NCBI RefSeq assembly: GCF_000765235.1
Contig: NZ_JPJG01000054.1
Coordinates: forward strand, 1-52,133
Length of the DNA stretch: 52,133 bases
Direction: 5' to 3'
Source: Oscillibacter sp. ER4
GTDB taxonomy: Bacteria > Bacillota > Clostridia > Oscillospirales > Oscillospiraceae
The notes below the pieces were generated by a model. That model searched no databases. It worked only from the letters and a program-made list of their open reading frames with translations, and was not told the DNA's origin. This document shows, piece after piece, positions 1-52,133 of the stretch (positions are counted from its first letter, which is position 1; each line of letters starts with the position of its first letter). A program made the position numbers and the translations under genes.

Positions 1-92
1 CTTGCCGCCTGCTCTTCACAGACAGCAAGCCCTTTCGGCTGCTTGAACAATTTTTACTTCAGAATATTGTCTAACTTTTTGGGGTCACTTCA
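1..92 (+). mobile_element. Terminal segment of an IS3-like insertion sequence (left window edge)
   Basis: The segment ends at base 92 with an IS3/IS150-style terminal inverted repeat (read inwards into the element: TGAAGTGACCCC, then AAAAAGTTAGACA). Bases 26-57 form a hairpin followed by a T-run, as expected for a transposase terminator, so this is probably the 3' end of an element lying to the left of the window. The reverse complement recurs at 52044-52133 with only about three differences over 90 bases. No transposase codons can be assigned with confidence. The family call is from the terminus pattern only. Confidence 0.6.
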
Positions 93-119
93 ATATTCAG
101 CCGGACGTTTTTTCACTTG

Positions 120-446
120 TCATTTTAGCAGTTCGTCGATCGCGCGGTAAAGCTCGGAGAGCGTCTCCTCGTCATTTTGCTGGATGGCGGCGGTGACGCA
201 GGTCTCCATGTGGTTGCGCAAAATCTGGCGGCTGGTTGAGCGGATGGCGGACTCCACCGCGGCGAGCTGGATCAGCACCTCGGAGCAGTCACGGTCGTCC
301 TCCACCATCTTTTTGATGGATTCGAGGTGCCCGATGGCGCGCGCAAGGCGGTTGCTGATCTTTTTCGTCTGCTCGGGGTCATGGACATGCCCGTGCACAT
401 GGGGGTGCCCGTGGCTGTGCTCATGGACGTGTTCGTGCTCGATCAT
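120..446 (-). CDS. CsoR/RcnR/FrmR-family metal-sensing repressor with His-rich N-terminus
   Basis: A 108-aa all-helical DUF156 repressor. Residues 3-22 are an alternating His-rich tail (nine histidines), and residues 28-108 form the CsoR-like fold. A Cys in DRDCSEV and the His/Cys pair in RNHMETC match the Cys-His-Cys copper(I) ligand positions of CsoR, so a metal sensor is likely. The His tail could also bind Ni, Zn or Co. The start ATG has an AGGAG site 5 nt upstream. It begins 11 nt after the lyase-like gene stops, so it is the last gene of a three-gene operon. No metal transporter is next to it, which is unusual for the family. Its target is unknown; autoregulation of this operon is an inference. 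Confidence 0.85.
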   Translation of the reverse strand: MIEHEHVHEHSHGHPHVHGHVHDPEQTKKISNRLARAIGHLESIKKMVEDDRDCSEVLIQLAAVESAIRSTSRQILRNHMETCVTAAIQQNDEETLSELYRAIDELLK

Positions 447-457
447 GGCATTCTCCT

Positions 458-1726
458 TTAGAACTTCAGCGCGCCGACGCTCGCTTCCACGGTTCGGATA
501 TACGCGCGGTCGATGATCTGCTGGGCGACGGCCTCGAGATATGGCGTGAGGGGCATGTCGTTGTCCATCTCGGGCACCTTGCTGCGGAGCAGGTCGTAGA
601 TAGCCTGCGTGCCCTTGGCGCAGCGCTTATCCTCATAGCAGTCGAGCGCCTGACCGTCGCAGATGAGCTCGGCGGCGAGGATATACTTGGCGAGGTGCAT
701 CGAGTCATAGGCCTTCTTGGCGGCGTTGTAGCCCATGTTGACATAGTCCTCCTGGTTGGCGCAGGTGGTCAGGTTGTCGACCACGGCGGGGTGCGCAAGG
801 ATGAGCAGCTCGCCCTGAAGACCCGCGGAGGCGTACTGGATCATCATAAGGCCATTGTTGAAGTCGGCGTTCTTGTTGAGGAACGCCGGCAGCTCGCTCA
901 CCAAGCTGTTGAGCAGGCGGTCGATGCGGCTGTTGCTCATTTTGCACAGATCCGTGATCGCGATGCAGAGATTGTCGGACGCCATACCAGCATAGGTGCC
1001 GTCGGCATTGCAGCCCATCAGCGCGACCGCACCGCCGTCCTCTTCATCGAAGATGAGCGGGTTGTCGACGGACGAGTTGAGCTCGATAGCGAGCGTCGCC
1101 TGCGCGTCATAGATCGCAAGCGACGCGAACGCGGTGACGGACGTGGTGCCGGAGAGCAGGATAAGGCCTTCTTTGGAAGAAAGCACGACGGGCTTGAGGC
1201 CCGCGCGCTTGAGCGCCTCTGCGCCGTCAAGCGTTTCACCCTGATAGGTGGCCCTGCCCTCGCCGATCATCACCATGCCGATGTGGCCCTCGAGCGTCAG
1301 ATAGCCGACGGAGCCATGACCGGGGACGATGGGGCTGATGCCCGCGTTGAGCATGTCGCGGATCAGCGCGAGCGTTTCAAGACGGATGCCCGTATGGCCG
1401 GAGCCGAAGTGGCAGAGCATGACAAACATCATCGCGCGCGTGCACTCCTCGGCGATGGGCTCGCCGACGGCGCAAGTGTGGGCGTAGATGTTGTTGCGCT
1501 GGATCGTTTCGCGGTCCTCTTCGGGGATGAACTTCTTCCAGTTGTCGCCAAGGCCCGTGGTCAGGCCATAGATGGCCTTGCCTTCGTGGCTGAAGCGGTC
1601 GACATGGGCGCGGCAGTGGTTGACGCGCTCTTCATATTCTTTGGAAAACGCGACCTTCGCGCCAAAGCGCGCGACACTGACGAGGTCGTTGATGGTGGCG
1701 GTGCCGCCAAGTGTAACAGTGTTCAT
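458..1726 (-). CDS. Aromatic amino acid lyase (HAL/PAL) family homologue lacking the MIO motif
   Basis: A 422-aa protein clearly related to histidine ammonia-lyase: YGLTTGLG near the N-terminus, GSVG plus GHIGMVMIGEG in the core, ELNSSVDNPLIF, a LMMIQYASAGLQGE stretch and the highly conserved ANQEDYVNMG. Real lyases are about 500 aa and carry GSVGASGDLAPL, where Ala-Ser-Gly cyclises to the MIO cofactor. Here GSVG is followed by YLTLEG, so MIO cannot form. The NGTQ motif has become SGTT, and the QDxYSxRCxPQ segment that normally precedes the NSxTDNP block is missing, which accounts for much of the shorter length. It is therefore not a standard ammonia-lyase: either a pseudoenzyme or an enzyme with different chemistry. 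AAGAGGT precedes the ATG. It is cotranscribed with the genes on both sides. Confidence 0.85.
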   Translation of the reverse strand: MNTVTLGGTATINDLVSVARFGAKVAFSKEYEERVNHCRAHVDRFSHEGKAIYGLTTGLGDNWKKFIPEEDRETIQRNNIYAHTCAVGEPIAEECTRAMMFVMLCHFGSGHTGIRLETLALIRDMLNAGISPIVPGHGSVGYLTLEGHIGMVMIGEGRATYQGETLDGAEALKRAGLKPVVLSSKEGLILLSGTTSVTAFASLAIYDAQATLAIELNSSVDNPLIFDEEDGGAVALMGCNADGTYAGMASDNLCIAITDLCKMSNSRIDRLLNSLVSELPAFLNKNADFNNGLMMIQYASAGLQGELLILAHPAVVDNLTTCANQEDYVNMGYNAAKKAYDSMHLAKYILAAELICDGQALDCYEDKRCAKGTQAIYDLLRSKVPEMDNDMPLTPYLEAVAQQIIDRAYIRTVEASVGALKF

Positions 1727-1763
1727 ATCGGATCGTACCTCTTGAAATGTGGGTTTCGCTCTC

Positions 1764-2309
1764 TTACAGGGAGTTGTCAGTCTTGTAGCCGTCTGCCTCG
1801 ATGGCGATGTAGCGCACCTTTTTGCCCATCTCCATCTCGCCGTAGAACGCGACGTAGTACGGGCGGTAGAAGGGACGGTAGGATGCGACCTCCATCGAGG
1901 TGATGATGTGGCCCGAGTGGCGGCGCATGATGCGCATGGCGACGCGCTTGGCCTGGGCGATGATCTTCTCTTTGTCGAAGGTGGAATCCTGGCACATGTC
2001 GGGATCGAGGTCGGCTTCGTAAAGCGGGAGCGGCTGCTCGTGATAGCTCGCCGTGCAGCGCGTGCCCTCGACGATCATGCAGATCTTCTGCGAGTTGCCG
2101 CCCATCTGGCCCTTGCGGGTGAAAAAGCGCTCCACAAGGCCGGGCTTGAAATAGGCGTCGAACACGACTTCAAAGCTCTGCAAATAGAGCTGCTTCATCG
2201 TGATCTTGCCGCCGCCGTACATGGCCTTGCCAATCAGGTTGCCGCCGCCGCTGGCCTTGACAAAGGCCTCGGAGGCGGTCATTTTCTTTTGGGTGATTAA
2301 AACGTCCAC
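1764..2309 (-). CDS. Protein of unknown function, first gene of the lyase-like operon
   Basis: A 181-aa soluble protein that I do not recognise. It starts with GTG (GGAAG 10 nt upstream); an ATG nine codons later is an alternative. There is no signal peptide or membrane segment. It is rich in aromatic and basic residues near the C-terminus (SYRPFYRPYYVAFYGEM), with a Gly-rich stretch near residue 20 and two Cys in the middle. It lies 37 nt upstream of the MIO-less lyase homologue and shares the promoter at 2400-2428, so the two products probably act together. A substrate-binding or partner subunit is a guess only. Confidence 0.75.
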   Translation of the reverse strand: MDVLITQKKMTASEAFVKASGGGNLIGKAMYGGGKITMKQLYLQSFEVVFDAYFKPGLVERFFTRKGQMGGNSQKICMIVEGTRCTASYHEQPLPLYEADLDPDMCQDSTFDKEKIIAQAKRVAMRIMRRHSGHIITSMEVASYRPFYRPYYVAFYGEMEMGKKVRYIAIEADGYKTDNSL

Positions 2310-2399
2310 TGTGCGGGAACTTCCTTGAAACGGAATGGGAGAGTAAAAAAAGCAAATACGAGAAAGACAGATTCCGCGGGGGAATCAGCCTACCTTTTC

Positions 2400-2428
2400 A
2401 TCATACGCCAACGCTGGGGGAATGACAA
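2400..2428 (-). promoter_or_regulatory. Sigma-A promoter of the lyase-like operon
   Basis: On the minus strand TTGTCA (2428-2423), 17 bp, TATGAT (2405-2400). This predicts a transcript start near 2393 and a leader of about 84 nt before the GTG at 2309. The rest of 2429-2616 holds no gene I can support. Confidence 0.55.
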
Positions 2429-2616
2429 GCCGCTTTTAGCGCGTTTTGTGGCAAAAACGAAAGAGTTTACACCTTTTTTCGGCAAGCGGAAACTGAAAAG
2501 CCGCTTTTTTGCGAAAGAAACAGCCACTTGCCGGTTCATGCCACTTTTGTGCATAACGCAGAAACGCATGACCGTTTGGCGTGAAAAGATTATACTAAGT
2601 TACCGTTGAAAAAAGC

Positions 2617-2675
2617 GTTGAATCCGTTGGGCGGCCCGCATGGCGAAGCGGGCGGCGATGCGCCGCGGATTCAAC
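2617..2675. repeat. Long inverted repeat next to the rep gene
   Basis: GTTGAATCCG (2617-2626) and its perfect complement CGGATTCAAC (2666-2675) flank a 39-nt spacer that itself contains a CCCGC/GCGGG stem. It lies 57 nt downstream of the end of the HUH rep gene. It could be a double-strand or single-strand origin, an element end, or a strong transcription block. There is no T-run on either side, so it is not a simple terminator. Confidence 0.5.
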
Positions 2676-2732
2676 GATAATTCGTCGGCGAAGCATTATG
2701 ATAAAATAAGAATGCTTCATAGCATCGTTGTA

Positions 2733-3404
2733 TCAGTAGCTGCCAAACTCACTTACACGCTCTTCTTTCTCCAGAATGTGGCAGCCGAGCGGCACGGTAA
2801 GCGACGCGTCGTTGTCAACGTACTCGCTGCGCACAATAGGTTTTTCGAGGTTGCGGCTTGCTGTCCACATCTGCGTCCTCACAGGCCGCTGCTCTACGCT
2901 CTCCTTGGTGACGTAGCGGGCAAGCTGCTCGTAGTCATACGTCCCGATATACTCGAAGTCTACAACGTCGCCATACGGCCACAAACTACGTACCGTCTCC
3001 ATATCGTCACCGGCAGCGTTTATCACGATATGGTGATGCAGCCGCCCTCCGCCGTGCTTGTCTTCGGTGGTGTATATGTACTTGAGTGTCTGCCCTCGCG
3101 CCTTCCTGTGCTCCCGCAAGTGCTTAAGAAAGTTGCGTACGTTCTTGATCGCACCGGCGCGCTTGGCTGGTAGATTCTCGTCACGGTAAGTCAGCGTCAC
3201 AAAGAGATCGCGCGGGCCGAAGTTCGCGGCCAGTAGCATTTCCAGCTTCACGCGCGCCGCCTTGTCGTTCATGGCCTTCTGTGCTGCGGTCGTCATGCGT
3301 GACTTGACTGCACGCACGCGCAGGCCGTCCTGCGGCTCCGGCGCGGTGTATATGATCGTTTTGACGAGCCGCCCTGCGATGATCGTCTTTTTTCGTTTCG
3401 CCAT
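2733..3404 (-). CDS. HUH-type rolling-circle replication initiator
   Basis: A 223-aa protein with the three classical Rep motifs in order: motif 1 LFVTLTY (about residue 67), motif 2 GRLHHHIVIN with the HUH metal ligands (about residue 124), and motif 3 LARYVTKE with the catalytic Tyr and downstream Lys (about residue 164). This layout is that of small phage and plasmid Rep proteins that nick an origin and replicate by rolling circle. AAAGGG lies just before the ATG. It ends the minus-strand operon that begins at 4884. Together with the integrase at 5595 it suggests an element that integrates but can also replicate after excision. No superfamily 3 helicase domain is present. Confidence 0.85.
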   Translation of the reverse strand: MAKRKKTIIAGRLVKTIIYTAPEPQDGLRVRAVKSRMTTAAQKAMNDKAARVKLEMLLAANFGPRDLFVTLTYRDENLPAKRAGAIKNVRNFLKHLREHRKARGQTLKYIYTTEDKHGGGRLHHHIVINAAGDDMETVRSLWPYGDVVDFEYIGTYDYEQLARYVTKESVEQRPVRTQMWTASRNLEKPIVRSEYVDNDASLTVPLGCHILEKEERVSEFGSY

Positions 3405-3431
3405 ATATGCCCTTTCAATGGAGATGGGAAC

Positions 3432-3459
3432 GCCTCCGGCTGTTCGCCGGAGGCTTTTT
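3432..3459 (+). terminator. Perfect 9-bp hairpin with T-run between rep and the upstream gene
   Basis: GCCTCCGGC, loop TGTTC, GCCGGAGGC, then TTTTT on the plus strand. The T-run points opposite to the flanking minus-strand genes, so it may stop antisense transcription. It might also act as a replication or mRNA-processing structure for rep. Confidence 0.5.
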
Positions 3460-3475
3460 CTATGCTGTTAAATCA

Positions 3476-3994
3476 TCAATTTTCAATGCTGAACTCAGGC
3501 ATTGCCTCGGAAGGAATACAAAAATCCTGCATCATGTCCGGCCCTCCTGCTGCGTCTTTGCGGGATGCTATTAAGTACGCTTGTGCAAGCACGGAGGGCG
3601 AAAACGACCACCCAAGAGCATCTGAGACCATCCGTGCATTTTCACCGTCGACTGTCTGCGGGCTATCCATGCCGCCAATGAAGAATCCCCACGGTTCGCC
3701 TGCTGGCAGATTGCGGCGGAACGCCGCGACTTTACGCGGGTCAAACGGCTTGTGACTGCCATAGGTCAAAACAGTATCCTCATAGGCGAAAACCGTGCGG
3801 TTGCGCTGCCATACGAAGCACAAGAGCTTTTCCATGCATGAGCTGACGAGGTTTGCGCCCTTTTCCGGTAGCTCGCTGGTCTCTGGCTCGCTCTTGGCTT
3901 TCTCGTGTTTCTTAAGCTGCGAGAGCAAGGCCTGCCGCTCCTTGTCGGTCATCTTCTCAATATATGCCATGATCTGTTCCGCGCGGCTGCTCAT
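3476..3994 (-). CDS. Element protein of unknown function
   Basis: A 172-aa protein that I do not recognise. The start chosen (MSSRAEQ) overlaps the upstream stop as ATGA, with GAAAGAGAG upstream; a longer reading frame exists but would overlap the previous gene. The first 60 residues are helical and charged (KMTDKERQALLSQLKKHEK), followed by a mixed domain with several Trp and Phe residues. No catalytic motif is visible. It sits between a small helical protein and Rep, so a replication or mobilisation accessory role is possible but unproven. Confidence 0.7.
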   Translation of the reverse strand: MSSRAEQIMAYIEKMTDKERQALLSQLKKHEKAKSEPETSELPEKGANLVSSCMEKLLCFVWQRNRTVFAYEDTVLTYGSHKPFDPRKVAAFRRNLPAGEPWGFFIGGMDSPQTVDGENARMVSDALGWSFSPSVLAQAYLIASRKDAAGGPDMMQDFCIPSEAMPEFSIEN

Positions 3995-4269
3995 GCTGCG
4001 TTGCTCTCTTTCTCGGCGGCACATAGTGCCTGATATGCTATGTCGCCAAAGTCTGTGATCTCGTTCAGCAGCTTGCTGGCTGCGCGCATCAAGTTTTCAA
4101 GTCTGTGTACGTCGCCTTCGTAAAAGTCGGCATAGCAGCCCATCATCTCGCGCTTGATCGGGCTCAGCACCATTTCCGCGCGCATACAGTCCAGCAGCGT
4201 TTGCAGCGTCTCAGCGTTGGCGATGATCTCATCGACGGCGGACGACGCGCTGGTCTTCTTTTCAATCAT
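3991..4269 (-). CDS. Small helical element protein of unknown function
   Basis: A 92-aa protein starting MIEKKTS (GGGAGG 9 nt upstream), overlapping the genes on both sides by ATGA junctions, which indicates translational coupling. The composition is helical and acidic, and there is no known motif. A longer frame extends upstream but lacks a ribosome binding site. Confidence 0.65.
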   Translation of the reverse strand: MIEKKTSASSAVDEIIANAETLQTLLDCMRAEMVLSPIKREMMGCYADFYEGDVHRLENLMRAASKLLNEITDFGDIAYQALCAAEKESNAA

Positions 4270-4451
4270 GCCCCTACGCCTCCCTTCGCCTGCTGCGCGA
4301 CCCACTCGCGCAGCCCTTCGGCCGAAATCACCGTGCGGTTACCGCACTTGAAGGCAGGAAACGACGGGGTACGGGACAGTTCATACACGCGCGAGGGGCA
4401 AAGACCCAGCAGCTCCGCCGCCTCCGGTACAGACAAAGCGAGCTTTTCCAT
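4266..4451 (-). CDS. Excisionase-like / AlpA-type helix-turn-helix protein
   Basis: A 61-aa winged-helix protein (SVPEAAELLGLCPSRVYEL, then FKCGNRTVIS and LREWV), the pattern of the excisionase/MerR-like DNA-binding family. It probably bends DNA for excision with the integrase at 5595-6785, or regulates the operon. GGAGG lies 9 nt before the ATG, and the start overlaps the preceding stop by one base. Confidence 0.8.
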   Translation of the reverse strand: MEKLALSVPEAAELLGLCPSRVYELSRTPSFPAFKCGNRTVISAEGLREWVAQQAKGGVGA

Positions 4452-4591
4452 TATCCTCGTGCCTCCTTTTCGCGCTGGCAGAACAGCAGAAAATCAAGAT
4501 ACTCACGAAATTTCTTTTTGTTCTCTGGCGTTAACTTGTCGTACATTCGCAGAATGTACTCGGTCGTTGTGTCTTTATTGGTATTCGTCAT
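4451..4591 (-). CDS. Small element protein (46 aa) of unknown function
   Basis: MTNTNKDTTTEYILRMYDKL followed by an acidic and basic helical tail. A good GGAGA site precedes the ATG. The 18 bp around its start codon (4582-4599) recur inverted at 5520-5537. The type of gene (a short helical ORF before an excisionase gene) is common in clostridial integrative elements, but its role is not known to me. Confidence 0.65.
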   Translation of the reverse strand: MTNTNKDTTTEYILRMYDKLTPENKKKFREYLDFLLFCQREKEARG

Positions 4592-4689
4592 TGGGAACTC
4601 TCCTTTTGTTTTGATTTCGGCGGCGGTTATGCGCTGCGCGCGGGCGTGCCGCCTACGCCCCTGTGTGCCCGAATCGGGCACGGCCCGTG

Positions 4690-4884
4690 TTACTGCTGCA
4701 CGAGATCGGCGACGGCGACGCCGAGGCCCGCCGCGAGCTTCTTCGCGGTATCGTTTGCACAACTCTTGCCGCTTTTGATCGCTGAAATGGTTACTCTGGA
4801 TACGCCTGTGCGAATGGCTAACTCCTTTACACTTACATCTGCACGTGCAAGCTCTGTAGCAAACTTCACTTTATCGATTCTCAT
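4690..4884 (-). CDS. Cro/Xre-type helix-turn-helix regulator
   Basis: A 64-aa HTH protein (VSVKELAIRTGVSRVTISAI, then KKLAAGLGVAVADLVQ). GGAGG lies 7 nt before the ATG. It is divergent from the larger Xre repressor at 5030, with two matching palindromes between them, the arrangement of a Cro/CI-like switch. It is the first gene of the minus operon leading to xis-like and rep genes, so it probably sets expression of replication and excision. Confidence 0.8.
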   Translation of the reverse strand: MRIDKVKFATELARADVSVKELAIRTGVSRVTISAIKSGKSCANDTAKKLAAGLGVAVADLVQQ

Positions 4885-4902
4885 ATCTTCCCTCCTTTTA
4901 AT

Positions 4903-4998
4903 TAGCGCTCGCTATATTTATAAAATAGCTTAAGCTAATTCAAATGTCAATACTGTTTTCAGCTTTTGCTTGTTTTTTTCTTTTGCGTGTGCTATTGT
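4903..4998. promoter_or_regulatory. Divergent promoters with two TAGC-N4-GCTA operators
   Basis: TAGCGCTCGCTA (4903-4914) and TAGCTTAAGCTA (4926-4937) share the palindrome TAGC-N4-GCTA with centres 23 bp apart. The second lies between the -35 (TTGACA, 4950-4945) and near the -10 (TATTTT, 4927-4922) of the minus promoter for the Cro-like gene. The plus promoter for the Xre repressor is TTGTTT (4970-4975), 17 bp, TATTGT (4993-4998), with an extended TGC. Binding by either HTH protein would block the minus promoter. Confidence 0.6.
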
Positions 4999-5029
4999 AA
5001 AGACAATTCTAAGGATGAGGAGGGGTATT

Positions 5030-5473
5030 TTGACAGTAGGTGATAGGATCAAGGAACTTCGACGAGACAACGGCTTGACCCAAAAAGAACTTGCTAACGC
5101 TATGGGAGTTACCGCCTCAATGATAGGACAGTATGAAACTGGAATTAGAACTCCCAAATATGAAACTCTTGAGCGAATTGCTAAAGCATTATCTGTCTCT
5201 GTTCCTATGCTGATGGGTGAAGATACTACGGTAGATATATGTCTAATTGCTATCAATCTGTCGGAAAAGTACGGATTGTCTACCGGGGATGCTGAGAATA
5301 TTGTCAACGACTGTATTCATTCCCTAAAGCCTCTTTTCAGAGGCGAAGACGGCGCAAGGTTTAATGCTCTGCTCAGCTATCTTAATGCTGAGGGCCGGAA
5401 AGTTGCCTACGAGCGAGTTCGAGAACTTACAGAAATCCCACGTTATCAAAAGCAACCCGTGCAAGAAGAATAA
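5030..5473 (+). CDS. Xre-family repressor of the integrated element
   Basis: A 147-aa protein. Residues 3-60 form an HTH domain (GDRIKELRRDNGLTQKELA, then VTASMIGQYETGIRTPKYET), and the C-terminal half is helical with no peptidase motif. A TTG start with GAGGAGG 6 nt upstream is preferred; an ATG five codons earlier has no ribosome binding site. It is divergent from the Cro-like gene, so it is probably the maintenance repressor of the element. Confidence 0.85.
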   Translation: MTVGDRIKELRRDNGLTQKELANAMGVTASMIGQYETGIRTPKYETLERIAKALSVSVPMLMGEDTTVDICLIAINLSEKYGLSTGDAENIVNDCIHSLKPLFRGEDGARFNALLSYLNAEGRKVAYERVRELTEIPRYQKQPVQEE

Positions 5474-5479
5474 AAAATA

Positions 5480-5510
5480 CCCGCCGAGGTACTGCGAATA
5501 CCTCGGCGGG
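5480..5510. terminator. Perfect 12-bp hairpin after the repressor gene
   Basis: CCCGCCGAGGTA, loop CTGCGAA, TACCTCGGCGGG. A T-run follows on the minus strand only (TATTTTTTATT), so as a terminator it faces left. It may insulate the repressor from antisense reading or fold the 3' end of its mRNA. Confidence 0.5.
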
Positions 5511-5540
5511 CGAATGCAAAGTTCCCAATGACGAATAAGG
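5503..5540 (+). repeat. Copy 1 of a 38-bp imperfect direct repeat flanking the integrase module
   Basis: TCGGCGGGC, then an ATGCAA-G-TCCCAATGACGAA core. A second copy is at 8049-8086 in the same orientation (about six differences). The inner 18 bp (5520-5537) also occur inverted at 4582-4599, over the start codon of the 46-aa gene. The role is unknown. Confidence 0.6.
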
Positions 5541-5594
5541 CGCTCTGCGTGTTTATTATAGCACGCAGGGCCGAAAAAGAAAAGAGGTTTTTTC

Positions 5595-6785
5595 ATGGCA
5601 AAGCGTGCAAACGGCACCGGCACGGTGCGAAAGGTCACCCGCATGATCGGCGGGAAGAAATACGAATATTGGGAGGCCCGCTATACGGACGGAGTGGACC
5701 TCGGTACCGGCAAACAGCGGCGGCGCTCTATCTACGGCAAAACTCAGAAGGAGGTTATGCAGAAGCTCAAGGCCGCGACTGCCGCCATTGACAACGGCAC
5801 CTATATCCAGCCGAACAAGCAGACGCTCGGTCAATGGCTCGATATCTGGGAAAAGACCTATCTCGGCGGCGTCAAGCCCCGCACGCGGGAGATTTACGCG
5901 GATAACATCCGGCTGCACATCAAGCCCGCGCCCGGCGCTGTGCGCCTTGAGGCGCTGAACACGCACGAGATACAGCAGTTCTATAATGCCCTCGGCGAGC
6001 CGAGCAAGACGCGCAGCATAGGCCTTTCCCCAAAGACAATCAAGGACATTCACGGCGTGCTGCACAAGGCGCTGCAGCAGGCCGTCGAGATCGGCTATCT
6101 ACGATTTAACCCCGCTGACGCCTGCAAGCTGCCGCGTGTGGAGCGCAAGGAGCTTGCACCGTTGGACGATGCGCAGATTACCGCCTTTTTGCAGGAGATC
6201 CACGGCGCGCGCTTTGAAACGTTGCTGACGGTGACGCTTTTCACCGGCATGCGCAAGGGTGAAGTGCTCGGCCTGACGTGGGACAGCGTGGACTTCAAGT
6301 CCGGTACCATCACGATCAACAAGCAGGCGCTCCTTCACGAGCGCGACACGGGCGGCGGCTTCCGGCTCGGTAGTACGAAGAACGGCAAAAGCCGCACCAT
6401 CGCGCCCGCCTCGGCGGTCATGGCGCTCCTGAAGCAGCACAAGACCGCGCAGGCCCAACAGCGTCTAAAGGTGGGGAGAATGTGGGAGAATACCGCCCTC
6501 GTCTTTACCGACGAGATCGGACGCCCGCTGACAAAAGCCACCGTATACCGCGCTTTCAAGCAGGCTGCGGCAGCAATCGGGCGGCCTGAAGCCCGCTTTC
6601 ACGATCTCCGGCACTCCTACGCCGTCGCTGCCATCCGCTCCGGCGACGATATCAAGACGGTGCAGGGCAATCTGGGCCATGCCACAGCAGCCTTTACGCT
6701 TGATGTATACGGCCATGTCACCGAGCAGATGAAGCAGGCGAGCGCTGCACATATGGACGCTTATATCAAGACTGTTTCTAAATAA
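5595..6785 (+). CDS. int: Tyrosine recombinase / site-specific integrase
   Basis: A 396-aa phage-type integrase. An AP2-like arm-binding domain is at residues 1-60, a SAM-like core-binding domain at about 75-170, and the catalytic domain at about 185-390. It has the first Arg in FTGMRKGEVLGL, the HDLRH box, the GNLGH His and the nucleophile Tyr in LDVYGHV. AGAGG is present upstream of the ATG. It catalyses integration and excision of the surrounding element. Its attachment sites could not be identified; the tRNA-Cys 3' end at 8295 is 1.5 kb away, but no second copy of that sequence is visible near 2600. Confidence 0.95.
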   Translation: MAKRANGTGTVRKVTRMIGGKKYEYWEARYTDGVDLGTGKQRRRSIYGKTQKEVMQKLKAATAAIDNGTYIQPNKQTLGQWLDIWEKTYLGGVKPRTREIYADNIRLHIKPAPGAVRLEALNTHEIQQFYNALGEPSKTRSIGLSPKTIKDIHGVLHKALQQAVEIGYLRFNPADACKLPRVERKELAPLDDAQITAFLQEIHGARFETLLTVTLFTGMRKGEVLGLTWDSVDFKSGTITINKQALLHERDTGGGFRLGSTKNGKSRTIAPASAVMALLKQHKTAQAQQRLKVGRMWENTALVFTDEIGRPLTKATVYRAFKQAAAAIGRPEARFHDLRHSYAVAAIRSGDDIKTVQGNLGHATAAFTLDVYGHVTEQMKQASAAHMDAYIKTVSK

Positions 6786-6861
6786 AGCAGCGCCCAGACG
6801 GTGTCCGATTCGGACATCCTCTGGGCGTTGCTATGCGAAGCCGAAAAGCGGCTTGCTTTTT
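6786..6861 (+). terminator. Hairpins ending the integrase transcript
   Basis: Two structures follow the integrase stop. A long hairpin at 6786-6832 has outer arms AGCAGCGCCCAGA and TCTGGGCGTTGCT and an inner GTCCG/CGGAC. A terminator at 6838-6861 is AAGCCG, CGGCTT, then a T-run. Confidence 0.65.
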
Positions 6862-6881
6862 GTCGGCTCTCATGTTATCCT
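6853..6881 (+). promoter_or_regulatory. Promoter for the small toxin gene
   Basis: TTGCTT (6853-6858), 17 bp, TATCCT (6876-6881) with an extended TG. The -35 overlaps the tail of the integrase terminator. It gives a leader of about 53 nt before the toxin ATG. Confidence 0.4.
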
Positions 6882-6940
6882 GTCGGTGGCGCTGCACGAA
6901 CGGCAGGCGGTTAGCACTTCCCTGAAGGGAGGTGATGTCT

Positions 6941-7027
6941 ATGGTTACTTACGGTGAGCTTTTTGCTTACACGATGGTATTGATAGGCGTTGCAACTCTG
7001 GTTTTCCAGATTTGCAAAAGAAAATGA
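6941..7027 (+). CDS. Type I toxin, TxpA/"putative holin-like toxin" family, 28 aa
   Basis: The ORF reads MVTYGELFAYTMVLI then GVATLVFQICKRK, 28 residues: one hydrophobic membrane segment (about 7-23) with a short basic tail, the shape of TxpA/BsrG-like membrane toxins. A very strong ribosome binding site (GGGAGGTGATG) sits 4 nt before the ATG. A bidirectional hairpin (7025-7051) ends the gene, and a consensus promoter pointing back at the gene lies at 7138-7111, as in txpA/ratA. Such toxins depolarise or perforate the membrane unless the antisense RNA pairs with the mRNA. Confidence 0.8.
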   Translation: MVTYGELFAYTMVLIGVATLVFQICKRK

Positions 7028-7104
7028 CCGCCCCCGGCCAAGGTAAGCGGTCAAAATCTTTGACTAATTCCTGAGGCTAACCGCTTGTCGCAGCGCCTCT
7101 TTCT
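7015..7104 (-). ncRNA. Predicted antisense antitoxin RNA (RatA-like)
   Basis: The promoter on the minus strand is a perfect consensus: TTGACA (7138-7133), 16 bp, TATAAT (7116-7111). The transcript would start near 7104 and run into the toxin 3' end. The hairpin TGACCGC/GCGGTCA (7025-7051) is followed on the minus strand by TTTTCTTTT, a likely terminator near 7015. Overlap with the toxin mRNA 3' end would allow type I antitoxin pairing. The RNA ends are predicted, not measured. Confidence 0.65.
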
Positions 7105-7110
7105 ACGCTC

Positions 7111-7138
7111 ATTATAGCAGGTCATACCGCCTTGTCAA
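7111..7138 (-). promoter_or_regulatory. Consensus promoter of the antisense RNA
   Basis: TTGACA, 16-bp spacer, TATAAT on the minus strand, with no coding gene downstream on that strand before the toxin region. Confidence 0.75.
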
Positions 7139-7171
7139 GTCTCGGTTTACACCGAGGCTTTTTCTCTGCGC

Positions 7172-7375
7172 TCAGCGGCCGTTGTCGCGCTCCAGCGTCT
7201 CCGTAATTGCACGGTTGATAAAGGCGTTGACGCTTTCACCCCGCGCCTGTGCGTGGGCTTTCAGCTCCTCCTTGCGGCCCTTTGGAAACGTAACGTTGAC
7301 GCGATCATAGTTTGCCTTGACATATTTATTTACAGCGCGCTGCTGCGCCTTGCTGACCTTGCTCTCCTCGCTCAT
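7172..7375 (-). CDS. Arc/ribbon-helix-helix-type small DNA-binding protein
   Basis: A 67-aa protein with an N-terminal basic region (KVSKAQQRAVNKYVKAN) and an RHH-like core (YDRVNVTFPKGRKEELKAHA, then ESVNAFINRAITETLE). The start used has AAAGGAGG 10 nt upstream; the frame is open further up. It resembles antitoxins and small repressors of integrative elements, but no toxin gene is beside it. Three direct repeats upstream (7455-7534) are likely binding sites. Confidence 0.8.
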   Translation of the reverse strand: MSEESKVSKAQQRAVNKYVKANYDRVNVTFPKGRKEELKAHAQARGESVNAFINRAITETLERDNGR

Positions 7376-7454
7376 GCGGCGGTTTCCTCCTTTGCGGGGG
7401 GCCGCAAAATATCGCGGCACCTCTCCTATTATGGCTAAATTATAGCGCATTATC

Positions 7455-7534
7455 TATTGGTGTCAATATATAATATGTACAAATATATTGATGCAAATAT
7501 GTTTGCTCTGTCAATTGATATTGGTGTAAATATA
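7455..7534. repeat. Three direct repeats upstream of the RHH gene
   Basis: Copies of TATTGRTGYMAATATR begin at 7455, 7486 and 7519, 31 and 33 bp apart, about three helical turns. The third overlaps a plus-strand promoter (TTGATA 7515-7520, 17 bp, TATATT 7538-7543, or TATAAT at 7543-7548) that reads toward the 89-aa gene. The arrangement suggests operators for the RHH protein. The rest of the interval to 7712 is an apparently untranslated leader. Confidence 0.55.
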
Positions 7535-7712
7535 TGCTATATTATAATCACAGCAAGGGAGAAGAGATCAAGCGAAAGCGGACGGGAGTACCGAGAGGGA
7601 AAGCAAGAACGCGACGCAAGAGCCGGGACGGATTTGGAAGTAGCAGCGCAAAGCGCAGACGCCACAAAGCCACCGGCCGCTCGATCTCCACCAGAAAAAG
7701 GAGGAAACAAAC

Positions 7713-7982
7713 ATGAGCACCAACGAAATGGAATGCAAGGCCCGCGAGCTGCGGCAGCTTCAAGCCCTCATCGACGAGGCGACCGCCGAAGCCGAGGCCA
7801 TCAAGGACGCGCTCAAGGCCGCGATGGGCGACGCTGAGAGCGTTCAGGCTGGCGAATACAAAATCACGTGGAAGGCCGTCACGAGCGCGAGAATTGACAC
7901 AGGTGCGCTGCGTAAGGCGCTGCCGGACGTCGCCGCAGCTTTCACCAAGGAAAGCACCGTGCGCCGCTTCTGTGTGGCGTAG
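7713..7982 (+). CDS. Phage/element recombination-associated small protein
   Basis: An 89-aa protein. The first 40 residues form a helix (ELRQLQALIDEATAEAEAIK), then GEYKITWKAVTSARIDTGAL and DVAAAFTKESTVRRFCVA. This is a family often found next to YqaJ-type exonuclease genes in gut Clostridia phages and elements, though no exonuclease is here. AAAGGAGG lies 8 nt before the ATG. A long leader (about 160 nt) precedes it. It ends with TAG. Confidence 0.75.
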   Translation: MSTNEMECKARELRQLQALIDEATAEAEAIKDALKAAMGDAESVQAGEYKITWKAVTSARIDTGALRKALPDVAAAFTKESTVRRFCVA

Positions 7983-8048
7983 AACGCGCCGAGAGCGCAC
8001 AGCGGGTAAATCCCCTCATCCCTCTCCTGCCGACGCGCTGCGAACGTT

Positions 8049-8086
8049 TCGGCGGGCTATGCAAGGCTCCCAATGACGAACACGGG
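8049..8086 (+). repeat. Copy 2 of the 38-bp direct repeat
   Basis: Matches 5503-5540 in the same orientation. Between the copies lie int, the type I toxin locus, the RHH gene and the 89-aa gene (2.5 kb). Confidence 0.6.
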
Positions 8087-8126
8087 CAAAGGACTGCAAC
8101 ACGAATTGTTAAAATCTTGGCAATCT

Positions 8127-8172
8127 CCGCCGAGGTGTGGGCGCATATACGCGCCCCGCTCGGCGGCTTTTT
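8127..8172 (+). terminator. Terminator after the 89-aa gene
   Basis: Outer arms CCGCCGAG and CTCGGCGG, inner GGGCGC/GCGCCC, followed by CTTTTTC. The interval 7983-8294 holds no supported gene. Bases 8205-8260 carry three GGGGAA blocks in a frame reading GEKIGEKGICRGIGK, which could be a relic of an integrase C-terminus. A second hairpin with a T-run (CTTGCAA/TTGCAAG) is at 8262-8288. Confidence 0.65.
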
Positions 8173-8294
8173 CGGCCCTCCGGCGTGCTGATTTTCCCCA
8201 CCGTCGAGCGCGTAGGGGAAAAAATAGGGGAAAAAGGCATTTGCAGGGGAATAGGAAAAGCCTTGCAACCCTTGAGATTGCAAGACTTTTGCTC

Positions 8295-8369
8295 TGGAGG
8301 TGACACCCAGATTTGAACTGGGGAATGAGGGTTTTGCAGACCCTTGCCTTACCACTTGGCTATGTCACC
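8295..8369 (-). tRNA. tRNA-Cys (GCA)
   Basis: Acceptor GGTGACA/TGTCACC, anticodon stem AGGGT/ACCCT with loop CTGCAAA (anticodon GCA), T-loop TTCAAAT, encoded CCA. It is separated from the other tRNAs by a bidirectional terminator at 8376-8404. Its 3' end faces the integrated element. Confidence 0.93.
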
Positions 8370-8375
8370 GTATGG

Positions 8376-8404
8376 AAAAAGGAGCAAAATCATTGCTCCT
8401 TTTT
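8376..8404. terminator. Bidirectional terminator between tRNA-Gly and tRNA-Cys
   Basis: A-run, GGAGCAA (8381-8387), loop AATCA, TTGCTCC (8393-8399), T-run. It would end the tRNA-Val/Asp/Phe/Gly transcript before tRNA-Cys. Confidence 0.75.
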
Positions 8405-8410
8405 CATTTG

Positions 8411-8486
8411 TGGAGCGGGCGACGAGGCTCGAACTCGCTACCTCCACCTTGGCAAGGTGGCGCTCTACCAGATGAGCTACGCCCGC
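8411..8486 (-). tRNA. tRNA-Gly (GCC)
   Basis: Acceptor GCGGGCG/CGCCCGC, anticodon stem CCACC/GGTGG with loop TTGCCAA (GCC), T-loop TTCGAGC, encoded CCA. Confidence 0.95.
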
Positions 8487-8489
8487 GAA

Positions 8490-8566
<77 letters not shown>

Positions 8567-8594
8567 TATCAAGCCGCTATTGCAGCCTGATGAA

Positions 8595-8671
8595 TGGCGA
8601 CCAGGAAGGGGTTCGAACCCTCGACCTCCGGCGTGACAGGCCGGCGTTCTAACCAGCTGAACTACCTGGCC
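8595..8671 (-). tRNA. tRNA-Asp (GTC)
   Basis: Acceptor GGCCAGG/CCTGGTC, anticodon loop CTGTCAC (GTC), T-loop TTCGAAC, encoded CCA. Confidence 0.95.
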
Positions 8672-8678
8672 GAATTTA

Positions 8679-8754
8679 TGGTGGGAACAACAGGGCTCGA
8701 ACCTGTGACCCTCTGCTTGTAAGGCAGATGCTCTCCCAGCTGAGCTATGCTCCC
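8679..8754 (-). tRNA. tRNA-Val (TAC)
   Basis: Acceptor GGGAGCA/TGTTCCC (one GT pair), anticodon loop TTACAAG (TAC), T-loop TTCGAGC, encoded CCA. First gene of the tRNA operon. Confidence 0.95.
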
Positions 8755-8790
8755 CACTCGAAATAATCGCTTCGGCGAACGACAAGGATT

Positions 8791-8819
8791 ATTATACAGA
8801 ATAACCCCTGCCGTGTCAA
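8791..8819 (-). promoter_or_regulatory. Consensus promoter of the tRNA operon
   Basis: TTGACA (8819-8814), 17 bp, TATAAT (8796-8791) on the minus strand, 37 nt before tRNA-Val. A perfect sigma-A match, as expected for stable RNA. Confidence 0.85.
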
Positions 8820-8866
8820 CCTTATTTTTTGATTTTTTCAAAAAATTTTTTGAAAAGGGAAATGCA

Positions 8867-9769
8867 TTACTTTCCCTGCTTTTTCAGATCGGCGATCATG
8901 GCGGTCAGATCCTCTTTTGTAAAGTTCTGCACCCTGTCACAGAACTGGCAGGTGAGTTCAGCAGAGCCCTGCTCGTCCACGATCTTTTCAAGCTCCTTTG
9001 ACCCCAGCGACAGCAGCGCGCGCTCCGTGCGCTCGCGCGAGCAGTAGCAGCGGTATTCGATCGGATCGACGGAGAGGATCTCCATGTCAAAATCAGACAG
9101 CACCGTTTTGAGCAGCACCGCAGGATCAGGATTCTCCTTTAAGAGATTCGTCACGCTGGGAGCTGCGTAGATGCCGCCCTCGACCTTGGTGATGACGTCC
9201 TCGCCCGCGCCGGGGAGGAGCTGGATGAGATAGCCGCCCGCGGTGAGCACGCTGCGGTCGCGGTCGATGAGCACGCCCAGGCCGCAGGCCGACGGCACCT
9301 GCTCGGATTCGACATAGTAGGCGGCCACGTCCTCGGCAATCTCGCCGCCAAGCAGGTCGACCGTGCCGACGTAGGGCTCGCGCATGTTGAGGTCCTTGAT
9401 GACCGTCAGCGTGCCGCTGCGGCCGACGGCGGTGCCGACGTCCAGCTTGCCGTCCTCGCGCAGGGCGAGATCGACGGCGGGGTTCTGCACGTAGCCGCGC
9501 ACATTGCCCTCAGAGTCCGAAACGGTCAGGATGGTGCCGAGCGGGCCGTCGCCCTTGATCTGCATCGTGACGCTTGCGCCGTTATCCTTGAGTGCGTTGC
9601 CCATCATCGAACAGGCCGCGAGCGCGCGGCCAAGCGCCGCCGTGGCGACGGGAGAGGTGTGGTGGATCTGGCGGGCGCGTTCGGTCAGACCGCGCGTGTA
9701 GACCGCGACAGCGTTGACAAAGCCATCTTTCGAGATGGCGCGGACCAGACAGTCCTTCTGTGCTTCCAT
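8867..9769 (-). CDS. hslO: Hsp33 redox-regulated chaperone
   Basis: A 300-aa cytoplasmic holdase that is activated when its zinc-binding cysteines are oxidised. The N-terminal chaperone domain contains GRALAACSMMG and GDGPLGTILTVSD. The C-terminal switch has the CxC (YRCYCSRE) and CxxC (LTCQFCDR) zinc ligands. The start MEAQKD was chosen because GAGGA lies 7 nt upstream; the frame is open further up but overlaps the methyltransferase. It follows that gene by 10 nt and is probably cotranscribed. Confidence 0.95.
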   Translation of the reverse strand: MEAQKDCLVRAISKDGFVNAVAVYTRGLTERARQIHHTSPVATAALGRALAACSMMGNALKDNGASVTMQIKGDGPLGTILTVSDSEGNVRGYVQNPAVDLALREDGKLDVGTAVGRSGTLTVIKDLNMREPYVGTVDLLGGEIAEDVAAYYVESEQVPSACGLGVLIDRDRSVLTAGGYLIQLLPGAGEDVITKVEGGIYAAPSVTNLLKENPDPAVLLKTVLSDFDMEILSVDPIEYRCYCSRERTERALLSLGSKELEKIVDEQGSAELTCQFCDRVQNFTKEDLTAMIADLKKQGK

Positions 9770-9779
9770 ATATGGTTCC

Positions 9780-10523
9780 TCACTTTCTGATACAACTGAA
9801 GTAAATGCGGCCGTCGCGCTCGTTCGCGCGGCGCAGCTTGAGCTCGCCATGCGTGCGGATGGCCGTGAAACCGGCCTCTTCGAGCCACGCGGTCAATTCT
9901 TCGACCGTGTAGGCGCGCTGGTGGTGCTCTTCAAAGTCGCGCTCCCACGCGCCGTCCGGCTGGAGGCGGAAGAGGTCGACCTCGTAGTCGAGCATTTTGA
10001 CGTTTTTGCGGTAGCGCGTGCGCCAGAGGCAGAACACGTCCTCGCGCTCGTCGAGCAGCACCTCGCCGTCGAGTTTTTCCATTTTCGAGACGGCGTGGAT
10101 GTCGAACACCAGCGACCCGCCGGGGGCGATGGTGTCGTGCAGGCGGTTGAATGTGCGCTGCACGTCGCGCGGACGCGTCAAATAGTTGATGCTGTCGAGG
10201 CAGCAGATCGCGGCGTCGACGCTGTCAAGCAGTCGCAGCTGCGGCATCGACTGGCACAAAAGCAGCGGCGGGGAATTGATCGCGGCGAGCTTCTGCTGTG
10301 CCTGCGCGAGCATCTCGGGCGAATAGTCGACGCCCGTGACCGTGTAGCCGCGTCGGGCGAAGAGCACGGTCATCGTACCCGTGCCGCAGGCGAGGTCGAG
10401 CAGCGACTTGACAGGACGCTTTGCGCGCAGAAAGAGCTTTTCGACAAAGCTTGCGCGCTTTTCGTATTCCACGTCCTCGGTCAGCTCGTCGTAGGACGCG
10501 GCGAGAGCTTCGTAGCTGTCCAT
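9780..10523 (-). CDS. Class I SAM-dependent methyltransferase
   Basis: A 247-aa Rossmann methyltransferase: motif I LLDLACGTGTMTVLFARRG (about residue 42), the acidic loop GVDYSPEML, then the CCLDSINYL and APGGSLVFDIH segments. It resembles the "class I SAM-dependent methyltransferase" group common in Clostridia; the substrate cannot be read. GAAGG precedes the ATG. It is paired with hslO downstream and divergent from 10672. Confidence 0.88.
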   Translation of the reverse strand: MDSYEALAASYDELTEDVEYEKRASFVEKLFLRAKRPVKSLLDLACGTGTMTVLFARRGYTVTGVDYSPEMLAQAQQKLAAINSPPLLLCQSMPQLRLLDSVDAAICCLDSINYLTRPRDVQRTFNRLHDTIAPGGSLVFDIHAVSKMEKLDGEVLLDEREDVFCLWRTRYRKNVKMLDYEVDLFRLQPDGAWERDFEEHHQRAYTVEELTAWLEEAGFTAIRTHGELKLRRANERDGRIYFSCIRK

Positions 10524-10671
10524 GCCCGTCGCCTTCCTTTCTGCAAATATCCCATATAGTTTAGCAGAGAGTGCGAAATTAGTAAAGTGCCGCGCCCGCA
10601 TTTTCTCGCGCCGCACCGCTTTGGCCGCAGCGGCATAGACTGCCCCAAATGAAAAAACGGGGAGGAAGCGC

Positions 10672-11097
10672 ATGAAGGAGCATCCGCGTTTGACGCTGGG
10701 AGAAGATTTTGCCCAGGAAAAAAGCTGGCAGTGGGAGGACATCACCGTCCTGACCGCCCGCTTGACGCTGCCGCAGACAAAAGGGGAGAGCCGGCGCGAG
10801 AAGCGCTTCGACCGCTATTACCGCGCACTCGCTGATGCCTATTTTGCCCGCTGCGAGCAGAAATTGCTGCCAGATGCCGCAAAGACCTGCCGCGCGGCGA
10901 TGGCGCGCTCCGCCCCATGGCAGATGACGGCGGTGACGCTTACCTACCGCGTAAGCGCGCAGACGGAGGATGCGGTCGTTTTTACCTTCGAGGTAAATGA
11001 CGGAGAAAGTGTCCTGCGCCGCTGGGAGGAGGGGTGGGAATGCAGCGCGTTCCTGCCGCTTTTTAAAGCGGAACGTGGTTCCGCGCTTGCAACATAA
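10672..11097 (+). CDS. Unknown protein, possibly truncated at its C-terminus
   Basis: A 141-aa soluble protein with a GGGGAGGAAG site before its ATG. A helical first half (REKRFDRYYRALADAYFARC) is followed by beta-strands (AVTLTYRVSAQ, VVFTFEVND, VLRRWEEGWE). This pattern recalls DUF3298-like proteins, in which further C-terminal sequence normally follows. Here it stops in repetitive, hairpin-rich DNA, so the 3' end may have been replaced. Function unknown. Confidence 0.6.
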   Translation: MKEHPRLTLGEDFAQEKSWQWEDITVLTARLTLPQTKGESRREKRFDRYYRALADAYFARCEQKLLPDAAKTCRAAMARSAPWQMTAVTLTYRVSAQTEDAVVFTFEVNDGESVLRRWEEGWECSAFLPLFKAERGSALAT

Positions 11098-11197
11098 GCG
11101 CGCGAGCGCGGTTTTGGGCACCCGGCGGGCGCGGAAGGGGGAGCAGCCCGAAGGGGCTGCGTCTTTGGTTCTCCCGCAGCGTGCGGGAGTGCGCAGT

Positions 11198-11699
11198 AAG
11201 GGGGCCATTCTCTCACGTGAGAGAATGGCCCCCTTGAACCCCCAAGAGAACGCGAGGGGAGTCCCCCTCGACCCCCGACATTGGCAGCCCCAATCTCGAA
11301 GAGCTGCACGCGCTGCGCAATCAGGTGCGGTGTACATGGCTTCGCCATGAATCTTCTGCGATTCGTTACGTCTTGCAACCGCGCCTTACTATCGTGAGGC
11401 GCGAGTGACGGTAGAACGGCGGCAGACTGCTTACCGAATGCGGCATTGCTGGCGCTCGCCGCATTGATTAGCACTCCGGTAGACGGTGATTACTGCGCAC
11501 TTCTACAAGATAGGCAGAGCGGCAGCGGATGATAGGAGCACATCAAGTCGTATAGCAACACCCAACGCGGCAACGCCGCGCGCAGGCAGTTGCATTCCGG
11601 AGGCATAAAAGTCATTCAAGCCCGAGACTGCCAATCAAAAGCCTTTCTCTTGGGGTTCCAAAGGGGCCATTCTCTTTTGCGAAAGAGAATGGCCCCTTT
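11198..11699. repeat. About 500-bp element bounded by matching palindromes (MITE-like)
   Basis: The left end is a perfect 38-bp palindrome (11198-11235; half-site GGGGGCCATTCTCTC). The right end is an 18-bp perfect stem with loop TGCG (11660-11699; half-site GGGGCCATTCTCTTT). Inside the palindromes the flanks are inverted copies too: GAACCCCCAAGAGAA with ATTGGCAG and TCTCG on the left, and the complement of GGAACCCCAAGAGAA with ATTGGCAG and TCTCG on the right. The interior (11300-11625) has further hairpins and no gene I can support. It lies in a 680-bp gap between 11097 and aroQ. Confidence 0.6.
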
Positions 11700-11754
11700 G
11701 CCCCCGCCGCCCGCAGGCGGCATATCCCTCCGCGCTGTGCGCGGAAAATATTGT

Positions 11755-11774
11755 GTTCCTGCTATCGCAGGAAC
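11755..11774 (-). terminator. Terminator-like hairpin after aroQ
   Basis: GTTCCTGC, loop GATA, GCAGGAAC on the minus strand, followed by ACAATATTTT. It lies directly after the aroQ stop. Confidence 0.6.
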
Positions 11775-11775
11775 C

Positions 11776-12216
11776 TTATTTTTCCTCAGGATTGAGCTTT
11801 GCCAGCATATCGATCGCCATAGTATAGCTCTCGAACCCGTGTCCGCGGATCTGGGCGATGCAGGCGGGGGCGGTGACGGACAGGTGGCGGAACTCCTCGC
11901 GCTTCTGGATGTCGGACATGTGGACCTCGACGGCGGGGATGCTGACGGCCTTGAGTGCATCGTGGATGGCGTAGCTGTAATGCGTGTAAGCGCCGGGGTT
12001 GATGACGATGCCGTCGAACGCCGTGTCGGCCTCCTGAATGGCGTCGATGATCGCGCCCTCGTGGTTGGACTGGAAGCACTCCACGGCCACACCGCGGCTC
12101 TGTGCGTGCTCATAGATGCGGGCGCAGAGGGCGGCGTAGTCCTCCTTGCCGTAGATGTCTGGCTCGCGGCGGCCGAGCATGTTCATGTTTGCGCCGTTGA
12201 TGACTAAGATTTTCAT
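11776..12216 (-). CDS. aroQ: Type II 3-dehydroquinate dehydratase
   Basis: A 146-aa enzyme of the shikimate pathway (3-dehydroquinate to 3-dehydroshikimate). Family motifs are NGANMNMLGRREPDIYG, carrying the catalytic Arg and Tyr, QSNHEGAIID, INPGAYTHYSYAI and the C-terminal IRGHG. Full family length. GGAGG lies 8 nt before the ATG. It is 24 nt downstream of the carbonic-anhydrase-like gene and likely cotranscribed with it, although the functions are unrelated. Confidence 0.97.
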   Translation of the reverse strand: MKILVINGANMNMLGRREPDIYGKEDYAALCARIYEHAQSRGVAVECFQSNHEGAIIDAIQEADTAFDGIVINPGAYTHYSYAIHDALKAVSIPAVEVHMSDIQKREEFRHLSVTAPACIAQIRGHGFESYTMAIDMLAKLNPEEK

Positions 12217-12240
12217 ATGAGTATTCCTCCTGTGCTTGCT

Positions 12241-12744
12241 TTACGCCTGTTTGGCGGCGTGGGCGCGGTATTCCTTGCTTTTTTCAAGATAGAGCGCGGC
12301 GTTGGCCAGAATGCTCGCCTTTTCCTTCTCCGTCAGCTCGCGCACGACCTTGGCCGGGGAGCCGAGGATCATCGAGCCGTCCGGCGCGTTCATCTTGCCC
12401 GTGACAAGAGCGCCCGCGCCGATGATGCAGTCGTTGCCGATGACAGCACCGTCGAGCACCGTCGCGCCCATGCCGACGATCACGCGGTCGCCGATGGTCG
12501 CGCCGTGGACGGTGGCGCAGTGGCCGACGGACACATCGTCGCCGATGGTGACCTTGTTGTGGATCAGGGCGAGGTCCTGAATGTTGCAGCGCTTGCCGAT
12601 GCGCACGCTCTGCATCTCGCCGCGGCAAACACTGTTGTACCAGAACGCCGTGCCTTCACCCGCGACGACATCGCCGAGCACCTGCGCGCCCTCCATGATG
12701 AGAATTTTGTCATCGGTGGAAAGACGGTTAAAATTCATAGACAT
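12241..12744 (-). CDS. Gamma-carbonic anhydrase-like / hexapeptide-repeat protein
   Basis: A 167-aa left-handed beta-helix protein with repeated hexapeptides (IGDDVSVGHCATVHGATIGD) and a C-terminal helix. His residues at HNK, GHCATVHGA are in the positions of gamma-carbonic anhydrase zinc ligands (YrdA/PaaY group). It probably forms a trimer that binds a metal; whether it hydrates CO2 or is a transferase cannot be decided. Start MSMNFN, GGAGA 8 nt upstream. Confidence 0.88.
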   Translation of the reverse strand: MSMNFNRLSTDDKILIMEGAQVLGDVVAGEGTAFWYNSVCRGEMQSVRIGKRCNIQDLALIHNKVTIGDDVSVGHCATVHGATIGDRVIVGMGATVLDGAVIGNDCIIGAGALVTGKMNAPDGSMILGSPAKVVRELTEKEKASILANAALYLEKSKEYRAHAAKQA

Positions 12745-12789
12745 GGTTTTTCTCCTTTGTGAGCGGGCAAGCGCCCGCAGTATCATTTT

Positions 12790-14016
12790 TTACAGGGCAA
12801 AGTTGCCGTTGACGAACACGGGAATCTCGCGCCCGTCTTTCGTCGTGCCGATGATGGAAAGGTCAGCGGTGCCAACCATGAAGTCAACATGCGTGTTGGA
12901 ATCATTCAGGCCCGCGGCCTTGAGCTCTTCCTTGCTCATGGCCTCGCCGCCCTTGACGCACTCGGGGTACGCCTCACCGAAGGCGAGGTGGCAGGCCGCG
13001 TTTTCGTCGAAGAGCGTGTTGTAGAAGAGAATCTTCTGGTTTGAAATGGGGCTGTCGTAGGGCACGAGCGCGACCTCGCCGAAGTACGACGCGCCCTCGT
13101 CCTCGGCGATGGCGGCTTTTAGGATGTCCTCGCCCTTTTCCGCGTGCGCCTCGACGATTTTGCCGTCCTTGATGACGAAGTGGAAGTTTTCAATGATGTT
13201 GCCGTTGTGCACGAGCGGCAGGGCTGCGTAAACGACGCCGTCGATGCCGTCTCTGAGCGGGGCGGTGAAGACCTCCTCCGTCGGCATATTGGCGACGAAC
13301 GGAAAGCCTGTGCGGCTGGTGTTGTCGCCGCCGGCCCAGACGTGCGTCTCGGGAAGCTTGATGTTGAGGCTCGTGCCGAGGGAGTTCTGGTAATAGAGCG
13401 AGGTGAAGTGCAGATCGTTGAGCTTTGCGATGCGGCTTTTGAGCAGCGCCACATGCTCATGCCAGCGCGCGACGGCGTCACCCTTGCCGCTGATGCGGAC
13501 GGAGGTGAAGATCGCGTCCCAGAGCTTGTCCATCGCCTCCTGCTCGGGGAGGCCGGGGAAGACCTTCTTCGCCCAGCTCGGAATGGGGACGGATGCGACG
13601 CACCAGGGGCAGGCATTGGACATTACGGCGCTTACGTAAGGCTGGATGGCCGTCTCGCTGCGGCTCGCGCGCGTCAGGCGGTCGGGGTCTACGCCGAGCA
13701 GCGCCTCAGGATCACGGGCGGAGATATTGAGAAATGCTGCGCCCTCGTCAGCATAGCCGTTGAGCATTTCTGCCTGCCAGGCGGGAAAGACGTCGAACAC
13801 GGAGTCATCCGCGCGCAGAAAGCGCTCGCGTTCAAGAAAATCATCCGACCAGCGCATCACGACTTCGCGGCAGCCGACGTTATAGGCAGCGGCGGCGCAC
13901 AGGCGTGCAAAATACGCGCACTCGACCGGGCAGCGGATCACGACGGCCTGGCCCTTCTGCACATTCAGACCGACTTCGATGAGGAGTTTTGCATATTCTC
14001 TGAGCTTTTCTTCCAT
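12790..14016 (-). CDS. M29 family aminopeptidase
   Basis: A 408-aa metallo-aminopeptidase (AmpS/PepS/thermophilic aminopeptidase family). The N-terminal domain starts EEKLREYAKLLIEVG and NVQKGQAVVIRCP. The C-terminal half carries the metal-binding segments NMPTEEVFTAPLRDGIDG, ENFHFVIKDGKIVE, LFDENAACHLAFGEAYPE and NTHVDFMVGT. It acts in cytoplasmic peptide breakdown. GGAGGT lies 6 nt before the ATG, immediately behind a strong hairpin (14035-14063). Confidence 0.95.
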   Translation of the reverse strand: MEEKLREYAKLLIEVGLNVQKGQAVVIRCPVECAYFARLCAAAAYNVGCREVVMRWSDDFLERERFLRADDSVFDVFPAWQAEMLNGYADEGAAFLNISARDPEALLGVDPDRLTRASRSETAIQPYVSAVMSNACPWCVASVPIPSWAKKVFPGLPEQEAMDKLWDAIFTSVRISGKGDAVARWHEHVALLKSRIAKLNDLHFTSLYYQNSLGTSLNIKLPETHVWAGGDNTSRTGFPFVANMPTEEVFTAPLRDGIDGVVYAALPLVHNGNIIENFHFVIKDGKIVEAHAEKGEDILKAAIAEDEGASYFGEVALVPYDSPISNQKILFYNTLFDENAACHLAFGEAYPECVKGGEAMSKEELKAAGLNDSNTHVDFMVGTADLSIIGTTKDGREIPVFVNGNFAL

Positions 14017-14034
14017 GAATGACCTCCAAAAAAG

Positions 14035-14063
14035 AAGGCGGCTGTGCGTGGCACAGCCGCCTT
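14035..14063 (-). terminator. 13-bp hairpin with T-run just ahead of the aminopeptidase ribosome binding site
   Basis: AAGGCGGCTGTGC, 3-nt loop, GCACAGCCGCCTT, then CTTTTTTGGAGG on the minus strand, so the T-run runs into the Shine-Dalgarno. It ends the mgtE transcript, and any transcript starting upstream (TATGAT near 14095 is a possible -10) would have to pass it. It is either a plain terminator or an attenuator. Confidence 0.65.
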
Positions 14064-14140
14064 TTCCTATCGTACGATGCCATACAACATGCATCATAAC
14101 ACAGTTCATGCGCGATTGAAAAGAGTTTTTCGTATTTTTA

Positions 14141-15523
14141 TCAGATTCCGAGAAGAAGCGAGGCAAAGTTGAAGTAGATCATCAGCGAGATGGCGTCCAC
14201 GACCGTCGTGATGAACGGCGAAGCCATGACCGCGGGGTCGAAGCCGATCGTCTTGGCGAGCAGCGGCAGCGTGCAGCCCACGACCTTGGCCGCAAACACC
14301 GTGACCACGAGCGTCAGGCAGATGACGAGCGCGACCGTGATGGTGATGGGATTGCCGAAGATCATCTTGTCGACGAGCATGAGCTTGACGAAATTCGCTG
14401 CGGCAAGCGTGGCGCCGCAGACGACCGCCACGCGGATCTCCTTCCAGATGACGCGGAAGAGGTCGGAAAATTCGATCTCGTCGAGCGAGATACCGCGGAT
14501 GACCGTGACGCTCGCCTGTGAGCCGCAGTTACCGCCCGTGTCCATCAACATCGGGATATAAGCCGTCAGAATGGCGAACGCGCTGAGCGCGTCTTCAAAG
14601 CGGGCGATGATCTGGCCGGTGAATGTGGCCGAGACCATCAGAAGCAGCAGCCAGGGGATACGGGACTTGTACGTCTCCCAGACGCTCGTCTTGAGGTATG
14701 GCTTATCCGTCGGCAGCATAGCCGCCATCTTTTCGATATCCTCGGTCGTCTCCTCTTCCATGACGTCGATGGCGTCGTCGACCGTGATGATGCCGACGAG
14801 GCGGTCTTCCTTGTCGACGACCGGAAGGGCGATGAAGTTGTACTTCGAGAAGGTCTGCGCAACGTCCTCTTTATCCTCGAGCGTGGAGACAGAGATGACG
14901 TGCGTCTCCATGATCTCGTCGATGGTGTCGTCCTCGTCGGAGAGGAGAATCGTTCGCAGCGAGACGATACCCTGCAGCTTGCGCGCCGGATCGACGACAT
15001 AGCAGACGTTGATGGTCTCTTTGTCCGTACCGGTGCGGCGGATACGCTTGAGCGCGTCCTCGACGGTCATATCGCGCTTTAAGTCGACAAACTCCGTCGT
15101 CATCAGTGCGCCCGCGCTGTCGTCGGGGTATTTGAGAATTTCATTGATGCTCTTGCGCGTGTCGGGGTCCGCGTGCTTTAAGATGCGCTTGACGACGTTC
15201 GCGGGCATTTCCTCCACGATGTCGACCGCATCGTCCAGATACAGCTCGTCAAGGACCTCTTTGAGCTCGGTGTTCGAAAAGCCGCGGATCAGCATCTCCT
15301 GCGCGTCGGGATCGAGCTCGACGAACACCTCTGCCGCGGGCTCTTTGGGAAGGAGCCGGAACAAAAGGGGAATGCTGTCCTCGTCCAAATCTTCAAAAAG
15401 CGAGGCGATATCCGCGGGCTCCAGGTCTGCAAGCAGGTCGCGCAGCGCGGTATATTGTTTTCGCTTGAGCAGATCCTCGATTCTTTCCAGCAGTTCGTCG
15501 CGCATTTCTTCAAAGCCGACCAT
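14141..15523 (-). CDS. mgtE: MgtE magnesium transporter
   Basis: A 460-aa protein of family length. The N-terminal superhelical domain (residues about 10-130) has repeated LEPADIASLFEDLDEDS-type units. The CBS pair (about 135-260) includes DDSAGALMTTEFVDL and TLEDKEDVAQTFSKY with LVGIITVDDAIDVMEEE. The membrane domain has five helices and the MDTGGNCGSQASVTVIRG selectivity segment. Cytoplasmic Mg gates the pore through the N and CBS domains. AAAGGAGGAGT precedes the ATG. An M-box riboswitch lies directly upstream, which supports the substrate. Confidence 0.97.
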   Translation of the reverse strand: MVGFEEMRDELLERIEDLLKRKQYTALRDLLADLEPADIASLFEDLDEDSIPLLFRLLPKEPAAEVFVELDPDAQEMLIRGFSNTELKEVLDELYLDDAVDIVEEMPANVVKRILKHADPDTRKSINEILKYPDDSAGALMTTEFVDLKRDMTVEDALKRIRRTGTDKETINVCYVVDPARKLQGIVSLRTILLSDEDDTIDEIMETHVISVSTLEDKEDVAQTFSKYNFIALPVVDKEDRLVGIITVDDAIDVMEEETTEDIEKMAAMLPTDKPYLKTSVWETYKSRIPWLLLLMVSATFTGQIIARFEDALSAFAILTAYIPMLMDTGGNCGSQASVTVIRGISLDEIEFSDLFRVIWKEIRVAVVCGATLAAANFVKLMLVDKMIFGNPITITVALVICLTLVVTVFAAKVVGCTLPLLAKTIGFDPAVMASPFITTVVDAISLMIYFNFASLLLGI

Positions 15524-15592
15524 ACCGACTCCTCCTTTCTGAAGATAGTGCCAAATCAAAGTGTTCAGGTGAATTTTGCGATAAAAAAATCC

Positions 15593-15829
15593 CCCATATC
15601 CTGCGTCCGGCGACGCGGCTATGGGAGCGACAATCAAGAAACACCCGCCCCTGGCGAGAAGTTTCCTTACCGTTCAAGCTTTAGCATCACGAGGCGGTGA
15701 AACTGCATTAGATGGCACCTTGCTTTCGATGCAACCTGTTCAAACCCTCTCATAGTGTCTCCACTACTCCGCGGCAGCAGTCCGTATCCTTGTGGTAGCC
15801 TTACCTACCGGACGATGTATGAACTTAAC
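15593..15829 (-). promoter_or_regulatory. M-box (ykoK leader) magnesium riboswitch with terminator
   Basis: On the minus strand the leader shows the M-box signatures GGTAGGTAAGGCTACC, ACGGACTGCTGCC, a long central helix, ATGCAG, and GATGCTAAAGCTTGAACGG. It ends in a terminator (CCCATA ... TATGGG, 15625-15593) with a T-run at 15589-15583. High Mg folds the aptamer and permits termination, so mgtE is expressed at low Mg. The interval 15524-15992 holds this leader and two promoters and no gene. Confidence 0.9.
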
Positions 15830-15835
15830 GGTACT

Positions 15836-15864
15836 ATATTATGCACATTTTCCCGTGCTGTCAA
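15836..15864 (-). promoter_or_regulatory. Promoter of the mgtE transcript
   Basis: TTGACA (15864-15859), 17 bp, TAATAT (15841-15836); predicted start near 15829, just ahead of the M-box. Confidence 0.6.
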
Positions 15865-15992
15865 CCCCTTTTCCGGCTTTATTTCTGTAAAAAGTATGTC
15901 ATGGTGCGCTTTTGTGCTTCCCTTTCGTAATGGGCTGTGCTATACTACATAAATTAAAGAGAAATCGACTTTTGAGGAGGTGAGCATCGCCC

Positions 15993-16880
15993 TTGCAGCA
16001 GTATCTTGACCGGCACCGCTTTTTGAAAGGCATCTACCTGATGGTCAGGCGGTACTTCGATCATCATGTCGGCCGCGATAGTGCGGCGCTCACATACTAC
16101 CTTTTGTTTGCGCTTTTCCCGCTTTTGATCTTTTTGAGCAACTTAGTCGGCATCATGTCCGTGGATATCAGCGGCTTTCTGTATGAAATTCGCGCATTCA
16201 TCCCGCAGGAGGCGCTCGAGATCATCGAGCAGTATTTCACTTATGTCAGCCGCGATTCAAGTCCACGGCTTTTGTGGTTCTCACTGATTTTTTCCATTTA
16301 CTTTCCTTACCGCGCGGCAAGCTCGCTTCTGGGCTCTGTCCGTCGGGCCTACGGCGAGCACCGGCCCACGCAGTTTTTGCGCTATCAGTTCAAGCTCCTG
16401 CTTTATACGCTGAGCCTGATTTTAATGGTCGTTTTGTCCATCGGACTGTCCGTTGTCGGCGGGCGGGTGCTGAACTACGTGTCGAGCCACCTGTCGGCCT
16501 ATATCACGCTGAGCGACGGCTTCATCCACCTGTGGTCGAGCCTGCGCTTTGTTATCATCGGCGGCATCGTATTCTTCCCCATCGCGATGATGTACGGCCT
16601 TGCGCAGGAGTCGCACCGGATGAACCGCATCTGGCCGGGCGCGGTGTTCTCGCTCCTGATGTGGCTCGTATTGTCATTCCTTTTTTCGTATTATGTTGAA
16701 AACATCGCGCGCTACTCCGTCATTTACGGCACGCTCGGCGCGGTGATCGTATTGCTTTTGTGGCTGTATCTCGCCTCGGTCATGCTGATCATGGGGGCGG
16801 AATTCAACAGCGTTTTGATGGTGCTGCGTAAGCAGCACACGGCGGAAGCTGAAGAGAATTTAGGAGAAACACAGAGATGA
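15993..16880 (+). CDS. YihY/BrkB-family membrane protein
   Basis: A 295-aa polytopic membrane protein with about six hydrophobic helices and the family pattern DSAALTYYLLFALFPLLIFL near the N-terminus and VIYGTLGAVIVLLLWLYLAS near the C-terminus. Formerly called RNase BN; transport or envelope roles have been proposed, and none is proven. A TTG start is used (AGGAGGT 11 nt upstream). Its TGA overlaps the trkA ATG, so it heads the potassium-uptake operon. Confidence 0.9.
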   Translation: MQQYLDRHRFLKGIYLMVRRYFDHHVGRDSAALTYYLLFALFPLLIFLSNLVGIMSVDISGFLYEIRAFIPQEALEIIEQYFTYVSRDSSPRLLWFSLIFSIYFPYRAASSLLGSVRRAYGEHRPTQFLRYQFKLLLYTLSLILMVVLSIGLSVVGGRVLNYVSSHLSAYITLSDGFIHLWSSLRFVIIGGIVFFPIAMMYGLAQESHRMNRIWPGAVFSLLMWLVLSFLFSYYVENIARYSVIYGTLGAVIVLLLWLYLASVMLIMGAEFNSVLMVLRKQHTAEAEENLGETQR

Positions 16881-18232
16881 AAATCATCATTGTCGGTATC
16901 GGTAAGGTCGGCTACGCCATCGCCGAGCAGATGACGGGCGAAAACCACGATCTGGTCGTCATCGACCGCAACAGCGCCGTGCTCGACCACGTTGACTCCA
17001 TGCTCGACGTCATGTGTGTGGAGGGCAACGGCGCGAGCGCCAGCGCCCTTTTGGAGGCGGGCGTGCGCGAGGCGGACCTTCTCATCGCCGTTTCGGAAAA
17101 CGACGAGGTCAACCTCATCTGCTGCCTGATGGCGAAAAAGCTCGGCGCGAAGCACACGGTCGCCCGCGTACGCAACCCCGAGTATTTCCGCGATGCACAG
17201 ATCCTGCGCCGCGAGATCGGGCTTGATATGATCATCAACCCCGAAAATGCCGCCGCGCAGGAAATTTCGCGCATTCTGCGCGTGCCGTCTGCGTTCAGCG
17301 TGGAGACGTTTGCCAGCGGACTTGTCGAGCTCATCGGCTTTCAGACCGAAGAGAGCGACAGCCTTGTCGGCAAGTCCCTCATCGACTACAACCGCGAAAA
17401 TCCCAACAGCATCCTCATGTGCGCGGCCAAGCGCGGGGAAGAGGTCATCGTGCCGAACGGCTCGTTCGTCCCGCAGACGGGAGACCGCGTGTACGTCATC
17501 GGCACGCCCGCGGAGACGACGCGCGTGCTGCGCTCGATGGGCAGGGCCATGGCGCCCATCCGCCGCGTGAGCATCCTTGGCGGCAGCCGCATCGCACAGT
17601 ACCTTGCCTGGGTGCTCACCGATGTCGGCACGCACGTGACGATCGTGGAAAAGGACGAGGCCAAATGTCTCACGCTCGCGGAAAAGCTGCCGAAAGTCAC
17701 CGTCATCCACGGCGACGGCACGAATCACGACCTGCTTGAGTCCGAGGGCATTTTCCACTGCGACGCGTTCATCGCCGTGACGGACCGCGATGAGGAAAAC
17801 CTCCTTATGGCGCTCACGGCGAAGCGCTACGGCGTGAAGAAGGTCGTGCCGAAGATGTCGCGCATGGGGTATCTCGACATCGTGAACCTCACGGGACTCG
17901 ACACGGTCATTTCGCCCAAGGCCATCATTGCAAGCCAGATCTCAAGTTACGTCCGCGGCCTTGCCAACTCGCAGGGCAGCGCGGTGGAAAGCCTGCACTA
18001 TATCCTCGGCGGCGCGATCGAGGCCGTCGAGTTCACCGCGACGAGTGCCACGCACTTTCTCGACCGGCCGCTCAGCGACCTGCATTTTCGAAACGGCCTG
18101 CTCGTTGCGGCCATCGTGCACAACGGCCGGATGGAGATCCCGAACGGCCATTCCCAGATCCATGCGGGCGACCGCGTGATCGTGGTGGCGAAAAAGCTCT
18201 TTTTGCAGGACCTCAACGATATTCTCGGTTGA
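16877..18232 (+). CDS. trkA: TrkA potassium uptake regulatory subunit
   Basis: A 451-aa peripheral protein with two tandem RCK units. Each has a Rossmann NAD-binding domain (VGIGKVGYAIAEQM at residue 5; LGGSRIAQYLAWVL at about 233) and a TrkA-C domain (ESDSLVGKSL at about 160; the C-terminal TSATHFLDRPLSDL to GDRVIVVAKK). It gates TrkH in response to nucleotides. It overlaps the upstream gene by ATGA and lies 33 nt ahead of trkH. Confidence 0.96.
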   Translation: MKIIIVGIGKVGYAIAEQMTGENHDLVVIDRNSAVLDHVDSMLDVMCVEGNGASASALLEAGVREADLLIAVSENDEVNLICCLMAKKLGAKHTVARVRNPEYFRDAQILRREIGLDMIINPENAAAQEISRILRVPSAFSVETFASGLVELIGFQTEESDSLVGKSLIDYNRENPNSILMCAAKRGEEVIVPNGSFVPQTGDRVYVIGTPAETTRVLRSMGRAMAPIRRVSILGGSRIAQYLAWVLTDVGTHVTIVEKDEAKCLTLAEKLPKVTVIHGDGTNHDLLESEGIFHCDAFIAVTDRDEENLLMALTAKRYGVKKVVPKMSRMGYLDIVNLTGLDTVISPKAIIASQISSYVRGLANSQGSAVESLHYILGGAIEAVEFTATSATHFLDRPLSDLHFRNGLLVAAIVHNGRMEIPNGHSQIHAGDRVIVVAKKLFLQDLNDILG

Positions 18233-18265
18233 TGTGACGGCTGCTTGCGGCAAGGAAGTTTCATT

Positions 18266-19708
18266 ATGAACCAAAATCTTATTCTCAGAATCGTGGGCGT
18301 TATCCTCTGCATTGAGGCGCTTTGTATGATCCCGCCGCTGCTGTTGAGCGTGTTCGGCGGAGGGCCGGATCAGCGGGCGTTCCTGTATGCGCTGCTGATC
18401 TGTGGCGGCGTGGGAGTGCTGCTTTCGCTCATCCGCGCGGACAACACAAGACTTCAGACGCGCGACGGCTTTGTCTGCGTGGCGCTGTGCTGGATCGCGC
18501 TGAGCGTGTTCGGCGCGCTGCCGTACTTTTTCAGCGGCAGTTGTAGCTTTATCGACGCCATTTTCGAGACCGTCTCCGGCCTGACGACGACGGGCGCGTC
18601 CATTTTCGCTTCGCCTGCGTCGCTGCCGCGGGGCATCCAATTCTGGCGCGCGCTCACGCAGTGGATGGGCGGCATGGGCATCCTCGTTTTGATGCTGGCG
18701 CTGCTGCCCAAGCTCAGCGAGGGCAGCGTGAACCTGATGAAAGCGGAATCCCCAGGCCCCATCAGCACAAAGCTCCGCCCCCGCACGGGTGAGACGGCGC
18801 GCATCCTGTACCGCATCTACATCGCGCTCACCGTGGCGGAGGCGCTGTTGCTGCGCATTGCGGGCCTCCCGCTGTTCGATGCGATCACCACGGCGCTGAC
18901 GACGATCTCTACCGGCGGCTTTTCCATCCGGGATGCGAGCATCGCGTATTATCAGTCGCATCTTGTCAACTGGATCCTCATTTTCTTCATGTTTGCCGCA
19001 AGCGTGAACTTTACGCTCCTCTACCTCTGCGTGACGCGCCGCTTCCGCGAGGCGCTCAAGAGCGAGGAGCTGCGCGTTTACTCGCTGGTCGTGGTCGGCG
19101 CGTCGGCGATGATCGCGGCGGACCTGATCGTGCGCACGGGGCGCGACATCGGCTCGGCCATCGAGAATGCAGCCTTTCAGGTAACAACGCTCATTTCAAC
19201 GACCGGCTACTGCACGGAGGATTTTGACCTCTGGCCGCAGTTCTGCCGCTGTATCCTCGTGCTGGTGATGTTTTTCGGCGGCTGCGCGGGCTCTACGGCG
19301 GGCGGCGTCAAGGCCTCGCGCATCGTGCTTTTGTGCAAGGCGCTGCGGCGTGATCTGCGGCGCGTGATGCACTCGCGCGAGGTGCGCCCCATCACGCTCG
19401 ACGGACATCGCGTGACGGAGGAGACTGTCTCGTCCGTTTCGGTCTTCTTCTTCGCCTATATCGCGATCATGCTGCTCGGCACGCTGATTTTGTCGCTTGA
19501 CAACATCGACTTTACCGCGGCGTTCACCGCCTCGCTCACGGCCATCAGCAACGTGGGCCCGGGCCTTGGCGCAGTGGGACCGACGTGCAACTTCGGCTTC
19601 CTCTCCGGCATCAGCAAGCTCACGATGAGCGCCATCATGCTGCTCGGCCGTCTTGAGATCATGCCGCTGCTTGTCCTCTTAATGCCCTCTGTCTGGCGCA
19701 GAAAATAA
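18266..19708 (+). CDS. trkH: TrkH potassium channel subunit
   Basis: A 480-aa membrane protein with the four pore repeats of the TrkH/KtrB family. The selectivity-filter segments are TVSGLTTTGASIF, ALTTISTGGFSI, QVTTLISTTGYCTEDF and SLTAISNVGPGLGAVGPT, with GGCAGSTAGGVKASR near the fourth unit. The ATG chosen follows AAGGAAG by 6 nt. It works with TrkA encoded just upstream. Confidence 0.96.
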   Translation: MNQNLILRIVGVILCIEALCMIPPLLLSVFGGGPDQRAFLYALLICGGVGVLLSLIRADNTRLQTRDGFVCVALCWIALSVFGALPYFFSGSCSFIDAIFETVSGLTTTGASIFASPASLPRGIQFWRALTQWMGGMGILVLMLALLPKLSEGSVNLMKAESPGPISTKLRPRTGETARILYRIYIALTVAEALLLRIAGLPLFDAITTALTTISTGGFSIRDASIAYYQSHLVNWILIFFMFAASVNFTLLYLCVTRRFREALKSEELRVYSLVVVGASAMIAADLIVRTGRDIGSAIENAAFQVTTLISTTGYCTEDFDLWPQFCRCILVLVMFFGGCAGSTAGGVKASRIVLLCKALRRDLRRVMHSREVRPITLDGHRVTEETVSSVSVFFFAYIAIMLLGTLILSLDNIDFTAAFTASLTAISNVGPGLGAVGPTCNFGFLSGISKLTMSAIMLLGRLEIMPLLVLLMPSVWRRK

Positions 19709-19717
19709 AAGAAAATC

Positions 19718-19755
19718 AAAAAGAGTGGATCGCAATTTTGCAATCCACTCTTTTT
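19718..19755 (+). terminator. Terminator of the trk operon
   Basis: AAAAAGAGTGGAT and its complement ATCCACTCTTTTT around a short loop containing GCAA/TTGC. Bidirectional in form. Confidence 0.8.
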
Positions 19756-19760
19756 GAAAA

Positions 19761-19914
19761 GGATTCGCTGCGCTTCGTGCTTTGCCGCCCGCAGCGCGGC
19801 TGCGACACACGCTCCGCGCAAAGAGTAAATTCCGACGCGCCTGTCGTCGGAATTTACGATCAAACAGATTTCGCGTCTGCGGACGCGAAACTCTGCGAGG
19901 CGGTTTGCCTCCAT
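19761..19914. repeat. Structured intergenic repeat, copy 1
   Basis: About 150 bp homologous to 49482-49637. It contains GCCGC/GCGGC, then GACAC, then a 12-bp stem (GTAAATTCCGAC 19825-19836 with GTCGGAATTTAC 19846-19857), then a 9-bp stem with TGCG loop (TTTCGCGTC 19869-19877, GACGCGAAA 19882-19890), then TGCGAGGC. The stem sequences differ from copy 2 while pairing is kept. It runs into the 3' end of the metal ATPase reading frame. Confidence 0.7.
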
Positions 19915-21803
19915 TTTAGCAGCAGGGCTGAGTTTGTGATGACAAGCACGCTGCCTGCGTTATGGACCAGCGCACCGACAACAGGGTTCAGTGTGCCGGT
20001 GATGGCGAGCACGATGGCGATGAAGTTGAGCGTGAGCGAGAATGTTATATTGAGCTTGATGGTGCGCATCATGCGCTTGGAGAGCGCGATGAGGTGCGGC
20101 AGCTCCTTGACTTCGTCGTCGACGAGCGCGATATCCGCGGCGTCCACGGCGATGTCGCTGCCCACGCCACCCATTGCGATGCCGACATCGGCGGCCTTGA
20201 GCGCGGGCGCGTCGTTCACGTCGTCGCCGATCATGCAGACCTTATCGCCCGCGGCCTGATAGGCGCGGATGTGGGCGAGTTTGTCCTCGGGCAGGCAGTT
20301 TGCGTGCACCTCGCCGATGTGGAGCTGCGCGGCAATGGCCGCGGCGGCGTTCGGATGGTCACCCGTGAGCAGCACGGGCTGGATCTGAAGCGCGGAGAGC
20401 TGGTCAATCATGTTTGCACTCTCCTCGCGAATCGTGTCGGACAGGGCGAGGAAGCCCGCGAATACGCCGTCCACGGCGGCGTAGGTGACGGTGCAGCCCT
20501 GCGAGAGCTGGACAACAGCGGCCTTAGCGGCCTCTTCGGGAATGGCGATGCGGTGCTCGGCGAGAAGCTCCGCGTTACCCGCGAGGATGGCTCTGCCGTC
20601 AACGCGGGCGGAGACGCCGCGCCCAGGGACCATCCGGAAATCTTCGGCCTCGACCGGTATTTCGCCCATCTCCTGCTGGCAGCAGCGGGTGATGGCCTTG
20701 CCGAGCGGGTGCTAGAAATAGTGCTCCGCCGCGGCGCAGAGGCGGTAGAGCTCGTTATCGGAGAGGGAGGGCAGCGCGCTGTGCACCAGAACGACCCTCG
20801 GCGTGCCGTAGGTCAGCGTGCCGGTCTTGTCGAAGGCGATCTTCTTCACGGCGGCGAGACGCTCAAGCGCGTCGCCCTCGCGGACGAGAAAGCTGTGCTT
20901 CGTCGCGTTGCCGATGGCGGCCATGATGGCGGTCGGCGTGGCCAGCACGAGCGTGCAGGGGCAGAAGACGACCAGGATCGTCACCGCGCGGATGATCTCA
21001 CCGGAGATGAGCTACGTCAACGCCGCGGCAGTCAGCGCGATGACGACGATCCATGCCGCCCAGCGGTCGGCAAGGCGGACGATTTTGGCTTTGCCCGCGT
21101 CGGCGGACTGGACAAGGCGGATCATGCGCTGGATGGAGCTGTTCTCGCCGACCTTTGTGGCCTTCATCTCGAAAGCGCCGAACTGGTTGACCGTGCCGGA
21201 GGAGACTTCGTCGCCGACGCCCTTGTCGACCGGCAGCGATTCAACCGTCATGACGGACTGATTCACGGACGTCTGGCCCGATACGATCTCGCCGTCGACA
21301 GGGATGGTCTCGCCGGGCAGCACGCGCAGCAGGTCGCCGACCCTGACGGCCTCGGCGGGGACGGCCGTTTCCTCTCCGCCCAAGATGACGCGCGCGGTCT
21401 GCGGCGTCAGGTGGACGAGCTTTTCGATGCCCGCGCGGGCGCGGGCGACGGTCAGCTCTTCGAGAAGACCGCCGAACTGCATGATGAACGCGACCTCGCC
21501 CGCGGCGAAGTCTTCGCCGATGCAGACCGACGCGATCAGCGCGAGCGAGACGAGCACGTCTGCCTTGATGTCGAACGCCGTGATAAGGCCGATGACGGCC
21601 TCTAAAATGATGGGGATGCCGCAGAGGATGATCGCGGCCCACGAGGCGTCGAACGGCAAGGGGACGAGATCAAAAATGCTGACGATCAGCGCGATGCCGG
21701 AGATCACGAGCAGTGTGATATCTTTTTTCGTGCCGCCCAGCTCTAAAAAATGCTCCAGCTTTTCCATTGCCAGTTTCACGGAAGTGACTCTTTTCTGTAC
21801 CAT
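19860..21803 (-). pseudogene. Heavy-metal P1B-type ATPase interrupted by two in-frame TAG codons
   Basis: Read through, this is one continuous reading frame of about 647 codons: membrane helices, A-domain, CPC ion-binding helix (VFCPCTLVLATPTA), phosphorylation motif DKTGT, hinge GDDVNDAPALKAADVG and a C-terminal pair of helices ending in NSALLLKWR. Stops at 21014-21012 (position usually Trp, between ALT and LISGEI) and 20714-20712 (before HPLGKAI) split it into three frames. The A-domain TGES is TVES, and CPCA is CPCT, further signs of decay. No N-terminal metal-binding domain is present. The start is uncertain because the ATG at 21803 lies only about 9 nt from the predicted transcript start. 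The last 10 codons come from the intergenic repeat. Probably copper export originally, given the CsoR neighbour. Confidence 0.8.
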
Positions 21804-21824
21804 AGGGGGTATTGGCTTATTATA
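21798..21824 (-). promoter_or_regulatory. Promoter and CsoR-type operator of the metal ATPase
   Basis: Minus strand TTAACA (21847-21842), 17 bp, TATAAT (21824-21819), followed by ATACCCCCTATGGTA, which matches the CsoR operator pattern of two ATACC-like half-sites around a G/C-rich centre. A similar site precedes csoR at 22228-22243. Confidence 0.55.
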
Positions 21825-21855
21825 CATATGGAGGTATAGGTTGTTAAGCGCGCAA

Positions 21856-21892
21856 AAAGAAGAGAAGCAGCACAAAGCTGCTTCTCTTCTTT
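21856..21892 (-). terminator. Terminator after csoR
   Basis: AAAGAAGAGAAGCAGC, loop of 5, perfect 16-bp complement, with a T-run on the minus strand side. Confidence 0.75.
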
Positions 21893-21939
21893 CGTGTAAT
21901 TCTACTGAAAACGGGCAGATAGAAGGGAGAAGTCCCTAC

Positions 21940-22215
21940 TCAGCCCATGTTCGAAAAACGCTCGACCGCCTTCGTAAAGTTCTCGATCGTTTTGTCCGCG
22001 TCGCCGTGCTCGATGCCGTCACGCACGCAGTGCTTGATGTGCCCCTCGAGAACGACCTTGCCGCAGCCGTGCAGCGCGGATTTGGCCGCGTTGATCTGCG
22101 CAAGAATATCCTCGCAGGGGACGTCCTCGTCCACCATGCGGTCAATGGCCTGCACCTGACCGATGATCTTTTTGAGCCGACGGTGCAGATTGTCGGCGTC
22201 CATACACTGTTTCAT
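21940..22215 (-). CDS. csoR: CsoR-type copper-sensing repressor
   Basis: A 91-aa DUF156 protein starting MKQCMDADN (GGAG 9 nt upstream). Ligand triad: Cys in DVPCEDI, then His and Cys in LEGHIKHCV, as in copper(I)-sensing CsoR. It lies directly upstream of the broken metal ATPase, with CsoR-like operators before both. It represses until copper(I) binds. A terminator separates the two genes, so each has its own promoter. Confidence 0.9.
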   Translation of the reverse strand: MKQCMDADNLHRRLKKIIGQVQAIDRMVDEDVPCEDILAQINAAKSALHGCGKVVLEGHIKHCVRDGIEHGDADKTIENFTKAVERFSNMG

Positions 22216-22227
22216 CGTTTGAGCTCC

Positions 22228-22277
22228 ATACCTGTTGGGGTATCTGCATTGTACACTCTGCGCCGCGATTTTGTCAA
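22228..22277 (-). promoter_or_regulatory. csoR promoter with overlapping operator
   Basis: TTGACA (22277-22272), 18 bp, TACAAT (22253-22248). The palindrome ATACC-N6-GGTAT (22228-22243) covers the predicted transcript start, as expected for autoregulation. Confidence 0.6.
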
Positions 22278-22444
22278 TATGCGCTGCCGCGCCGGTTTTG
22301 TGCGCCTTTGGCGAAAAAATGGCATTTTGCGGCAATTTTCTCTTCCTCCGCGGTGTTGCAGAGCATAAAAAAGTGTGATAGGATATATTAGAAATAGTAT
22401 GACTGGCGGCCATATTGCCGCCGGAACAATTTTGAGGTATCCGA

Positions 22445-24685
22445 ATGAAAAAAAGCGACAAAACACCAAAGCAGACCCACCGCCGCGCGGACCCGAACGT
22501 CATGGGCCTCCACGCGGACGTGGTGGAGCAGAATATCACAGAGACACTCGAAACGAACTACATGCCTTACGCGATGTCCGTCATCGTCTCGCGTGCCATT
22601 CCGGAGATTGACGGCTTCAAGCCCTCGCACCGAAAGCTCCTTTACACCATGTACAAGATGGGGCTTCTTACCGGCGCGCGCACGAAGAGTGCGAACATCG
22701 TCGGACAGACGATGCGATTGAATCCCCACGGAGACGCCGCCATCTACGACACGATGGTGCGCCTTTCCAAGGGCTACGGCGCGCTGCTGCACCCGTTTGT
22801 CGACTCGAAGGGCAACTTCGGTAAGGTCTATTCGCGCGACATGGCGTGGGCGGCCAGCCGATACACCGAGGCGAAGCTCGCGCCCATCTGCGCCGAGCTC
22901 TTCCGCGATATCGACTCTGACACCGTTGATTTTGTCGACAACTACGATAACTCAATGAAAGAGCCGGCGCTGCTGCCAACAACGTTCCCGAATATCCTGG
23001 TCTCGGCCAACCAGGGCATCGCGGTCGGCATGGCGAGCCAGCTGTGCGGCTTTAACTTGGGCGAGGTCTGCGAGACGACGATCGCCTTTTTGAAAAATCC
23101 TGAGGTGCGCATCAGCGAAACGCTGCTCGCGCCCGACTTCCCGACCGGCGGCGAGGTCCTGTACGACCCGCGCGCCATTGAGGACATTTACAACACCGGC
23201 CGCGGCGGCGTAAAGGTACGCGCCCGCTGGCGCTACGACAAAAAAGAAAATCTCATTGAGATTTACGAGATCCCCTATACCACCACGACCGAGGCCATCA
23301 TGGACAAGGTCGCCGAGCTCATCAAGGCGGGCAAGGTCAAGGAAATTTCCGACATGCGCGACGAGACCGACCTTTCCGGTCTCAAGCTGACGATCGACCT
23401 AAAGCGCGGGGCCGACCCCGACAAGCTGATGCAGAAGCTCTTCAAGGCGACGACGCTGCAGGACACGGCCTCGTGCAACTTCAACGTCCTGATCGGCGGC
23501 ATGCCGCGCGTGATGGGCGTGCGCGAGCTTTTAGACGAGTGGTGCGCGTGGCGCACCGAGAGCGTCAAGCGCCGCGTGTACTTTGTGCTCAAAAAGCGGC
23601 AGGACAAGCTGCACCTCTTAAAGGGCCTTAAACGCATCCTGCTCGACATCGACAAGGCCATCAAGATCATCCGTGAGACGGAAAAGGAGGCCGACGTCGT
23701 GCCGAACCTGATGATCGGCTTCGGCATCGACCAGATCCAGGCGGAATACGTCGCCGAGATCAAGCTGCGCAACATCAACCGCGAGTATATCCTAAAGCGC
23801 GTGGAGGAGACGGCATCGCTCGAGGCGGAGATCGAAGACCTCGAGGATACGCTTGCGCGCCCGTCGCGCATCCGCAAGATCATCGTCAGCGAGCTTGAGG
23901 ATGTGCGCAAAAAGTACGCCGAGCCCCGCCGCACCGGCATCCTCTACGACTATGCCGAGGACGCTGAGAGCGAGGAGGACGCCATCGAGGACTATCCCGT
24001 GACGCTGTTTTTGTCGCAGCACGGGTACTTCAAAAAGATCACGCCGCAGTCGCTGCGCATGTCCGGCGAGCAGAAGTTCAAGGAGGACGACGCGCTCAGC
24101 ATGAGCGTGGAGAGCTCCAATGCCGCCGAGCTGATGTTCTTCACCGATAAGGCGCAGGTCTACAAGACGCGCGCGAGCGACTTTGCCGACGGCAAGGCGA
24201 GCCAGCTGGGCGATTACCTGCCCGCCAAGCTCGGCATGGACGAGGGCGAGAGCGTCATGGGCATGGTGCTTCCCGGCGATTACAGCGGCTATATGATCTT
24301 CTTCTTCGAAAACGGTAAGGCCGCAAAGGTCGAGCTGTCCGCCTACAAGACGACCTCGAACCGCCGCCGCCTGACCGGCGCCTACAGCGACAAGAGCCCA
24401 CTCAAAGCGCTGTTGCATCTCAAGGAAGACCGCGAAATCGCCGTCTATTCGACAGAGCCGCGCGTGCTGATCGTCAACACGGCGCTTCTTGTTGTGAAGA
24501 CGACGCGCACGACGCAGGGCGTCGCGCTTTTGACGCTCAAAAAGAAGTACGTGCTCGACACGGTACGCTTCCCGGAGGAGACCGGCATCACCGACCTTGC
24601 CCGCTACCGCGGCCGCAGCATTCCCGCGACGGGCGCGCTGCTCAAGACGGAGGACAGCGACGACAAGCAGCTCTCGCTGATTTGA
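22445..24685 (+). CDS. Type IIA topoisomerase subunit A (ParC/GyrA family)
   Basis: A 746-aa protein. The winged-helix and tower domains are at residues 20-480, with the active-site Tyr140 in SRYTEAKLA. A C-terminal beta-pinwheel starts at about 500. No GyrA box QRRGGKG is visible, which favours a topoisomerase IV-like role over gyrase. The position of the quinolone-target Ser (E. coli GyrA 83) is Ala98 in HGDAAIYD; the next acidic residue is kept (Asp102). It cuts and passes DNA with an ATPase partner, which is not in this window. GAGGT precedes the ATG. Confidence 0.9.
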   Translation: MKKSDKTPKQTHRRADPNVMGLHADVVEQNITETLETNYMPYAMSVIVSRAIPEIDGFKPSHRKLLYTMYKMGLLTGARTKSANIVGQTMRLNPHGDAAIYDTMVRLSKGYGALLHPFVDSKGNFGKVYSRDMAWAASRYTEAKLAPICAELFRDIDSDTVDFVDNYDNSMKEPALLPTTFPNILVSANQGIAVGMASQLCGFNLGEVCETTIAFLKNPEVRISETLLAPDFPTGGEVLYDPRAIEDIYNTGRGGVKVRARWRYDKKENLIEIYEIPYTTTTEAIMDKVAELIKAGKVKEISDMRDETDLSGLKLTIDLKRGADPDKLMQKLFKATTLQDTASCNFNVLIGGMPRVMGVRELLDEWCAWRTESVKRRVYFVLKKRQDKLHLLKGLKRILLDIDKAIKIIRETEKEADVVPNLMIGFGIDQIQAEYVAEIKLRNINREYILKRVEETASLEAEIEDLEDTLARPSRIRKIIVSELEDVRKKYAEPRRTGILYDYAEDAESEEDAIEDYPVTLFLSQHGYFKKITPQSLRMSGEQKFKEDDALSMSVESSNAAELMFFTDKAQVYKTRASDFADGKASQLGDYLPAKLGMDEGESVMGMVLPGDYSGYMIFFFENGKAAKVELSAYKTTSNRRRLTGAYSDKSPLKALLHLKEDREIAVYSTEPRVLIVNTALLVVKTTRTTQGVALLTLKKKYVLDTVRFPEETGITDLARYRGRSIPATGALLKTEDSDDKQLSLI

Positions 24686-24725
24686 CGTCGGAAGCCTGAG
24701 AGAAACATGTGAGGGGAGAAAATTT

Positions 24726-25595
24726 ATGAAAAATAAAAAACTGCGCGAGCAGGTGAAAAGCTATATCATTGTCACGCTTGCCTGCGTGCTGTATGCCTTG
24801 TCGTTCGATTGGTTCTATGCACCGAATGGCTTTACGGTCGGCGGCTTTACGGGTATTTCGCAGATCATTAACTTTTTTGCACCCATTCTGCCGGTCGGTA
24901 CGATGGTCATCGTGCTCAATGTGCCGCTTTTTATCGTGGGACTTAAAAAATTCGGCTTCGCATTTTTGTGCAAGTCCATCTACACGATGACGCTGAGCTC
25001 CATTTTGATCGACGTTGTCGCGGCCATCCACGAGTTTGCGCCCATGGACCCGCTGCTTGCGTGCCTGTACGGCGGCGTGACGCTCGGTATCGCCTCAGGA
25101 CTTTTATTCCGAGAGGAGACGACGACCGGCGGCTCAGAGCTCGGCGCGTGGATCGTAAGATCGCACGTTGAGCGGCTGTCAATCGGCAACATCTGCCTTG
25201 GCATCGACCTGACGATCATCCTGATCTACGCCGCGGTGTTCCGCAGTCTGAATAACGCCCTCTACGGTGCGCTGGCACTCTACATCACGACGAAGGTGCT
25301 CGATCTGGTCGTCTACGGTCAGAACACGGCGAAGGTCGCCTACATCATCAGCGACAAGTATGAGGAGATCATGCAGGAGATGCTGCGGCGCGACATGGGC
25401 GTCACGCTCCTGAACGGCAAGGGCGGCTACACGGGCGCGGAGCGTCCGCTGCTGTTCTGCGCCATCCGCAAGAAGGAAGCGGTTTCGATCAAGCGCTATA
25501 TCAAGGAGCTCGACCCCGACGCCTTTTTCATCGTCTGCGACGCGAGCGAGGTGCTCGGTGAGGGCTTTGGCGAATACGACCCGCAGGGCCTCTAA
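24726..25595 (+). CDS. YitT-family membrane protein (DUF161 and DUF2179)
   Basis: A 289-aa protein with five or six membrane helices (SYIIVTLACVLYALSFDWFY, FTVGGFTGISQII, GGVTLGIASGLLFREETTTGGSE). It has a cytoplasmic C-terminal DUF2179 domain (about 205-285; DMGVTLLNGKGGYTG, SIKRYIKELDPDAFFIV). Family length is typical. Function unknown; a transporter or regulator role is assumed for the family. It is 40 nt downstream of the topoisomerase gene and may be cotranscribed. Confidence 0.92.
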   Translation: MKNKKLREQVKSYIIVTLACVLYALSFDWFYAPNGFTVGGFTGISQIINFFAPILPVGTMVIVLNVPLFIVGLKKFGFAFLCKSIYTMTLSSILIDVVAAIHEFAPMDPLLACLYGGVTLGIASGLLFREETTTGGSELGAWIVRSHVERLSIGNICLGIDLTIILIYAAVFRSLNNALYGALALYITTKVLDLVVYGQNTAKVAYIISDKYEEIMQEMLRRDMGVTLLNGKGGYTGAERPLLFCAIRKKEAVSIKRYIKELDPDAFFIVCDASEVLGEGFGEYDPQGL

Positions 25596-25624
25596 GGATA
25601 TCAGGATACAAGGAGGAAGCAGGA

Positions 25625-26230
25625 ATGGATTTTACAACGGTGGAGAAGAATCTCAAAGAGCGCGGCTTCAAGGTGTCTGCCTTCGCGACGGCGAAGGAAG
25701 CGGCGGACTATTTGAACGCGCAGATCGACGGAGAGAGCGTGTCGTTCGGCGGCAGCATGACGCTCTCTCAGATGGGGCTTTTTGAAAGCCTCGGCAAGCA
25801 CAACAAGATGTTCAGCCACTGGAACGTGCCCGACGGCATGAACGCTGCCGAGGTGCTCAAAAACGCCTCGACGTGCGACAACTACCTGCTCTCGGCCAAC
25901 GGCCTTGCCGAAACGGGCGAGATCATCAATATCGATGGGACGGGCAACCGTGTGTCCTCGTCGCTCTACGGCCATAAGAAGGTGTGGTTTGTCGTCGGCA
26001 GCAACAAGATCGCGCCGACCTATGACGAAGCGCTCTGGCGCGCCCGCAACATTGCTGCACCGAAAAACGCGCAGCGCCTCGGCGTGAAGACGCCCTGCGC
26101 AGTGAACGGCGACCGCTGCTACGACTGCAAGAGCCCGCAGCGCATCTGCCGCGGCCTTGTCGTGCTGTGGGAGGCCATCCGCAGCTGCGAGACCGAGGTC
26201 GTGCTCGTCGACGAGCCGCTTGGCTACTGA
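25625..26230 (+). CDS. LUD-domain protein (lactate utilisation-like)
   Basis: A 201-aa protein of the LUD family: VSFGGSMTLSQMGL near residue 40, SANGLAETGEIINIDGTGNR at about 90, GHKKVWFVVGSNKI, and a Cys cluster at the C-terminus (CAVNGDRCYDCKSPQRIC). LutC-like proteins work in oxidation of L-lactate, but this single-domain group also occurs alone in Clostridia and its reaction is not established. The Cys set could hold a metal or an Fe-S cluster. GGAGG precedes the ATG. Confidence 0.9.
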   Translation: MDFTTVEKNLKERGFKVSAFATAKEAADYLNAQIDGESVSFGGSMTLSQMGLFESLGKHNKMFSHWNVPDGMNAAEVLKNASTCDNYLLSANGLAETGEIINIDGTGNRVSSSLYGHKKVWFVVGSNKIAPTYDEALWRARNIAAPKNAQRLGVKTPCAVNGDRCYDCKSPQRICRGLVVLWEAIRSCETEVVLVDEPLGY

Positions 26231-26264
26231 GAAAGATAGATTTCGCCCAAAAGGAGGGAGCGCC

Positions 26265-26909
26265 GTGCGCAAAAAGTTCATTCCGCTTTCGCTGGCGCTC
26301 TGCCTGATGCTCTCGGGCTGCGGCGGCAACGTCGTGCTTGAGCGTTCCTACAGCGTCTCCGCGCCGCACAGCGAGGTCTACTGGGAAAACGAGGGTGCGG
26401 ACACCCTGCGCGCCGACAGCTATCAGGACCTCGTCAATGCGCTGCTGCTGCTCCTTGGCGAGCATAGCGAGGAAGGCGTTGTGCGTATTTACAGCGAGGA
26501 AGACGCCGCGGCCATGGCCGAGCAGGCCTGTAAGGAGGTGCAGGAGGAGACGGCACTGGGCGCGTATCTTCTTGACTACATCAGCTACACCGACACGCAG
26601 GAGCGCGCCTTTTACGAGATGCACGTGCGCCTCGGCTACCGCCGCACGGCGGAGGAGCAGGCGGGCATTGTCACCGCGACGAGCACCGAGGCGCTGCCTG
26701 ACCTTCTGCGCCTAACGGCGCGCGAGGGCGCGCTCAGCCGCATCGCCGTGCGCTTCACGTACTTCACCGCGGACCGTGACGGTATCCGCGACATGGTACG
26801 ATCTGTGCAGGAGGAGGTCGACCCCGGCTTTACTGAGCCGTGGCAAGTGAACTTCTACCCCGATACCGACGATGTCGGCATTGTCGAGGTCGTGCTGCGG
26901 GAAGCGTAA
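26265..26909 (+). CDS. Lipoprotein of unknown function
   Basis: A 214-aa protein with a lipoprotein signal (RKKFIPLSLALCLMLSGCGG; lipobox LSGC, Cys about residue 20). A GTG start has AAGGAGGGAG upstream. The body is mixed alpha/beta (VRIYSEEDAAAMAEQA, HVRLGYRRTAEEQAG, IAVRFTYFTADRDGIRDMV), with no motif I can name. Anchored outside the cell membrane. It follows the LUD gene by 34 nt. Confidence 0.8.
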   Translation: MRKKFIPLSLALCLMLSGCGGNVVLERSYSVSAPHSEVYWENEGADTLRADSYQDLVNALLLLLGEHSEEGVVRIYSEEDAAAMAEQACKEVQEETALGAYLLDYISYTDTQERAFYEMHVRLGYRRTAEEQAGIVTATSTEALPDLLRLTAREGALSRIAVRFTYFTADRDGIRDMVRSVQEEVDPGFTEPWQVNFYPDTDDVGIVEVVLREA

Positions 26910-26920
26910 AAAGGATAAGA

Positions 26921-26951
26921 AAAGAGCCTGAACAAAGCGTTCAGGCTCTTT
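26921..26951. terminator. Bidirectional terminator between converging genes
   Basis: AAAGAGCCTGAAC, loop AAAGC, GTTCAGGCTCTTT, with A- and T-runs outside. Serves the lipoprotein gene and the ABC operon. Confidence 0.85.
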
Positions 26952-26977
26952 TTGTGCTTTATAGGGGAGAGAAAACG

Positions 26978-27778
26978 TTAGGAGAGGATCGCGCGGTCAT
27001 TGGCGAACTCGTCGCCGCTGGCCTTCGTGAACTGCTCAAGAAGATCGGGCACGGTCAGCTTCTTCTTCTCCTCGCCCGCAATGTCGAGGATGACGTGGCC
27101 GTCGTGCAGCATGATGAGGCGGTTGCCGTACTGAATGGCATCGCGCATGTTGTGCGTGATCATCAGCGTGGTGAGCTGGCCCTCGCGCACGATGCGGTCG
27201 GTGAGCTCCATGACCTTGGCGGCGGTCTTCGGGTCGAGGGCTGCGGTGTGCTCATCGAGCAGCAGCAGCTTGGGGCGCTTGAGCGTTGCCATCAGCAGCG
27301 TGAGCGCCTGGCGCTGGCCGCCGGAGAGCGTCGAGACCTTCGTGGTCAGGCGGGACTCAAGGCCGAGGCCGAGACCGCCGAGCAGCTCGCGGTACTGCTC
27401 CTTTTCCTCCTTCGTCACGCCCCAGGAAAGACCGCGGCGCTGGCCGCGGCGGGCGGCGAGGGCGAGGTTCTCTTCGATCCACATCGAGGGGGCGGTGCCC
27501 ATCATCGGGTCCTGGAACACGCGGCCGATGAATGCCGCGCGCTTGTGCTCGGGCAGGTTCGTGACGTCAGCACCGTCGATGATGACCTTGCCGGAGTCGA
27601 CAAAGAACGTGCCGGCGGTGGCGTTGAGCATCGTGGACTTGCCCGCGCCGTTGCCGCCGATGACGGTGACGAAGTCGCCGTCGTTCAGCGTCAGACTCAG
27701 GCCGCTCAGCGCGGTCTTGGCGTTGATGGTGCCGGGGTTGAAGGTCTTATAAAGTTCCTTGAGTTCAAGCATGGCCAT
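26978..27778 (-). CDS. ABC transporter ATP-binding protein (TrpX-system type)
   Basis: A 266-aa ATPase: Walker A GGNGAGKST (about residue 42), Q-loop VFQDPMMG, signature LSGGQRQ (about 151), Walker B LLLLDEH and the TLMITHN switch His. It powers the permease encoded upstream; the two genes overlap by 14 nt. This ATPase, permease and binding-protein set belongs to the ABC_sub_bind (TrpXYZ-like) group; tryptophan as substrate is a family-based guess. Confidence 0.93.
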   Translation of the reverse strand: MAMLELKELYKTFNPGTINAKTALSGLSLTLNDGDFVTVIGGNGAGKSTMLNATAGTFFVDSGKVIIDGADVTNLPEHKRAAFIGRVFQDPMMGTAPSMWIEENLALAARRGQRRGLSWGVTKEEKEQYRELLGGLGLGLESRLTTKVSTLSGGQRQALTLLMATLKRPKLLLLDEHTAALDPKTAAKVMELTDRIVREGQLTTLMITHNMRDAIQYGNRLIMLHDGHVILDIAGEEKKKLTVPDLLEQFTKASGDEFANDRAILS

Positions 27779-28709
27779 TGCCTCCGTTCTTTGCGCTCTG
27801 GGGCTGCACCTTGCGGCGGAACATCTTGCTCTTCCAGTAGGGGATGGCGAGGAAGACCGCCACGATCAGCGCCGTGATGAGCTTTAAGTCGTTGGTGTTC
27901 AGACCGAGCTGCAGCACGATCTGGAGCACGATGTAGTAGATGATCGCGCCGATGGAAACGGCCAGCAGCGTGAGGCCGAAGTTCGTGAAGATCTTGCCGA
28001 AGATGACCTCACCGATGATGACGGCGGCAAGGCCGATGACGATGGCGCCGCGGCCCATGTTGATGTCGCTCGAGCCCTGATACTGCGCCAGCAGCGCGCC
28101 GGAGAGGGCGACAAGACCGTTCGAGACCATCAGGCCAAGCACGATATTCGAGTTCGTGTTGATGCCCTGTGCGCGCGCCATGTGGGGGTTTGCGCCGGTC
28201 GCGCGCAGCGAGCTGCCCTTCTCCGTGCCGAAGAACCAGTACAGGATGGCGATGACCGCGGCTGTGAAGAGAAGCAGCAGCGGCAGGGGATTGTTGATCG
28301 AGAGCTCGCGCACATAGCGCTGCGAAAGCAGCAGCGGATATTTATCAACGCTGAGTGCCTGGTTTGCCTTGCTGTCCATGATGCGCAGATTGATCGAATA
28401 CAGCGCAAGCTGCGTCAGGATACCGGCGAGAATGGCCGGAATACCGCAGCGCGTGTGGAAAAGACCGGTGACGAGGCCTGCCAGCATACCGGCGAGCATC
28501 GCGCACAGCAGGGCGATCCAGGGATTGAAGCCGCCGCGGATCAGCATGACGCAGACAGCGCCGCCGGTTGCCAGCGAGCCGTCGACGGTCAGGTCCGCCA
28601 CGTCCAGAATGCGGAAGGTGATGTAAACGCCGATGGCCATAATGCCCCAGGCGAGACCCTGTGCGGCAGCGCCGGGCAGGGCGTTCATCAGCGACGAAAG
28701 AAAACTCAT
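27765..28709 (-). CDS. ABC transporter permease (TrpX-system type)
   Basis: A 314-aa membrane protein with about eight to nine helices, of the branched-chain amino acid/TrpY permease class (GIMAIGVYITFRILDVADLT, GIPAILAGILTQLALYSINL, RATGANPHMARAQGIN, GLAAVIIGEVIFG). It overlaps the ATPase gene downstream. A stable hairpin (28736-28766) separates it from the binding-protein gene. Confidence 0.93.
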   Translation of the reverse strand: MSFLSSLMNALPGAAAQGLAWGIMAIGVYITFRILDVADLTVDGSLATGGAVCVMLIRGGFNPWIALLCAMLAGMLAGLVTGLFHTRCGIPAILAGILTQLALYSINLRIMDSKANQALSVDKYPLLLSQRYVRELSINNPLPLLLLFTAAVIAILYWFFGTEKGSSLRATGANPHMARAQGINTNSNIVLGLMVSNGLVALSGALLAQYQGSSDINMGRGAIVIGLAAVIIGEVIFGKIFTNFGLTLLAVSIGAIIYYIVLQIVLQLGLNTNDLKLITALIVAVFLAIPYWKSKMFRRKVQPQSAKNGGNGHA

Positions 28710-28735
28710 GGGTTCTCTCCTCCTATCTCTTGTTG

Positions 28736-28766
28736 AGGCAGGAACGGGCTAAGCCCGTCCCTGCCT
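28736..28766 (-). other. Intercistronic hairpin between binding-protein and permease genes
   Basis: AGGCAGG and ACGGGC pair with GCCCGT and CCTGCCT around a short loop; there is no T-run. It probably stabilises the upstream binding-protein mRNA, giving more of that protein than permease. Confidence 0.55.
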
Positions 28767-28785
28767 GCGGGGGGATGTGATCAGA

Positions 28786-29790
28786 TTACTCTTCGATGGC
28801 AGTGTAGCCCTCGAGAGGCTCGATGCCGAGCGTCTCGCACATGGAGGCGTTGTACTTCGGGGTGGCCTCGGTGAACTCGATGGGCATCTCGGAGATGTCG
28901 GCCTCGCCGGTCAGGATCTTGGCGGCCATCTTACCGGTGGTCACGCCGAGGTCATAGTAGCTGATGGAGAGGGTCGCGACGCCGCAGCCCTTGCAGATGC
29001 CCTCTTCGCCGCAGATGGCAGGCACGCCTGCGGGAACGAGAACGTTTGCGATGGCCTCGGTGTTGGAAGCGGCGGTGTTATCGGTGGGGACGTAGACAAC
29101 GTCGGAGTAGTCGGCGGCGGACTGGGTCACGGAAGCGACGTCGTTCGTGTCAGTGAAGGCGAACTCCTGGGTCTCAATGCCCTTGTCGGAGAGGTACTTG
29201 GCGACCTCTTCGATCTGGTAGCGGGAGTTGGGCTCGGCGGAGCAGAACAGCAGGCCGACCTTCTGAGCATCGGGGAACCATTCGGTGATCATGTTGGCCT
29301 GAGCCTCGAGGTCAGCGAGGTCGGAGGTGCCGGAGATGTTGCCGCCGACAGTGCCGTTGAAGTCGTCAATATCAAGAGCAACGCCGTAAGCGGTGATGGA
29401 AGTGCCGAGGATGGGGATGTCGCTCGTGGCGGCAGCCGCGGCGGTCAGCGCCGGAGTGGCGTTCGCCATGATGAGGTCAACACCGTCGGAGACAAAGCCG
29501 TTGACGATGGTAGAGCAGTTGGCGCTGTCGCCGGAAGCGTTCTTGTTCTGGAATTCGACCTGGCCGGGCAGCGCCTCATTCAGCGCGTCGATGAAGCCCT
29601 GGGTGGCAGCGTCGAGTGCCTCGTGCTGCACGAGCTGGCAGATGCCGACGGTGTACTTCGTGCCTTCGCCGTCGGTGCTGCCCTGATTGTCGTCCTGTGC
29701 GGCCTTATCGCCGCAGCCGGTCAGACCCACGCTCAGGCTGAGAACGAGGGCAAGAGAGGCAACAAGAGAAATGATGCGTTTGGTGTTCAT
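28786..29790 (-). CDS. ABC substrate-binding lipoprotein (ABC_sub_bind family)
   Basis: A 334-aa secreted lipoprotein: signal with lipobox VGLTGCGDK (Cys about residue 26), a Ser/Asp/Gly linker, then the two-lobed periplasmic-binding fold (YTVGICQLVQHEALDAATQG, DGVDLIMANATPAL, KVGLLFCSAEPNSRYQ, DVVYVPTDNTAASNTEAI, GKMAAKILTGEAD). This is the TrpX-like family. GGAGG lies 9 nt before the ATG. It has a 260-nt structured leader with its own terminator. Confidence 0.94.
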   Translation of the reverse strand: MNTKRIISLVASLALVLSLSVGLTGCGDKAAQDDNQGSTDGEGTKYTVGICQLVQHEALDAATQGFIDALNEALPGQVEFQNKNASGDSANCSTIVNGFVSDGVDLIMANATPALTAAAAATSDIPILGTSITAYGVALDIDDFNGTVGGNISGTSDLADLEAQANMITEWFPDAQKVGLLFCSAEPNSRYQIEEVAKYLSDKGIETQEFAFTDTNDVASVTQSAADYSDVVYVPTDNTAASNTEAIANVLVPAGVPAICGEEGICKGCGVATLSISYYDLGVTTGKMAAKILTGEADISEMPIEFTEATPKYNASMCETLGIEPLEGYTAIEE

Positions 29791-29824
29791 GCTTTTTTTC
29801 CTCCAATTTTTATTTCTCGCTGAT

Positions 29825-30052
29825 AACAATAAAACCCGCTGTAAGGACTTGTGGTCCATACGGCGGGTTCCTTGACTCAACTCTTTTTGAAGTGACCTTC
29901 AAGTGTTGGTTCGAAAGACCTTTCAGCTACGGGCATCACAAATCGCTCTTACCTTGTCCTTAAAGTAAAAGTAAGAGTAATAGTAAAAGCGATATGCAAC
30001 GTTGCTTACAACAGTCTTCATCACTCAAGCTCCAAGTCCTTTCAAAAAGGAT
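29825..30052 (-). ncRNA. Structured leader RNA with terminator upstream of the ABC operon (unidentified)
   Basis: The transcript predicted from the promoter at 30087-30059 runs 260 nt before the ATG. It ends in a terminator (AACCCGC ... GCGGGTT, 29869-29833, then TTTTATTGTT). The early segment AAGGACTTG (30041-30033) is perfectly complementary to CAAGTCCTT (29851-29843) inside the terminator 3' arm, so pairing would break the terminator. Between them is a 12-pair stem closing on ATCGCTTTTACT/GGTAAGAGCGAT. No T-box sequence and no riboswitch class that I know fits. The interval 29791-30162 has no gene. Confidence 0.6.
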
Positions 30053-30058
30053 GGTAGT

Positions 30059-30087
30059 AATATAGCACACACAAAAATGACCGTCAA
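30059..30087 (-). promoter_or_regulatory. Promoter of the ABC operon leader
   Basis: TTGACG (30087-30082), 17 bp, TATATT (30064-30059) with an extended TGC; start near 30052. Confidence 0.65.
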
Positions 30088-30162
30088 TAGCATTTTTATC
30101 CAAAAAACACTATTTATGTAGGAATTTGGCAGGGCACAGCACCGAAAAGTATGCTATTTGCA

Positions 30163-30741
30163 TTAGGAAACGGCATGGGTGTGTTCGCAAAGCTCATTGA
30201 TCTTCTGCTGTAAGCCCTTGAAATCCTCAAACGACTCGGGCCTGCGGCGCGGATCGCGCAGCAGTGCCGCGGGGTGATACACGGCCATCATCTGAAAGCC
30301 GTTCTTTTCGAACCACTGCCCGTGCTCACGCGTGATCTTGAAGTCGGGCTTGATGATGCGCATGGCCGCGATGCGCCCGAGGCAGACGATGATCTTCGGC
30401 CGCAGCAGCGCGACCTGACGGCGAAGATACCCGATACAGGCGTCCTGCTCCACGCCGAGCGGGTCGCGGTTTTCCGGCGGGCGGCACTTGACGATGTTGG
30501 CGATATACACATCGTCGCGCTTGAGGCCGATGATCTCAAGCATGTCGTCGAGCAGATGACCGGCCCTGCCGACGAATGGCACGCCCTGCGCATCCTCGTT
30601 CGCGCCGGGGCCTTCGCCGATGAATAAAACTTCAGCATTCTGATTGCCGACGCCGAAGACGACGTTCGTGCGCGTCTCCCACAGCGAGCATTCGCGGCAA
30701 TTTTTGCAGTCGTGTTCCAGAGTTTCCCAGGTATCAGGCAT
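30163..30741 (-). CDS. Uracil-DNA glycosylase, family 4 type
   Basis: A 192-aa base-excision repair enzyme. Fe-S cluster Cys are in CKNCREC at the N-terminus and further Cys in VKCRPPENR and IVCLGRIAA. The active-site motif is GEGPGANEDAQGVPFVGRAG, and the second is HPAALLRDP. It removes uracil from DNA. Start MPDTWE with AGGAGA upstream; the frame is open further but without a ribosome binding site. Confidence 0.94.
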   Translation of the reverse strand: MPDTWETLEHDCKNCRECSLWETRTNVVFGVGNQNAEVLFIGEGPGANEDAQGVPFVGRAGHLLDDMLEIIGLKRDDVYIANIVKCRPPENRDPLGVEQDACIGYLRRQVALLRPKIIVCLGRIAAMRIIKPDFKITREHGQWFEKNGFQMMAVYHPAALLRDPRRRPESFEDFKGLQQKINELCEHTHAVS

Positions 30742-30863
30742 AGTCGTGTTCTCCTGTCGATTTTTTGTCATTTTACCATGATTCGCCGCGCTTTGCAACG
30801 CGCGCGGCACGCATTTTTCCATCTGCGCGGGCCATACTGAAAAAAACGGACGCGGAGGAAGAA

Positions 30864-31412
30864 ATGGATCATATCTGGTACTGGTTTGCTTACAGCTTTT
30901 TGGGCTATTGCTTGGAAAAGCTCTTCGCCGCAGCGACGAGATCGAGCCACCGGCTGCGGCGGTGCTTCGTGTTCCTGCCGCTGTGTCCGGTGTACGGCTT
31001 TGCAATGGTCACGATTTTATTGCTGGGGGCGGAAAAGCTCCCCGGCGCGTGGGAGCAGATCTTGCTCGGTATGCTCGCGGCGACGGCGATAGAATACGCC
31101 GTGCACTGGGGCTATGAAAGGCTGTTTCAAGTGCAGTTCTGGGACTATTCTTCGACCAAATGCGACGTGAACGGCCGCATCTGCCTGCCGTTTTCCATCT
31201 GCTGGGGAATATTGTCGATGCTCGCCGTGCGGTATGTGCAGCCGGTTCTGGAGGGCTATGCCGCACTGCTTCCAGAGTGGGCCGCGGCGCTGGCGGTGTT
31301 CCTCGTCACGCTTGACGGCATCCTGACCGCGCGCGTCCTGCTCACGACGCACGATATCGACGCTTTGACGCCGCGAACGTTGCTCCGAAGTAAAAGAAGG
31401 CGAACCGCCTGA
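30864..31412 (+). CDS. Small membrane protein of the CmpB-like (putative ABC transporter) family
   Basis: A 182-aa protein with about five membrane helices. The start WYWFAYSFLGYCLEKLFAA and the FVFLPLCPVYGFA and FWDYSSTKCDVNGRICLPFSICWG segments are typical of the PF06541-type proteins common in gut Clostridia. The transport role is only a database-style label. GGAGGAAG precedes the ATG. Its stop codon lies in the loop of the following terminator hairpin. Confidence 0.85.
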   Translation: MDHIWYWFAYSFLGYCLEKLFAAATRSSHRLRRCFVFLPLCPVYGFAMVTILLLGAEKLPGAWEQILLGMLAATAIEYAVHWGYERLFQVQFWDYSSTKCDVNGRICLPFSICWGILSMLAVRYVQPVLEGYAALLPEWAAALAVFLVTLDGILTARVLLTTHDIDALTPRTLLRSKRRRTA

Positions 31413-31423
31413 CGGTTCGCCTT
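31397..31423. terminator. Terminator between converging genes
   Basis: AAGGCGAACCG, loop CCTGA, CGGTTCGCCTT, with A-rich sequence to the left. Confidence 0.65.
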
Positions 31424-31434
31424 CCTGACTTTAT

Positions 31435-32367
31435 TCATAAATGTTTTTCGATCCAGCTCCACAGGTCGTTATAGACCACGGCACGGCAGTCTTCGTTCAG
31501 AATCTCGTGCCGCAGGCCCTTGTAGAGCTTCAGCTCCACGTCGCGCACGCCGGCGCGGCGGAAGGCCTCGTATGCGCGCTTGACGCCCTTGCCCATCTCG
31601 CCGACAGGGTCCTTGTCGCCGGAGATGAAGAGAATGGGCGTGTTGCGGTTCATCGACGCGATGTTTTTCGGCGTGCTGATGAAGCGGATGCCGCCGAGCA
31701 TCTCGTAGAAGAGACCGATGCTCGCCTTCTGACCGCAGAGGGGGTCGGCAATGTAGGCGTCAACATTGTTGTCGCTCGCGCTGAGCCAGTCGACCTCCGT
31801 GCGGTTGGGCGCGAACGCCTTGTTGTAAGCACCGAAAGCCAGCGCCTCCACGCGCGGAGAGTGCGCCTTGAAGCCGTGGCGCTTGCCCGCGGCCTTGGCG
31901 ATGGCGCGCCCGCCCGCGACGATCGCGGGGGACTGGTGCCCCGTGCCCATGATGATGGCGGCGTCAACGGTGCCGGGATAGCGGATGAGATAGGTGCGCG
32001 TCAGGAACGAGCCCATCGAGTGGCCCATGAGAAAATAGGGAACATCGGGATATTTTTCCTTCGTGCGGCAGCGCAGGGCGTACATGTCGTCCACAACATG
32101 CTTCCAGCCGTCGCGCGGGCCGAAATAGAGCGTGTCGGCGTCCTTCTCGGCGGAAAGGCCGTGGCCGAGGTGGTCGTTCGCCACGACGGCAAAGCCGTGC
32201 TCGGTCATGAATTCGGCAAACGGCGCGTACCGCATGCCGTATTCCGCCACGCCGTGCGCGATCTGTAAAACGCCGATGATCTCACCGCTCTCGGGCATCC
32301 ACTCTGCCGCGTGAATGCGCGAGGAGCCGTCCGACGAGGGGAAGTAAAATTCCCTGCAAATAGCCAT
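31435..32367 (-). CDS. Alpha/beta hydrolase, monoacylglycerol-lipase-like
   Basis: A 310-aa serine hydrolase (Hydrolase_4/lysophospholipase group). Oxyanion region QIAHGVAEYGMRY, NDHLGHGLS, nucleophile elbow GHSMGS (Ser about 116), Asp in ISGDKDPVGE and His in GLRHEI complete the triad. Likely a carboxyl-ester or monoglyceride hydrolase; substrate unknown. It lies head-to-head with glpK, which would fit release and use of glycerol, though this link is only positional. Confidence 0.92.
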   Translation of the reverse strand: MAICREFYFPSSDGSSRIHAAEWMPESGEIIGVLQIAHGVAEYGMRYAPFAEFMTEHGFAVVANDHLGHGLSAEKDADTLYFGPRDGWKHVVDDMYALRCRTKEKYPDVPYFLMGHSMGSFLTRTYLIRYPGTVDAAIIMGTGHQSPAIVAGGRAIAKAAGKRHGFKAHSPRVEALAFGAYNKAFAPNRTEVDWLSASDNNVDAYIADPLCGQKASIGLFYEMLGGIRFISTPKNIASMNRNTPILFISGDKDPVGEMGKGVKRAYEAFRRAGVRDVELKLYKGLRHEILNEDCRAVVYNDLWSWIEKHL

Positions 32368-32447
32368 GGCGCAAAACCCTCCTGCATGATATAATCTTAT
32401 TCATTAGTATAGCATAAGGCGGTCCAAATGAACAAGGGGGTATCTTC

Positions 32448-33956
32448 ATGCAGCGGTATATTTTGGCGCTCGATCAGGGGACGACCAGCTCGCGCGCCAT
32501 TCTGTTCGGGCGCGATGGCAGTGTCGGCGGACACGCGCAGCAGCCGTTTCGGCAGTATTATCCGCAGCCCGGCTGGGTCGAGCACGACCCGAACGAGATC
32601 TGGGAGAGCGAGCGCGCCGTTGCCGCGCAGGCCTTGCGCGAATCGGGCCTTGGCCGCGCGGTCGCGGCGATCGGCATCACGAACCAGCGCGAGACGACGA
32701 TTCTTTGGGATCGCGCGACGGGCGAGCCCATCCACAACGCCATCGTCTGGCAGTGCCGCCGCACGGCGGACATCGCGGATGCCCTTCGCGAAAAGCGCGG
32801 CGTGAGCGAGCTTGTGGCCGAGAAAACGGGATTGCACATCGACGCCTACTTTTCCGCGACGAAGATCAAGTGGCTGCTCGACCACGTCCCCAGCGCGCGG
32901 GAAAGGGCCGAGCGCGGCGAAATTTTATTCGGTACGGTGGAGACATGGCTCATCTGGAGGCTGACGGGCGGCAAGGTCCACGTGACGGACTACTCGAACG
33001 CCAGCCGCACGATGCTCTTCAACATCCACACGCTTTCGTGGGATGAAGAGCTCTGCGCGCTGCTGGACATTCCGATGAACATTCTGCCGCGTCCCGTGTC
33101 CAACTCCGAAGTCTACGGCACGGTGGCGGAGGGCATCGAAGGGCTCGAAGAGCTCGCGGGTGTGCCGATCTGCGGCGCGGCGGGTGACCAGCAGGCGGCG
33201 CTGTTCGGGCAGGGCTGCTTTACGCGCGGACAGGCGAAGAACACCTACGGCACGGGCTGCTTCACGCTGATGAACGTCGGCGGCGCGCCGGTGCGCTCGC
33301 GCGCGGGACTGGTGACGACGGTGGGCTGGAGCTTAAACGGCGAGACGACCTACGCGCTCGAGGGCAGCGTCTTCAACGCGGGCTCGGCCATTCAATGGCT
33401 GCGCGACGAGTTGCAAGTCATTTCGACCTCGCACGAGTGCGACATTCTGGCAGAATCCGTTCCCGACAGCGGCGGCATTTACTTAGTGCCCGCGTTTACG
33501 GGCCTCGGTGCGCCGTATTGGGACATGTATGCGCGCGGCTGCGTCGTGGGCATCACGCGCGGCACGACGAAGGCGCACTTCGCCCGCGCAGTGCTCGAAT
33601 CCATCGCCTATCAGGTCACCGACCTGATGACCGCCATGCGGCAGGACGCCGGCTGCGAGATCTCCCTTCTGCGTGTCGACGGCGGCGCGAGCGTCAGCGA
33701 TTTGATGATGCAGTTTCAGGCGGATTTGCTGCGCATTCCGGTCGACCGGCCCGCGATGGTCGAGACGACGGCGTTTGGCGCGGCATCGCTCGCGGGTCTG
33801 GCCGCGGGCGTGTGGAAGGACTTGGACGAGCTGAGCACTCTCCGGTGCAGCGAGCGCGTCTTCACCCCCGAGCGGGCGCAGTACGAGTGTGAGGAGCTGT
33901 ACCGCGGCTGGAAGCGCGCCGTCGGCTGCGCGCAGGGCTGGGTCGAGAAAAAGTGA
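32448..33956 (+). CDS. glpK: Glycerol kinase
   Basis: A 502-aa FGGY kinase converting glycerol to glycerol 3-phosphate with ATP. Motifs: [67 protein letters not shown] and the C-terminal [20 protein letters not shown]. Normal family length. GGGGG precedes the ATG. No uptake facilitator gene is adjacent. Confidence 0.97.
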
Positions 33957-33998
33957 ACGCTGTCACAAAAAATTTATACTTTTGTCGTAAATTATCCA

Positions 33999-34027
33999 TT
34001 GAAATGAAAGCCCCGGTAGCTTATACT
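33999..34027 (+). promoter_or_regulatory. Promoter of the coiled-coil protein gene
   Basis: TTGAAA (33999-34004), 17 bp, TATACT (34022-34027). Confidence 0.6.
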
Positions 34028-34071
34028 GTCAATAACAAACCCGAGGACACGGTTTGAAAGGAGAAAGTATT

Positions 34072-34497
34072 ATGGCATTTTTCGATAACTTCAGCAAGAA
34101 GGTTCAGGACGTCGCGTTCGTGGCGACTGAGAAGGCACAGCAGGTCGCGGCCGTTGCCGGTGAAAAGGCAAATGCCGTTGCCGATAAGGCCAAGACCGAG
34201 TATGAGATGGCATCTGAGCGCCGCAGCATGGACAAGAACTACCGCGCCATCGGCGAGTGGTATGTCTCCACGCTCGAGGGTGACGCGCCCGAAGCGGTCG
34301 CCGATATCGTCGCGGCCATCAAGGCCTCTCAGGAGAAGCTCGCCGCTTACGAGGCCGCCAAGGCTGAGGCTGCCGCTGCCAAGAAGGCGCAGGAGCCCAT
34401 CATCGAGGTGACCATCGAGAAGGACGCGGAAGAGAAAGCGCCCGCTGCGGAGGAACCCAAGGAGCCTTCCGAAGCCGAGGAGACCAAGGAGGACTAA
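34072..34497 (+). CDS. Alanine-rich helical protein of unknown function
   Basis: A 141-aa protein almost wholly helical. The first 55 residues form an amphipathic repeat (FFDNFSKKVQDVAFVATEKA), and the C-terminal 40 are low-complexity Glu/Ala/Lys/Pro. AAGGAGA precedes the ATG. It has its own promoter and terminator, so it is monocistronic and probably well expressed. Similar short proteins are seen in gut Clostridia; function unknown. Confidence 0.8.
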   Translation: MAFFDNFSKKVQDVAFVATEKAQQVAAVAGEKANAVADKAKTEYEMASERRSMDKNYRAIGEWYVSTLEGDAPEAVADIVAAIKASQEKLAAYEAAKAEAAAAKKAQEPIIEVTIEKDAEEKAPAAEEPKEPSEAEETKED

Positions 34498-34511
34498 ATC
34501 CTTCCCAATGT

Positions 34512-34541
34512 GCGGCGCAGCTCTGGCTGCGCCGCTTTTTT
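34512..34541 (+). terminator. Terminator after the helical protein gene
   Basis: GCGGCGCAG, loop CTCTGG, CTGCGCCGC, then six T. Confidence 0.9.
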
Positions 34542-34650
34542 CCAGCTTAGGGCAAATCTGGTCTGCATAATTTGTTTTGTTTTGACTATATGAATAATAC
34601 CAGGACGGGATATAATACGGCCAACAACCAAAACAAAGGAGCACCCGATC

Positions 34651-35157
34651 ATGAACGATAAAAAGATCAGAAAGCTTGTCCTTGCCGCACTGCTTGCGGC
34701 GCTTGTCTGCGTGGCGACGATGGTCGTGCAGATCCCCTCTCCGATGCAGGGCTATGTGAACCTGGGCGACTGCTTCGTGCTGCTGTCCGGCTGGCTGCTG
34801 GGCCCCTGGTATGGCTTTGCGGCGGGCGGCATCGGCTCGATGCTGGCAGACATTTTCCTCGGCTATGCGCACTACGCTCCGGGCACCCTGGTCATCAAGG
34901 GCGTGATGGCGCTGGTCGCTGCGCTGATGTATGAAAAGATGGGCCGCACTGCGACCTCCCGCATCGCCGGCGGCGTTGTGAGCGAGATCATCATGGTGCT
35001 CGGCTATTTCGGCTACGCTTCTCTCCTGCTGGGCAAGGGCCTTGCCGCTGCGGCAAGCATCCCCGGCAACATCTTCCAGGGTGCGGTCGGCCTCGTGGTC
35101 GGCGTGCTGCTGGTCACGGTGCTTGAGCGCGCCAAGGTGACGGAGAAGCTGGCATAA
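34651..35157 (+). CDS. ECF transporter S component
   Basis: A 168-aa membrane protein with about five or six helices and the S-component hallmarks VNLGDCFVLLSGWLLGP and GGIGSMLADIFLGY. It binds a vitamin or similar micronutrient and needs an energising ECF module (not in this window). The ligand cannot be read; the GDCF and LGY features fit the broad PF12822-type group. AAGGAG precedes the ATG. Confidence 0.9.
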   Translation: MNDKKIRKLVLAALLAALVCVATMVVQIPSPMQGYVNLGDCFVLLSGWLLGPWYGFAAGGIGSMLADIFLGYAHYAPGTLVIKGVMALVAALMYEKMGRTATSRIAGGVVSEIIMVLGYFGYASLLLGKGLAAAASIPGNIFQGAVGLVVGVLLVTVLERAKVTEKLA

Positions 35158-35182
35158 TAAATTTCTAAAGAGGTGTCAGATC

Positions 35183-35788
35183 ATGGCGGGAATCGTACAT
35201 GAGGTAGAAAATCATCGTCTGGTGGAACAGGCGGAGCAGGAGGCGGCAGAGGCGGCGCGCGAGCTTGCGGAGATCGCACATCTGCGCCGCGGACAGATCG
35301 TCGTCATCGGCTGCAGCACGAGCGAGGTCGTGGGCCATCAGGTCGGCAGCTGGTCGACGCCGGAGGTGGCGGACGCCATCTTCCGAGGGCTCTCCAGCGT
35401 ATTTTCGCCCATGGGCGTGTATCTTGCCGCCCAGTGCTGCGAGCATTTGAACCGCGCGCTGATCGTGGAGCACGAGGCTGTGCCGAACGGCGAGATCGTC
35501 AACGTCCTGCCTCAGCCCAAGGCGGGCAGCTCGTTTGCGACGGCCGCGTACAAAGCGTTCCGCCATCCCGTGGCGCTCGAAGAGATACACGCCGACGCCG
35601 GACTTGACATTGGCGGCACGCTGATCGGCATGCACCTCAAAAAGGTCGCCGTTCCCGTTCGCTTGAAGCAGAACCGCATCGGTCAGGCCATTGTGCTGGC
35701 CGCGCGGACGCGTCCCAAATTCATCGGCGGCGAGCGTGCGATCTACGATGAGTCTCTCAAAGACGGTTATCCTGATTTCACCGATTGA
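35183..35788 (+). CDS. TIGR01440/UPF0340 family protein
   Basis: A 201-aa cytoplasmic protein of the YwlG-like family: IVVIGCSTSEVVGHQVGSWS, LAAQCCEHLNRALIVE, PQPKAGSSFATAAYK and HADAGLDIGGTLIGMHLKKV. Function unknown. GAGGTG is upstream of the ATG. It is 25 nt after the S-component gene, so likely cotranscribed. Confidence 0.92.
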   Translation: MAGIVHEVENHRLVEQAEQEAAEAARELAEIAHLRRGQIVVIGCSTSEVVGHQVGSWSTPEVADAIFRGLSSVFSPMGVYLAAQCCEHLNRALIVEHEAVPNGEIVNVLPQPKAGSSFATAAYKAFRHPVALEEIHADAGLDIGGTLIGMHLKKVAVPVRLKQNRIGQAIVLAARTRPKFIGGERAIYDESLKDGYPDFTD

Positions 35789-35804
35789 ACCAACACAGCA
35801 ACAG

Positions 35805-35842
35805 AAAAAGCGTGATGCCCGATCTCGGGCATCGCGCTTTTT
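35805..35842. terminator. Bidirectional terminator between converging genes
   Basis: AAAAAGCG-GATGCCCG and CGGGCATC-CGCTTTTT around a short loop. Confidence 0.85.
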
Positions 35843-35863
35843 CGTCGGTTCCTATCAAATTTT

Positions 35864-36787
35864 TCAGGCGAGGAAGCCCTTGAGAATCGTGTCTTCGGCC
35901 TCCTCCTCGGTGAGACCAAGGGTCTGGAGCTTTAAGAGCTGGTCGCCTGCGATCTTGCCGATGGCAGCCTCGTGGATGAGCTGCGCGTCGGTCGAATTCG
36001 CGGTGATGGCGGGGATGGATTCGATCGTGGCCTTGCCCATGATGATCGAGTCGCACTGCACATGGCCGAAGCACTTGCTGTTGCCGACGACCACGGGGTG
36101 GAAGATCTGCTTGGACTCATCCTGCGCGACGGAGCGGGAGATGACGCGGCCGCGCGCATCTTCGCCGTTGAGCTCGATCTCCATGTCGCTCTCGGCGTGC
36201 TGTTTGCCGTGAGTGAGAAGGCGCTCGGTGATGACGGCCTCGGCGTCCTTGCCGCAGACGATCTTCGTTTTGCGCACGGTGGAGTCGATGCCGCGGATCT
36301 GCACGGTCTCCATCTGGATGCTCGCGCCCTCGTCAAGGTAGACGATCGTGGTGGGGTTCATCACGCGAGAACCCTCGCCGTCGCCCTCGCCGTAGTGCTT
36401 TTCCACATAGCGTACGTGGGAGTTTTTGGAGACGTAGAACGTGTGGACGCCGTCGTGGCGGCTCTCGTTGCAGCCGGAGTTGTGGATGCCGCAGCCTGCG
36501 ACGATGTCGACGTCGCAGTTTTCGCCGACGTAGAAGTCGTTGTAGACCATTTCGGTCACGCCGCTCTTGCTGATGATGACGGGGATGTGGCACTGCTCAC
36601 CCTTCGTACCGTCCTTGATGCGGATGATGATGCCGCTTTTACCCTCGGGCTGCGGGTCGATGGCGATGTGCTCGGTGGACTGGCGCGCCTCGCATCCGCT
36701 GTCCTTTCGAATGTTGAACGCGCCGACGGGCTTGCCCGTCAGGTCGGCGATCTTTTCAAGCAGGGAAGCGTCGATTTCGGTGATCAT
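35864..36787 (-). CDS. SufB/SufD-like scaffold of a two-gene SUF system
   Basis: A 307-aa beta-helix protein of the SufBD family (GVTEMVYNDFYVGENCDVD, HVRYVEKHYGEGDGEGSRVMNPTT, RSVAQDESKQIFHPVVVGN, GHVQCDSIIMG). It is shorter than canonical SufB (about 460 aa). With the adjacent SufC it matches the minimal SufBC (SMS-type) Fe-S assembly layout of anaerobes. The Cys and His residues late in the core may carry the cluster. It ends the operon; no SufS or SufU gene is nearby. Confidence 0.88.
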   Translation of the reverse strand: MITEIDASLLEKIADLTGKPVGAFNIRKDSGCEARQSTEHIAIDPQPEGKSGIIIRIKDGTKGEQCHIPVIISKSGVTEMVYNDFYVGENCDVDIVAGCGIHNSGCNESRHDGVHTFYVSKNSHVRYVEKHYGEGDGEGSRVMNPTTIVYLDEGASIQMETVQIRGIDSTVRKTKIVCGKDAEAVITERLLTHGKQHAESDMEIELNGEDARGRVISRSVAQDESKQIFHPVVVGNSKCFGHVQCDSIIMGKATIESIPAITANSTDAQLIHEAAIGKIAGDQLLKLQTLGLTEEEAEDTILKGFLA

Positions 36788-36803
36788 ATTGTGTACTACC
36801 TCC

Positions 36804-37529
36804 TTACTTGTTCAGCACCGGGCAGGAGCCCAGCGTGTCCGCCATGATGAGCGGGAAAATTTCTTCTGTGCTGCCGCGGTGCTTGAGCTCGCCGCCGCCC
36901 ACGACGACGATCTCGTCGGCGAGCTGGATGATGCGCTCCTGATGCGAGATGATGATCATCGTCGCAAGCTCGCGCTGGCGCAGCTGCTCGAACGTCTCAG
37001 TCAGGCGGGCGAAGCTCCACAGGTCGATGCCGGCCTCAGGCTCGTCGAAGATCATCAGCTCGCTGCCGCGGGCAAGGAGCGTTGCGATCTCGATGCGCTT
37101 GACCTCGCCGCCGGAGAGGGAGACGTCGACCTCGCGGTCGAGATAGTCGTTGGCGCAGAGGCCTACCTGCGTGAGGTACTTGCAGCACTTGTCCTTGCTG
37201 AGGTTTGCATCGCCCGAGGCGATGGTCAGAAGGTTGCGCACCGTGATGCCCTTGAAGCGCGGCGGCTGCTGAAAGCCGTAGCTGATGCCGAGTTTTGCGC
37301 GCTCGGTGATGCCAAGGTGCGTGATGTCCTGACCGTTGAAGAGGATCTGGCCGCCCGTCGGCGTGACAAGGCCCATGATGACCTTGGCGAGCGTCGTCTT
37401 GCCGCCGCCGTTGGGGCCGGTGAAGACGATGAGCTTGCGGTCAGGAATGTCGATGGAAATGTCGTTTAAGATCGTCTGCTCTCCCTCAGGGGTGGAGACG
37501 GTATAGGTGATGTGCTTCAGTTCCAGCAT
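36804..37529 (-). CDS. sufC: SufC-type ATPase for Fe-S cluster assembly
   Basis: A 241-aa ABC ATPase: Walker A GPNGGGKTT (about residue 39), SYGFQQPPRFKGITVRNLL (the Suf-type Q-loop), signature LSGGEVKRIE, Walker B MIFDEPEAGID and IISHQ. It forms a complex with the SufB-like protein encoded 16 nt downstream. AGGAGG precedes the ATG. The 270-bp gap upstream holds the divergent promoters of this operon and of the ferritin-like gene. Confidence 0.93.
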   Translation of the reverse strand: MLELKHITYTVSTPEGEQTILNDISIDIPDRKLIVFTGPNGGGKTTLAKVIMGLVTPTGGQILFNGQDITHLGITERAKLGISYGFQQPPRFKGITVRNLLTIASGDANLSKDKCCKYLTQVGLCANDYLDREVDVSLSGGEVKRIEIATLLARGSELMIFDEPEAGIDLWSFARLTETFEQLRQRELATMIIISHQERIIQLADEIVVVGGGELKHRGSTEEIFPLIMADTLGSCPVLNK

Positions 37530-37798
37530 GAAAAGAAGACCTCCTTACAGAAACTGCCATTGCTTGTCTTTAGTATGGACCAGATGGCAGAGAATGAAAA
37601 GTTGCAAATGCAACAAAATGCGCAAAAATACAAAACAAATGTAGTTTACCAAAAAAAATGGAAAAAATCAACGAGAGAGGTGCGATTTTCAAGATTTTCT
37701 TTTTCCATGCGGGAAATAGAGAAATATCGGCTCTGCACGCCTGAAAAATGCACGCATAGGATAGAGACGAGAACCGTTCCGGAAAGGGGAAGAAGAAC

Positions 37799-38392
37799 AT
37801 GACGGAAATGAAAAAGCCTTGCGCCTGCGACTATGAAGCGTGCCGCGAGGTGTGGAAGCGCGTCGCGCCGGGGGAGGACCCGTACCCGATGGGGGACAAT
37901 GCAAACACACAGATGAGCGCACAGGATAGCGAGCTCACGCTCCCAGGCGCGGAGGCGGACCCTTGCTGCATGGGCAGCGAGGCAAGCGTATCGGTCGAGG
38001 TGCTGCAGGGCTTTCTGCGCGAGGAGCTCGGCGACGCGCAGGTGTATGCCTATCTCGCCTCCTGCACGCCGCGGCGCGAGTTGGCGCGAGCGTTCCGCGC
38101 GCTGAGCGAGGACGAGAAGCGCCACGCGCGCGATCTGGCTGCCGCGATCTACTTAATCACCGGCAAGGCCTACTGCCCGCGCGTGTGCGTGGAGCAGCCG
38201 GATACGTGCGACCTCTGCGCGCTGCTGCGCAGCCTCTACCATGCGGAGGCCTGTGCGGGCTACAATTACGCCCGCGCGGGAGAGGAGACGCTGGACCTGT
38301 GCCTCAGCAAGCTGTTTGCGACGATGAGCGAAGACGAATACCGCCACGCAGAGCTTTTGATGAAGCTCCTCGGGCGGAAGATGAACGTCTGA
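37799..38392 (+). CDS. Cys-rich ferritin-like / rubrerythrin-like protein
   Basis: A 197-aa protein. The first 60 residues are Cys-rich without a rubredoxin fold (KPCACDYEACREVWKRV, ADPCCMG). Residues 65-195 form a four-helix ferritin-like bundle with iron ligands in REELGDAQVY, SEDEKRHARDL, YHAEACAGYNY and SEDEYRHAELL. It probably binds a di-iron site and handles oxidants or stores metal. It is divergent from the SUF genes, which is in keeping with iron homeostasis. GGGGAAGAAG is upstream of the ATG. Confidence 0.82.
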   Translation: MTEMKKPCACDYEACREVWKRVAPGEDPYPMGDNANTQMSAQDSELTLPGAEADPCCMGSEASVSVEVLQGFLREELGDAQVYAYLASCTPRRELARAFRALSEDEKRHARDLAAAIYLITGKAYCPRVCVEQPDTCDLCALLRSLYHAEACAGYNYARAGEETLDLCLSKLFATMSEDEYRHAELLMKLLGRKMNV

Positions 38393-38402
38393 CGGGCAGA
38401 AA

Positions 38403-38434
38403 AAAGCGGAGCAGGAGAAATCCTGCTCCGCTTT
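38403..38434. terminator. Bidirectional terminator between converging genes
   Basis: AAAGCGGAGCAGGA, loop GAAA, TCCTGCTCCGCTTT. Confidence 0.8.
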
Positions 38435-38446
38435 GCTGTGCTTGGG

Positions 38447-40123
38447 TCATTCGATCGAGATGATATAGTAATAGACCGGTTGGCCGCCGCAGATCAGATT
38501 GACCTCGGCATCCGGGCACTTGCGGGTGAAGGCGTCGCACGCCTTGTGCGCGTCCTCTTCATTCACATCCTCGCCGTAGAAGACGGTGATGAACTCCGCT
38601 TCGCGGGACGCTGCCTCGTCGGAGAGCTCGTCGAGCAGCGCGGAGACGTCGCGGTCGGTGCCGAGCAGCTTGCCGTCCAGAAGTGCCAGATAATCGCCCT
38701 CGTGGATGTCGAAGCCGTCAAAATCGGAATTGCGCGCGGCGTAGGTGATCTGCGCGGTGGAGACGCACTGCGCGGCGTCCGTCATCGCCTTGGCGATGGC
38801 GTCTGCGTCGATCATGTCGGGATCGACGGCCATCATCGCGCTCACGCCCTGCGGGATGGAGGCGGTTGGGATGACCACGACAGTCTTCTCCGTCAGGCCG
38901 ATGCACTGCTGTGCGGCCATGATGATGTTCTTGTTGTTCGGCAGCACGAAAACGGTGTGCGCGGGGACCTTTTTGATCTCCTTGAGGATGCTCTCGGTCG
39001 AGGGATTCATGGTTTGTCCGCCGCTGATGACGCCGTCGGCGCCAAGGTCGGTGAAGACGTTCGCAAGGCCCTCACCCGCGCAGACCGCGAGGAAGCCAAA
39101 GTCCTTTTCGGGCTCGGCTTCACCGGCATTTTCGTGCTCGGCGGCTTCGAGCTCCTGCTCGATGGCCTCAAGGTCGTCGGTGGACTGGGCCTTGCCGCCG
39201 GCGGCGAGCTGCTGGGCCTGCGTGCGCATGTTCTCGATCTTCGCGAGCTCGAGCGTGCCGTACTTCTGCGCCTCGGTCAGCGCCTCGCCCGGAATGTCGG
39301 TGTGAACGTGGACTTTGAAAGCCTCGTCGTCCTCGCCGATGACGAGCGAATCGCCGATGCCGTCGAGGAAGCGGCGGAACGGCTCAATGCTGCGTCCGCT
39401 CTTGCGGACGATGAACACGGTGTCGAACGTGAAGGTGATGTCCTCTTCGTTGAGCATGGCAAAATCGGCCTTCTCCTGTGCATTCTCTTCGGTGAGCTCG
39501 GGGCGCTCCTCGCCGCGCAGCGCGCTGAGCATACCGCCGAGAATCAGCAGGAAGCCCTTGCCGCCCGCGTCGACGACGCCGGCCTTTTTGAGAACGGGGT
39601 TCATGTCAGTCGTCTGCGCGAGCGTGATCTCGCCCTGGGCGATGGCCTGCTCGATGACGTACTCGACGCTGTTGTGCTCCTCGGCCGCGTTCACGGCGCG
39701 CTCGGCAGCGAGACGCGAAACGGTCAGGATCGTGCCCTCGGCGGGCTTCATCACGGCGTTATACGCCGCGGCGACACCCTCCTGAAGCGCGGCGGCAAAC
39801 GCCGCGCCGTCGGCCTCCTTGCAGCCCTTGAGCTCCTTGGCGATGCCGCGGAAGAGAAGCGACAGAATGACGCCGGAATTGCCGCGCGCGCCGCGCAGCA
39901 GCGCAGACGCCGTGACAGAGGCGGCCTGATCGACCGTCGCGGGCTCGATCTTCTTGAGCTCCTGCGCCGCGGTCTGGATGGTAAGACTCATGTTCGTGCC
40001 CGTGTCGCCGTCGGGAACGGGGAATACATTCAAATCATTGATAGCTTGCTGTGCCTGTGCGATGGAGACGGTGCCGAAGAGCAGCATCTCCTTGAACATG
40101 GCACCATTGATGGTATCGTGCAT
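38447..40123 (-). CDS. fakA: DAK2-domain fatty acid kinase (FakA/YloV-like)
   Basis: A 558-aa protein. The N-terminal Dak2 kinase domain is at about 5-200 (NDLNVFPVPDGDTGTNMSLT with the metal-binding Asp residues; LRGARGNSGVILS; GVVDAGGKGFLLILGG). Middle and C-terminal FakA-type domains follow (KVHVHTDIPGEAL, GADGVISGGQTMNPSTES, LPNNKNIIMAAQQ). FakA phosphorylates fatty acids bound to a DegV/FakB protein. It is 22 nt after the Asp23-family gene, the usual yloU-yloV pair. Confidence 0.92.
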   Translation of the reverse strand: MHDTINGAMFKEMLLFGTVSIAQAQQAINDLNVFPVPDGDTGTNMSLTIQTAAQELKKIEPATVDQAASVTASALLRGARGNSGVILSLLFRGIAKELKGCKEADGAAFAAALQEGVAAAYNAVMKPAEGTILTVSRLAAERAVNAAEEHNSVEYVIEQAIAQGEITLAQTTDMNPVLKKAGVVDAGGKGFLLILGGMLSALRGEERPELTEENAQEKADFAMLNEEDITFTFDTVFIVRKSGRSIEPFRRFLDGIGDSLVIGEDDEAFKVHVHTDIPGEALTEAQKYGTLELAKIENMRTQAQQLAAGGKAQSTDDLEAIEQELEAAEHENAGEAEPEKDFGFLAVCAGEGLANVFTDLGADGVISGGQTMNPSTESILKEIKKVPAHTVFVLPNNKNIIMAAQQCIGLTEKTVVVIPTASIPQGVSAMMAVDPDMIDADAIAKAMTDAAQCVSTAQITYAARNSDFDGFDIHEGDYLALLDGKLLGTDRDVSALLDELSDEAASREAEFITVFYGEDVNEEDAHKACDAFTRKCPDAEVNLICGGQPVYYYIISIE

Positions 40124-40145
40124 AGGATGATGTCCTCCTCGGTTT

Positions 40146-40496
40146 TTACATATTCATGCTGTCGACGCAAACGTCGATGCTGCGGATGCTTGCGCCGGTG
40201 TTTTCGCTGACCATATAGCGCACCTGATTGATGATGGAGCGGCAGACGGCGGCGATGTTCACGCCGTGCTCCACAACGATGTGCAGCTCGATGGAAATGT
40301 CCCCTTCTTCGTGGGGAATGATGCGCACGCCCTTGCTCATCGCCTCGCGGCGCAGCAGGTGGACGAGCCCGTCGGTCATCGAGCGGTAGGCCATGCCCTT
40401 GACACCAAAGCAGCTCGTGGCCGCGGCGCCGGTGATATTAGACAGGGCAGCGTCGGAAATGCTGACTTCGCCCTTTTCGGTTTGTAGCCTGATCAT
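40146..40496 (-). CDS. Asp23/Gls24-family envelope stress protein (YloU-like)
   Basis: A 116-aa protein with the Asp23 pattern GEVSISDAALSNITGAAATS, GVKGMAYRS, ISIELHIVVEHGVNIAAVCR and a C-terminal SIDVCVDSM. Paired with the DAK2 kinase. AAAGGAGT precedes the ATG. Promoter at 40569-40541 with an operator-like palindrome. Confidence 0.93.
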   Translation of the reverse strand: MIRLQTEKGEVSISDAALSNITGAAATSCFGVKGMAYRSMTDGLVHLLRREAMSKGVRIIPHEEGDISIELHIVVEHGVNIAAVCRSIINQVRYMVSENTGASIRSIDVCVDSMNM

Positions 40497-40524
40497 GGAA
40501 GATACTCCTTTCTCCCTGGTCGAT

Positions 40525-40569
40525 ATGATATGACCATATCATTATATACGAAGCGGTGCAGAATAACAA
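40525..40569 (-). promoter_or_regulatory. Promoter of the Asp23-fakA operon with inverted repeat
   Basis: TTGTTA (40569-40564), 17 bp, TATAAT (40546-40541). The perfect repeat ATGATAT-GACC-ATATCAT (40525-40542) covers the predicted start, so a repressor site is possible. Confidence 0.55.
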
Positions 40570-40614
40570 GAGAAAATATTTTGCGTAAAATGCGGGAAAA
40601 TGTCAAGGACTCTA

Positions 40615-40643
40615 TTGAAAATAAACGGAAATTCACGTATTAT
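40615..40643 (+). promoter_or_regulatory. Promoter of the rsmD-coaD operon
   Basis: TTGAAA (40615-40620), 17 bp, TATTAT (40638-40643), 51 nt ahead of the rsmD ATG. Confidence 0.6.
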
Positions 40644-40694
40644 GGAAACTAACGAGTTCATTGCGCCCGCTTTGGGCGCTGCGGAGGGATAAAC

Positions 40695-41252
40695 ATGAGA
40701 GTCATCACAGGCTCGGCGCGCGGACGGCGGCTGGGCGATCTCAAGGGCATGGAGACCCGCCCGACGACCGACAAGGTCAAGGAAAGCATTTTTAATTGTA
40801 TCCAGTTCGACGTGGAGGATGCGCGCGTGCTCGATCTTTTTGCGGGCACGGGGCAGCTCGGCATCGAGGCGCTCTCGCGTGGGGCAAAAAGCGCGCTTTT
40901 TGTTGACAAGCGTGCAGACGCGGTCAAGCTCGTGCGCGAAAATCTCGCGCTGTGCCATCTGGAAGAAAACGCGCAGGTCATCTGCGGTGATTCACTCGCC
41001 GCGCTCGGCACGCAGAGCGGGAGGTTCGACATCATCTTCCTCGATCCGCCGTACGAAAGCGGACTTTTGGAGCAGGCGATGGAAAAGATCGCGCAGTTTG
41101 ACATTTTATCACCCCATGGTATAATGGTCGCGGAAAGTCCGCAGAACCAGACGCTTCCCGAGCTTCCCGCGCCGTACGGACTGTATCGCGAGTACCGCTA
41201 CGGCAAGATCAAGGTGAGCATCTATCACCGCGCGGTGGAGGAAGAGGCATGA
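40695..41252 (+). CDS. rsmD: 16S rRNA (guanine966-N2)-methyltransferase RsmD
   Basis: A 185-aa methyltransferase: RVITGSARGRRL at the start, RPTTDKVKESIFN, motif I VLDLFAGTGQLGIEALSRGA, and the N6/N2 methylase motif FLDPPYESG. Methylates 16S rRNA during 30S assembly. GGAGGG precedes the ATG. Its stop overlaps the coaD start. Confidence 0.96.
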   Translation: MRVITGSARGRRLGDLKGMETRPTTDKVKESIFNCIQFDVEDARVLDLFAGTGQLGIEALSRGAKSALFVDKRADAVKLVRENLALCHLEENAQVICGDSLAALGTQSGRFDIIFLDPPYESGLLEQAMEKIAQFDILSPHGIMVAESPQNQTLPELPAPYGLYREYRYGKIKVSIYHRAVEEEA

Positions 41253-41746
41253 GAATCGCAGTGTTTCCCGGCTCGTTCGACCCTGTGACGATCGGGCATC
41301 AGGACATTATCGCGCGCACGTCAAAGCTCTTTGACCGCGTGTACGTGTCTATCGTGCCGAACGGGACGAAGACGCACCCGATGTTCACCGACGAGCAGAA
41401 GCTCGCGCTCATGCGCGCGAGCGTCGAGGAGTTCCCCAATGTGGAAGCTGAGCTCGGCGGCGGACTTCTGACCGACTACGCGCTGCGTAAAAATGCGCAG
41501 TTTCTCGTGCGCGGTGTGCGCAACAGCGTGGATTTTGACGCCGAGCAGCAGCTCTCGCTCATCTATCGCGACGTGTCGGACGGCGCGCTCGAAACGGTGC
41601 TGCTGATCGCGGAACCGAAGTATCAGCACATCAGTTCCACGATGGTGCGCGAGATGATCAAATACGGACAAGACCTTGAAAAATATATGCCGCTGCGCGC
41701 GGCGGAGCTTGTGAAAGGATGGAGAGAAGACCATGGCGAACAATGA
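41249..41746 (+). CDS. coaD: Phosphopantetheine adenylyltransferase
   Basis: A 165-aa enzyme of CoA synthesis. Nucleotidyltransferase motif PGSFDPVTIGHQDII, then FLVRGVRNSVDFDAEQQLSL, and the C-terminal YQHISSTMVREMIKYG. It overlaps rsmD by ATGA, the usual rsmD-coaD pair. Confidence 0.97.
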   Translation: MRIAVFPGSFDPVTIGHQDIIARTSKLFDRVYVSIVPNGTKTHPMFTDEQKLALMRASVEEFPNVEAELGGGLLTDYALRKNAQFLVRGVRNSVDFDAEQQLSLIYRDVSDGALETVLLIAEPKYQHISSTMVREMIKYGQDLEKYMPLRAAELVKGWREDHGEQ

Positions 41747-42257
41747 TGTGCAGCATCTTTTGGATATGCTTTACGAGATGATCGACGGCGCGAAGAACGC
41801 GCCGCTGACGAGCGACAAGTGCATTCTGAACCGCGACGAGGCGCTCGACCTGCTCGACGAGATTCGCGCCCAGCTCCCGGTGGAGCTTTCCCGCGCGCAG
41901 GAGCTCATCCGCGCAAAGGAGGACTATGTCAAGGCCGCCAAGCGCGACGTCGAGCGCATGATGCAGCAGGCCGAGCAGGACGCGAAGAACAAGGTCTCCG
42001 AGACCGAGGTGCTCGGTATCGCCCGCGAAAAGAGCCACGAGATCATCAAAAAGGCCGAGGACCGCTCGCGCGAAATGTACCGCGTGGCCAACGAGTACAC
42101 CGAGGATGCGCTGCGCCGCACCGAGGAGGCCATCCAGATGGCGCTCGAGGAGGTCAAGCAGTCCCGCGTGCGCTTCCGCGCCGCCTCTGCCGAGCAGATG
42201 CAGAAGCGCCGCGAGGAGCTGGCACAGTCAGCTGAAAAGCAGACGCAGAACGGATAA
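41733..42257 (+). CDS. Coiled-coil protein of unknown function downstream of coaD
   Basis: A 174-aa protein that overlaps the coaD 3' end by 14 nt. The start is globular (VQHLLDMLYEMIDGAKNAPL, LNRDEALDLLDEIRAQLP), then a charged coiled coil runs from about 60 to the end (AKRDVERMMQQAEQDAKNKV). Such proteins are often labelled ATPase or DivIVA-like but there is no firm motif. It is conserved in this position in related Clostridia as far as I recall. Confidence 0.82.
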   Translation: MANNDVQHLLDMLYEMIDGAKNAPLTSDKCILNRDEALDLLDEIRAQLPVELSRAQELIRAKEDYVKAAKRDVERMMQQAEQDAKNKVSETEVLGIAREKSHEIIKKAEDRSREMYRVANEYTEDALRRTEEAIQMALEEVKQSRVRFRAASAEQMQKRREELAQSAEKQTQNG

Positions 42258-42325
42258 AATTTTGTCAAAAGTGACAAAAACCGACATGATCGGTAGACAT
42301 AATCTATATTTGGGCATAGCATAAA

Positions 42326-42360
42326 GGGCCGCCACAAGATATTGTGGCGGCCCTTTTTTA
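42326..42360 (+). terminator. Terminator of the rsmD-coaD operon
   Basis: GGGCCGCCACAA, loop GATA, TTGTGGCGGCCC, then seven T. The interval to 42655 holds only this and the mraZ promoter region. Confidence 0.92.
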
Positions 42361-42462
42361 ACCAAAACCAAAGTAGAACATGCGTTTTAAAAATACGGTG
42401 CACTGGCCGAATTTTCACAGGAAAAAGCGGTAAAAGGCTTGAAATCTCAGGGAAATTTCTGC

Positions 42463-42515
42463 TTGCATTTTTTATGTGAATCTCGTATACTCAAAACAAA
42501 GGTGGGGGAAAGTGG
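42463..42515 (+). promoter_or_regulatory. mraZ promoter with MraZ-box repeats
   Basis: TTGCAT (42463-42468), 17 bp, TATACT (42486-42491). Just downstream GTGGG (42502) and GTGG (42512) repeat at 10-bp spacing, the pattern bound by MraZ, which suggests autoregulation of the division cluster. Confidence 0.65.
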
Positions 42516-42655
42516 TGTATCATACCATGAAAATGGCTTACTTTCCCACATAAGCATCAGATCGGACGCGGTACGGCTTTTTCCAAAATGAAGAAAAGGC
42601 CGCGCTTTCGTGCCCTCTGTATGCGAAAATGCACAGAAAAAGGGGGTCAGCCGCC

Positions 42656-43072
42656 GTGACGGGTCAGTATCAGCACACGATCGACGCCAAGGGGCGGCTC
42701 TTTATCCCCGCGAAGCTGCGCGAGGAGCTCGGCGACACGTTTTATGTCACCATGGGCATGGACTCCTGCCTGAGCATCTATTCCGACGCCTCCTGGGCGC
42801 GCTTCACCGAAAAGTTTGAAAGCCTGCCTTACACGAAGACCAAGGCCATGCGCCCGCTCTTCGCCAACGCCGCCAAGTGCGAGCCCGACGCGCAGGGGCG
42901 CATCGTGCTGCCGCAGAAGCTCAGAGCCTACGCCCACCTTGAAAAAGACGTGGTCGTGATCGGTGTTTCGAACCGCGCCGAGATCTGGAATGCGGAGAAG
43001 TGGGCAGAGATCGAGGCCGAGGAGCTCAATCCCGAGAATCTGGCCGCCGTGATGGAAGAGCTGGGATTCTGA
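42656..43072 (+). CDS. mraZ: MraZ transcriptional regulator
   Basis: A 138-aa protein with two SpoVT/AbrB-like units (YQHTIDAKGRLFIPAKLREELG; CEPDAQGRIVLPQKLRAYAHL). GTG start after GGGGG. First gene of the division and cell-wall cluster; binds the repeats in its own promoter. Confidence 0.95.
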   Translation: MTGQYQHTIDAKGRLFIPAKLREELGDTFYVTMGMDSCLSIYSDASWARFTEKFESLPYTKTKAMRPLFANAAKCEPDAQGRIVLPQKLRAYAHLEKDVVVIGVSNRAEIWNAEKWAEIEAEELNPENLAAVMEELGF

Positions 43073-43073
43073 T

Positions 43074-44012
43074 ATGGAAGAGAACTACGGCCATAAGCCG
43101 GTACTGCTGCACGAGTGCCTCGGCGCGCTCGCCATCAAGCCCGACGGCATCTATGTGGACGGCACGCTCGGTCGCGCCGGACACTCGCTCGAGATCGTGC
43201 GCCGCCTGACGACGGGCCGTCTCATTGCGCTTGACCGTGACGAGACCGCGATCGAAGCGGCAAACCGCCGCCTCGGCGATTATTTGGACAAGGTCACGCT
43301 CGTCCACAGCAATTTCAGCGCGCTCGACGCTGTGCTGCACGAGCTGGGCGTCCACGGCGTGGACGGGATGCTTTTTGACCTCGGTGTTTCCTCCCCGCAG
43401 CTCGACGAAGCGCAGCGCGGGTTTTCCTACAAGCAGGACGCGCCGCTCGATATGCGCATGGACGAATCCGCCGCACTGACCGCGCGCGAGGTCATGAATA
43501 CCTATTCTTATGAAGAGCTGCGCCGCATCCTCTTTGAATACGGCGAGGAGCGCTATGCGCCCGCCATCGCGAAGAGGATTTGCCAGCACCGCGAGCAAAA
43601 GCCCATCGAAACGACGCTTGAGCTCGCCGATATCATCCGTTCGGCCATGCCCGCGAGCGCGCTGCGCGAAAAGCAGCACCCTGCCAAGCGTAGCTTTCAG
43701 GCCATCCGCATTGCCGTGAACGACGAGCTGGGCGAGCTTCCGCCGATGCTCGACGCGGCGGAGAAAAATCTGAAACCGGGCGGACGGCTCGCGGTCATCA
43801 CGTTCCACTCGCTCGAAGACCGCATCGTCAAGAAGAAGTTACAGGAGCTTGCACAGGGCTGCATCTGCCCGCCAGAATTTCCGGTGTGCGTGTGCGGACG
43901 AAAGCCAAAGGTCAAGCTCATCACAAGAAAGCCCATCGTTTCGGGCGAAGAAGAACTCGCAGAGAATCCCCGTGCCCGCAGCGCCAAGCTGCGCGTCGCG
44001 GAAAAGTGCTGA
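43074..44012 (+). CDS. rsmH: 16S rRNA (cytosine1402-N4)-methyltransferase RsmH
   Basis: A 312-aa enzyme: HKPVLLHECLGAL, GTLGRAGHSLEIVRRL (motif I), DGMLFDLGVSSPQLDEAQRGF, PAKRSFQAIRIAVNDELGEL, and a Cys-containing loop near the C-terminus (GCICPPEFPVCVCG). It begins one base after mraZ ends. Confidence 0.97.
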   Translation: MEENYGHKPVLLHECLGALAIKPDGIYVDGTLGRAGHSLEIVRRLTTGRLIALDRDETAIEAANRRLGDYLDKVTLVHSNFSALDAVLHELGVHGVDGMLFDLGVSSPQLDEAQRGFSYKQDAPLDMRMDESAALTAREVMNTYSYEELRRILFEYGEERYAPAIAKRICQHREQKPIETTLELADIIRSAMPASALREKQHPAKRSFQAIRIAVNDELGELPPMLDAAEKNLKPGGRLAVITFHSLEDRIVKKKLQELAQGCICPPEFPVCVCGRKPKVKLITRKPIVSGEEELAENPRARSAKLRVAEKC

Positions 44013-44048
44013 CAACAGCCGAAAATACGCAAAAGAAAGGAGATCGCC

Positions 44049-44633
44049 ATGGCCAGCCGCAGAGAGCAGAACATGAAATACCGCCGCTACAGCGGACGAG
44101 TCAATGGCAATCTCGCTTACGATCCCGCCTACGAAGAGCGCCAGCGCAGGCTGCGCCGCGAGCGTGAATACGAGCGTGAGCACGAGCGTCAGCGCGAGGA
44201 ATTCATGCGTCCCCCGCAGCGGAAGGTGCAGAAAAAGGCTGCGCCCGTCCGCCGTCAACGCGAAAAGGTCTCGCTCGGCACGCTGTGCGGCTTTATGGCG
44301 CTGGCCGCAATGGTCGCGCTGATGATCATGTGCCGCGCACAGCTGACGGAAATATCCGCGCAGGTCGTCTCCGTGCAGAAGGAAATCTCCGCGCTCGAAG
44401 ACGAGCATGTCGCGCTGCTCACGCGCTACGAAAAAACCTTTGACCTCACCACCATCAAGGAGGCGGCGGCCGCGGCCGGTATGGCCAAGCCCAGCGCCTC
44501 GCAGGTCTACTACATCGACCTGTCGGAGCCCGACAGCGTGGTCGTCTACCAGCAGAAGAGCCAGAACGTTTTGTCGCGGGTGCTCACGTCGCTCGGCAAC
44601 GGCGTATGCGCAGTGGTGGAATATTTCAAATGA
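44049..44633 (+). CDS. FtsL-like cell division protein
   Basis: A 194-aa bitopic protein: a basic cytoplasmic tail of about 75 residues (arginine-rich, REREYEREHERQREE), one membrane helix (TLCGFMALAAMVALMIM, about 78-95), then an extracellular leucine-zipper-like coil and a C-terminal segment. Position between rsmH and the PBP gene is that of ftsL. The cytoplasmic tail is longer than in most FtsL. AAAGGAG precedes the ATG. Confidence 0.85.
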   Translation: MASRREQNMKYRRYSGRVNGNLAYDPAYEERQRRLRREREYEREHERQREEFMRPPQRKVQKKAAPVRRQREKVSLGTLCGFMALAAMVALMIMCRAQLTEISAQVVSVQKEISALEDEHVALLTRYEKTFDLTTIKEAAAAAGMAKPSASQVYYIDLSEPDSVVVYQQKSQNVLSRVLTSLGNGVCAVVEYFK

Positions 44634-44701
44634 GCGAAGCTATACATAAGGAGTAAGGAGCTTCCTTACTCCTTTTCCATCTTTAAGGAGGATGAACGAC
44701 T

Positions 44702-46942
44702 GTGGCACCACGCCCCCAGAACCAGAAAAGACGGCCCGAATCCGCGCGCCGCGCAAACCGCATCATTCAGACAAGAACGCTGCTGCTTCTGGGCGTGTTC
44801 GGCGTGCTGACGTTTGTGCTGCTCTTCACCCAACTCTATCACTGGCAGATCACCGAGCATGACGAGCTCCAGTCCGTCGCTGTGCGCCAGCAAACGCTGC
44901 GCACCACGGTGGAGGCGAGCCGCGGCACGATCTACGATCGAAACGGCACGATCCTCGCGATGTCCGCCTCGGCGGAGGATATTTTCATCTCTCCGAAGGA
45001 GATCATCGAAAACGATCAGGATCAAAACCTGATCGCCAACGGCCTTGCTGAAATTCTGGACCTTGACCCCGCTGGCATTCTCAAAAAGATGGAGAAGACG
45101 ACCTCGCAGTACGAGATTCTTGTCAAAAAGGCGGACGATGAGCTCGCCGACAGGGTGCGCGAATTCATCAATGAGAACGACCTCAAGGGCGTTTTCATTC
45201 GTCCGACGAGCAAGAGGACCTATCCCAAGGGGACGCTCGCCTCACAGGTCATCGGCTTTGCCAATGAAAACGGCGGCGCGATGGGCCTTGAGGCGGCGTA
45301 CAACGACGAGCTGACCGGTGAGAACGGTATGGTCGTCACCGCGCGCGACCGCGACGGCCGCTCCGTGCTCTACCAGTACGACCAGTATTTCGACGCGGAA
45401 AACGGCTGCGACCTGCACACGACGCTCGACACGACCATCCAGTATTACCTTGAGAAAGGTGTGCAGGAGCTCGAGGCGCGCTTCGGCACTGGCAAGGGCG
45501 CCGAGGGCATCGTCATGGATGTCAACACCGGCGCGGTGCTGGCGATGGCGTCGCTGCCGACCTACGACTTGAATTCCCCCGGCACGGTCTACAACGACTT
45601 TCTGACCTCTGGCATGACGGAGGAGCAGGTCCTCGAAAACATGAGTGACCTTCTCAACAAGCAGTGGCGCAGCAAGGCCATCAACGACACCTACGAGCCG
45701 GGCTCCACGTTCAAAACACTGACGCTCGCGATGGCGCTTGAGGAAAACGTTGTCGACCTGAACACGGGCTTCTATTGCAGCGGCAGCGTAAAGATCGAGG
45801 GCGAGACCATCAACTGCTCCAAGCGCGCGCCCGGTCACGGCCAGCAAAACCTGACGCAGGCGTTCGCCAACTCCTGCAACCCCGCGTTCATCAACATTGG
45901 CCTTCGCATCGGCAACGACAAGTTTTACCAGTACATGCTGGACTTTGGCCTGACGGAGAAGACCGGCGTCGACACCACGGGCGAGGCCAGCGGCTTCGTC
46001 AACAGCGAAATTAAATATTCGACGCTGGCGCTGGCGTGCTACGCCTTCGGCCAGAACTTCAACGTCACGCCTATCGCACTGCTGGCGGCGCAGTGCGCCT
46101 GCGTCAACGGCGGCTACCTCTACACGCCCTATCTTGTCGAAGAGATTACCGACCAGGACGGCAACGTCGTCTCCAAGCACGACTCCACGCCCATCCGTCA
46201 GGTCGTCTCCGAGGAGACGTCCGCGCTTGTGCGCGACATCATGGAGTATGAGGTCACAAGCGGCACGGGCAAGAACGGTCAGGTCGCGGGCTACCGCATC
46301 GGCGGCAAGACCGGCACGGCCGATAAGGTCGGCGGCGGCGTCATCGTCTCGTTCGTGTGCTTCGCCCCCGCGGATGACCCGCAGGTGATGATGCTCCTGA
46401 CGCTCGACGAGCCGAGCAAGTGGACCGGTACCTACGTTTCCGGCGGTAACATGGTCGCCCCCGTGGCGAGTTCCGTCATGGGCGAGATCCTGCCGTATCT
46501 CGGCATTGAGCCGAGCTACACCGCTGAAGAGCTCGTCGGCGCGGATAAGACTGTGCCGAACGTCGTCGGCCTCAGCAAGGACGCGGCGGCCGAGCGCCTG
46601 AGCGCGAACGGCTTCAGCTTCCGCACCGTCGGCAGCGGCGATACCGTCACCGACCAGACGCCCGCAGGCGGCGCGATCGTACCGAACAGCGCGGAGATCA
46701 TCCTCTACCTCGGCGCGGAGAAGTCGACTGACAAGTGCATCGTCCCGAACGTCGTGGGCGACAGCGCCGCGACCGCGAACCAGAAGATCGTGAACGCGGG
46801 GCTCATCATGGGCGTTTCCGGCGCGACGAACGCAAGCTCGTCCACGGTGCGCGCCATCTCGCAGAGCATCGCCGCGGGCACGGAGGTCGAGGCCGGTACG
46901 GTCGTGCGCGTCCAGTTCAGCGACAGCTCGGTGCGCGACTAA
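44702..46942 (+). CDS. Class B penicillin-binding protein with PASTA domains (FtsI/SpoVD type)
   Basis: A 746-aa protein, GTG start with AAGGAGG upstream. Membrane anchor at about 24-45, dimerisation domain at 60-240, transpeptidase with the catalytic Ser335 in STFK, SCN (391) and KTGT (536), then two PASTA units near 615-745 (VPNVVGLSKDAAAERLSANG; VPNVVGDSAATANQKIVNAG). It cross-links septal or spore peptidoglycan with the SEDS protein at 49689. The PASTA tail favours the SpoVD/PBP2x type. Confidence 0.94.
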   Translation: MAPRPQNQKRRPESARRANRIIQTRTLLLLGVFGVLTFVLLFTQLYHWQITEHDELQSVAVRQQTLRTTVEASRGTIYDRNGTILAMSASAEDIFISPKEIIENDQDQNLIANGLAEILDLDPAGILKKMEKTTSQYEILVKKADDELADRVREFINENDLKGVFIRPTSKRTYPKGTLASQVIGFANENGGAMGLEAAYNDELTGENGMVVTARDRDGRSVLYQYDQYFDAENGCDLHTTLDTTIQYYLEKGVQELEARFGTGKGAEGIVMDVNTGAVLAMASLPTYDLNSPGTVYNDFLTSGMTEEQVLENMSDLLNKQWRSKAINDTYEPGSTFKTLTLAMALEENVVDLNTGFYCSGSVKIEGETINCSKRAPGHGQQNLTQAFANSCNPAFINIGLRIGNDKFYQYMLDFGLTEKTGVDTTGEASGFVNSEIKYSTLALACYAFGQNFNVTPIALLAAQCACVNGGYLYTPYLVEEITDQDGNVVSKHDSTPIRQVVSEETSALVRDIMEYEVTSGTGKNGQVAGYRIGGKTGTADKVGGGVIVSFVCFAPADDPQVMMLLTLDEPSKWTGTYVSGGNMVAPVASSVMGEILPYLGIEPSYTAEELVGADKTVPNVVGLSKDAAAERLSANGFSFRTVGSGDTVTDQTPAGGAIVPNSAEIILYLGAEKSTDKCIVPNVVGDSAATANQKIVNAGLIMGVSGATNASSSTVRAISQSIAAGTEVEAGTVVRVQFSDSSVRD

Positions 46943-46978
46943 AGACAGCAAGACCCAATTCCGAAAGGAATTTTTCAA

Positions 46979-48529
46979 ACGCAGTTATCTGAGCTTATTT
47001 CCGCATTAGAAGACAAAACGGTGCATGCGCCGCCTGACCTGATAGTCAGAGGCCTTGCGCTCGATTCCCGCAAGGTAGAAGAGGGATTCCTCTTCTTTGC
47101 CCTGCCGGGGGAGAAGGAGGACGGCGGCGAGTTTATCGCCGAAGCCAAAGCGCGCGGCGCGGCCTGCGCCGTGTGCGAGCATCCACCGGAGACGGAAATT
47201 CCCTATATCTTAGTGCCGGATGCGCACAAAGCGCTTGCGCTTTGCGCGGCGGTATGGTATGGTACTCCGGCGGGAAAACTCACCGTGGTCGGCGTGACCG
47301 GCACAAACGGCAAAACGACCACGACGTATCTCATCAAACAGCTTTTGGAGCGCACGAAGGGCGCAAAGGTCGGCCTGATCGGCACGAATCAGAATTTGAT
47401 CAGTGACAAGACCATCCCGACCGACCGCACAACGCCCGACGCGCTGACCGTGCAGCGCCTGCTCGCCCAGATGGTCGATGCGGGCTGCACCTATGCCGTG
47501 ATGGAGGTCTCGTCCCACGCGCTGATGCAGAGCAGGGTAGAAGGAATCCGATTCCGCGTCGGTGTTTTCACGAACCTGACGCAGGATCATCTTGACTACC
47601 ACGGCACGATGGAGGCCTACTGCGACGCGAAGTCGAGGCTTTTCGACCAGTGTGACATCGCCTGCGTTAACGGTGACGATGCGTGGACGGAGCGCTTGCT
47701 CGCCCGCTTTACGAGCGAGCGGATCACATTCGGGCAGGGCATGACGAATGACCTTGTCGGCTGGCGTGCCCGCTACGAAAACGACTGTGTGCGCTTTACC
47801 GCCTGCACCGACTTCGACCACGAGGAGACGAAAATCGGCATCCCCGGCGGCTTTTCGCTCTATAACGCGCTCGCGGCGCTCTGCGCCGTGCAGGCGCTCG
47901 GCGTGCCGCTTTCCGACGCGGCAAAAGCGCTGACGGAATGTGTCGGCGTTAAGGGGCGGTGCGAGGTCGTACCGCTTGATGCACCGTTCACCGTCATCAT
48001 TGACTATGCGCACACGCCCGACGGGCTCAAAAATATTCTCTCTACGGTCTGCGGCTTTGCTGACGGGCGCGTCATCGCGCTCTTTGGCTGCGGGGGAGAC
48101 CGCGACAGGACAAAGCGACCCCGCATGGGCCGCATCGCCGCGGCGCTCTCGGACTTCGTTGTCCTCACGAGTGACAATCCCCGCACCGAAGACCCTTACA
48201 CCATCCTGCGCGATGTGCTCCCCGCCATTTTGGAGAGCAGAACGCCGTTCGCCGTCATCGAGAACCGGCGCGAGGCCATCGGCTTTGCTCTGCGCGAGGC
48301 GAAAGCGCGCGACGTCGTCGTCCTCTGCGGCAAGGGGCACGAGACCTATCAGGAGATCGGAACGATAAAATACCACCTCGACGAGAGGGAGGTCGTGCGC
48401 GAGAGGTTCGCGCAAGTACAAAGGAAGGACGCCGCCGACGCGGCGAAGGAAAACGAACATGAAGATCATCATTGCCTGCATACTGAGCTTCGCGGTCTCC
48501 GCGATCACGGGAAAATTTCTGGTCCCTGA
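46979..48529 (+). CDS. murE: UDP-MurNAc-tripeptide synthetase (MurE, DAP-type)
   Basis: Adds meso-diaminopimelate to UDP-MurNAc-L-Ala-D-Glu. ATP loop VVGVTGTNGKTTTT, HLDYHGTMEAY, the DAP-specific DNPR motif in LTSDNPRTEDP, and CGKGHETYQE. The N-terminal sequence QLSELISALEDKT expected for MurE is present, but the codon in start position is ACG (46979), 9 nt after AAAGGA; no ATG, GTG or TTG occurs in frame between the previous stop and GTG 47018. The C-terminus runs 71 nt into mraY, giving an atypical His-rich tail. Start and end therefore both need care. Confidence 0.88.
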   Translation, partial: TQLSELISALEDKTVHAPPDLIVRGLALDSRKVEEGFLFFALPGEKEDGGEFIAEAKARGAACAVCEHPPETEIPYILVPDAHKALALCAAVWYGTPAGKLTVVGVTGTNGKTTTTYLIKQLLERTKGAKVGLIGTNQNLISDKTIPTDRTTPDALTVQRLLAQMVDAGCTYAVMEVSSHALMQSRVEGIRFRVGVFTNLTQDHLDYHGTMEAYCDAKSRLFDQCDIACVNGDDAWTERLLARFTSERITFGQGMTNDLVGWRARYENDCVRFTACTDFDHEETKIGIPGGFSLYNALAALCAVQALGVPLSDAAKALTECVGVKGRCEVVPLDAPFTVIIDYAHTPDGLKNILSTVCGFADGRVIALFGCGGDRDRTKRPRMGRIAAALSDFVVLTSDNPRTEDPYTILRDVLPAILESRTPFAVIENRREAIGFALREAKARDVVVLCGKGHETYQEIGTIKYHLDEREVVRERFAQVQRKDAADAAKENEHEDHHCLHTELRGLRDHGKISGP

Positions 48530-49448
48530 GCTGAGAAAGCTCAAGGCCGGACAGAGCATCCGCGAGGACGGCCCCACCTGGCACGCCGGAAAGGCCGGCA
48601 CGCCGACAATGGGCGGCTTAATGTTCATCCTCGGCATCTTCGTCTCTATCCTGATCTGCGGCTGGAAGGGCATGATGGCGGGGAACTTTGAGCACCTCTA
48701 CATCTTCTTTTTTGCGCTGATCTTCGGCGGCATCGGCTTTTTAGACGACTTTGAAAAGGTGAAGCACAAGCAGAACCTCGGCCTTACGGCCATCCAGAAG
48801 TTCCTGCTCCAGCTCGCCGCGGCGGTCGCGTTCCTCTGCCTGATGCGATTTGAGGGTATGCTGACGCCGAACCTCTACGTGCCGTTTTTCAACACGCAGA
48901 TCGTCATGAGCTGGTGGGTGTACATGGTGTTTGCGGCGTTTGTCATCGTCGGCACGGTCAACGCCGTCAACATCACGGACGGCATCGACGGCTTGGCCGG
49001 CAGCGTGACGGTGCCGGTCGGCCTGTTTTTCACCGTGCTCGCCATCTGGTGGCAGGGCTATGAGCAGCTCGGCATTTATGCTGCGGCGCTCGTCGGGGGA
49101 ATTCTCGGCTTCCTCATCTATAATTTCCACCCCGCCAAGGTCTTCATGGGCGACACAGGCTCGCTGTTTCTCGGCGGCACGGTGGCGGCGCTGGCCTTTG
49201 CCTACGATATGCCGCTCGTGCTGATCCCCGTCGGCTTTGTCTACATCTGCGAGACGCTGTCCGACATTTTGCAGGTCATCTACTTCAAGGCGACGCACGG
49301 CAAGCGCCTTTTCAAGATGGCGCCGCTGCACCACCACTTCGAGCTCTGCGGCTGGAGCGAAGGAAAGCTCGTCGCCGTGTTCACCAGCGTGAGTGCGCTG
49401 TGCTGTCTGGCGGCGCTGTTCGGAGTACTCAACAGATTTCATTTTTGA
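48459..49448 (+). CDS. mraY: Phospho-MurNAc-pentapeptide transferase
   Basis: A 329-aa membrane enzyme making lipid I. About ten helices; catalytic motifs FLDDFEKVKHKQN, NAVNITDGIDGLAG, FHPAKVFMGDTGS and the APLHHHFELCGW loop. It overlaps the end of murE in another frame. GGCGAAGGAAAACGAAC is before the ATG. Confidence 0.97.
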   Translation: MKIIIACILSFAVSAITGKFLVPELRKLKAGQSIREDGPTWHAGKAGTPTMGGLMFILGIFVSILICGWKGMMAGNFEHLYIFFFALIFGGIGFLDDFEKVKHKQNLGLTAIQKFLLQLAAAVAFLCLMRFEGMLTPNLYVPFFNTQIVMSWWVYMVFAAFVIVGTVNAVNITDGIDGLAGSVTVPVGLFFTVLAIWWQGYEQLGIYAAALVGGILGFLIYNFHPAKVFMGDTGSLFLGGTVAALAFAYDMPLVLIPVGFVYICETLSDILQVIYFKATHGKRLFKMAPLHHHFELCGWSEGKLVAVFTSVSALCCLAALFGVLNRFHF

Positions 49449-49481
49449 GAAACGGCAAGCCGATTCTCAAAAATGAGAGGG

Positions 49482-49661
49482 GATGCGCGGCGCTCTGTGC
49501 CTCGCCGCCCTTGGCGGCTCGACACTCACTCTGCGAGAAGTATTTTTCGCCACGCACCGGTCGCGGCGAAAAATGATTAAAAATATTTCGCGCCTGCGGG
49601 CGCGAAAGCCTGCGACGCTTGGTTGCAAAATGGAGGCAAACTCGCGCAGAGCGCGAGTTTG
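49482..49661. repeat. Structured intergenic repeat, copy 2, between mraY and ftsW
   Basis: Homologous to 19761-19914 in the same orientation. Stems: ATTTTTCGCC (49542-49551) with GGCGAAAAAT (49565-49574); TTTCGCGCC (49586-49594), loop TGCG, GGCGCGAAA (49599-49607). An extra 11-bp hairpin CAAACTCGCGC/GCGCGAGTTTG (49637-49661) ends 12 nt before the ftsW ribosome binding site. It occupies the place where murD often lies. Confidence 0.7.
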
Positions 49662-49688
49662 CAATCAGTATGAAAGGGGGAAGACTGC

Positions 49689-50870
49689 ATGACCAAGGAA
49701 GAACGCTTGCTGCGGCAGGAGCAGCGCGAGCGGGCGAAGGCCATCGAGGCGGCGGCGCGCGAAGCGGGCCGCGGACCGCTGGACCTTCCGTATCTTCTGC
49801 TGGTGCTTACGCTCGTGGGCGTGGGTCTGATCATGCTGTTTTCCGCAAGTTTCCCCTCGGCCTACTATGAAGAGGGTAACCCCGCGCACTACCTCATCCG
49901 TCAGGGCATTTTTGCGATCCTCGGTATCACGGCGATGTTTATTGTCGGCAAGATCAATTACGAGCGCTATCGCGCGGTGGCGAAGATGCTGCTGATCTTT
50001 TCCATCATCCTGCTGGTGCTCGTTCTGATCCCGGGCATCGGCACGGGCAGACTGACGCACGGCGCGCAGCGCTGGATCCGTCTCGGACCCATCCAGTTCC
50101 AGCCGTCTGAGATCACCAAGGTCGGCATCATCCTCTATTTTGCCGACAGCATTTCGAAGAAGAAAGACAAAATGGCCACGCTGCGCTACGGCATCGTGCC
50201 CTATGCTGCCATCCTCGGCGTGATTGCGGCGCTGATGGCGAAGGAGCCGCACTTTTCCGGTATGGTGCTGCTGCTCGGCATCGGTGCTGTGATGATGTAT
50301 GTCGGCGGCATCCGCAACTACTGGGTCGGTCTCGGCTTTGCGCTGGTGCTGCTGGTGATCTACGCTTTTGCGACCGGCATCATCACCTACAACTCGAGTC
50401 GAATCGACATCTGGCTCGACCCGTTCAACGAAGAGTGGATGCGCGATAAGGGCTATCAGATCCGGCAGAGCTTGCTCTCCATCGGTTCGGGCGGATTGTT
50501 CGGATTGGGCCTTGGCAAGAGCCGGCAGAAGTTTCTGTTCCTGCCCGAAGAGCACAACGACTTTATTTTCGCCATCATCTGCGAGGAGCTCGGCCTTGTC
50601 GGCGCGACGATCATCATGGTCATGTTCGCGCTGCTCATCATCCGCGGCTACTGGATCGCCCTGCACGCGCGCGACCGCTTCGGAAGCCTTCTTGCCGTCG
50701 GCGTGACGACGCAGATCGCCTTGCAGGTATTCCTGAACATCGCGGTCGTGACGAATCTGATCCCGAACACGGGCATTTCGTTGCCATTTTTCAGCTACGG
50801 CGGCACGGCGCTTGTGATTCAGCTGGCCGAGGTCGGCATCGTACTGAGCGTTTCGCGCCAGATGCGCTGA
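49689..50870 (+). CDS. SEDS glycosyltransferase (FtsW/SpoVE type)
   Basis: A 393-aa membrane protein with a charged N-terminal tail (about 30 residues) and ten helices. SEDS motifs: GAQRWIRLGPIQFQPSEITK, MAKEPHFSGMVLL, PEEHNDFIFAIICEELG and the end NTGISLPFFSYGGTALVIQL. It polymerises lipid II with the class B PBP at 44702. GAAAGGGGG precedes the ATG. Confidence 0.95.
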   Translation: MTKEERLLRQEQRERAKAIEAAAREAGRGPLDLPYLLLVLTLVGVGLIMLFSASFPSAYYEEGNPAHYLIRQGIFAILGITAMFIVGKINYERYRAVAKMLLIFSIILLVLVLIPGIGTGRLTHGAQRWIRLGPIQFQPSEITKVGIILYFADSISKKKDKMATLRYGIVPYAAILGVIAALMAKEPHFSGMVLLLGIGAVMMYVGGIRNYWVGLGFALVLLVIYAFATGIITYNSSRIDIWLDPFNEEWMRDKGYQIRQSLLSIGSGGLFGLGLGKSRQKFLFLPEEHNDFIFAIICEELGLVGATIIMVMFALLIIRGYWIALHARDRFGSLLAVGVTTQIALQVFLNIAVVTNLIPNTGISLPFFSYGGTALVIQLAEVGIVLSVSRQMR

Positions 50871-50891
50871 CGCGGGAAGGAGAAAACGGCT

Positions 50892-52013
50892 ATGAAGGTC
50901 ATCTTTACCTGCGGCGGCACGGCAGGACACGTCAACCCCGCGCTCGCGCTCGCGGGCTATATGCGGGAAAAGGACGCGGGCACGCAGATCTTATTCGTCG
51001 GCGCGGAGCGCGGACTGGAGCGCGATTTGATCGCGCACACGGACTATCCGTTCCGTACGGTGAACATTTCATCGTTCCACCGCTCGTTCAAGCCCGCGGA
51101 GATCAGGCACAACCTTGTTTCACTCAAAAATCTCGCCCACGCCGAGCGTGAGGCGAACGCGATCTTAAATGATTTTCACCCCGACCTGATCGTCGGCACC
51201 GGCGGCTACGCGAGCTATCCACTCGTGCGCTACGGCGCAAAGGCGGGCATCCCCACGGCGGTGCACGAGTCGAACATCGTGCCGGGGCTGACGACGCGAC
51301 AGCTGGAGCCCCACTGCGACCGCATCATGGTTGGCTTTGAGGACTGCCGCGCGCACTACAAGCACCCCGAAAAGGTGGTCGTGACCGGTACGCCCGTGCG
51401 CGGTGACTTTTTCACAGTGACAAAGCAGCAGGCGAAGGAAAAGCTCGGCATGAACGACGGGCGCAAGCTCATCGTCTCGTTCTGGGGCAGCCTCGGGTCG
51501 AACGCGATGAACCGCGCGATGGCGGAGTTTTTGGCGCTTGAGAGCGCGAAGGAGCCCTTTTACCATATCCACGGCGTCGGCGAGATCTGCTGGAAGCCGA
51601 TGCAGCAGTGGATGCACGATGACGGGTTGGAGATCACCGAGCATCCCGCGCTCGACGTGCGCGAGTACATCTACGACATGGCGACTGTCATGCGCGCCGC
51701 CGACCTCGTTATCTGCCGCGCGGGCGCGTCCACGCTCAGCGAGCTGACGGTGCTCGGCGTTCCGGCGATACTTGTGCCGTCGCCCAACGTGACGAATCAC
51801 CATCAGGAAAAGAACGCGGCGCTGCTCGGCGACCACGGCGCGGCGCTCGTGCTGCCGGAAGAGGGCCTTGACGGCAAGAAGCTCTTCGCCGCCGCGGCGG
51901 GCGTTCTGAACGATCCGCAGCGGATGGAGACGATGTCCCAGAACATGGCGGCGCTCGGCATCCCCGACGCGACCAAGCGCATCTACGACACAGTGATGAC
52001 GCTTCTCAAGTGA
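50892..52013 (+). CDS. murG: MurG N-acetylglucosaminyltransferase
   Basis: A 373-aa GT28 enzyme converting lipid I to lipid II. FTCGGTAGHVNPALALA at the start, GTGGYASYPLV, HESNIVPGLTTRQLEPHCDR, TGTPVR, and the acceptor/UDP site CRAGASTLSELTVLGVPAILVPSP. GGAAGGAG precedes the ATG. Last gene before the IS end. Confidence 0.97.
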   Translation: MKVIFTCGGTAGHVNPALALAGYMREKDAGTQILFVGAERGLERDLIAHTDYPFRTVNISSFHRSFKPAEIRHNLVSLKNLAHAEREANAILNDFHPDLIVGTGGYASYPLVRYGAKAGIPTAVHESNIVPGLTTRQLEPHCDRIMVGFEDCRAHYKHPEKVVVTGTPVRGDFFTVTKQQAKEKLGMNDGRKLIVSFWGSLGSNAMNRAMAEFLALESAKEPFYHIHGVGEICWKPMQQWMHDDGLEITEHPALDVREYIYDMATVMRAADLVICRAGASTLSELTVLGVPAILVPSPNVTNHHQEKNAALLGDHGAALVLPEEGLDGKKLFAAAAGVLNDPQRMETMSQNMAALGIPDATKRIYDTVMTLLK

Positions 52014-52043
52014 AAGAGAATAAAAAGGAAGCGAGCCGTGAGG

Positions 52044-52133
52044 TGAAGTGACCCCAAAAAGTTAGACAATATTCTGAAGTAAAAATTGTTCAAGCAGCTG
52101 AAAGGGCTTGCTGTCTGTGAATTGCAGGCGGCA
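52044..52133 (-). mobile_element. Terminal segment of an IS3-like insertion sequence (right window edge)
   Basis: Starts TGAAGTGACCCC, matches the reverse complement of 1-92 with about three differences. The element lies to the right of the window, 30 bp after murG. Confidence 0.6.

Follow-up and report, generated by a model that had tools for sequence, protein, structure and literature searches.

The segment considered here, referred to below as the window, is a stretch of 52,133 nucleotides that corresponds to the complete contig C92 in an assembly of 130 contigs. Near the end of this contig lies a gene of the HAL/PAL enzyme family in which the site of the MIO cofactor is missing. MIO is regarded as a hallmark of this family, and to our knowledge ergothionase is the only member known to work without it. 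The question raised by the locus is whether the gene encodes a maintained protein with a new role (a regulator, a binding protein or an enzyme with different chemistry), as the original prediction proposed, or a protein in decay.

The open reading frame starts with ATG and, as had been claimed, is free of internal stops, and its product is a member of PF00221 (Lyase_aromatic), scoring 375.6 bits against a curated cut-off of 27.3. The solved chains that score highest against it are histidine ammonia-lyases, and it is 38-40% identical to three HutH rows; with the NCBIfam hutH equivalog model, it reaches 346.2 bits against a cut-off of 539.15. Its predicted structure, with a mean pLDDT of 40.8, was too poor for use, and a scan of IMG/VR confirmed no relatives. 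The coordinates of the gene, its altered sites and its neighbors are listed in Table 1.

Table 1. Features of the MIO-less lyase locus in the window.
Feature	Position	Strand	Description	Basis
MIO-less aromatic amino acid lyase homologue	458..1726	(-)	422 aa, 86-aa internal in-frame gap relative to the clade	ORF, translation, PF00221, alignment
GSVGYLTLEGH, site of the lost MIO triad	1283..1315 (about)	(-)	loop shorter by three residues, with Tyr aligned to Ala142 and Glu to Leu149	alignments
SGTT replacing NGT(Q)	1142..1153	(-)	Ser in the Asn195 column	alignment
Junction of the 86-aa (258-bp) in-frame gap	1100..1108 (about)	(-)	QDxLSxRCxPQ segment removed	comparison with the 71% identical sibling
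181-aa partner gene (P0002)	1764..2309	(-)	unmatched in Pfam, NCBIfam and PHROGs; homologues accompanied by an SSF symporter and a protein of about 80 aa	
CsoR/FrmR-type metal-sensitive repressor	120..446	(-)	strongly His-rich N-terminus	PF02583, 91.8 bits
Sigma-70-like promoter match	2400..2428	(-)	10 of 12 positions, upstream of the 181-aa gene	consensus match only

At the cofactor site, the HutH motif GSxGASGDLxPLxH is aligned with GSVG-YLTLEGH in the window protein, leaving three alignment columns empty and placing Tyr in the Ala column, which agrees with the earlier observation that the Ala-Ser-Gly after GSVG is replaced by a YLTLEG stretch. The alternative offered with that observation, a motif that is merely shifted, was ruled out by alignment with HutH and ergothionase-type rows: the triad is lost. 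The other two observations on the framework also hold, namely that ANQED is retained and that NGTQ has become SGTT. The columns of the Ala/Ser-Ser-Gly triad are empty or occupied by Tyr in the window protein and in 20 other rows, none of which thus has the site of an MIO-dependent HutH. Private decay of the window gene as the cause of the loss was likewise ruled out, since all 21 full rows have it. The pattern shared by these rows is GSVGY[LI]xxExH, to which the window protein conforms, and they are referred to here as the GSVGY clade.

Genes with the GSVGY motif were found 22 times in 14 genomes across all samples searched: the window, Blautia (2), G009 (2), G339, G140, G212, G283, G420, G970 (4), G862 (2), G1158, G1127, G860 (3) and G1144, with up to four paralogues per genome. 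The samples comprised 60 genomes of the genus, family and order, 391 of the class, 22 of the family of G420, 333 of the Blautia family and 398 of the phylum; in the class sample, the motif was read in part of the matching loci, so that the GSVGY counts are lower bounds. The 27 places in the family of G420 divide into 3 GSVGY and 24 MIO-type, and the 14 places in the Blautia family into 13 and 1, respectively. The phylum sample contained 121 genomes with a match, and the 30 loci read there all carry ASG or SSG and none carries GSVGY. The members found come from the class to which the window belongs and from the Blautia family.

In a tree of 37 rows, from which the G420 gene was omitted as it is split by an assembly gap, the 21 GSVGY rows form a clade with support of 100/100, six ergothionase-type rows form another (100/100), and ten HutH rows a third (98/91); the window protein falls outside the ergothionase clade. 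The tree is unrooted among these three groups, and six rows added for rooting left it so, two being ergothionase-like and four grouping with HutH. The closest row to the window protein is G970:C4 (71% identity), followed by Blautia A (64%), and the nearest named relative is that of Blautia parvula (L031), with GSVGYLGLESH at the MIO site. The expectation that close homologues would also lack ASG and form a clade of their own was thus confirmed. In this strongly supported clade, distinct from HutH and ergothionase, the loss of MIO is fixed, and the clade, as judged by sequence, is neither of the two. A literature search on MIO-less family members, ergothionase and hercynine, trimethylamine and urocanate did not find a second MIO-free clade described.

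The composition of the remaining active-site columns, whose residue names follow the numbering of Pseudomonas putida HAL, indicates what the clade has kept and gained. Only two invariant residues are shared by 21/21 GSVGY rows and found in none of the HutH or ergothionase-type rows: a Tyr at position 142 and a Glu aligned with Leu149, which are Tyr142 and Glu146 in the Blautia protein. These residues are candidates for catalytic or binding groups. Tyr53, His83, Gln277, Arg283 and Glu414 are retained in all 20 rows other than the window, in which the Tyr280 column holds Leu (15), Tyr (4) or Cys (1) and the Phe329 column Ala, Pro, Cys or Phe; the Asn195 column varies within the clade among Ser, Asn and Thr. 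The claim of a complete loss of the best-known catalytic parts accordingly holds for the window copy and not for the other 20 rows.

The window copy differs from its relatives in a further respect. As originally noted, the QDxYS-RCxPQ block is absent from it, and alignment places this block (QDxYSxRCxPQ) inside the 86-aa gap, which lies between ...SLAIYDA and QATLAIELN..., where G970:C4 has 86 residues. The earlier statement that the length elsewhere looks conserved thus holds only in part, as this one gap leaves the protein 86 residues short. Among the 21 full rows, the gap occurs in that of the window alone. It removes eight clade-invariant residues including Gln277 and Arg283, so that the Gln277/Arg283 loop is missing in the window copy only. 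The two losses therefore have separate histories, that of MIO being clade-wide and that of the 86 residues confined to the window. Outside the gap, the window copy keeps 54/54 columns that are invariant in the 20 other rows. It has 34 unique changes against 36 in the G970 sibling, from which it differs at the three codon positions by 0.23/0.17/0.67, with a normal pattern in both halves of the gene. Faster evolution of the window copy was suspected from comparison with Blautia alone (chi-square 0.27 to 8.73 depending on the outgroup), and the difference disappeared with the closer sibling.

The genome of the window is 98% complete, and neither BCCT nor MttB was detected in it at E 0.001; a close SSF partner was not found there, the best match to the Blautia SSF being 25% identical, and a tblastn search of the window for remnants of SSF, BCCT and the small proteins returned chance-level matches only. 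An ergothionase-like gene was likewise not seen in this genome. In another genome of the window's own genus, an ergothionase-like gene with GSIGEGDIS is present (L178, G011:C181).

The gap is unique to the window copy, and searches of its genome did not recover the usual partners; this copy was therefore most likely broken recently or mis-assembled, and is not to be read as evidence for a non-catalytic role. Without the Gln277/Arg283 loop, the protein is most likely inactive, and the simplest account of the locus is a remnant of a betaine pathway in which the lyase has recently been broken. It is quite improbable that the 422-aa protein is instead a maintained short form acting as a regulator or binding protein. 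The intact reading frame, the complete conservation outside the gap, the rate equal to that of the sibling, the normal codon-position pattern, the promoter-like site and the tight spacing with the 181-aa and CsoR-like genes would all suit such a protein, of which the conservation and unraised rate are indeed also to be expected; however, the same conservation would be seen after a deletion that is recent compared with the divergence, the eight invariant residues lost are removed in 0/20 other rows, and BCCT, MttB and a close SSF are not found in the genome. An error in the metagenome assembly, with the real gene being a normal full-length GSVGY lyase, is unlikely, although the rest of the gene is fully conserved at the clade-invariant columns and lies close to the end of one contig of 130. 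The gap is exactly in frame, third-position G+C is alike on its two sides (0.82 and 0.87), and elsewhere in the genome the missing segment has a single significant homologue, a HutH-like gene on C2, 44% identical. The window copy is a poor representative of the GSVGY clade.

The lyase gene begins 37 bp after the 181-aa gene on the same strand, and the CsoR/FrmR-type gene follows 11 bp downstream of the lyase stop, also on the same strand, before the contig ends at base 1; this gene is possibly in the same operon as the lyase. Sigma-70-like matches number 3 in 3 kb, compared with 1.2 expected. The original prediction also asked whether homologues of the lyase stand next to the same 181-aa gene, which is the case in 4/16 other loci (L064, L171, L198 and L204); in those four, as well as in L071, where a lyase is not recognized, the 181-aa gene is accompanied by an SSF gene and a protein of about 80 aa. 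The predicted structure of the 181-aa protein (mean pLDDT 49.7) was too poor for use. Directly upstream of the 181-aa gene, positions 2733-6785 hold a Rep-type gene (PF23343), an HTH regulator and a tyrosine integrase, and beyond them lies a tRNA cluster that opens with tRNA-Cys at 8295. This stretch may be a small integrative element; a search for its ends gave no exact 14-base repeats between 2200-2760 and 6500-9500.

The gene neighborhoods of GSVGY lyases outside the window provide information on their likely function. Across 16 such loci, with L031 and L171 treated as one and neighbors named by Pfam for part of the proteins and otherwise by similarity to those, the lyase has a BCCT or SSF transporter gene in its vicinity at 12; MttB and an XDH-type molybdoenzyme occur at three loci each, and ergothionase at two. 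The four loci without a nearby transporter are L199, L200 (lyase at contig end), L201 (3.9-kb contig) and L206. Within 1.5 kb, 5/7 GSVGY loci have a transporter; of the remaining two, the window has the 181-aa gene and L056 has nothing. In the same distance, BCCT, SSF, MttB, XDH or the 181-aa gene is found in 0/32 ordinary HutH loci. These 32 loci are what remains of 37 after setting aside five missed by the motif pattern, which also have ASG and whose neighbors are uncounted.

L157 contains on a single strand three XDH genes, ergothionase, BCCT, DcuC and a GSVGY lyase, and L067 contains BCCT, a GSVGY lyase, three XDH genes and ergothionase. In L205 (4021-18123), one same-strand run consists of three XDH genes, two GSVGY lyases, BCCT, urocanase, a TPP enzyme and a third GSVGY lyase, with ergothionase absent among the neighboring genes of this locus; the run is a candidate pathway for an imidazole betaine. 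At some other loci, AcnX, MttB or LDH2 take the place of histidine-pathway genes, as in the Blautia parvula cluster (L171:3-8278 and L031:276-6524), which has two MttB homologues, two aconitase-X pairs, an Ldh_2 dehydrogenase, an SSF transporter and two GSVGY lyases. An ergothionase orthologue occurs in 6/391 class genomes (E below 1e-60, 218-aa query) and in 4/5 of the class genomes in which a GSVGY gene was seen, the window's own excluded; three of these four genomes belong to one family, so that the co-occurrence is partly shared ancestry. Sigma-54 activator genes stand near the lyase in three loci (L066:13150-14814, L204:6983-8593 and L206:10923-12572), which suggests regulated, perhaps substrate-induced, expression. 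Proteins of about 80 aa, of two kinds, without a Pfam match and hydrophobic by eye, are encoded at L064:2734-2973, L071:9068-9307, L066:9456-9713 and L067:4314-4553; one kind accompanies SSF and the other BCCT transporters, and they are perhaps small transporter subunits.

Since the active-site residues are kept in the 20 other rows, most of which have transporter or catabolic genes close by, these GSVGY members have the appearance of enzymes that act without MIO, and not of regulators or binding proteins. The earlier proposal of a maintained protein with a new role is thereby supported in part; the regulatory or binding role is not, and the window copy points to recent damage. In short, the observation that prompted the analysis was right and its interpretation half right.

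A mechanism can be proposed on this basis. An aromatic betaine would be imported by the neighboring BCCT or SSF transporter, and the lyase would catalyze a 1,2-elimination of trimethylamine from this amino-acid betaine, which would probably be an imidazole compound (hercynine or something closely related), yielding an acrylate, a urocanate-type acid, that would pass to urocanase or the XDH-type molybdoenzyme. Catalysis would rest on the retained residues and on the invariant Tyr and Glu gained where MIO once was. MIO turns ammonia, a poor leaving group, into a good one, and trimethylammonium leaves readily without such help; MIO would therefore be dispensable in GSVGY lyases, with ergothionase as a precedent. 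We infer the reaction, the substrate and the role of the new Tyr and Glu, the substrate from the gene neighbors, and hercynine is a first guess. The presence of up to four paralogues in one genome and the AcnX, MttB and LDH2 company in Blautia suggest more than one substrate across the clade. The frequencies given above weigh against the betaine-lyase reading, with XDH at only 3/16 loci, ergothionase at 2/16 and no transporter near the lyase at 4/16. On balance, it is somewhat probable that full-length GSVGY members are MIO-independent lyases that eliminate trimethylamine from an imported aromatic, probably imidazole, betaine such as hercynine, and that the copy in the window, recently broken or else mis-assembled, is inactive.

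Two other readings of the clade were weighed against that of a separate trimethylamine lyase. It is very doubtful that GSVGY proteins are simply ergothionases: the absence of MIO from both groups, the Leu in the Tyr280 column of 15/20 GSVGY and 6/6 ergothionase-type rows and the XDH and BCCT genes that accompany both would be accounted for, but the two form separate clades, the MIO-site loop is shortened by three residues in one and by one in the other, and two Lys invariant in the ergothionase-type rows are missing in 21/21 GSVGY rows. Moreover, both kinds co-occur in four class genomes and in Blautia, and stand in the same gene run in G140 and G283. A different MIO-free chemistry on the fold (hydration, isomerization or amine exchange), operating in betaine pathways with MttB and aconitase X, would explain the MttB, AcnX and LDH2 genes of Blautia and the multiplicity of paralogues; it is nevertheless unlikely, as the XDH, ergothionase and urocanase neighbors in L067, L157 and L205 fit elimination to a urocanate-type acid.

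Should the trimethylamine-lyase reading be correct, the cleavage of dietary aromatic betaines by GSVGY lyases would be a further source of trimethylamine, and a second MIO-free clade, represented by several paralogues in some Blautia-family genomes and placed in runs with genes for betaine transport and ergothioneine breakdown, would widen the known routes for trimethylamine production by gut bacteria. The broader proposal, that a second MIO-free HAL/PAL lineage, apart from ergothionase and with its own Tyr and Glu replacing MIO, serves gut bacteria to split trimethylamine from aromatic betaines of the diet, for instance hercynine, is put forward tentatively, as its chances are a little short of even. 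The clade is a natural experiment on how a fold replaces its cofactor. In addition, GSVGY genes are likely to be labelled histidine ammonia-lyase by similarity, and pathway predictions made from that name would be wrong.

HutH, which depends on MIO, shares with the window protein and other GSVGY members the fold, the framework motifs, Tyr53, His83 and Glu414, and differs from them in having ASG or SSG, in having Tyr280 in 10/10 rows and in the absence of BCCT, SSF, MttB and XDH genes within 1.5 kb at its 32 counted loci. A gut-bacterial pathway of ergothioneine catabolism that combines ergothionase with a xanthine-oxidase homologue has reportedly been described by Feng et al. in JACS. Ergothionase (ergothioneine trimethylamine-lyase; PDB 6s7j) resembles the GSVGY clade in belonging to the PF00221 fold family without MIO, in sharing with many GSVGY rows the Leu in the Tyr280 column and a Ser in the Asn195 column, and in its XDH-type and BCCT company. 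The ergothionase-type rows differ at the MIO site, where their GE-[AG]D is shorter than the HAL loop by one residue and the GSVGY site by three, and in the two invariant Lys, in NKD[KR] and TIQK, whose catalytic role is putative; since both are absent from all GSVGY rows including the window, substrate and activation may differ from those of ergothionase. The relevant passages of PMC13405746 describe ergothionase, citing the enzyme of Treponema denticola, as a trimethylamine lyase structurally similar to HAL/PAL/TAL and without MIO, and those of PMC12771579 describe a gut xanthine-oxidase homologue that reductively cleaves the aromatic C-S bond in ergothioneine catabolism; a GSVGY lyase is not named in the ergothioneine-pathway passages of either source. 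The genes for this pair of enzymes adjoin each other in L067, L157, L158, L159, L160, L161 and L172, and in L067 and L157 the GSVGY lyase comes in addition to the genes of the ergothioneine pathway; in L205, ergothionase is absent from the genes next to it.
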